From NCBI GenBank assembly GCA_903900335.1, contig CAIUMP010000058.1:1-33081 (forward strand): a DNA stretch of 33,081 bases, written 5' to 3'. The translations under genes and the position numbers were made by a program. Positions 1 to 33,081 of this stretch are shown piece after piece. This DNA is from an uncultured Ignavibacteriota bacterium. Lineage in GTDB: Bacteria; Bacteroidota; Ignavibacteria; Palsa-1295. A model generated the notes under the pieces. The model saw only the letters and a list, made by a program, of their open reading frames with translations, had not been told where the DNA came from and did not search any database. Each line of letters starts with the position of its first letter. Within the stretch, counting starts at the first letter, position 1.

Positions 1-1642
1 CACGCAGATAATACACCCCATCCGGCAAGGAGGAGACCTCCAGCGCCGCCCTCTGGCCGGAAACCTCCCGGCTTAAGCGCAACTTGCCGAGCACATCCAA
101 CACCCCCACCTCCACCGGCACCGAAGGTGCCGAGGCAAAATGCACCCTCACCTCGCTGCCTGCCGGATTGGGCTCTACGCTCTCGATCTGAAACGGCGAA
201 CCGGTGGACATGTAGCGAAGAAGGGTAGAATCCCCACAGCCATCGAAATCAATCTCCACGCTATCGGCGCCATCTGCGGAGAGGGCTTGGCAATCGCAGT
301 TCAGGCGCTTGCCGAAGAGGTGTGCATAATCGAGATAGATTTTGGCCGAAGGAGACGCGAGATACGTATTGAACGTAAGCTGCAAGATGGGATTCGGAAG
401 CTCCGCGTTCGAATCTCCCTTGATGGTGAGATCGAGAACACCACCGCGCGTGCTGGAATCAGTAATAACCCACGATGGCGGCAGTTTCACACTCCGGAAA
501 CCCAGTGCCGGATCGAACCGGATGACGATATGCCCGGAGTCAATGCCAAGTTGGGATTGATCGGCGGTGAGATTTACCGACACTGTGTTGCCCGCTTTAA
601 TACTGGTTTGCTTCGTGCTGTCGGGAAAAGAAATACCAGTTGCGAAGTACTGCATCGAATCGAGATTCGTCATCCATAAGGCATGTCCGAATAGCGAATC
701 CTCAGTAATAATGTAAGCATAAGGATACTTGATAAAAGAGCGCTGGCGCCAAACTTCCGTCGAACGCGGACTGCAAAGATATTTCCAAGAAAGCCCCTGG
801 TCGGACGACATGTAACACCCGCTCTTGAGTGTAACAAATAGATGTGAGATGTCACCGCCAACCCAGCCGGAACTCCGCGAACCGGTCCAGTCATCCGCTT
901 CAGGGAAAGTGTAAAGAATATGCCAAGTATCCCACGCATCATCCGTCCGCAAGACGGTTGCCGAGACACACGTGATCGCAAAGAAAGTCTTCGTCCCTTG
1001 TATCGCCAATGGTTGGTAGCATTCGCTGTCCATGGATAGTTCGGACCAGCTATGACCGCCGTCTGAGGTTCTAAGCCATGGGAATGTGATGGTCGGCCAA
1101 TCGTACTCCGAAGCTAAGATGCCCAAATTACCATCCGCAAACGCATAGCCGGTATGATCATCTTCCCGCACGGCTAACCATGTGAGACCTTCATCCCAGG
1201 AAACAATTTGAAAGCCCTGGTCGTGGGTCGCGGCAAATAATCCGTGCGATGTGCTATCATAGTAGATTGGGCCACCACGAACCGGGGGAGTGTTCATCGA
1301 AGCCCAGTTATCCCCCCCGTCCGTCGTTCTGAACCAGCCCTCGTCGCAACCCAGCCATCCTGTCAACGAGTCTTTGAAGGATATATCAACCACACGACCG
1401 GCCAAATCGGAAAAATGCGGCAGAGACCACGAACCCCCGCCATCCTTCGTTTTCATAAGCGACGGGAGTTCGGAGCCAGCGAAACCGATCCGCGGAGGTC
1501 CCGGTAGGTTGAGAAAGGTTATCAACCGAAACGGAGAATGGTCCACATTCGCAATGCGGTGCCATTGACACGCCGCGAGTGATGCAAATAACAACAGGTG
1601 AGCGAGGGACGCAAGAATGGTCAATACGAGGGACACAGCCAT
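1..1642 (-). CDS. Secreted Asp-box repeat protein with T9SS sorting domain (3' end outside window)
   Basis: Translating the minus strand gives an open frame of 547 residues running off the left edge. The proposed ATG (1642) is followed by a hydrophobic signal segment ending in LAAC, which resembles a lipobox. A GAGGGG stretch lies 11 nt upstream. An alternative ATG at 1720 would overlap the preceding gene and add 26 residues. The middle contains Asp-box-like motifs (TKDGG.SW, TTDGGDNW, TSDGGHSW, SSDQGLSW) typical of BNR/sialidase-like beta-propellers. The last ~60 visible residues (about 487-547) read VEPNPAGSEVRV...VGVLDVLGK...LPDGVYYLRV, a T9SS type A sorting domain, so only a few residues should be missing. 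The product is probably exported through the Sec and type IX systems and displayed or released. The start lies 62 bp after the fibre gene, suggesting co-transcription. Ligand and activity are unknown. Confidence 0.85.
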   Translation of the reverse strand, partial: MAVSLVLTILASLAHLLLFASLAACQWHRIANVDHSPFRLITFLNLPGPPRIGFAGSELPSLMKTKDGGGSWSLPHFSDLAGRVVDISFKDSLTGWLGCDEGWFRTTDGGDNWASMNTPPVRGGPIYYDSTSHGLFAATHDQGFQIVSWDEGLTWLAVREDDHTGYAFADGNLGILASEYDWPTITFPWLRTSDGGHSWSELSMDSECYQPLAIQGTKTFFAITCVSATVLRTDDAWDTWHILYTFPEADDWTGSRSSGWVGGDISHLFVTLKSGCYMSSDQGLSWKYLCSPRSTEVWRQRSFIKYPYAYIITEDSLFGHALWMTNLDSMQYFATGISFPDSTKQTSIKAGNTVSVNLTADQSQLGIDSGHIVIRFDPALGFRSVKLPPSWVITDSSTRGGVLDLTIKGDSNAELPNPILQLTFNTYLASPSAKIYLDYAHLFGKRLNCDCQALSADGADSVEIDFDGCGDSTLLRYMSTGSPFQIESVEPNPAGSEVRVHFASAPSVPVEVGVLDVLGKLRLSREVSGQRAALEVSSLPDGVYYLR

Positions 1643-1704
1643 CGTACCATGCGCCCCTCGGTGCCCGGACACAACTTGTGACCGGGCAACCGCAACTGTT
1701 ACTG

Positions 1705-4700
1705 CTACTTTCTTCCACATACCTGGAACATAACTCTTCCATCGACTTGAACACAACTGTTGCTCGGATCGAGGATGAAAATATCAAACGAATCGGAGTT
1801 GCCCCCTGCCCCCAGGGGTGTAACGGTGACAATTCGGCACGGGGGCGTCCCGATTATAGGAGATACCGGCGTAGCGGTGACAGAAAAGCCATTCGACAAA
1901 TGAACAGCGGTCGTCCCGTCTGGTGCGATAATGTTAAGTTTAACCCTGTACTGCCCTTTACAAATGTAAACAACTGACACTACACCAAAATCGGATACGA
2001 GCGCTGTGGTTCCTGTGCAGGGTGGCCCCGCTAGCGCACTCCCCGTGACGTCACCCCAGGCATAGGATATATTGTCCTGGTAAGTCGCCCCGTAAATTAC
2101 AGAGGCAGCAGACCCTAAAGTGTGATGCACAATCGAGTGTCCGTTATCGGAGACCTCAAACGCATCGGAACGATGCGCAGAATCGGCAGAAACACCATTA
2201 CCAACGACGAACGTAAATTTGTCGCCGATATTGGTGACCGTGTCCGCTGCGGAGAAATCAAGATGACCTAATTGTGCATCCACCGGCTGCACGAAGTTAT
2301 ACTTCCCGACGACGGTCTGGTAATCTCTTGCCTCCAGCCCAATCCCTCCCGGTATCGTGGACCCCATTCCAACGGAGTGGTTCTTGTAACCGCCGCCGAC
2401 AGAACCGTAACCTCCATTCACAGTGTTCAGGAGACCACCCGCGATGGACCCATGTATCGGAGACGTGTAGAGCGAGCCAAGCATGTAAATGGTGTGGTAG
2501 AAAGCGGTGTCAACCCAGCGTGCATCAATGTCGCCAATGGTATCTGTCACGCCTCCAGCAATCGTCCCTACTGGGGCAATGGCGTTGGCAGAGCAACCCA
2601 CATGCTGCATGTAGATAAGATTTCCATTACCACCACCGATGGTACTATAGTATGACATGATCTCATTACTTTGACCGCCGCCGATCGTCGGTGACTGGCC
2701 TCCAGTTGTGATCGAATTACCTATGCCGCCACCGATGGTTCCTGCGGTGCTCCCAACAACATTAGCAATTCCGCCTCCGATCGACGAGTAACCGGCATAC
2801 GCCTCTACTGTGTTTTCGCCACCACCAGCAATAACGGACATTCCGAGCGTATCAAACTCAATCCAGTTCCGGTGTCCTCCCGCGATCACGGTGTACTTTG
2901 CTTGAGTTACATTATGATTTCCCCCGCTCACCGCAGAAGCCACGCTGCCAGTATCTATGAAGTTGTGTGATCCTCCAGCGATTTGGGAAAATCGCGAGTG
3001 TGCTTCAATTGCGTTTGAATCGCCTCCGGAAATCGTGGAATATGGTGAACCGCTGATAATGGAGTTCGAATCGCCGCCGCTAATCGTGCTGTTTGCTGCG
3101 GCAACGGAATTGACGCGCCCTCCTGCGACGGTTGAATAGGATGAGCTGGACGAGATGCTGTTTTGAAGTCCACCGACAATAGCACCGTACGAAGAGCTAA
3201 TGAGGTTGGAATCTCCACCTGTCAGCACGGAGGCTGGCGCAGCGTAGTCGATTTTGTTCTTTTGCCCACCGCCGAGTACGGAGAATGGCGATATGACACT
3301 GTCGTTCACACCACCGCCAAGGAAAGAGAATTTTCCGCCTCCAATGTAGTTGTGACTACCACCGACCAATGTCGCGGTATCTGATCCCCAATAGATAGTA
3401 TTCTTGATTCCGCCACCTAAGAACTCACCATATCCATACATCGTGTCGGAGTAACCACCGACAAGCGTCGAATGCTCGTCCTGCAAGAAATTGCTTTCTC
3501 CCGCTCCAATAAAGCTAAAGACGCCGTGCACCATGCGGTTGTGATACCCACCTACAATCGCGCCACCATCTGCCCAGCCAAGATCGTCTATCCTATTCAT
3601 CCTACCTCCGCCGATAAAGGAAAGCGGTGGCTGGACGATATTTGAATCACCACCGCCGATTGTACTTCCCCAGGCTGCCGTGTCGAGTAGGTTATTCCAT
3701 CCACCCGCAATAACTCCGAAGCTCGGATTCTCTTCTACGTTACCGTATCCGCCCCCGACGACATTATGGTCTGCCCCAAGAAAGTAGATATAGTTGTTTT
3801 CTCCGCCAGCAATAACGGAGAAAGGACCCTGAACAAGGTTCTGCCGTCCGCCACCAATCGACACATACATAGCGCCGCTATCGATAGTATTGCTTACCCC
3901 GCCCGCGATAACGCCTCCCTCGCTGCTTGAATGGATAGAGTTGGATTGGCCACCGGTAATCACGGAATAAGCGATGCCATGACCAGCAATTCGATTCTGT
4001 TTTCCGCCGCCGATGAAGGTGTTAGAATTCGTATCGCCTTTGATTGAATTCTGTTCCCCTCCGGTGATGGCACTATGGCTTGACTGGTTTCCGTCTATGG
4101 TATCGTATTCTCCGCCGCCGATTACGGCAAAGTCAACTCCATTGATATCTGAATCAGACGTGCCTACAACGTCATGCCCTCCGCCCGCAATAACAACCCC
4201 CTTGCCGCGCGCATGATTTGCATCTCCTCCACCGACAACTTGATAGTCACCGCTGACCTCATTGCTGTCTCCTCCTCCAATCGAACTATACATCTTGTTC
4301 AGATCGATTCGGTTAAAATGTCCGCCAAGGACGGCATCGTAAGGTCCTTCAACACGATTGGTGTCACCGCCGACAATCGACGACCAAGTGGCCGCATCAG
4401 CCGTTATGTTGTTATTGGAACCGCCCCCTATAAAGGAGTGCCCCTCATAGATAACGTTATTGTCCCCTCCTGCAATTACGCTCGAGACGTCACCATAGTA
4501 TGTCGGCTCCGAGTCACCATCCTCACCGATCTTATTCCCTGTTCCACCCCCTATTATGGAGGTAATATTATGGACCTTGTTACTGAAGCCACTTACTACA
4601 GCCGACCCGGAGATTGTCCCCGTGGTGTTTCCGATTTCATTACCTGTTCCACCGCCGATAAACCCGTTCGGCGCGTCCGACTTGATTGTGTTCTGGGAAC

Positions 4701-5652
4701 CGCCCACTATGGAAGAAGAATCCGCTGATACGGTGTTAGATAAGCCGCTTCCGATGAAGGAGAAGCTCCCGTCAATAGAGTTGAGGTTTCCCGCTAATCC
4801 TCCGCCTGCGATGGTTGATCCGTAACGCGCTGCTGCAATAGAATTTCCGCTGCCTGATCCCGCGCCTGCACCGTATCCCCAGATGATACTCGGCGAGTAA
4901 CTTGAGTAGGGTAGCTCAATATGAAAAACTCTATGCAGAGGTGCGGTCACATGACCATCCTCCAGATGTATTTCAAAAGCATTGCTCGTTGCGTCAGCAG
5001 TACCTATGAAATTGGTGGGGACTGAGATGCTTGTATTTCCAGTCTCTCCCCAGTAATCGACTGCACCGCCACCAACATGCGTCTGAACTGCATCACCCTT
5101 TCCGGTGGTGCTGGTTCGCACTCCGCTTGAAAGGAGAAGGGTGTTCGTTCCTGGGTCGATACTGGCATTTAGTCCTTCGCCGGTCGCGATGTTTATTCCC
5201 GTACCTCGGCCCGTTACTTTAGCACCATTTACTGTTATCGAAGAGACATAATCCGTCGCCAATTTATTCGCAGTGATCGAATTATCCGCGACATTCATTG
5301 CGAATGGAACAGCGCCGAGCCGCGCGAGTGGCCTCGTTTCCGCCGTCCCGTTTATGGCCGTGCCCACCCAGATCGGGCCGTCCATCTCTGTGGCTTTGGG
5401 TAACGGCTTGTTGGAGCCGAGTGCTATGTTGAAGATACCTTTTCGCACTTCTGTCGCATACGTATCCTGCCAGAGTGGGTGCGTCCCACCCTCGTCAGAA
5501 TAAAATGTAACCGTGACCGAATAGGTGCCGCTATCTGCCGGCCCTCCCGAAGTATTCGAGAGCACGCCCTGATAGCTGATGGTCTGTGATTGTGCTCGAA
5601 CGCTTAGTGCGGAGCAACAGAGAACGACAAGAAACAATATGGCATTTTTCAT
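1705..5652 (-). CDS. Giant secreted fibre-like protein with ~48 Gly-Gly beta-repeats
   Basis: The 1315-aa product starts with a clear Sec signal peptide (MKNAILFLVVLCCSALSVRAQ). Residues ~22-150 form an N-terminal domain (SYQGVL..., GTYSVTVTFYSDEGG, IFNIALGS, PFAMNVADNSI) of the kind seen at the start of tail-fibre-like proteins in Ignavibacteria and relatives. Residues ~279-1119 contain about 48 degenerate repeats of roughly 17 residues with consensus S.IGGG..N.I. They end in YQTVVGKYN and then VVGNG...RSDAFEV, phrases seen in YadA/trimeric-autotransporter heads and some phage fibres. I infer a long beta-roll or beta-helix stalk. The C-terminal ~130 residues are Cys-containing and unrecognised. 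There is no YadA membrane anchor, no S74 peptidase domain and no T9SS sorting domain, so the export and attachment route is unclear. An adhesin or surface-fibre role is inference. Confidence 0.85.
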   Translation of the reverse strand: MKNAILFLVVLCCSALSVRAQSQTISYQGVLSNTSGGPADSGTYSVTVTFYSDEGGTHPLWQDTYATEVRKGIFNIALGSNKPLPKATEMDGPIWVGTAINGTAETRPLARLGAVPFAMNVADNSITANKLATDYVSSITVNGAKVTGRGTGINIATGEGLNASIDPGTNTLLLSSGVRTSTTGKGDAVQTHVGGGAVDYWGETGNTSISVPTNFIGTADATSNAFEIHLEDGHVTAPLHRVFHIELPYSSYSPSIIWGYGAGAGSGSGNSIAAARYGSTIAGGGLAGNLNSIDGSFSFIGSGLSNTVSADSSSIVGGSQNTIKSDAPNGFIGGGTGNEIGNTTGTISGSAVVSGFSNKVHNITSIIGGGTGNKIGEDGDSEPTYYGDVSSVIAGGDNNVIYEGHSFIGGGSNNNITADAATWSSIVGGDTNRVEGPYDAVLGGHFNRIDLNKMYSSIGGGDSNEVSGDYQVVGGGDANHARGKGVVIAGGGHDVVGTSDSDINGVDFAVIGGGEYDTIDGNQSSHSAITGGEQNSIKGDTNSNTFIGGGKQNRIAGHGIAYSVITGGQSNSIHSSSEGGVIAGGVSNTIDSGAMYVSIGGGRQNLVQGPFSVIAGGENNYIYFLGADHNVVGGGYGNVEENPSFGVIAGGWNNLLDTAAWGSTIGGGDSNIVQPPLSFIGGGRMNRIDDLGWADGGAIVGGYHNRMVHGVFSFIGAGESNFLQDEHSTLVGGYSDTMYGYGEFLGGGIKNTIYWGSDTATLVGGSHNYIGGGKFSFLGGGVNDSVISPFSVLGGGQKNKIDYAAPASVLTGGDSNLISSSYGAIVGGLQNSISSSSSYSTVAGGRVNSVAAANSTISGGDSNSIISGSPYSTISGGDSNAIEAHSRFSQIAGGSHNFIDTGSVASAVSGGNHNVTQAKYTVIAGGHRNWIEFDTLGMSVIAGGGENTVEAYAGYSSIGGGIANVVGSTAGTIGGGIGNSITTGGQSPTIGGGQSNEIMSYYSTIGGGNGNLIYMQHVGCSANAIAPVGTIAGGVTDTIGDIDARWVDTAFYHTIYMLGSLYTSPIHGSIAGGLLNTVNGGYGSVGGGYKNHSVGMGSTIPGGIGLEARDYQTVVGKYNFVQPVDAQLGHLDFSAADTVTNIGDKFTFVVGNGVSADSAHRSDAFEVSDNGHSIVHHTLGSAASVIYGATYQDNISYAWGDVTGSALAGPPCTGTTALVSDFGVVSVVYICKGQYRVKLNIIAPDGTTAVHLSNGFSVTATPVSPIIGTPPCRIVTVTPLGAGGNSDSFDIFILDPSNSCVQVDGRVMFQVCGRK
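2296..4818 (-). repeat. Degenerate in-frame coding repeats, ~17 codons each
   Basis: The stretch encodes residues ~279-1119 of the fibre protein. Units share the core [S/A/G][V/T/F]IxGGxxNxI but differ in the linker (about 5-15 residues). I count roughly 48 units by eye. Nucleotide identity between units is low, so this is an old, protein-selected array rather than a recent tandem expansion. Only the double-Gly codons and the Asn/Ile positions recur regularly. Confidence 0.85.
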
Positions 5653-5747
5653 GAGCCAAGATGGAGTAATTGACTCAAACTAAACTCTGGTGGCGACTTC
5701 GCGTTATACTCCCAACCGGCAACTGACCTCAAACTCTGCTTGCTAAT

Positions 5748-5775
5748 ATAATACAATTTCGGGCCTCCCTCTCAA
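5748..5775 (-). promoter_or_regulatory. Possible sigma-70-like promoter for the fibre gene
   Basis: On the minus strand TTGAGA (5775-5770) and TATTAT (5753-5748) are separated by 16 bp in the 142-bp gap between the czcA-like gene and the fibre gene, about 95 bp before the fibre ATG. This would let the secreted-protein pair be expressed separately from the efflux operon. It rests on consensus matching only, and A+T-rich gaps give chance matches. Confidence 0.3.
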
Positions 5776-5794
5776 AATAATTGACGATCCATCC

Positions 5795-8700
5795 TCACTT
5801 CTCATGCGGATGCTCTACGTGCAATTCCTTCTCCCGCAACTCTCGCAGATGTTCGAGATGATGGTGTTCCTCCAACTCCCGCGCTTCGACGGCGAGAGCC
5901 GCCTCGTTCCGGCGCGTGCCACGTTCGAGCGTGTAATACAGGGCGGGTAATACCAACAATGTCAGAACGAGCGCACTCGCAAGCCCTCCGACGATGACCG
6001 TAGCCAGCGGACGCTGCACATCCGAGCCAATTCCCGTTGCAAGCGATGCCGGTATTAGACCGATCATTGCTACGAGCATCATCATGAGAATCGGGCGCAG
6101 TTCGTCCTCCGCGCCTTGCTTTACCGCATCCAAGAGTGACATTCCCTCGGGGTGCTCAGGTGTTCCCGAACCTGCCGAGCGCAAATGATTGAACCGTGAG
6201 ATCAGCAGTACACCCGACATCACCGCAACACCAAACAGCGAGATGAAACCCACCCCCGACGACACCGAGAAATTGATCCCACGAATCCACAAGGCGAGTA
6301 CACCACCGACCAAAGCCAGCGGAACATTCACAAGCACGATCGCTGCGTACTTTGCTGACTTGAAAGTCACAAAAAGGAATGCGAAGATGAGGAACAGTGT
6401 AATTGGAATAATGACAATGAGATGATTGCGCGCGCGATTGAGATTTTCGAATTGCCCACCCCAATCGAGCGAGTAGCCATTGGCAGGATGTAGCATCCCC
6501 GCGATCTTCTGCTGAGCCTCAGCCACGAACGACCCCTGGTCTCGCCCTCGGATATTCGTCCGTACGCCGATCTGCCGATGCCCATCTTCGCGAGCAATGA
6601 GCGTCGATCCGTCCTCAATGACAATGTGTGCAAGGTCGGAGAGCGGGATGTGCTGCCCGGATGGTGAAGTGATCTCCAGGTTGGAAATATCTTCTACCGT
6701 CGACCGCGTGCTCGCCTGGTATCGGACGACGATATCGAACTTGCGTTCGCCTTCATAGAGCGTACTCACCTGTTTACCCGCCACTGCGAGTTCGATCACA
6801 TCCTCCACATCGCGGACATTAATACCGTAGCGCGCCACCGCTTGCCTATCCACCTCGATCCGAAGTTGCGCTTGATCGCCCTCCTCTTCGATGCCGCTTT
6901 CTGAAGCCCCGCGAATGCTCTTGATCGTGCGGTAGATGGTGTCGGCGTACGACCGTAGTGTTGTGAGATCCTCGCCATTGACCAGCACCGCCAGATCCGC
7001 AGAGGATCCCGTCACTGCTTCTGTCACATTGTCGAGGATCGGCTGCGAAAAGCTGAAGTTGGCGCCGGCAATTCTTGCCTCCAGTGCCGCTTTCATTTCT
7101 GCGACCAGCTTATGTTTGTCCATCCCGCTGGGCCACGTGTCGTACTGCGTAAGTTCGACGTGCGTCTCGATGCGGTTCGGCCCGTAGGGGTCGGTGCCGT
7201 CATCGTTTCGCCCGAGTTGTGTGATGACGGCACGCACCTCTGGGTGGGCCGCGCAGACTTCCCGAATGATCGGAGGATATTCGGATGCCGCCCTCAACGA
7301 GATTCCCGCAGGAAGCACCGTCCGAATTACGATAGCGCCTTCGTCCAACTCCGGGAGGAATTCCGTGCCCAAATGAGATGCAATGAATAACGCTCCTCCA
7401 ACGACCAGCACCGCACCCGTTAGCACAATGCGCCGGCGCTTGATCAGATGTTCCACGACGGTTGCGTATGCACCCTCGATCCATTTCGCGATCGGGTTCT
7501 TCCACTCCTTGACAATTCCTGATTTAAACACGAATGTCGCCAGAACCGGGACAAGCGTTAACGCCAATAGCAAAGAACCGAAGATCGCAAAGCTAAGAGT
7601 GTAAGCCATTGGTGAGAAGAGCTTCCCTTCAACGCGCGTAAGCGTGAACATCGGCAAGTAGGCTAACACAATTATCACCACCGAGAAGAAGATCTGCCGA
7701 TCCACCTCTTCCGTTGCTTCAATGATGAGTCGGATCGCCCCTTTTTGACTGCGTTCCGCTTCCGTTGCATGGGAGAACTTCCGCATGATGGCTTCTGTCA
7801 GGATCACCGCTCCATCTACGATGATCCCGAAGTCGATGGCTCCGAGCGAAAGCAAATTTGCAGGGATGCCGGTGAACTTCATCACGATAAACGCCCATAG
7901 CAAGGAGAGTGGGATAGTGATCGCGGTGATTATCGCTGCTCGTACATTTCCCAAGAAGAACAGAAGGATCAGCACGACGATCGTAACTCCTTCGATCAAA
8001 GTGTGGCTGACCGTGTGCAAAGTGTTCTCCACCAACTCTGTTCGATCATAAAGCGTATGCAACTCCACTCCTTCGGGAAGATGCGCCTTCACTTCCTCTA
8101 TCTTTTCCTTCAGGCCCGTTATTACTTCGCTGGGATTTTCCCCACGTCGCATCAAGACGAGCCCCTGCACACCGCTCTGAATTTCGACATGACGCCTGTT
8201 ATCGGTATAGCCAAGAATGCCTTCGGGAGGTAACGCTGTTACTTCCACCGAACCTACATCCCGCACATACACCGGAGTGCCAGCGCTGCTGCTTTGGAGG
8301 ACGATAAGTCCGATGTCATTGGGTGAAGCGATTCTTCCAATTCCCCGAATCGAAAGCGACTGGCTTCCCCTTTCGATCACATTCCCTCCGGTGTTCGCAT
8401 TGTTGGCCTGAATCGCATTTTGCACTGCGCTAGCAGTCAAGCTAAACTTCCGCAGCTTTATCGGATCGAGGATCACGCTGTATTGCTTCACCAATCCTCC
8501 GAAATTCTGGACATCGGCAATGCCCTTCGCCTGTAGGAGCTTGGGTGTTACGACCCAATCCTGCAACGTCCGCAGATCCATAGGTGTAGCGGATGATCCA
8601 GGTTTTGCCTCGATGACGTAACGATAGATCTCCCCCACTGGCGTTGAAAGCGGTGCCAGTTCAGGGGCGAGACCATCAGGGATATCAGCGTCCCGCAATT

Positions 8701-9037
8701 TTTCCGTGACTTGCTGCCTTGCGAAATAGTCATCAGTGCCTTCGTCGAATGTGAGCCGAACGATGGAAAGACCAAACATTGTCCGCGAGCGCCTGTTGAC
8801 AACCCGAGGCACAGCGTTCAGGGCTCGCTCGATCGGGATCGTTACTTGCGACTCCACTTCCGCCGCCGCTCTACCCGGATACTTCGTAATAACATCTACT
8901 TCGGTATCAGCCACATCCGGATACGCTTCGATCCGAAGTGTCAGATACGCCGCAATTCCACCAACGATAATGGTAACGGCGAAGAGCAGTGTGAGGACAC
9001 GCTGCCGCATCGCAAAATGTACGAGTTGACGAATCAT
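5795..9037 (-). CDS. czcA: CzcA-family heavy-metal efflux RND pump
   Basis: The 1080-aa product has the length and layout of a heavy-metal-efflux RND permease: TM1 at ~13-33, periplasmic porter loops, a TM block at ~340-535, a second periplasmic loop and a C-terminal TM block. The proton-relay segment GAIDFGIIVDGAVILTE places acidic residues at 402, 408 and 415, the positions shown to matter in Cupriavidus metallidurans CzcA. CusA-type Cu/Ag pumps have a different segment, so a divalent-cation (Zn/Co/Cd/Ni) substrate is more likely, although the exact metal cannot be read from the sequence. The pump uses the proton gradient to drive metal out through the adaptor and outer-membrane factor encoded just upstream (22-bp gap). 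An unusual feature is the His/Glu-rich tail after residue ~1054 (EEHHHLEHL...HVEHPHEK), a possible cytoplasmic metal-binding extension. Confidence 0.95.
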   Translation of the reverse strand: MIRQLVHFAMRQRVLTLLFAVTIIVGGIAAYLTLRIEAYPDVADTEVDVITKYPGRAAAEVESQVTIPIERALNAVPRVVNRRSRTMFGLSIVRLTFDEGTDDYFARQQVTEKLRDADIPDGLAPELAPLSTPVGEIYRYVIEAKPGSSATPMDLRTLQDWVVTPKLLQAKGIADVQNFGGLVKQYSVILDPIKLRKFSLTASAVQNAIQANNANTGGNVIERGSQSLSIRGIGRIASPNDIGLIVLQSSSAGTPVYVRDVGSVEVTALPPEGILGYTDNRRHVEIQSGVQGLVLMRRGENPSEVITGLKEKIEEVKAHLPEGVELHTLYDRTELVENTLHTVSHTLIEGVTIVVLILLFFLGNVRAAIITAITIPLSLLWAFIVMKFTGIPANLLSLGAIDFGIIVDGAVILTEAIMRKFSHATEAERSQKGAIRLIIEATEEVDRQIFFSVVIIVLAYLPMFTLTRVEGKLFSPMAYTLSFAIFGSLLLALTLVPVLATFVFKSGIVKEWKNPIAKWIEGAYATVVEHLIKRRRIVLTGAVLVVGGALFIASHLGTEFLPELDEGAIVIRTVLPAGISLRAASEYPPIIREVCAAHPEVRAVITQLGRNDDGTDPYGPNRIETHVELTQYDTWPSGMDKHKLVAEMKAALEARIAGANFSFSQPILDNVTEAVTGSSADLAVLVNGEDLTTLRSYADTIYRTIKSIRGASESGIEEEGDQAQLRIEVDRQAVARYGINVRDVEDVIELAVAGKQVSTLYEGERKFDIVVRYQASTRSTVEDISNLEITSPSGQHIPLSDLAHIVIEDGSTLIAREDGHRQIGVRTNIRGRDQGSFVAEAQQKIAGMLHPANGYSLDWGGQFENLNRARNHLIVIIPITLFLIFAFLFVTFKSAKYAAIVLVNVPLALVGGVLALWIRGINFSVSSGVGFISLFGVAVMSGVLLISRFNHLRSAGSGTPEHPEGMSLLDAVKQGAEDELRPILMMMLVAMIGLIPASLATGIGSDVQRPLATVIVGGLASALVLTLLVLPALYYTLERGTRRNEAALAVEARELEEHHHLEHLRELREKELHVEHPHEK

Positions 9038-9059
9038 ACTTTTAGCCCTCCTTGTAGAA

Positions 9060-10055
9060 TTATGATCCGAAACTCAATCCCTTCAACAGGACGGATCCTG
9101 TCGTTACCACAGACTCGTTGTCTTCAAGACCGGAGAGAATGATAAAATCCTCTGCGGTTTGCGGTCCGAGTTGCACCTCACGCCGTTCAAAGGACTTACC
9201 GTCGCGTGTCACAAAGACGAAATTTTTCCCTTGCACAGAGATGACAGAGGCCGAAGGGACCACAAATCGCCGAGCGACGTCCACTCCAAACGACGCACGA
9301 GCAAACATGCCCGGTCGCAGCGTCTTCTCCCGGTTCTTCACTTCGATACGGACATTGAACGTTCTGGAAGTTGGATCAACAGCATGACCGATGTCGAGAA
9401 CTCGACCATGCACGATCTCCCCTCGCCAGGAATCGAACTCGATCTGCACATCCTCCCCTAACTGAACGCTCGCGATCTCACTCTCGGGTACATTCGCGAT
9501 CATCACTGAAATGTCAGGGCTAAGCTTTGTCAGCTCACTTGGGCTTAGCCCGAGTGTCAACAACCGCGACTCCAATCCCGCCAGCGTTGCCAAGGCGTTC
9601 GCTTCGTCGTTCTCTGCCTGCGTGACGTCCTTCCCTGCCACAGCGTTGTGCGCAAAAAGATCGCGAAGCCGATCAAGTTCATGCCGCGCCCTGCTAAGCT
9701 CCTGCTTGGACTTGGTGTAATCTGTATAAAGCTGCGTCAGATCTGAGGTCTCGAAGACTGGCACCGTGGCCGATGCGGCGGTGCCAGATGCCCGGACCGT
9801 CGTGAGAATAATGCGCGCCGGAGCGGTCGTTGTGATCTTCACATCCTTGAACTGCGCTTCGGAAATACCAAATACGGCCCGCGAGGAGTCGTCATCGCGG
9901 AAGGTGATCTTGCTACCTGCAAGAGAAACGACCGGCGCTTTTAATGCTCGCGAGGCACTGTCGGAGATCTTACTGGATTGACGAGGTTCTTCCTTGCACG
10001 ACGCGAGCGAACCTAAAATGAAAAACGCTAAGACGAGAGATTTACGGGCGACCAT
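9060..10055 (-). CDS. czcB: RND efflux periplasmic adaptor lipoprotein (CzcB/CusB type)
   Basis: I chose the ATG at 10055 because GGAAAGGA sits 8 nt upstream. An in-frame ATG at 10082 would place that site inside the gene. The resulting 331-aa protein begins MVARKSLVLAFFILGSLASC, a lipoprotein signal with Cys20. It then has an alpha-hairpin (SKQELSRARHELDRLRDLFAHN...) flanked by barrel-sandwich halves, then a beta-barrel and membrane-proximal region (VPESEIASVQLGEDVQIEFDSW..., HAVDPTSRTFNVRIEVKN, LRPGMFARASF). These are standard membrane-fusion-protein phrases. It would bridge the CzcA-like pump and the TolC-type channel in the periplasm. Its start overlaps the stop of the upstream czcC-like gene by 14 nt, indicating translational coupling. 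No His-rich N-terminal metal-binding segment is visible. Confidence 0.92.
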   Translation of the reverse strand: MVARKSLVLAFFILGSLASCKEEPRQSSKISDSASRALKAPVVSLAGSKITFRDDDSSRAVFGISEAQFKDVKITTTAPARIILTTVRASGTAASATVPVFETSDLTQLYTDYTKSKQELSRARHELDRLRDLFAHNAVAGKDVTQAENDEANALATLAGLESRLLTLGLSPSELTKLSPDISVMIANVPESEIASVQLGEDVQIEFDSWRGEIVHGRVLDIGHAVDPTSRTFNVRIEVKNREKTLRPGMFARASFGVDVARRFVVPSASVISVQGKNFVFVTRDGKSFERREVQLGPQTAEDFIILSGLEDNESVVTTGSVLLKGLSFGS

Positions 10056-11343
10056 AATAGATGTCCTTTCCGATTGTTGCATTCAGGGTGACCAGACTTT
10101 TCGCATAGGATTGCAGTGCATCTGCATGATCCTGCTCCAGTTCGTTGTAGGTTCGCGCGGCATCGAGATAATCCACCAATGAGGTGCCGCCGCGCTTGTA
10201 GGAGTATTCGATCGCTGATCGAACATCAGAAGCTTTTTGGAGTACGCGCTCTTCCAACGTCTTTAGAGCTTGCCTTTTTATTTCAGCATCGTTGTAAGCA
10301 TTTGTAAGGTCGGCGCTTAGTTGCGCGAGCGCGGCTTGAGTCAGAACGCGGGCTTGCTCCAGCTTCACCTCCGCCTTCTCGATTTCACCTTGATTTTGAC
10401 TATAGAAGGGTAAGGGTACACTTACCGTGGAGCCGTAAAAAGTAATTCCCTGCGAGCGCATTAGATCCAACGATACATTCAGATCAACCTTAGCAAGCGA
10501 GTGCTGTAGCTCAAGATTCGCCTCGGCCAACTTCTCTTGCGCTCGCAATGACTGAATGTCTGGTCGTACTTCAGCGGCTATTGCCCGAAGCGAGTCAAGC
10601 GGTGGCGGCTCAGCGGACATGGCATCCTGAACTAAGTGGATCGCACTAGAGTCGGGTTCGAGCAGCAAAGTCTTACTCTTGTCAGAGCCCTGGGCCGATC
10701 TTCCCATCAGTGCCAGAAGTTGAGTGCGTGCTGCGCGCTGCTCTTCCTTCGTATGAAGTACTTCAAGGCCGAATTTCTCGCGCTCGACCTCCGTGCGCGT
10801 GAGCTCTACTTTGGCAATGTCGTTGCCTGCTACTCGCACTCTGCTGAGCGAGACAAGACTGTCGAGCAAAGCCAGATTCGCGGAGGCCGCTCGTACCTTT
10901 TCCGCGCTACCAAGAAAATCAAAGTAGGCGTAGCGCACTGCCGCGACTGTTTGTCGAACCTGATCGGCGGTTTGAGTAGCTGCAACGTCAATGCCAGCTT
11001 CCGACGTGTGAATTCGCGCATCACGTTTTCCGCCAAGCTCGAACGGAAAATTGAGTGACGCCCCGTAATTCTTGTCTGCAGGACCAAGGCCTTGACTTGG
11101 AAGTATGTCCGCGTTAACGGTGAGCGTCGGATTTGGGCGAAGTCCGGCTGTTACCAGATCTGCCTTGGCTGCCTGGATATCATATCGCGTTGCTCGAAGC
11201 TGAGGGTTGAACTCAAGAGCTTCTCTGACAGCGTCATCGAGCGTCAAGCGTTCGGTTTGGCAATAGCTATTCGAATAGAACAGAGATAACAATGACCAGA
11301 AGAGAGCTTCCCGCCCGCTCCGCACAAGAGTTTTGAATACCAT
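10042..11343 (-). CDS. czcC: TolC-family outer-membrane efflux channel (CzcC/CusC type)
   Basis: The 433-aa product has an N-terminal signal peptide ending near SNSYCQ, then the TolC/OEP hallmark LTLDDAVREALEFNPQLRATRYDIQAAKADLVTAG. A second half-repeat opens with DSLRAIAAEVRPDIQSLRAQEKLAEANLELQ. Long alpha-helical coiled segments and VPLPFYSQNQGEIEKA match the outer-membrane-factor fold, a trimeric beta-barrel with a periplasmic tunnel. It is the exit duct for metal ions pumped by the CzcA/CzcB pair encoded downstream. The 3' end overlaps the adaptor gene by 14 nt. A 103-bp gap separates it from the upstream unknown gene and contains no obvious terminator. Confidence 0.92.
   Translation of the reverse strand: MVFKTLVRSGREALFWSLLSLFYSNSYCQTERLTLDDAVREALEFNPQLRATRYDIQAAKADLVTAGLRPNPTLTVNADILPSQGLGPADKNYGASLNFPFELGGKRDARIHTSEAGIDVAATQTADQVRQTVAAVRYAYFDFLGSAEKVRAASANLALLDSLVSLSRVRVAGNDIAKVELTRTEVEREKFGLEVLHTKEEQRAARTQLLALMGRSAQGSDKSKTLLLEPDSSAIHLVQDAMSAEPPPLDSLRAIAAEVRPDIQSLRAQEKLAEANLELQHSLAKVDLNVSLDLMRSQGITFYGSTVSVPLPFYSQNQGEIEKAEVKLEQARVLTQAALAQLSADLTNAYNDAEIKRQALKTLEERVLQKASDVRSAIEYSYKRGGTSLVDYLDAARTYNELEQDHADALQSYAKSLVTLNATIGKDIYYGRP
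10064..10071 (-). promoter_or_regulatory. Strong ribosome-binding site deciding the czcB-like start
   Basis: On the minus strand GGAAAGGA lies 8 nt before the ATG at 10055, inside the last codons of the upstream czcC-like gene. It is one of the clearest Shine-Dalgarno matches in this window and fixes the adaptor start. Confidence 0.6.
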
Positions 11344-11446
11344 AGTAACTGATTCATTAGAAAGTTCAAGAGTGCATGCATAGTTTTGGGTACAGTCTCA
11401 CCTACAAGGCAGAACTGTACTTGTGCTTACGTATGTCCTTTGAAGA

Positions 11447-11956
11447 CTAAATCAGCAGGCGGCCGTAGGTGATCGTTCGGTCGCGGGTAGCAAAGAGGCT
11501 AGCTCCTGCGCTCCGTGGGTTGGCAAAAGAATGCTTGACTGTGGAGGCCGTTAGAGACTCCGTAGATTCTCCATCCAGGACAGTGGGACTATCCACATCC
11601 TCCAAGATGGTCATTCCATAGAACCGTGGAATGATCCGTTTGGCCATGGAAGAGCTGCCCCCGTCATACTTCGCAAGTGCGAAATAATTCACATGAACAG
11701 CGAGAGCCGGCACAACACTCGTTTGATCCGTGGCCGAGTCAACAATTAATGGATTGTCCTCAAAACGGACATCGCCCGCGAGCGCAGCATATAGGATGTC
11801 CGCATTGATCGTGTCGAGAAAGAACACGAAAATGGAAAGCAACGCAAGCAGACGGGCCACATATGCAGCATGGCGCGACAAGCCCTTAAGCTGTCGTGTA
11901 TTTCCACCGGTAGCAATATGTCTAAAGGCGCGAATCATCGAAGTCAGCAACTCCAT
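11447..11956 (-). CDS. Unknown 169-aa protein with one membrane segment, inside the efflux operon
   Basis: I do not recognise this protein. The frame is open from a TTG at 11989, but the ATG at 11956 is preceded by GGAAAG at 5 nt spacing, so I use that start. A basic N-terminal region (MIRAFRHIATGG...RQLKGLSRHAAYVAR) is followed by a hydrophobic stretch (LLALLSIFVFFLDTI) at ~44-60 that could be a signal anchor or an uncleaved signal peptide. The rest is polar with Ser/Thr-rich stretches and no Cys. Small accessory genes often sit beside czc/cus operons (for example CzcI- and CusF-like proteins), and the position suggests an efflux-linked role, but no CzcI/CusF motif or His cluster is visible. 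It sits 77 bp after the OprB-family gene and 103 bp before czcC. Confidence 0.6.
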   Translation of the reverse strand: MELLTSMIRAFRHIATGGNTRQLKGLSRHAAYVARLLALLSIFVFFLDTINADILYAALAGDVRFEDNPLIVDSATDQTSVVPALAVHVNYFALAKYDGGSSSMAKRIIPRFYGMTILEDVDSPTVLDGESTESLTASTVKHSFANPRSAGASLFATRDRTITYGRLLI

Positions 11957-12033
11957 TAGTACTTTCCAAAGTTCCGGGAGCCACAGCAAGCGGTGAACAC
12001 AACCCTGCTTGTCGGTGCTAACATGCAGAATTA

Positions 12034-13368
12034 TTAAATCTCAATATGTGCTCGAAGTCCGAGCACGTGGATGGGACCGCGATCCCTGTTGTACGCCGGA
12101 TTTAGAACAAACTGATAATCAGCCGTAAGGCTCACGAATTCTGTCAGCGCAAGCTTGTATTCGGTTTCGGCTATCACTTCAGGCGAATAGGTCAGCGCGC
12201 CATCACCGATGATGAAACCATATCCCCCAGCCTCTAGATAGACTTTGTGGTCTTGCGAAAGGCCGTTTATCACGCCTGCCACTCCGGCCATATCATGTCC
12301 CCGATTCCAGAGGTTACCGCTCAGGGATAGTCCTAACGAGATCGTTCGATCAATTTCTGTAAATGCCCACGTCTCGTTCTTTCCATCGCTCCAACCCAAT
12401 CTCATGAAGCTCCCAACATTCGGAGATAGCTCCTGCTGGAGATTCAACCCAATTCCGTATTTCACTCTCCCGTACTCGCGTGTGCCCGCGACATCCGGGC
12501 TGGACGATGACTGCTGAGTTGCGAGCGCATAGCTTCCCATATCGGCAGTATTATCGAAGAAAAGGAGACGGAACGCACCGTTAAGTCCATCCAGGGAGTA
12601 GTCGCGCTCGACCTCAAGGGTTTCTCCGTGGGCTCCACTTCTGTATTCGAGTGTTGCGCCATTGGCCTCCCTCGGTTCGGCCGCGGTGCTTGCCTGCACA
12701 GACCACTCCTCAACCCGCAGCCCGATTGTAAACGCATAGGTATAGCCATGCGTGTTCGCTGGATAGTCCCAGGCACCGTTCTCCATAAGCGCCCAGTTCT
12801 CGAATTGTGAGCGCGGATCATGGCTATAGGCGTTGTTGTCGAACAGGTCGGAAAGGGCATACTTACCAGCAGTGATCGTGAGCCGCGACCTCGCTACATC
12901 CTGTGCAAGTTGATTCTGAAGATCAGAAAGATGTTCAACCTCCGCACCGGGTAGATCGATCGTCTGCTGAAAATAGACTCGCGCTACAGAAATCGCGGGT
13001 GCTGGGTCACCGATTCTCGGAGTCTCGCCATTTACAAATCCAGCAATTCCTGTGACTCCCGATAGACCGCTACCACCGCTGAGTTCAGGATTTACGTAAA
13101 GCGCAGCACCTGACCAAAGGTGGACCCCAGCAAATAGGGTGGATGTGACAGATGTCGCACTTTCTGCGGTCGCTTGAATACTGTTTCGACCGTGATAAAG
13201 CTCGTGGAAGTCAGCATGGTATTGCGAGATCGTCGTCAGTTGAAAGTGCAGATTCGCGAAGGAGGAGTCCCCGAAAGGGTACGAGCGTGCGCTGTCGTTC
13301 TGCCCACGAACGGCGGGTGTTACTAGCAGAATGAATAAACTGCAAACTCCTGCGACCCTCATATACAT
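12034..13368 (-). CDS. OprB-family carbohydrate-selective porin
   Basis: The 444-aa product has a signal peptide (MYMRVAGVCSLFILLVTPAVRGQ). It then shows the OprB-family pattern: TAGKYALSDLFDNNAYSHDP with QFENWALMENGAWDYPA, then SLSGNLWNRGHDMAGVAGV, NGLSQDHKVYLEAGGYGF, and a C-terminal DYQFVLNPAYNRDRGP...LRAHIEI ending as an outer-membrane strand. Known members are 16-stranded barrels, some selective for sugars. The substrate here is unknown. Next to a metal-efflux system it could serve another solute, or it could be a misnamed metal- or acid-permeable porin. It is the first clearly efflux-cluster gene, 27 bp downstream of the enoyl-CoA hydratase-like gene. An alternative ATG lies two codons in. 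Confidence 0.85.
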   Translation of the reverse strand: MYMRVAGVCSLFILLVTPAVRGQNDSARSYPFGDSSFANLHFQLTTISQYHADFHELYHGRNSIQATAESATSVTSTLFAGVHLWSGAALYVNPELSGGSGLSGVTGIAGFVNGETPRIGDPAPAISVARVYFQQTIDLPGAEVEHLSDLQNQLAQDVARSRLTITAGKYALSDLFDNNAYSHDPRSQFENWALMENGAWDYPANTHGYTYAFTIGLRVEEWSVQASTAAEPREANGATLEYRSGAHGETLEVERDYSLDGLNGAFRLLFFDNTADMGSYALATQQSSSSPDVAGTREYGRVKYGIGLNLQQELSPNVGSFMRLGWSDGKNETWAFTEIDRTISLGLSLSGNLWNRGHDMAGVAGVINGLSQDHKVYLEAGGYGFIIGDGALTYSPEVIAETEYKLALTEFVSLTADYQFVLNPAYNRDRGPIHVLGLRAHIEI

Positions 13369-13395
13369 CCGAATTATGCGATGAATTAGGGGCGA

Positions 13396-14253
13396 TTACC
13401 CGCCCCGCTTCCGTATCTTCTTATAGTTTACAGGCCGCTTCTCATTAAATGCGCTGATGCCTTCGCTTACTTCAGGCGAGAGATTGTGAATTGAGAGCCA
13501 GTCGCGCGCGTGACCGATGGTCGAGTGCCACGAGAAGTCCTTCCAGAAGTTAAGATTTTGCTTCGTGTAGCGGAGGCACTCGGGCAGCTTGTTGTATAGC
13601 TTCTCGCACAGCCTTGCAACCGCGCGATCGAGATCTTCCTTCGGCACCACCTCGTTTACAAGTCCCCACTCCAGCGCCTTCTCGGCGGAAATATCCTCGC
13701 ACAAAAAGAGAATCTCCCGCGCGCGGCGATCCCCAACCATGATCGGCAGCCACTGTGTCGCGCCCGCCGCTGCAACACTTCCCCGCGCCGCACCGACCTG
13801 TTTGATAATAACATGATCCGCCGCGATCGCAAGGTCGCACGAGATATTGACCTCGTTGCCGCCACCGACAACCATGCCGTTCAACCGCGCGACCGTTGGC
13901 TTACCGATATTACGCAAACGCTCGTGCATCTCGATGAAGACGCGCATCCACTTGTAATAATCCTGCGGATTGTTGAGGAAGAACTCCTCCTGCTCGGCGA
14001 GATCAGCGCCCGTCGAGAACGCGCGGTCGCCAGCACCGGTGATGACGAGCACGGCAATATCATCGTCCCACGACGCGTCCTCTATCGCCACAGACATCTC
14101 GCGCAACGTCGTCAGATTCATGCAGTTCAGCACTTCCGGACGATTGATCGTCAGCGTCGCGACGTAATCGTTCTTCTCATAGAGAACATGCGTGAAGTCG
14201 AACGTGCGTTTCTCTTCGTAGGGGTTGAGTTCGGGGGAGGTGCGTTTTGCCAC
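13396..14253 (-). CDS. Enoyl-CoA hydratase/isomerase (crotonase) family protein
   Basis: The 285-aa product begins at a GTG (14253) with no good ribosome-binding site. Crotonase landmarks are clear: ATLTINRPEVLNCMN, then GAGDRAFSTGADLAE, NGMVVGGGNEVNISCDLAIAADH, RGSVAAAGATQWLP and EKALEWGLVNEVVP. By alignment to rat crotonase, Glu134 (GGGNE) corresponds to catalytic Glu144, but the Glu164 position is Gly154. A normal water-adding hydratase is therefore doubtful, and the pattern is nearer to MenB or BamA-type enzymes. The MenB GSFDGG motif is absent, so I do not call MenB. The substrate is an unknown acyl-CoA. The gene lies between a REP-like dimer and the OprB-family gene (27-bp gap) and may share a transcript with the latter. 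Confidence 0.88.
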   Translation of the reverse strand: MAKRTSPELNPYEEKRTFDFTHVLYEKNDYVATLTINRPEVLNCMNLTTLREMSVAIEDASWDDDIAVLVITGAGDRAFSTGADLAEQEEFFLNNPQDYYKWMRVFIEMHERLRNIGKPTVARLNGMVVGGGNEVNISCDLAIAADHVIIKQVGAARGSVAAAGATQWLPIMVGDRRAREILFLCEDISAEKALEWGLVNEVVPKEDLDRAVARLCEKLYNKLPECLRYTKQNLNFWKDFSWHSTIGHARDWLSIHNLSPEVSEGISAFNEKRPVNYKKIRKRGG

Positions 14254-14293
14254 GGTGGATAGTTGATAGTGGATAGTGAATATTTTTCGTATT

Positions 14294-14405
14294 ACGTCAT
14301 TGCGAAGAAACCCCGGAGGGGTGACGAAGCAATCCGTTGATGGGGTACGACTCGTTCCTTAACAACGGATTGCTTCGTCGGCCTGCGGCCTCCTCGCAAT
14401 GACGT
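14294..14405. repeat. REP-like inverted dimer, family 1
   Basis: Two ~45-bp arms (14294-14339 and 14363-14405) face each other around a 23-bp spacer. In common orientation both read CAACGGATTGCTTCGTC, then a small hairpin, then TTCGCAATGACGT or CTCGCAATGACGT. The hairpins differ in sequence (ACCCC/GGGGT and GGCC/GGCC) but stay self-complementary. The layout is that of bacterial REP/BIME elements. It occupies the 173-bp gap between two minus-strand genes. The related monomer is at 19661-19704. Confidence 0.85.
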
Positions 14406-14426
14406 GCTATCGAATGGTATGAATGA

Positions 14427-14753
14427 TTAGAGCGCGACTTCTTCCACGCGTCCCGTGATCATCGAAACAAGCGGACCGGCGAAAGCCATCAAGTCCTTCG
14501 CAGCCGCGCGGCTGTTCGGCGATTTCATCGACGCCTTCAGCGATTCCTCATCATCGAAGTACATCGTGCATACAAGGTGCGGTTGCGCCGCGACGGTTGC
14601 GTTGCCCGGCGTCAGCATCTTATCGACCCAGGTTACTTCCATCTTCCGAAGGCCTTCCATCTGCTTCGATAGCGGTGTGTGGACTTCCTTGTAATGCCTA
14701 TCGAATTCTTCTCTGTTCTCCGGCGCGCCGTAAATTGCTGTGAGTGTGTGCAT
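14427..14753 (-). CDS. EthD-family (dimeric alpha/beta-barrel) protein
   Basis: I start at the ATG at 14753, giving 108 aa (MHTLTAIYGAPENREEFDRH...). Extending upstream adds an untypical hydrophobic leader. The sequence YGAPENREEFDRHYKEVHTPL, VTWVDKMLTPGNA..., HLVCTMYFDDEESLKASM and MITGRVEEVAL matches the EthD family of small ferredoxin-like-fold proteins. EthD was named from ethyl tert-butyl ether degradation loci. Relatives are scattered and usually of unknown reaction, some acting as small cyclases or decarboxylases or in oxygenase clusters. The protein is cytoplasmic, with no signal peptide. Its neighbours give no clear pathway, although the downstream gene is a crotonase-family enzyme. 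Confidence 0.82.
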   Translation of the reverse strand: MHTLTAIYGAPENREEFDRHYKEVHTPLSKQMEGLRKMEVTWVDKMLTPGNATVAAQPHLVCTMYFDDEESLKASMKSPNSRAAAKDLMAFAGPLVSMITGRVEEVAL

Positions 14754-14902
14754 TCTGAAAATTATGTGTGATTGAGGATGACCGTTCATCCGTTCGTGCA
14801 AAATTACGGCGAGAATTGCCGCCACCATTATTTATGGCATTTCGAAACCAACCATTCGATCGATCCTTAGCTGTCCCTGATCGAGGAAAAATTCTCAACC
14901 GA

Positions 14903-15850
14903 TCAAAAACTAATATTCAATTCTGGCCCAAATTTCACATAGAGCAGAGGATCAAATACGTTGTTATCGAAGCCCTCACTTGTCTGACCAATCCACACGG
15001 CAAAGCCCGGCCTCACCTCGAAGCCGAGCTGGAAGTTCTTGGTTTGCACAATATTGATTCCCGCACCGACGAACAGATCCAGCCCGCTGAGTGCGTCGCT
15101 TGAGATGGAGCTACCTTGCGAGATGATGGGGTTTTTGTATGACCAGAGCATGAAGTCCACCCCGGCACCCGCGAAGAAGTACAATCCAAGGAAGGTGTAT
15201 GGCGGCGTTGCGTACCAGTCCAGACGGAGCGCAGCCCCAAGTAGCGTGACCCCGTCGATGGAACGCGAGAGTGTATCGGTCTTCTGTATCGGCGACCATC
15301 CTCCCCAGAGTTCTAAACCAAACCGCACCCGATCCTGCACATCCACCGCAATCGCAAGTTTACCGGATGAGAGTCCATAGTACGTTTGTTGATCGAGCAA
15401 GCCCGAGCCGCCCGAGAGTTCGAACCATCCCTTCGGAGATGGCGGTGCAAAGAGCTCATGTTCGGCTGTCGATGGCTGCACGATGTTCGCCGAGGCGATG
15501 TGCGTTGTATCTTGGTGAGGTTGCGCGGTCGAGTCCGAGACGTAGACGGTGTCATACACAACCTCAGTATCCATCACAACAAGAGTGGTGTCAGTTCGGG
15601 GCGGGTCGTCGATGAATCGGTGCCGATGATAGTGCTCGTGCCTGTGCACTGTGATCGGTTCGACGTGCGTTCGCTCGGATGGCGGCGGAGGAGCAACCTC
15701 CCGGCTGCCGGTATTATTATCCGACGCCTTGGACATCGCACCGCTAAGCGAACCCCGAGTTGGCTGAGATGAGAAGCATCCCGTGAGCATAATAGCTGTG
15801 GTCGCAACCAGTAAAAGCGTAGCGAGGAACCGTCGGGTATATTCCATCAT
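14903..15850 (-). CDS. Lipoprotein with His-rich segment and beta-barrel-like C-terminal half
   Basis: The preferred ATG at 15850 gives 315 aa, beginning with a lipoprotein signal (RRFLATLLLVATTAIMLTGC). Earlier in-frame starts would add a second hydrophobic stretch. After the Cys comes a low-complexity Ser/Pro region and a His-rich stretch (VEPITVHRHEHYHRHRF), a plausible divalent-metal or polyanion contact site. The C-terminal ~190 residues alternate Gly/aromatic strands (WFELSGGSGLLD, RFGLELWGGWSP, LGLYFFAGAGVDFML, LFVGAGINIV) and end VKFGPELNISF, typical of a small outer-membrane beta-barrel. The exact family is not recognised. A TAnnTTTG box lies 60 bp upstream. The gene is divergent from the thioredoxin-fold gene at 16066. 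Confidence 0.75.
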   Translation of the reverse strand: MMEYTRRFLATLLLVATTAIMLTGCFSSQPTRGSLSGAMSKASDNNTGSREVAPPPPSERTHVEPITVHRHEHYHRHRFIDDPPRTDTTLVVMDTEVVYDTVYVSDSTAQPHQDTTHIASANIVQPSTAEHELFAPPSPKGWFELSGGSGLLDQQTYYGLSSGKLAIAVDVQDRVRFGLELWGGWSPIQKTDTLSRSIDGVTLLGAALRLDWYATPPYTFLGLYFFAGAGVDFMLWSYKNPIISQGSSISSDALSGLDLFVGAGINIVQTKNFQLGFEVRPGFAVWIGQTSEGFDNNVFDPLLYVKFGPELNISF

Positions 15851-15909
15851 CAAATAGAATCCATGAAAGAATGAGACACTGGCGAGTAGTGTGAATGAAA
15901 GTAGCACTA

Positions 15910-15917
15910 CAAATATA
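15910..15917 (-). promoter_or_regulatory. Candidate Bacteroidota-type -7 box (TATATTTG)
   Basis: On the minus strand TATATTTG fits the Bacteroidota consensus TAnnTTTG and lies 60 bp upstream of the ATG at 15850, in the 215-bp divergent gap (15851-16065). The -33 element is poor (TTTA about 23 bp upstream). The same gap contains a 7-bp inverted repeat (GTTTCTC at 16009-16015, GAGAAAC at 16026-16032) close to the plus-strand gene. No other signal was seen in the gap. Confidence 0.35.
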
Positions 15918-16065
15918 CAATCATCGCGCATTGCTATTCCTAAATAATAGTCGCCCGTGCTACACGTTACCCTTAAGGCGCATCTCGTGTTGATGTAAAA
16001 CTATTCACGTTTCTCTTCTTCTCGAGAGAAACATTAGCCGCTTCCGACATGTACTATCCAACCGC

Positions 16066-16578
16066 GTGAAGAACAAACCTCTCTGTCGTCTTTGGGTCAT
16101 GGTATGCATGGCGTTGATGCCGTGCGCAATCGCCGCACCGGGTGCTGTGGCACAAACAGCATCAATCGTGAAATTCCCGGAATTAGCAAAGCTGATGTCC
16201 GTGCAAAACGACACCACCTACATCTTCAACTTCTTTGCAACATGGTGCGAGCCGTGCGTGAAGGAGTTTCCATCGTTTCAGAGCTTCGCCGATAAGAATG
16301 CGAGCCAGAAGCTACGCGTGATCTTCTTCAGTCTTGATTTCAAGAAAGATTACCGCAAGCGGCTCCTTCCATTTCTGAAATCCCATCACGTCAAGAATAC
16401 CACGCTGCTACTGAACGAAACCGATTACAATTCCTGGATCGACAAGATCGACTCGACGTGGGACGGCGATCTTCCGGCAACGCTCATCATCAACAACGCA
16501 AAGCACAAGCGCGAGATCTATCATCGGGAGATGAGCTATGCGGAGCTTGATGCGGCCGTCAAACCTTTTTTACCATAA
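16066..16578 (+). CDS. Secreted TlpA/ResA-like thioredoxin-fold protein
   Basis: The 170-aa product is read from a GTG at 16066, because the basic residues just after it (KNKPLCR) complete a signal peptide (LWVMVCMALMPCAIAAPGAVAQ). An internal ATG at 16099 is the alternative. The mature part has the thioredoxin fold with active site W60-C-E-P-C64 (FFATWCEPCVKEFPSF) and the cis-proline segment GDLPATLIIN. Such TlpA-like proteins are periplasmic disulphide reductants, often supporting cytochrome c maturation or protecting envelope thiols. The partner here is unknown. It is followed by a REP-like dimer and then a second redox protein. No cytochrome genes are adjacent. Confidence 0.88.
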   Translation: MKNKPLCRLWVMVCMALMPCAIAAPGAVAQTASIVKFPELAKLMSVQNDTTYIFNFFATWCEPCVKEFPSFQSFADKNASQKLRVIFFSLDFKKDYRKRLLPFLKSHHVKNTTLLLNETDYNSWIDKIDSTWDGDLPATLIINNAKHKREIYHREMSYAELDAAVKPFLP

Positions 16579-16607
16579 ACGTCTTTGAGGAGCAGTCAAC
16601 AACAACA

Positions 16608-16737
16608 TGTCATCCTGAGCGCAGTTCGTGCGACCCGAGAGCGCGAACGAAGTCGAAGGATCTCTCGTCAATGAGCAGAGATTCTTCGACTCCGCAAATC
16701 TACGCTCCGCTACGATTTGCTCCGCTCAGAGTGACAA
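16608..16737. repeat. REP-like inverted dimer, family 2
   Basis: The arms start TGTCATCCTGAGCGCAG on one side and TGTCACTCTGAGCGGAG on the other (opposite strand). They meet at CGAAGTCGAAGGATCTCT / CGGAGTCGAAGAATCTCT. Each arm carries its own internal hairpin: TTCGTGC with GCGCGAA in the left arm, and CAAATC with GATTTG in the right arm. The architecture resembles the family 1 elements but the sequence differs. It fills most of the 209-bp gap between the two thioredoxin-fold genes and may act as a transcript-end structure. Confidence 0.8.
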
Positions 16738-16787
16738 TTTGACTGTATAACTTTTTTTCAAACGCTTTTTTCTAAACTACACTCAAC

Positions 16788-17405
16788 ATGAAGAAGTATC
16801 TACTCCTAACACTCCTCCTCCTCACCGGCGCACTCGGCGCGATGAGCTTCGGTCCGGCAGAGAGCGGCTACAAGGCCGGTGATGTCGCTCGCGATTTCAA
16901 CCTCAAGAACGTCGATGGCAAGATGGTCTCCCTCGCCGATTTCAAGGACGCGAAGGGATACATCGTCACGTTCACGTGCAATCATTGTCCGTTCGCGAAG
17001 ATGTACGAGAGCCGCATTGAGGCGCTCGATAAGCAGTTCGCGAGCAAAGGTTATCCGGTGATCGCCATTAGCCCGAACGATGTTACCGCCGTGCCGGACG
17101 ATTCCTACGCCAACATGGTCACGCTCGCGAAGGAGCACCACTATACCTTCCCCTATCTCATCGACGAGACACAGGATGTAACCAAAGCATTTGGCGCAAC
17201 CAACACGCCGCATGTTTTCGTACTCAATAAGGAGAACGGCAAGCTCGTCGTCCGGTACATCGGAGCCATCGACGACAACGCGCAGGACGCCAGCAAAGCC
17301 AAGAGCCACTACGTCGCCGACGCTGTGAACTCCCTCCTCGCCCGCAAGCCCGTCGCCACCGCAAAGACGAAAGCGATTGGGTGCGGGATTAAGTGGAAGA
17401 GTTAA
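16788..17405 (+). CDS. Secreted peroxiredoxin-like/thioredoxin-family protein (CNHC site)
   Basis: The 205-aa product has an N-terminal signal peptide (MKKYLLLTLLLLTGALGAMSFG). An AhpC/TSA-like domain follows: AGDVARDFNLKNVDGKMVSLADF, then FTCNHCPFAKMYESRI with the pair C64-x-x-C67, VIAISPNDV, TFPYLIDETQDVTKAFGATNTPHVFVLN and a C-terminal KAIGCGIKWKS. The CNHCPFA signature is that of a widespread thioredoxin-like family with unknown physiological substrate, presumed to act in the envelope. It lies 209 bp after the TlpA-like gene, so the two may form a redox pair. A perfect 7-bp-stem hairpin follows the stop codon. Confidence 0.9.
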   Translation: MKKYLLLTLLLLTGALGAMSFGPAESGYKAGDVARDFNLKNVDGKMVSLADFKDAKGYIVTFTCNHCPFAKMYESRIEALDKQFASKGYPVIAISPNDVTAVPDDSYANMVTLAKEHHYTFPYLIDETQDVTKAFGATNTPHVFVLNKENGKLVVRYIGAIDDNAQDASKAKSHYVADAVNSLLARKPVATAKTKAIGCGIKWKS

Positions 17406-17427
17406 GATCAATTGTTACTGTTTAGCA

Positions 17428-17445
17428 CCGGGAGAATACTCCCGG
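17428..17445 (+). terminator. Possible transcription terminator hairpin
   Basis: CCGGGAG-AATA-CTCCCGG forms a perfect 7-bp stem 23 bp after the stop of the CNHC thioredoxin-like gene. AGCA/TGCT flanks on either side could extend it. There is no T-tract, so rho-independent termination is uncertain. Confidence 0.35.
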
Positions 17446-17534
17446 CGCTGTGCTGAAGAAATTGGGTGATTGGGGTGTAACTTTTTGGGTTGAGCGAAGT
17501 TCTTATGAAATCGAACTGACTTCTTCAATCCCTT

Positions 17535-19646
17535 ATGTCCATTCTACGACCCCGAATCACAAGCTTCCTGTTAGCCGCGCTTCTTTCCTTGAGTGCATCC
17601 ACGGTTTGTCGTAGCCAGTGGGTACAAGCCAACGGACTAGGTGGCAGTTGCATTAACGTGCTCGCTGCAAGCGGCTCGGACATCTATGCCGGGACGGATG
17701 GAGGCGTGACAACTTCCGTTGATGGAGGGACAAGCTGGATCTCAGTCAACAACGGTTTGGCACAACAGAGAATTTATAGCATCGCAGCTCTCGGATCAAG
17801 TGTTTTCGCCGGAGCACAAGGCGCTGGATTTTGCTCCACAGACAAAGGAAAGCACTGGACTCCATCAAAACTTGGCTCAAAGAACGCCGGGTATTTTTGG
17901 GCTACCGGGACAAACCTCTACGCGTACGCCGGAGGGGGACTATTCCGTTCATCAGACACAGGAGCAACGTGGATCGAAGCCGACAGTAATTTTGGACTTC
18001 CCACCATTAGAGCTTTTCATGCATTGGGTGCATGGCTCTTTGCTGGAACAGTGCGCGGCATCTATCGCTCAACTGACGCGGGCGCAAGCTGGGAAGCTGT
18101 CGATAGTGGTTTGGAAAACAATTATGTAAACGCACTCCTGATTGATGGCACGAATATATTTGCTGGGACAGTTGGTGGGGTCTTTCTTTCTACTGATAGC
18201 GGCGCAACCTGGACTGCTAAAAATAACGGCTTCAAGTTCTACTACACAGATGCCTTAGCAATGATTGGCGCTACCCTGTTTGCAGGAAAGGAAGAGGGTG
18301 GCGTCTACCGTTCAACAGATAGGGGCGAAAACTGGATTGCAACCGATAGCGGATTGACAGGAAGCAGCGTCCATTCCCTTGTGGCATATGGCGATACTCT
18401 GTTTGCTGGAACCGAGTGGGGTGAGATATTCCGGTCGACTGATTCCGGCGCGAGTTGGCGCGAAGTCAATGTTGGAATGATGGGCGCGCACATTACAGCA
18501 ATGACAGCAAGCGACTCTATTCTTTATGTAGGGACAAATCGAGGCGCAGTTTCTCACTCCACAGACAAAGGCGTAACGTGGAATGCCGTCAATACGGGAT
18601 TGTCAGGCACCTATGTTTCTTGTCTCGCTACGGTAGGTTCGAGCATCTTTGTCGGGACTCAGGAGGGCAATCTATTTCTTTCGTCGGACAGTGGATCAAG
18701 TTGGAGCGCAGTTAACTCGGGTCTGAATAAATATCAATTTGGTGGGTTTGCTGCATGCGGCACAACTCGTTTGATCGCAGCATTGACGCTGACAGCAGGC
18801 AAACAGTATCGAATGTATCTCACGACAAATAACGGCACCGATTGGATTCCTGATACTGCCGGTCTAGGCGGTGAGGTGCTTACTTCGTTTGCGATGAAAG
18901 GTTCGGAGGTGTGGGGAGCCAATCTCGGTGGAATCTACCAATCAACCGATAGTGGAGGGAACTGGTCTTTTGCAGGCTTGAAGGATTATTATATGCAGTG
19001 CCTGGGCTCGAACCAGACGTGTATTTTCGCAGGTTCCCCGTATGGCGTCTTCCGAAGCACCGACGATGGGAGCACATGGGAAGCCGCAAGTAATGGATTG
19101 ACAAACAAGAATATCGCCTGCATTGCGTCCTGCAAAGAGAAGCTGTTCGCGGGCACAAACGGCGGTGGTATCTTCTGTTCGACGGACAACGGCCACAATT
19201 GGCAATCGGTCAATGATGGAATTCCCTCCGCATTCATACCTGCTCTCACCGTTATTGGTTCGGATCTCTACGCCGCAACTGCCGATAGCGGTAGATGGAC
19301 AGGCGGCTCCGGTGTCTGGCGCCGCCCCCTCTCCGAAATGATTGGCACGAACGCTGTTCCGAAGCAGGCAGCACCAGCAACACCGAGCGGGATAAAATCC
19401 TACCCCAATCCCTTCTGCCAATCCACCACCATCCATTTCATGAGCGAAGAGCGCGGCTTCGGGCAAGTTACGGTCGTCAATCTTCTCGGCAATGAAGTTG
19501 CGCGGCTGTTCGAGGGCGAGTTGGAGGCGGGCGAGCATTCGTTCGAGTGGGATGCTTCCGGCGCGGCGGCGGGGACGTACTTCTGCATAATCCGGCAGGG
19601 CGGATCAGGGGCTGCCCAACATGCCGCTCTTGTGCTTACACGGTAG
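17535..19646 (+). CDS. Secreted 14-repeat Asp-box beta-propeller protein with T9SS sorting domain
   Basis: The 703-aa product has a signal peptide (RITSFLLAALLSLSASTVCRSQ). It then has about 14 repeats of ~40 residues with the pattern LFAGT.GG.[FIY].STD.G..W..V.SGL, in which the S.D.G..W Asp-box is nearly invariant. Fourteen repeats would fit two seven-bladed propellers, as in the BNR/Ycf48/Vps10 style. Repeat 10 is irregular. From about residue 620 comes KSYPNPFCQSTTIHF...VTVVNLLGNEVARL...AAAGTYFCIIRQ, a T9SS type A sorting domain. The protein is expected outside the cell or on its surface. Such domains bind glycans or proteins, or sit beside catalytic domains, but no catalytic domain is visible. 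It shares architecture with the gene at the left edge of the window. Confidence 0.92.
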   Translation: MSILRPRITSFLLAALLSLSASTVCRSQWVQANGLGGSCINVLAASGSDIYAGTDGGVTTSVDGGTSWISVNNGLAQQRIYSIAALGSSVFAGAQGAGFCSTDKGKHWTPSKLGSKNAGYFWATGTNLYAYAGGGLFRSSDTGATWIEADSNFGLPTIRAFHALGAWLFAGTVRGIYRSTDAGASWEAVDSGLENNYVNALLIDGTNIFAGTVGGVFLSTDSGATWTAKNNGFKFYYTDALAMIGATLFAGKEEGGVYRSTDRGENWIATDSGLTGSSVHSLVAYGDTLFAGTEWGEIFRSTDSGASWREVNVGMMGAHITAMTASDSILYVGTNRGAVSHSTDKGVTWNAVNTGLSGTYVSCLATVGSSIFVGTQEGNLFLSSDSGSSWSAVNSGLNKYQFGGFAACGTTRLIAALTLTAGKQYRMYLTTNNGTDWIPDTAGLGGEVLTSFAMKGSEVWGANLGGIYQSTDSGGNWSFAGLKDYYMQCLGSNQTCIFAGSPYGVFRSTDDGSTWEAASNGLTNKNIACIASCKEKLFAGTNGGGIFCSTDNGHNWQSVNDGIPSAFIPALTVIGSDLYAATADSGRWTGGSGVWRRPLSEMIGTNAVPKQAAPATPSGIKSYPNPFCQSTTIHFMSEERGFGQVTVVNLLGNEVARLFEGELEAGEHSFEWDASGAAAGTYFCIIRQGGSGAAQHAALVLTR

Positions 19647-19660
19647 TGAGTGGTTCTCGT

Positions 19661-19704
19661 CAACGGATTGCTTCGTCACCCTTTCAGGGTTCCTCGCAAT
19701 GACG
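19661..19704. repeat. REP-like monomer, family 1
   Basis: The element reads CAACGGATTGCTTCGTC, then ACCCT-TTC-AGGGT, then TCCTCGCAATGACG. Its first 17 bases are identical to both arms of the dimer at 14294-14405, while the hairpin stem differs. It lies 14 bp after the stop of the T9SS propeller gene and 64 bp before the sigma-54 activator gene. Confidence 0.85.
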
Positions 19705-19767
19705 AATGAGTGATGTGATCGAATAAGCCGAAACCTTCCCACCCTCCTCCCGCTTTGATAGTGACGC

Positions 19768-21378
19768 ATGGCACACATTCTTATCATCGACGACGAGGCC
19801 GGGATTCGCGATACACTCGCGATGATCTTCGAGTACGAGCAGCATAAAGTCACGACCGCGGAGAGCGGATTCGAAGGGCTGAAGATTGCTCAAGAGCCAG
19901 AGGCAGTTATCGATTGCATTCTGCTCGACGTCAAAATGCCAGGAATGGACGGCATCGAGACTCTAGAGAAGCTCAAGGAGGTCCGCCCCGAGGTTCCCGT
20001 CATCATGATAAGCGGTCACGGCACGATCGAGACTGCTGTGGAAGCCACAAAGCGCGGCGCATTCGATTTTCTCGAAAAGCCGCCGGATCGTCAACGCCTG
20101 CTGCTGCTCGTCCGCAATGCGACGGAGAAGAAGCAGCTCGTCTCCGAGAACCGCGTCATGCGCGAGCGCCTCAAAGGCAAGGAGCGAATGCTCGGCACTT
20201 CTCTTGCGATGCGCAACATTCGAGCGGTGATCGAGAAGGTTGCACCAACCGAGGCAAGAGTGCTCATCACCGGCGAAAACGGGACCGGCAAAGAACTCGT
20301 CGCGCGAGCGATCCATCGGGCATCCAAGAGAGACGACAAGCCCTTTGTTGAAGTCAATTGCGCGGCGATCCCGAAAGATCTGATAGAAAGTGAGCTGTTC
20401 GGCCACGAGAAAGGCTCGTTCACTGGCGCAATGAACCAGCGCATTGGAAAATTCGAACAGGCCGATCTCGGCACGCTCTTCCTTGATGAAGTTGGTGATA
20501 TGTCACTCGAAGCGCAGGCAAAAATGCTTCGCGTTATCGAAGAGGGCCGCTTGGAACGGGTTGGGAGCTCTACCGGTCGTCCAATTCCAGTAAATGTTCG
20601 CATTCTTGCTGCGACGAATAAAAATCTCCCTGAGGAGATTCGTCATGGCCGCTTCCGAGAGGATCTGTACCACCGCCTGAATGTCATCCCCATTTACGTC
20701 GCACCATTACGCGAACGACGGGAGGACATTCCGCTTCTCCTTCGTGCCTTTGGTGAGGAGTTCGCAGGGGAGATGAACCGAAAGCCCGTCCGATTCGACG
20801 AAGCAGCGATGCAATTGCTGACGCGGCTTCCCTTCAGCGGCAATATCCGTGAACTGCGCAACGTCGTCGAGCGAATTGTCATCCTTGTACCTGGCGATGT
20901 GGTACACCTCGACGATGTTGAACGCCTTGGATTAGCCTTCTCTATGACGGAACGGCAATCAGAGTCGCTCGCTTCAACACCAGAGTCCCAGCCAACGCGT
21001 TCGGCCACGGAGAACTCCGACGATCTCTCGCGCAGCGTAATTATCACTCCTGCTGACCGCAAAAGGATGGAATCACCCGAGAGGGACCGATTCTCCCTCA
21101 TCACTGGAGATGAGCACCCGCTTGACACGGCAATGCAAGCTCCCACGTTTCAGGATTTCAAGGAGCGCGCGGAGAAGGCATACATCGAGGAGAAGCTCCG
21201 TGAGCATGGCTACAACATCAGCCGCACGGCAGATGCGCTGGACATTCAACGCTCGCATCTCTACACAAAGATGCGTAAGTTCGGACTGACGAAGGATGGA
21301 AAAGGCGGTGATGTGATCACGGATCTTCCTCGTGAATACGCCAATTCCGACCCGGAGATCGACGACGATGACGAGTAG
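19768..21378 (+). CDS. NtrC-type sigma-54-dependent response regulator
   Basis: The 536-aa product has three domains. A receiver domain (1-~120) has acidic pocket D8/D9, phosphoacceptor D54 (CILLDVKMPG), Ser82 (IMISGHG) and Lys104 (FLEKPPD). An AAA+ sigma-54 interaction domain (~140-385) has Walker A GENGTGKE at 169-176, the sigma-54 loop GSFTGA at 216-221 (a common variant of GAFTGA), GTLFLDEVGDMS and the arginine-finger region FREDLYHRLNVIPI. A Fis-type helix-turn-helix lies near 470-505 (EHGYNISRTADALDIQRSHLYTKMRKFGL). A Ser/Thr-rich linker of about 90 residues joins the last two. It activates RpoN-dependent promoters when phosphorylated. No sensor kinase is encoded in the window, so signal and regulon are unknown. 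No strong ribosome-binding site precedes the ATG. Confidence 0.95.
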   Translation: MAHILIIDDEAGIRDTLAMIFEYEQHKVTTAESGFEGLKIAQEPEAVIDCILLDVKMPGMDGIETLEKLKEVRPEVPVIMISGHGTIETAVEATKRGAFDFLEKPPDRQRLLLLVRNATEKKQLVSENRVMRERLKGKERMLGTSLAMRNIRAVIEKVAPTEARVLITGENGTGKELVARAIHRASKRDDKPFVEVNCAAIPKDLIESELFGHEKGSFTGAMNQRIGKFEQADLGTLFLDEVGDMSLEAQAKMLRVIEEGRLERVGSSTGRPIPVNVRILAATNKNLPEEIRHGRFREDLYHRLNVIPIYVAPLRERREDIPLLLRAFGEEFAGEMNRKPVRFDEAAMQLLTRLPFSGNIRELRNVVERIVILVPGDVVHLDDVERLGLAFSMTERQSESLASTPESQPTRSATENSDDLSRSVIITPADRKRMESPERDRFSLITGDEHPLDTAMQAPTFQDFKERAEKAYIEEKLREHGYNISRTADALDIQRSHLYTKMRKFGLTKDGKGGDVITDLPREYANSDPEIDDDDE

Positions 21379-21553
21379 ATTTCTCTGAACGCATCTTCCC
21401 CGAACCTTCGCTCCAGACATGACGTTAACGGGCGCGAATTTTGGGACTCTCGTAATTGCATGGTCCTCAGAAATTACGACCCCGCATCTGGCACGCGTAC
21501 TTAAGTCTATTTCACCGTGTCACACCTACAACAACGATAAGGAACGTAAGCTA

Positions 21554-21769
21554 ATGGGAGAATCTCTGAAAGAAAAGATGGAACGCGCTATGGTCGAAGG
21601 TTTCGAAAAGGCGCAGGAAGAAAAGGTAAAAGAACTCAACAAGCTCTCACGCACTGGCGTAAAGATCACCCGCAAGGACTATAACAGCCGAAACCTCGCA
21701 GAACTCTACGCGGAACTCGGCCTTGAATACCCAAGCGGTAAGCCATTGCTCGCCTTTCAGAACAACTAA
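21554..21769 (+). CDS. Small charged helical protein, 71 aa, unknown
   Basis: I do not recognise this protein. The ATG at 21554 is preceded by AAGGA with a 10-nt gap, which is why I prefer it to the in-frame upstream ATG at 21419. The sequence starts with a strongly charged amphipathic helix (KEKMERAMVEGFEKAQEEKVKELNKLS) followed by GVKITRKDYNSRNLAELYAELGLEYPSGKP. The latter could be a small helical or ribosome-associated fold, but there is no named motif. It is cytoplasmic, with no signal or TM segment. It sits 175 bp after the sigma-54 activator and ends 11 bp from the convergent lipoprotein gene. Confidence 0.65.
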   Translation: MGESLKEKMERAMVEGFEKAQEEKVKELNKLSRTGVKITRKDYNSRNLAELYAELGLEYPSGKPLLAFQNN

Positions 21770-21780
21770 GTTCTCGCCTA

Positions 21781-22380
21781 TTATTTCGGGGCGCTTTCCG
21801 TAGAATCACTACTCTCCCCTGACTTCTTTTCCCACTCCGGCTCGGTCGGTCGGTACTTCACGCGCATCCGCTCCCACCAGTCGAGTAGGAGACGAAAGTA
21901 CTTACGCTGAGGCTGCAACAGTAAGTTATAATCACCGGCACACGTGTAGAAGGCAAGGCGTATCGGCTGGTGCCCTACCAGCGGCACGATCGCGATATGA
22001 TACATCTCATCCTCCGGGCACACCTGCGTCAGGTCTGTCGAATCGATCTCATAGAGTTTCCCCTTCGAGATGAGCATTTTCAGTGTATCAAAGTCTGGAG
22101 CATCAAGCTGTGCGAGTGCGTGAAGCTCATCGAACTTACCAGGCGCAACCTTTCTTGAAGTGTGCACCGTCATCATTCCGGTCGTGTCCATCGTGAAGGA
22201 GTCAAACGGCTTGTAGTTCAGGCCGCTACCACTTGCGAAGAAGCTGAACTTGAAGTCGGGAGTTGTAACATCTGATGCAAGCGCAGCTTTTGCTACTACC
22301 GCACTGCTACTACCTTTCAGGGTGGAGTTACTCTGACAAGATGCCAGGAAGACGAGAAACGTCAAGATTAGATATTTCAT
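21781..22380 (-). CDS. Hypothetical lipoprotein, 199 aa
   Basis: The product begins MKYLILTFLVFLASCQS, a canonical lipoprotein signal with lipidated Cys15. The remainder has no motif I know. The central region (FKFSFFASGSGLNYKPFDSFTMDTTGMM..., LDAPDFDTLKMLISKGKLYEIDS...YHIAIVPLVGHQPIRLAFYTC) has a mixed alpha/beta feel with two Cys (VCPED and YTCAG) that could form a disulphide. The tail is acidic and Ser-rich. Its ATG overlaps the stop of the upstream GH3 gene by 4 nt, so translation is probably coupled and the protein may be functionally linked to cell-wall sugar turnover. That link is inference from position. Confidence 0.8.
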   Translation of the reverse strand: MKYLILTFLVFLASCQSNSTLKGSSSAVVAKAALASDVTTPDFKFSFFASGSGLNYKPFDSFTMDTTGMMTVHTSRKVAPGKFDELHALAQLDAPDFDTLKMLISKGKLYEIDSTDLTQVCPEDEMYHIAIVPLVGHQPIRLAFYTCAGDYNLLLQPQRKYFRLLLDWWERMRVKYRPTEPEWEKKSGESSDSTESAPK

Positions 22381-23975
22381 TCTAGGTATGGTATTCCGAA
22401 AAGTCGTTCGAGTGCCGCAATTATGGACGGCAATGACTCGCTAAATGTCTTGAGCACGAATTGAGGGGGCACCTCAAAATCCATGTCCAGGTAAGGACTG
22501 CCAATGAGGATCAACCCTAGGGGCACGCCGCTCCCGAGCTGTGGTCCTTCCGCGATTGAAGCCATGATACGCGGAAGTGTCCAATCGGTTGCAACCTCCC
22601 CAAGATAACCTCGTGCGCGATGGAAGGTGGCAATGATAGTCCGATCATCAACAGAAGGCTTGGATGCTTGCCATTCCTGTGGGGTAAAGCTGGTAACGCT
22701 CTCGAAAAACGGCATGGCCTTCGACGCAAAATACTTTGCTTTGTCTCTTGCTTGCTCACGGTCATCATAGATTACTATAAGCGACGCATCATCTAAGCCC
22801 ACCTTTCCAGTCAACTGAATAGCCTTGCGTGCAATCGTTCTGGAAAGATCCTTATGATGACTTTCCAAAGCTTGTAGCAATCCAGCGTTTGCTGGTAATG
22901 GCAGACCGACTGCTTCAATCCACTGCCGCATTCTCCAGATCCGGGCAACCTTGTCGCGTAATTGACCGACCGTAATCCTTCCCGCGTCCACAGCATCAAC
23001 GAGCGCATGGTACGCCACGTTTGGATCTACCGGCATCAGTAGCACATCTGCACCGGCTTCCAACGCTCGAACAGAGGCCTCCTCTTCCCCGAAGAGCTTC
23101 GTTATCGCGTGCATCTCCATCGCGTCGGTGACGATGACCCCGTCGAAGCCAAGCTGTTGCCGGAGCAAGGATGTTGTGATCACGGGAGAGAGCGTTGCGG
23201 GCAATCCTCGGTCTGCATGGAGAGCGCCCAACTCCCCCGCAATATCTGGGCAGGCAAGATGACCCGTCATCACGGAAGCGACTCCAGCAGTGATCAGAGC
23301 TTGGAAAGGTGGTAACTCTTGCCGTTGAAATCTTCCCAGGCCACCCTCAATGTACGGAAGCTCATGATGGGAGTCAACGGAGGTATCGCCATGTCCAGGA
23401 AAATGCTTGGCACATCCAGCTACTCCACCAGATTGCAGTCCTTCCAGGAAGGGTAGGGAGTAATGAATGACAGTTTCCGGGTCGTCGCCAAAGGATCGAG
23501 TATTGATGATCGGATTCTTTGGATTGGAATTCACATCGGCTACTGGGGCGAAATTCCATGTTAGCCCAAGCGCCCTCATCTCCTCTGCTATCGCCCTCCC
23601 GGCCCGGCGGACTAAGTCTGGATCTTCCGATTTAGCCATTGCCATTGCATCGGGAAATTCCGTCCCACCGCGTTTCAGGCGCATTCGAAGCCCGAACTCA
23701 CAATCGCATGAGAATAATAGGGCAGTGCCAGCAAGATGAGTCGAGCTTCGAGCTATTGCGGCAATGTCCTGCAGGCGGCCGACGGCGAAAGCGACGGCCT
23801 CGGGGGATTCGCCAAAGACGCAAAATCCACCAGCTCTATGATTTTCCACAAGCGCGTTCGTCCGAACGCGGTATTCCGAGTTGTTTAGGTACTCCTCGAC
23901 GTTAAGACGCGGCATGATACACTCCGACAGGAGCTCGCCAGCAAACATACTTTCGATCCTTGAGATTTGCGTCAT
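22377..23975 (-). CDS. Glycoside hydrolase family 3, beta-N-acetylhexosaminidase (NagZ-like)
   Basis: The 532-aa product carries the NagZ-type catalytic loop KHFPGHGDTSVDSHHELP around residues 191-208, including the acid/base Asp-His pair. The nucleophile region GVIVTDAMEMHAI has Asp284. Standard GH3 TIM-barrel phrases also appear (GLTWNFAPVADVNSNPKNP, INTRSFGDDPETV). NagZ removes GlcNAc from muropeptides during peptidoglycan recycling. This protein is longer than typical ~340-aa NagZ and has an additional ~200-residue C-terminal domain, as in the two-domain GH3 enzymes of Bacteroidota and Firmicutes. No signal peptide is evident, so cytoplasmic action is likely. It overlaps the downstream lipoprotein gene by 4 nt and diverges from the AddA-like gene across 95 bp, in which I found no convincing promoter. 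Confidence 0.92.
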   Translation of the reverse strand: MTQISRIESMFAGELLSECIMPRLNVEEYLNNSEYRVRTNALVENHRAGGFCVFGESPEAVAFAVGRLQDIAAIARSSTHLAGTALLFSCDCEFGLRMRLKRGGTEFPDAMAMAKSEDPDLVRRAGRAIAEEMRALGLTWNFAPVADVNSNPKNPIINTRSFGDDPETVIHYSLPFLEGLQSGGVAGCAKHFPGHGDTSVDSHHELPYIEGGLGRFQRQELPPFQALITAGVASVMTGHLACPDIAGELGALHADRGLPATLSPVITTSLLRQQLGFDGVIVTDAMEMHAITKLFGEEEASVRALEAGADVLLMPVDPNVAYHALVDAVDAGRITVGQLRDKVARIWRMRQWIEAVGLPLPANAGLLQALESHHKDLSRTIARKAIQLTGKVGLDDASLIVIYDDREQARDKAKYFASKAMPFFESVTSFTPQEWQASKPSVDDRTIIATFHRARGYLGEVATDWTLPRIMASIAEGPQLGSGVPLGLILIGSPYLDMDFEVPPQFVLKTFSESLPSIIAALERLFGIPYLE

Positions 23976-24070
23976 GCACCTCGAACAGCCAGTTCATCTG
24001 TATGGCTTCCGAATCCGCGAAAGAAGATTACGCGGGGACAATTTGGACTCGATGCGTGTAGCTAAGATCG

Positions 24071-27000
24071 ATGCAACTTACCCCTTCCCAAGCCAAAGCT
24101 CTTTCCACCGAACGGCACCTCGCGATCACTGCCAACGCAGGCTCTGGCAAAACTCGGATCCTGGTGGAAAGATACGTGAATCTCTTTGCCAGTCGCCCTG
24201 ATCTCTCTGTTCGCAATGTGGTTGCGATCACGTTCACAGAGAACGCAGGTGCGGAATTGCGAACCAGAATTTTGGAAGAGGTAAAGAAACGACTGGCAAT
24301 ACTACCTGAGACGGACGAGCAGCGATTTCGCCTGATAAAGCTTCGCGATGGGCTACCAAGCGCGTTCATCGGCACTATCCACAGCTTCGCCAGCCGACTG
24401 TTGCGCGCCTATCCCGTTGAAGCGGGTGTCGATGCGGGTTTTACCTTACTTACTGGTGCAGACCAAAGAATCATACTCGACGAAGCGATCAGTCGAGTCT
24501 TTTATTCAGCGTTGTCAGAAGCTTACGAGGCTTCCGAAGTACCTTCCGTTCTCCACCTCTTTCGCACATTAGGACGCGGCACTGTAACAAATCTTATCCG
24601 CGCACTGCTGCAGAACCGGACGCGTAGTGCAAATATCCAGAAGCTGTTGCTCACGAAGGCTGACGGAGTCATTCTTGAGATTTTGCAACAGGACTTCGAA
24701 AGGATTCTCGCTTACTGTGGAGAAGTTTCCACAGATTCATTCCTGCGCGACCTAACCGCTTTTGTCAAGCCTGGTAAGAGCGGGCAGGAAGCGCTGCCCT
24801 TTTTCTCTGCGTATCTCAATGCAGAATCAAGGTTTGACAAGATCCGGGCGTTCGCTCAACTCGCGGACAAGATCGTGACTGATAAGGGGACCTTGAACTC
24901 CTTACGGATAGAATTAAAACAACTACCTGAGAGACTTTCAATTGAAGCAACCGAGTTCATCTCCAGCTTCGAAGCACTGGAGCCACTTCTGAATACGGTC
25001 CCAGGAACTATCGAGGAGTTCCGGAAAGAACATCATCAGTACCTTTCCCTTGTCCGCGCCACATTCGAACTGTACGATGCTGTCTCCATTGAATATCAGA
25101 TCAGCAAGAACAACTTCGGCTTGCTTGACTTCGACGATTTGATTGAGCGTCTGGGAAAACTGCTCGCTGATACTAGGGTCTGTGACGAACTCGTAGCACA
25201 ATTCCAGTTCATCATGATCGATGAGTATCAGGACACCGACGAGAGCCAATTCGAGCTTGCAAAGCTGCTTACCGAGAATTTCGGTTCTCGAAATAATCTA
25301 ACGATCGTAGGCGATCCCAAGCAATCGATTTACACATTCCGCAACGCAGACGCCTCGGTCTTCCAAAGCACTCAGAACGCGATTCGAGCGCAATCGCTGA
25401 GCAACTGCTCGAAGCAAGAATCCGAGCTAATGGGCCTGACAATTTCAGAAGAACGGGGTGAGATCGCTTTGCGAGAGTCGTTTCGTATGGCCAGTGCGCC
25501 GCTCGCCATGATCAATCACCTGTTCACGGCAATCATGGGGAAATCGGATGCTGGAATTCTCCAGTCTCAGAATCCACCCTATTCCGACCTCGTTCTGGGT
25601 CGTTCATCTCAGCTACCGGGAGGAGTGGAATGGATTTGCCCGAATGCAATTGAGCAATCAAAGCAAGATGCTCCTTCTGGTAGTGAAAATGAATTTGAGG
25701 ATGCGAGTGAAGTTGAACTGATCGCGCGTAAGATCGTGCAAATGGTTCAGCCCGAATACGGATACAAGTTAGATCAGAAGTCTGCGATCCAAGTTGCAGA
25801 TTATGACGATATCGCAATCTTACTTCGATCGCGAGCCTCATTACCCCTCCTTGAGAAGGCGCTCCGAGAGTGTGGTATTCCGTACTCGGTTGCAAAGGGC
25901 GCTGGGTTCTATAGTCAGCAGGAGATACTCGATATCTCCAGTTACCTCGCATTCTTGCTGACACCGAGTAACGACATAGCGCTTGCTGGAATCCTGCGTT
26001 CTCCCTTCTTTGCACTTTCTGATGTAGAGCTGTATCAGTCTGCGGTAAGTCCGGCCCTGGATACTTCAGAACGGGAGTCACAGACGTTCTGGGATAGATT
26101 TGGGCGATTCGCTGAGTCGGCGGAAAACCAACACTTAGCTAGGGTACTTGAGCAGCTAACGGAGAATCGAGTACTCACTGGGCGGACAAGTGCAGCTTAC
26201 CTCATTGAGAAAATCTACGCAGAAACTGGAATCTATGCAACTCTTGCCGCCGCGCCGAACGGCCAGCAAAAGGTTGCGAATCTGGAGAAATTCCTTGCTC
26301 AGGCAAGACATTCGGACGCTAGCGGATTTTCTGGTCTCGATGATTTCGTCGAGCGAATTCAGTATCTCATCGATCAAGAGGAGCAAGAATCTCAAGCGGA
26401 TTTTGCTGTCGAGTCCGGTGCGGTTCGAATCATGACCATCCATAGCGCAAAAGGGCTAGAGTTTCCGATAGTCTTTGTGCCCGTCCTCCAGAAGAAATTC
26501 AAGTTCGATACCTCCGCCATTCTGGACAAAGACTACGGCTTACACATTTCTCTTCCAGATTCCGATCGTCCTCCCTTCCTGGCAGAACTCATTCGACTCC
26601 GCTCGAAGTTGAACACGGTAGCGGAAGAGAAGCGCATCTTCTATGTTGCAACAACACGAGCCAAGGATCACCTAGTGCTATCCTCAACTCTTCCCCCGAA
26701 AGTGCAGAAGGACACGTGGCTTGGATGGGTTGCAGCAGCGCTCCCCGAAGTGTTAGATTTGGAAGCGTCGTCGACCACTCTTAGCGTGGCAATAAGCCGC
26801 TACGATAGTGAGACACGGCGTACAATTGAGGAGAACCTAACACTGACAATTCCGCTCATCCGAACGATCGATGACATCGTTCTTCACTATCGAGAACCGC
26901 GCCAGTTTGGGAAGGAAGAGATAGGACCGTATCATCTTGCAGCCCTACCGCTCCTAAGGCAACGGAGTCGGTTCAGCGCGACACAACTTCTTAGATTCAA

Positions 27001-27829
27001 GGAATGCCCTACCAAGTATCAGCTTTCTTACGGGCTCGGAATGCCTGATGAGCCGAAGTTTGCATTCGATCCCGAAGCGGATGACAGCTCCGAAAGGGTA
27101 AAAGGGGATAGTCTCGGACAACTGGTCCATAATCTCTTGGACAAGATCGGTAAGTTCACTGTGAATGGCATTCTCGATCAAGCGGCGTTTAACGATGAGC
27201 TAGAACACATTCTATTCGATCTCCAGATAAGTGATAACGACCTGCGCTCGAAATACTCCGACATGGCACAGTCACACGTCCAGCGGTTCCTAAGCTCTGA
27301 GCTGGCGCCGTTAGTACTCTCGAGCTCAGAATCTCACTCCGAGTACAAATTACAGGCTACGTTCGGGGCCGGGGACATCCTGTACGGAATCATTGACCGA
27401 CTGTATCGCGACGATTTTGGTAGATGGACCATTCTAGATTACAAGACTGAACGGACGACAGATCCTGGTCGGCGAGCCGAAGGACTACTTCGCTATCAAT
27501 TCCAGCTTTGCTTCTACGCATACCTAGTTCATCTTCTCGACCCGAGCGAAACCTCTATCCACGCGACTCTATTCTTTACTGCGACGGGGGAAGACGTGCG
27601 CTTCACCTTCAGTCAGGTCGACTTCGAGTGGTTGAAGGACGAGGTTGCCACACTCATCGCAGCCATACGAACAGCTGAATCCGCTCGTGGGCTCAATGAA
27701 ATGAAAAGGAACACTAATCACTGCCCAAATTGCCACTTCTTTGATACTAGTCGCAAGGCCTGCATTGTGCTAGCTCTTGAGTCATTAGAAACCAACAGCA
27801 ACTCCGGCAAGATATCCCAGCTCGCTTAA
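24071..27829 (+). CDS. addA: AddA/RecB-like UvrD-family helicase with C-terminal nuclease
   Basis: The 1252-aa product is a superfamily 1A helicase with Walker A ANAGSGKT at 21-28, GDPKQSIYTFR near 414, IDEYQDTDE near 383, HSAKGLEFPIVFVPV near 790 and YVATTRAKDHL near 857. The C-terminal part is a PD-(D/E)xK nuclease: His1020 in GQLVHNLL, GIIDRLY near 1106 and DYKT near 1122, followed by a QxxxY motif (YQFQLCFYAY). In AddAB/RecBCD this enzyme type unwinds and trims DNA ends for RecA loading. Cysteines at 979, 1218, 1221 and 1231 bracket the nuclease in the way an AddB/Cas4 iron-sulphur cluster does, which is unusual for AddA. No AddB partner is encoded alongside, so the exact assignment (AddA, or a standalone helicase-nuclease) is open. 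The 3' end overlaps the convergent gene by 45 nt. Confidence 0.88.
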   Translation: MQLTPSQAKALSTERHLAITANAGSGKTRILVERYVNLFASRPDLSVRNVVAITFTENAGAELRTRILEEVKKRLAILPETDEQRFRLIKLRDGLPSAFIGTIHSFASRLLRAYPVEAGVDAGFTLLTGADQRIILDEAISRVFYSALSEAYEASEVPSVLHLFRTLGRGTVTNLIRALLQNRTRSANIQKLLLTKADGVILEILQQDFERILAYCGEVSTDSFLRDLTAFVKPGKSGQEALPFFSAYLNAESRFDKIRAFAQLADKIVTDKGTLNSLRIELKQLPERLSIEATEFISSFEALEPLLNTVPGTIEEFRKEHHQYLSLVRATFELYDAVSIEYQISKNNFGLLDFDDLIERLGKLLADTRVCDELVAQFQFIMIDEYQDTDESQFELAKLLTENFGSRNNLTIVGDPKQSIYTFRNADASVFQSTQNAIRAQSLSNCSKQESELMGLTISEERGEIALRESFRMASAPLAMINHLFTAIMGKSDAGILQSQNPPYSDLVLGRSSQLPGGVEWICPNAIEQSKQDAPSGSENEFEDASEVELIARKIVQMVQPEYGYKLDQKSAIQVADYDDIAILLRSRASLPLLEKALRECGIPYSVAKGAGFYSQQEILDISSYLAFLLTPSNDIALAGILRSPFFALSDVELYQSAVSPALDTSERESQTFWDRFGRFAESAENQHLARVLEQLTENRVLTGRTSAAYLIEKIYAETGIYATLAAAPNGQQKVANLEKFLAQARHSDASGFSGLDDFVERIQYLIDQEEQESQADFAVESGAVRIMTIHSAKGLEFPIVFVPVLQKKFKFDTSAILDKDYGLHISLPDSDRPPFLAELIRLRSKLNTVAEEKRIFYVATTRAKDHLVLSSTLPPKVQKDTWLGWVAAALPEVLDLEASSTTLSVAISRYDSETRRTIEENLTLTIPLIRTIDDIVLHYREPRQFGKEEIGPYHLAALPLLRQRSRFSATQLLRFKECPTKYQLSYGLGMPDEPKFAFDPEADDSSERVKGDSLGQLVHNLLDKIGKFTVNGILDQAAFNDELEHILFDLQISDNDLRSKYSDMAQSHVQRFLSSELAPLVLSSSESHSEYKLQATFGAGDILYGIIDRLYRDDFGRWTILDYKTERTTDPGRRAEGLLRYQFQLCFYAYLVHLLDPSETSIHATLFFTATGEDVRFTFSQVDFEWLKDEVATLIAAIRTAESARGLNEMKRNTNHCPNCHFFDTSRKACIVLALESLETNSNSGKISQLA

Positions 27830-28477
27830 AACTCGAAGCGCCGGACCATTATACGCTGCACCGGAGTTCCCCAAGGGTCCGATTAGTGGGAAACCCCAAT
27901 ATCTTCCCATCGCCAGAAGACCAACATCAAGATTCCCTGAGACATATACCGAATATCGGACACGGAGCGAAGCTGCAAGCTCCAGTCCGTTCCATGCAGT
28001 TGCGGAGTAATGCGACTCTGTTCCTCCAGTCGCCTTATCTAGAACTTGTGCTGAGGCTCCACCCAAACCGTAGCCAAGCCCAAGTCCAGCACCGCAACGA
28101 AATCCATCTTCACTGATGAATGTGCGGACTGTTTCCAGCCCGATCGTTGTGAGTTGTAGATTCTCACTAACCGTTGCGGGAAAATTATTCGAACCGTTAT
28201 TTAGCGTCGGATTCGTCCAGGTTCCACTCCAGGATCGCGACTCGCTGATATGCTCGACGAAGAACGAAAGCGATTGCACCCCGTTGCTCTCGAAGCTGTA
28301 ATAGCCATGAGCAATAGTAGGATCGGTGAAAAAGCCTCGGTTCGTGTTATCTGCCGTGATGAGCGGGAGTTGGCCATTCGAGGCAAACCATATTCCCACC
28401 TCATGCGGCATGTTTTGCGCGGCGAGTGGACTATGCCACGCGAGTACGAATAAGGTTAAGACGAAAGCGTGGCGCAC
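27785..28477 (-). CDS. Hypothetical outer-membrane beta-barrel-like protein
   Basis: The frame is open from a TTG at 28531, which overlaps the sdhA stop. The signal peptide (RHAFVLTLFVLAWHSPLAAQ) follows a GTG at 28477, so I use the GTG (230 aa), and the start is uncertain. The mature part contains alternating strands with many aromatics and Gly (VGIWFASNGQLPLI, SLSFFVEHIS, GAGLGLGYGLGGASAQ, LAASLRVRYSVYVSG) and ends VLSELGYLAGVAVGF with a terminal Phe, as outer-membrane barrels do. The family is not recognised. The gene lies directly after sdhA, its 3' end overlaps the addA-like gene tail-to-tail, and a 21-bp palindrome spans the GTG. Confidence 0.7.
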   Translation of the reverse strand: MRHAFVLTLFVLAWHSPLAAQNMPHEVGIWFASNGQLPLITADNTNRGFFTDPTIAHGYYSFESNGVQSLSFFVEHISESRSWSGTWTNPTLNNGSNNFPATVSENLQLTTIGLETVRTFISEDGFRCGAGLGLGYGLGGASAQVLDKATGGTESHYSATAWNGLELAASLRVRYSVYVSGNLDVGLLAMGRYWGFPLIGPLGNSGAAYNGPALRVLSELGYLAGVAVGF

Positions 28478-28487
28478 TGCGCCACGC
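28467..28487. repeat. Perfect 10-bp-arm palindrome over a possible start codon
   Basis: GCGTGGCGCA-C-TGCGCCACGC is a perfect inverted repeat with one central base. It covers the putative GTG start (28477) of the beta-barrel gene and lies just after sdhA. As RNA it would be a stable hairpin that hides this start. As DNA it could be a dimeric-protein site. Confidence 0.6.
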
Positions 28488-28527
28488 CTACTACTTACAA
28501 TGATACACTCCGATTGCGGGTGTCTGA

Positions 28528-30288
28528 TCAATAGACTCTCTTCTTCGGTTGGTATTTGGTTATGCTCACGCTCTTATAGTCGAGCCGAGGAGCGTTTCCA
28601 TCGGCCTTCCAGGCAAAGGTGTGCTTCAGCCAATTCTTATCATCGCGATCTGGGTAATCTTCACGCGAATGTCCTCCGCGGGACTCCGTCCGGTTCAGCG
28701 CACAGGTAACGACCACATTCGCCGTGTCAAGCAAGTTGCCAAGCTCGATCGCTTCCAAAAGATCGGTGTTGAACTGCATCCCCTTGTCATCGATCACAAT
28801 ATTCTTATACCGCTCACGAAGCTCTGTGATCTTATTCAGCGCAGTAGTGAGCCCCTTGGCATCTCGGAAGATCCCACACTCGTCCATCATGATCTGCTGG
28901 AGCTCCGTCCGGATCGGCGCAGGCTTCTCGCCGTTCGCCCGAGCTTTCAACTCAGAGATTTTCTTTTCCGTCCAATGACCAGCAGTCACAGGAAGCGGCG
29001 GCATCTGTGCGCCGGCTTTCAAGAATTCCACGATTGCCTTCCCACCTCGGCGCCCAAAGACGATGAGATCGAGCAGCGAATTCGTACCGAGTCGGTTAGC
29101 ACCGTGTACGCTCACGCAAGCACACTCACCAGCAGCGTAGAAGCCAGTGACGAGCTTCCCGGTGTTATCCAACAGCGCACGACCATCCACATCTGTGGGA
29201 ATACCACCCATTACGTAGTGGGCCGTCGGTTGAATCGGCACACCTTCCGTCGTCGGCTCGACTCCCAAATAGGTTCTTGCGAAGCCGGTGATCTCTGGCA
29301 GCTTCTCATTGATGATCTTCGGATCGAGATGCGTTAGATCGAGATGCACATAGCTAGTGCCATCTGAGCCTTTGAATCCACGTCCTTCACGAATCTCTTG
29401 AATGATCGCTCGCGAGACCATGTCGCGGGGCGCGAGGTCTTTCACTGTGGGAGCATAGCGCTCCATGAATCGCTCGCCATCCTTATTGCGAAGGATACCA
29501 CCTTCGCCGCGTGCCGCTTCGGAGACGAGAATCCCCAGCTTCCACAATCCCGTCGGATGGAACTGCATGAACTCCATATCTTCAAGTGGCAAACCCGCAT
29601 TGTAGGCCATCATGAAGCCATCGCCCGTTCCCACATGCGCGTTAGAGGTGATACGCCAGATACGACCGTCACCACCTGTAGCGAACATCACGGCCTTTGC
29701 CTGGAAGGTATGAAGCTCACCAGTCAAGATCTCAATGGCCACGACGCCTGAGCAGACACCATTCTCCACGAGCAACTCCGTGACAAAGTACTCGCTGAAG
29801 AAGCGAACCTTGTTCTTAATGCAATTCTCATAGAGCGTATGAAGCATGACGTGACCCGTTCTATCTGCCGAGTAGCAGGCACGCTTGACCGCAACGCGCT
29901 TCGAATCCGGATCATCACGATCCAGCGGACGCGTATGTCCCCCGAACTGACGCTGCGCGATCTTCCCTTCCTCGGTACGGCTGAAGGGCATACCCATGTG
30001 CTCCAGCTCGACGATAGCACGCGGAGCATCGTTACACATCACCTCGATCGCATCCTGATCGCCAAGGTAGTCCGAGCCCTTGATGGTATCGAACGCGTGC
30101 CACTCCGGATTATCCTCTTCCAAATTCCCCAGCGCCGCACACACGCCGCCCTGCGCCGCACCTGTATGCGAGCGTAGCGGGTGAACCTTCGTCAGCACCG
30201 CACACGAATACGAACTCGGAATCTCTGCTGCCGCGCGAAGTCCTGCTCCGCCAGCGCCTACGATAATTACGTCAAATTGATGTGTCAT
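28528..30288 (-). CDS. sdhA: Succinate dehydrogenase flavoprotein subunit
   Basis: The 586-aa product is close in length and phrasing to E. coli/mitochondrial SdhA: FAD-binding VIIVGAGGAGLRAA, His41 in RSHTGAAQGG (the residue that carries FAD covalently), RQFGGHTRPLDRDD, MQFHPTGL, then YAPTVKDLAPRDMVSRAI, GGIPTDVDG and VHGANRLGTNSLLDLIVFGRRGG. It ends SRGGHSREDYPDRDD..., the usual C-terminal region. It oxidises succinate to fumarate and passes electrons to SdhB at the membrane. The expected neighbours SdhB (iron-sulphur) and SdhC/D (anchor) are not in this window: downstream is a beta-barrel gene and upstream only a 38-aa TM frame. The other subunits are presumably elsewhere. Confidence 0.97.
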   Translation of the reverse strand: MTHQFDVIIVGAGGAGLRAAAEIPSSYSCAVLTKVHPLRSHTGAAQGGVCAALGNLEEDNPEWHAFDTIKGSDYLGDQDAIEVMCNDAPRAIVELEHMGMPFSRTEEGKIAQRQFGGHTRPLDRDDPDSKRVAVKRACYSADRTGHVMLHTLYENCIKNKVRFFSEYFVTELLVENGVCSGVVAIEILTGELHTFQAKAVMFATGGDGRIWRITSNAHVGTGDGFMMAYNAGLPLEDMEFMQFHPTGLWKLGILVSEAARGEGGILRNKDGERFMERYAPTVKDLAPRDMVSRAIIQEIREGRGFKGSDGTSYVHLDLTHLDPKIINEKLPEITGFARTYLGVEPTTEGVPIQPTAHYVMGGIPTDVDGRALLDNTGKLVTGFYAAGECACVSVHGANRLGTNSLLDLIVFGRRGGKAIVEFLKAGAQMPPLPVTAGHWTEKKISELKARANGEKPAPIRTELQQIMMDECGIFRDAKGLTTALNKITELRERYKNIVIDDKGMQFNTDLLEAIELGNLLDTANVVVTCALNRTESRGGHSREDYPDRDDKNWLKHTFAWKADGNAPRLDYKSVSITKYQPKKRVY

Positions 30289-30402
30289 GGATTAACTTCT
30301 GCGCTCTTTCTCTAAAACGGTAGATCGAACCGCGCCTGAAACAATGGGGAGAACATAACTGTGCTTGCAAAATTACGGATTTTTGGCAGGCCTCGTCTTG
30401 CA

Positions 30403-30519
30403 TTACTTTTTTCGGCTCCACAGAACCGCCGCCATAGCCAGCAAGACCACGAACACGATCGAGGCCAGAAGCAGATGATCCTGGTACGTCGCGAGGAGCA
30501 GAGAGAGGCTTGGTTTCAT
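30403..30519 (-). CDS. Possible 38-aa single-span membrane peptide
   Basis: In the 376-bp divergent gap between sdhA and the DUF3667 gene (30289-30664) the minus strand holds ATG...TAA for 38 residues: MKPSLSLLLATYQDHLLLAS, then a hydrophobic span (IVFVVLLAMAAVLW) and a basic end (SRKK). The TM plus C-terminal RKK looks like a genuine small membrane protein, and its position 114 bp before sdhA could link it to respiration. However, there is no good ribosome-binding site and it may be a chance frame. Nothing else was recognised in this gap. Confidence 0.3.
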   Translation of the reverse strand: MKPSLSLLLATYQDHLLLASIVFVVLLAMAAVLWSRKK

Positions 30520-30664
30520 AGAGGATATTCGCTATCAGGTCAATTCCGTCCGCTGTACGATTCCATTCCGAAGAAAGTGCCTCCCATTTTCCATCTCCTA
30601 CTCTATCTTCCTCTGCCCCAGACTCGTCCGCAGCCTCCAACAATTCGCTATCTTTGCAATAACT

Positions 30665-31624
30665 ATGGACAACTTCCCGAACATTCAGATCTCGATGGCC
30701 GCCGGCGAGCCCACTACCCACCTCCCCGGAGAGCCAGCCATCCCCAGCGAACCCCGCACCTGCCCTGATTGCGGCACAGTTGGCACTGGCCTGTATTGCA
30801 CGCAGTGTGGAGAGGTCCTCGAACCTGCGCTCCCATCCGTCTTGCACTATGTTAAAGAGCTGCTGAATGACATCGTCGCATTTGATTCCAAACTGGTTCG
30901 GACGATCCCCGCGCTCCTCTTTCGTCCCGGCTTCCTTACGACCGAGTACTTCGCCGGCCGCCGAAAGCGCTACCTTGTTCCATCCCGAATTTATCTGCTG
31001 ACCGCTCTGCTTGTCTTCTTTGCATTCGGCTCCTTTCTCCACAAGTCCTTTCTGGAGGCCTCCAGCCACAGCACTTCCCACGTCCACTACTCCTTTGGCC
31101 AAGTGAAGGGGGAGGAGGCCAGACATGACGTAGACAAACTGCTCGGCCTTGCTGTCACCGTTTCTCCATACGTCATACTCATTGCCTCGACGCCTATCTT
31201 CGCCATGATCCTCCGGCTGCTCTATCGCAAGAAGCGACCGCTTTTCGTCGAGCACCTGATCTTCTCCTTCCACTTCTTTGCCTTCGCTCTCATTGCCCTC
31301 ATTGCGGGAATCCTCTTGTCCTCCGGCATTGCTGCGCTGATCGGCTTTGCACTCTTCCTGATCTATCTCTACTTCGCGATGAGGAAGGTCTATAGTGATA
31401 GCGGCTTCGGGCTTGTCATGCGATTTGCGACAGCCAGCTTCTCCTACTTCGCGCTCGCACTGGTGGCTATCATTATTAGTTTTGGTGTGGCATTCTTTCT
31501 TGGAATCTACACCGGGGATCTCCCAGATGTTCGGAACTCCTCCATGCACAACTCCAAGGCCGACAGCCTTATGGTGGACAGCATCAAGCACGCGGTGCCC
31601 TTCGAACTCAATATCTCGAATTAG
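30665..31624 (+). CDS. DUF3667-family membrane protein with zinc ribbon
   Basis: The 319-aa product begins with a short cytoplasmic tail and a zinc-ribbon-like CPDCGTVGTGLYCTQCGE (Cys near 33, 36, 46 and 49). The DUF3667 hallmark follows: VRTIPALLFRPGFLTTEYFAGRRKRYLVPSRIYLLTALLVFF. There are about five TM spans, for example LLTALLVFFAFGSFL, VSPYVILIASTPIFAMIL, FFAFALIALIAGILLSSGI, LIGFALFLIYLYF and FALALVAIIISFGVAFFLGI. The family is common in Bacteroidota and relatives and its function is unknown. The tail after the last span is polar. It is transcribed away from sdhA. No clear ribosome-binding site precedes the ATG. Confidence 0.88.
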   Translation: MDNFPNIQISMAAGEPTTHLPGEPAIPSEPRTCPDCGTVGTGLYCTQCGEVLEPALPSVLHYVKELLNDIVAFDSKLVRTIPALLFRPGFLTTEYFAGRRKRYLVPSRIYLLTALLVFFAFGSFLHKSFLEASSHSTSHVHYSFGQVKGEEARHDVDKLLGLAVTVSPYVILIASTPIFAMILRLLYRKKRPLFVEHLIFSFHFFAFALIALIAGILLSSGIAALIGFALFLIYLYFAMRKVYSDSGFGLVMRFATASFSYFALALVAIIISFGVAFFLGIYTGDLPDVRNSSMHNSKADSLMVDSIKHAVPFELNISN

Positions 31625-31686
31625 GACCAGCATCGATCGCCTCAGCTCCCCCTTCGGAGCAACACAACTCCCCAACCCAATCTCTG

Positions 31687-31775
31687 CGGAGGAGGCGAGA
31701 TTCGAACTCGCGATAGCTGTTACCAACTATGACGGTTTAGCAAACCGTTGCCTTCAGCCACTCGGCCACCCCTCC
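31687..31775 (-). tRNA. tRNA-Ser (anticodon GCT)
   Basis: The minus strand reads GGAGGGGTGGCCGAGTGGCT... and folds as a class II tRNA: acceptor GGAGGGG with CTCCTCC and discriminator G, anticodon arm ACGGT-TTGCTAA-ACCGT (anticodon GCT, serine codons AGC/AGU), a long variable arm, and T arm GCGAG-TTCGAAT-CTCGC. CCA is not encoded. It occupies part of the 401-bp gap between the DUF3667 gene and apt. The rest (31776-32025) holds only three CGTTACC 7-mers near 31979-31999. Confidence 0.96.
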
Positions 31776-32025
31776 AGTCTTTCCACTCCCGGCTGCGACG
31801 AAGTCCACCAGTGGCAGAATCCTTCACGGAGCGACTCCCGCAAACGGACTCCCCTAACCGCTCGTTCCCTAACACCACCCATCCTACAAATTTAGCCCTC
31901 TCAATCACACTTCCACCTCCCCCAATTTCCTCCACTCTACACGCAATTTTCATCCCCTTCAACTCGTTACTCACCACTCGTTACCCGTTACCCGTTACCC
32001 CTCACTCTTCCACTCATTCCCGAAC

Positions 32026-32571
32026 ATGCCAGAGACTACCTCAACCGATTCCCTACTCGCAGCCAGCCTCATCCGTGATGTCCCCGACTTCCCCAAACCC
32101 GGCATTCTCTTCAAGGACATCACACCCGTCCTCGCCAGCGCAGCTGCGATGCACCAGATCATTGACCGCTTCATCGCGTTCGCTACACCGAAAGCACCGA
32201 CCATCATCGTCGGCATCGAGTCCCGTGGCTTCGTCTTCGGTATGCCACTGGCACTCGAAATGTCGCTGCCATTCATCCCGGTACGCAAGCTCGGCAAGCT
32301 GCCAGCGGCTACCATCCGTGAGGAGTACGCACTCGAATACGGCACCAACACCGTAGAAATGCACCAGGATGCTATCCATCCCGGAGACCGCGTCATCATC
32401 GTGGACGACCTCCTCGCTACCGGCGGCACCGCGGCCGCGGCAAAGCGACTCGTACAACGACTTGGCGGCGAAGTCGTCGGATTCACATTCCTCATCGAAC
32501 TCGGTTTCCTCCACGGGCGCCTTGCACTACCCAACGATGACATCCTCGCACTACTCTCATACGATGACTGA
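32026..32571 (+). CDS. apt: Adenine phosphoribosyltransferase
   Basis: The 181-aa product starts MPETTSTDSLLAASLIRDVPDFPKPGILFKDITPVL, the classic Apt N-terminus, followed by IVGIESRGFVFGMPLA, PFIPVRKLGKLP and EYALEYGTNTVEMHQDAI. The PRPP-binding signature VIIVDDLLATGGTA lies near 123-136. It converts adenine plus PRPP to AMP and pyrophosphate in the cytoplasm (purine salvage). Its stop codon overlaps the start of the csaA-like gene by one base (TGATG), so the two are translationally coupled. No strong ribosome-binding site precedes the ATG. Confidence 0.97.
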   Translation: MPETTSTDSLLAASLIRDVPDFPKPGILFKDITPVLASAAAMHQIIDRFIAFATPKAPTIIVGIESRGFVFGMPLALEMSLPFIPVRKLGKLPAATIREEYALEYGTNTVEMHQDAIHPGDRVIIVDDLLATGGTAAAAKRLVQRLGGEVVGFTFLIELGFLHGRLALPNDDILALLSYDD

Positions 32572-32906
32572 TGCCAGAGATCACCTACTCCGACTTTGAC
32601 AACATCGAGATGCGCATTGGCCGCATCCTCGCCGTCGAGGATTTTCCCAAAGCGCGCAAACCCGCATTCAAGCTCACGATTGACTTCGGCGAACACGGCA
32701 TCAAGCGCAGCAGCGCACAGATCACGACACTCTACACAAAGGAAGAACTGGTTGGCAGACAGATCATCGCAGTCACCAACTTCCCACCGCGACAGATCGC
32801 CGACTTCCTCTCCGAAGTCCTTGTCCTTGGCACCGTAAATCCCAACGGCGACGTCGTCCTCCTCGCCCCAGACCGCGACTCCCCACTCGGTCAGCGTATC
32901 TCTTAG
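32571..32906 (+). CDS. csaA: CsaA-type tRNA-binding/chaperone-like OB-fold protein
   Basis: The 111-aa product is a single tRNA-binding (EMAPII/Arc1p-like) OB-fold domain: YSDFDNIEMRIGRILAVEDFPKARKPAFKLTIDFGE, then SSAQITTLYTKEELVGRQIIAVTNFPPRQIADFLSEVLVLG and the NPNGDVVLLAPDRDSPLGQRI tail. This is the pattern of Bacillus CsaA, reported as a secretion-related chaperone, and of stand-alone tRNA-binding domains. It is cytoplasmic. It shares a TGATG junction with apt, and its stop lies about 17 bp before a 21-bp tandem repeat array. Confidence 0.92.
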   Translation: MPEITYSDFDNIEMRIGRILAVEDFPKARKPAFKLTIDFGEHGIKRSSAQITTLYTKEELVGRQIIAVTNFPPRQIADFLSEVLVLGTVNPNGDVVLLAPDRDSPLGQRIS

Positions 32907-32922
32907 CTTCACAACTCTTCTA

Positions 32923-33081
32923 TTTCTTCCCATCACTTTCCCTTTTCTTCCCATCACTTTCCCTTTTCTTCCCATCACTTTCCCTTTTCTTCCCATCACT
33001 TTCCCTTTTCTTCCCATCACTTTCCCTTTTCTTCCCATCACTTTCCCTTTTCTTCCCATCACTTTCCCTTTTCTTCCCATC
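32923..33081. repeat. 21-bp tandem repeat (minisatellite), at least 7.5 copies
   Basis: The unit CCCATCACTTTCCCTTTTC plus TT (21 bp) repeats without visible variation to the window end, so the total copy number is unknown. The unit is a multiple of three, so frames read through it stay open (minus strand: repeated MGRKGKV), which explains a long antisense frame here. One strand is almost pure pyrimidine. Confidence 0.95.

Follow-up and report, generated by a model that had tools for sequence, protein, structure and literature searches.

The window analysed here, a stretch of 33,081 nucleotides, is contig C58 of an assembly of 4.0 Mb in 62 contigs (genome G000). The motif CGTCATTGCGA...GAAGCAATCC gave three exact matches in the window, at 14295-14335 (+), 14367-14404 (-) and 19665-19704 (-), against none in 100 shuffles of the window. 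The first two units form an inverted pair, the third is solitary, and all three carry the 17-bp flank GACGAAGCAATCCGTTG together with CGTCATTGCG, as the first-pass annotation had reported. As a whole the element is about 110 nt long (14295..14404, no strand assigned) and consists of two CGTC-tagged units arranged head to head as a dimer; it is supported by the exact pattern, the covariance model R1 (121.5 bits), the fold and the comparison of orthologous sites. It lies between two co-directional minus-strand genes, one of the enoyl-CoA hydratase/isomerase family (13396..14253; Pfam ECH_1, E = 1.4e-51) and one for an EthD-domain protein (14427..14828; Pfam EthD, E = 1.6e-08), and lies about 22 bp beyond the stop codon of the latter. 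The solitary unit lies at most 20 bp past the stop codon of a T9SS-sorted protein (17535-19646).

Unit A (14295..14335, +), defined by its sequence and by covariation at the level of the unit, is composed on the plus strand of the CGTC tag (14295-14298), the foot ATTGC/GCAAT (14299-14303 with 14329-14333), an inner stem ACCCC/GGGGT (14310-14314 and 14318-14322) and the triloop GGA (14315-14317). A spacer of 33 nt without assigned strand (14335..14367) separates the two feet and has the complementary ends CGTTG...CAACG. Unit B (14367..14404, -), recognised by sequence and exact pattern, has the same foot and tag as unit A, with an inner stem GGCC/GGCC at 14380-14383 and 14387-14390 and the triloop GCA on the minus strand. 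The single unit (19665..19704, -) was assigned to the same family on the same evidence, and its inner stem ACCCT/AGGGT occupies 19678-19682 with 19686-19690 in plus-strand coordinates. A tandem 21-nt repeat, ACTTTCCCTTTTCTTCCCATC, was also observed at 32914-33081, reaching the end of the window and of the contig.

Exact units number 56 in this genome, equally divided between the strands (28 each), while the reversed control pattern gave 0, which supports the description of a REP-like family of high copy number. Most of these units are arranged as inverted pairs and mostly lie between genes, often shortly 3' of a stop codon. The spacer, of variable sequence, measures 33 nt in 14 of the 15 exact head-head dimers and 34 nt in the remaining one. 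CGTC, TGTC and AGTC variants of the tag were seen among dimers. An apparent array of dimers on contig C36 was rejected as such, its regular 3.2-kb spacing resembling the spacing of successive genes. Units of the CGTC-1 type, GTCATTCCCGCGnnnGCGGGAATCCA, occur in the same genome (L045:7100-7140 and other loci), so that at least three CGTC families exist there side by side. A repeat of about 65 nt (L039:1711-1775), a by-product of a DNA search, has many copies in this genome and in the congener G298.

The distribution among genomes was analysed with the dimer covariance model and the unit pattern. The model returned 63 matches in the window's genome, counted on both strands of each palindromic place, with at least 28 distinct places among the matches listed. 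The corresponding numbers were 113 in G298, 37 in G296, 38 in G297 and 58 in G208, and 0 in the congeners G164 and G299. Units were present in 131 of the 296 genomes of the phylum, with 461 units in G002, a genome of one contig and 100% completeness. The lineage-type pattern was also seen in records of Bradyrhizobium, Chryseobacterium, Zixibacteria, KSB1, Chloroflexota and Latescibacterota, which are mostly metagenome-assembled and may reflect binning errors. Phage and plasmid collections gave no match to the dimer. In G002 (L047-L076) the spacer contains a TCATCCTGAG-family dimer in 8 of 16 ATTGC-family dimers and is mostly 16 nt in the simple dimers, and at several loci of this genome the outer ends are partly repeated in mirror symmetry (L059).

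Six congeners and G208 lack the window dimer at the orthologous site; in them the flanking genes are adjacent, with only about 30-80 bases between the aligned flanks. The dimer of contig C36 is missing in four congeners and another dimer in two; the 19661 site has no orthologous left flank. These absences make insertion in the window's lineage likely by parsimony, the congeners being only about 75-80% identical, a distance at which junctions and target duplication are unreadable. The insertion into the window's species was probably recent, and the pair, not the single unit, appears to be what spreads.

The inner stems of the three window units differ from each other, and each is self-complementary, as had been noted from the window alone. 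Among 38 distinct inner segments of the genome there are at least seven different self-complementary stems (ACCCC, GTCCC, ACCGC, ACCCT, GGCC, GTGC and GGGC), and the mean Watson-Crick stem is 4.2 compared with 2.5 for shuffled segments. When the 5' and 3' halves were swapped between units the mean stem was 2.9, and none of 1000 swaps reached 4.2. In 21 distinct long-arm units 97.1% of cells are paired and 22 two-sided changes were counted against 6.4 in shuffled data (0/500); the pairing collapses to about 50% when the partners are slid. The conservation of the foot carries no covariation information, since the foot was set by the search pattern. The complementarity is strong and not universal: the stem is disrupted in a few copies (GTCCC/GTGAC and the GCGTAACG-AGTGGAGC type), and in G298 an inner stem is not evident in one of the arm types. 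The earlier proposal that structure is kept over sequence therefore stands as far as conserved structure is concerned. The selection that it had read from this pattern does not follow from compensatory stems alone, because correction by template switching could also make such stems.

Within one unit, opposed GA letters stand beside the ATTGC/GCAAT foot and alternate with Watson-Crick pairs, and most tips have the form G-N-A. A GNA triloop was found in 22 of 38 units of the window's genome, compared with 2.8 in shuffled units; for other genera the count was 29 of 54 distinct units, compared with 3.9 (maximum 10). Immediately within the GA/GA step, 35 of 38 units have a complementary pair, of the types G-C, A-T, T-A, C-G and G-T; shuffled units give 26.4 (0/5000). 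Symmetry around this step is expected where a unit folds on itself. Each unit is thus predicted to fold alone by a rule common across genera, which consists of the foot, the GA/GA steps and mostly a GNA triloop, and the GA/GA steps may form sheared G.A pairs. According to Yoshizawa 1997, as cited in PMC6479982, GNA triloops form DNA mini-hairpins of very high stability that contain a sheared G.A pair. The units share with these d(GCGAAGC)-type hairpins, as the citing paper presents them, the G-N-A tip, the Watson-Crick closing pair and an adjacent possible sheared G.A; the mini-hairpins are however studied oligonucleotides, while the present motif forms the tip of a repeat in a genome and is read from sequence.

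Whether modelled as DNA or as RNA, the window dimer folds with a z of about -10 to -11; the predicted structure has an outer stem and a long central arm with one hairpin on either side of that arm. RNAalifold on 16 dimers predicted this four-way junction as well, and each of the two side hairpins shows two-sided changes. Variation in the outer and central stems of these dimers is minimal, so the four-way junction is a possible fold that covariation does not prove. Within the 33-nt spacer, no covariation was detected beyond the consensus (136 paired cells, 139 with exchanged halves).

A second CGTC-tagged dimer of another family (TGTCATCCTGAGCG...) is located at 16608..16736 (+), with a fold z of -6.2 and relatives having covarying side hairpins. 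It has the layout of family 1, with an outer stem, a side hairpin, a central arm and a different side hairpin forming a four-way junction, and it was the next best match in the window of a model derived solely from family 1 (E = 0.05). Forty-nine exact units of this second family were counted in the congener G298, where its side stems are hypervariable yet nearly always complementary. Among the 54 hairpins collected from the window's genus, 40 different stems occur; 446 of the stem cells are Watson-Crick pairs, 4 are G.T and 10 are other mismatches. The tip has the form GA-x-GNA-x-GA in 39 of these hairpins. In 28 units 97.9% of cells are paired, falling to 35-62% when slid, and 52 two-sided changes were counted against 15.5.

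The second family also bears on the explanation that template switching in quasi-palindromes rewrites one strand of a stem from the other, which would produce complementary stems without selection on structure. The 52 two-sided changes stand beside only 2 wobble and 6 broken cells, and such change on both sides with few intermediates would be expected from this process, as would the mirror-symmetric partial end repeats of G002. Against this process, the GNA and GA-x-GNA-x-GA tips are kept while the stems vary. The arms of the dimers also stay different, though correction across the larger palindrome would equalise them. None of the 15 exact dimers has the same stem in both arms, and the similarity of the arms within these dimers is lower than in all 500 random pairings; by stem class alone the excess of unlike arms is weaker, 0/15 against a mean of 2.5, with 21 of 500 shuffles equally low. 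Template switching is rated as an unlikely source of the complementary stems.

The position of the units might suggest another role, that of an RNA element at gene 3' ends which stabilises mRNA or blocks exonucleases and whose structure is kept for that purpose. Units lie mostly in intergenic regions at a median distance of 28 nt from the stop codon, and the dimer as RNA has a fold energy of -70 kcal/mol, both in agreement with such a role. RNA structures normally accept G.U, but the mismatches of family 1 comprise 5 G.T and 5 A.C, so that wobbles are not enriched there, nor are they in the second family, and this leans weakly to DNA over RNA. The known high stability of GNA triloops as DNA hairpins also counts in favour of DNA. 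No terminator-like tail was found at the window dimer, and no Rfam 15 family matched the element, either at the gathering score or with E values up to 0.5. The very uneven presence within one genus further argues against a shared host function, and a role in RNA is considered improbable.

Comparison with known repeats places the element, on the features given in the text of Di Nocera 2013 (PMC3733652), in the CGTC-tagged REP superfamily. The shared features are the CGTC/TGTC tag with a complementary AT at the start of the stem, the predominance of head-head dimers in which unlike arms are common, and the intergenic position near 3' ends without an associated transposase gene. All three window units show the arrangement CGTC-ATTGC...GCAAT-CC, the exact head-head dimers show the unlike arms, and no association with a transposase gene was found. 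The published elements of CGTC families 1-4 are described there with stems of 8-9 bp and loops of 4-5 nt, whereas the elements here combine a foot of 5 bp with GA/GA steps and carry an additional apical hairpin whose sequence varies, most inner regions being 17-21 nt with their own hairpin; for this reason the element was not filed under a numbered CGTC family. The running text of that paper describes neither the four-way-junction dimer nor the GNA/GA rule.

Whether CGTC repeats are mobilised by RAYTs or by other transposases was a question raised by Di Nocera, De Gregorio and Rocco (2013, PMC3733652), and the first-pass annotation had attributed the conserved structure to recognition by a RAYT. 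The elements do resemble GTAG REPs and REPINs with a RAYT in being short palindromic units in inverted pairs with a conserved spacer length, non-autonomous, present in many copies and with two distinguishable strands, the head-head dimers being REPIN-like. Six Y1_Tnp matches were found in the window's genome, and the five proteins scanned comprise three IS200-like and two RAYT-like ones. The search for a RAYT gene in the same genome was thus successful in part, as the two RAYT-like proteins have a best E of 7.6e-20 to NF047646 and fall under its 80-bit NCBIfam cut-off. Their genes (L045:5950-6960 and L044:3090-3830) are flanked by the GTAG-tagged palindromes ACCGGAGCTTTAGCTCCGGT and GGGGTTAACGGCGTTAACCC and not by CGTC units. 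With these palindromes of their own they look like ordinary REP-RAYT systems beside the CGTC repeats.

The repeats could still be moved by a RAYT/TnpA_REP that is encoded in the same genome or was formerly present, and at a loose threshold RAYT-like matches are indeed found in 35 of 38 genomes with at least 10 units, compared with 194 of 258 other genomes, a difference that could be explained through genome size. Against this, the tag is CGTC and not GTAG, and none of 56 Y1 loci from 12 genomes has CGTC units within 600 bp on both sides. The complete genome G002, with its hundreds of units, gave no match to NF047646 (RAYT) or PF01797 (Y1_Tnp) while control genomes gave the expected matches, and Y1_Tnp matches are likewise lacking in G133, G060 and G280, where 10-21 units were counted. 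Conversely, the congener G164 has 11 Y1 genes and one unit. Association with a RAYT gene was rejected on flanks, genome presence and copy number. These data leave RAYT recognition without support and argue against a need for RAYTs in the spreading of CGTC repeats; mobilisation by such an enzyme is considered very unlikely.

The explanation that we favour, by a modest degree, is that the feature is a non-autonomous repeat defined by its structure, a head-head CGTC REP dimer in which a single-stranded DNA hairpin of the GA strand is selected and the pair is copied by an activity other than Y1/RAYT. From the observed population of repeats, the covariation, the constancy of the dimer and the site differences among congeners, we infer that the form under selection would be the hairpin of one unit, single-stranded and on the GA-rich strand, for which DNA exposed during replication would be the likely substrate. 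The hairpin would be bound and copied by an activity other than a Y1/RAYT transposase, which would move the pair as one unit. Long perfect palindromes tend to be cleaved or deleted by cells, and the two unlike arms may keep the pair from being one. A wider proposal is put forward more tentatively, and with clearly less confidence, that CGTC repeats of several families form one class of mobile single-stranded DNA elements. Their recognition would depend on shape (a GNA triloop together with opposed GA/GA steps, on one strand), and an enzyme not related to Y1/HUH transposases would copy them as four-way-junction pairs with unlike arms.

The question of how CGTC repeats spread, posed in 2013, can now be tested on a complete genome in which 461 units are present and no Y1 transposase is detectable, and sister species having dozens of units or none offer material for such tests. 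The second family, with 40 almost fully complementary stems in 54 hairpins, provides unusually clean natural data for separating selection on structure from template-switch mutation. The structural rule states which strand and which features an enzyme would need to recognise.
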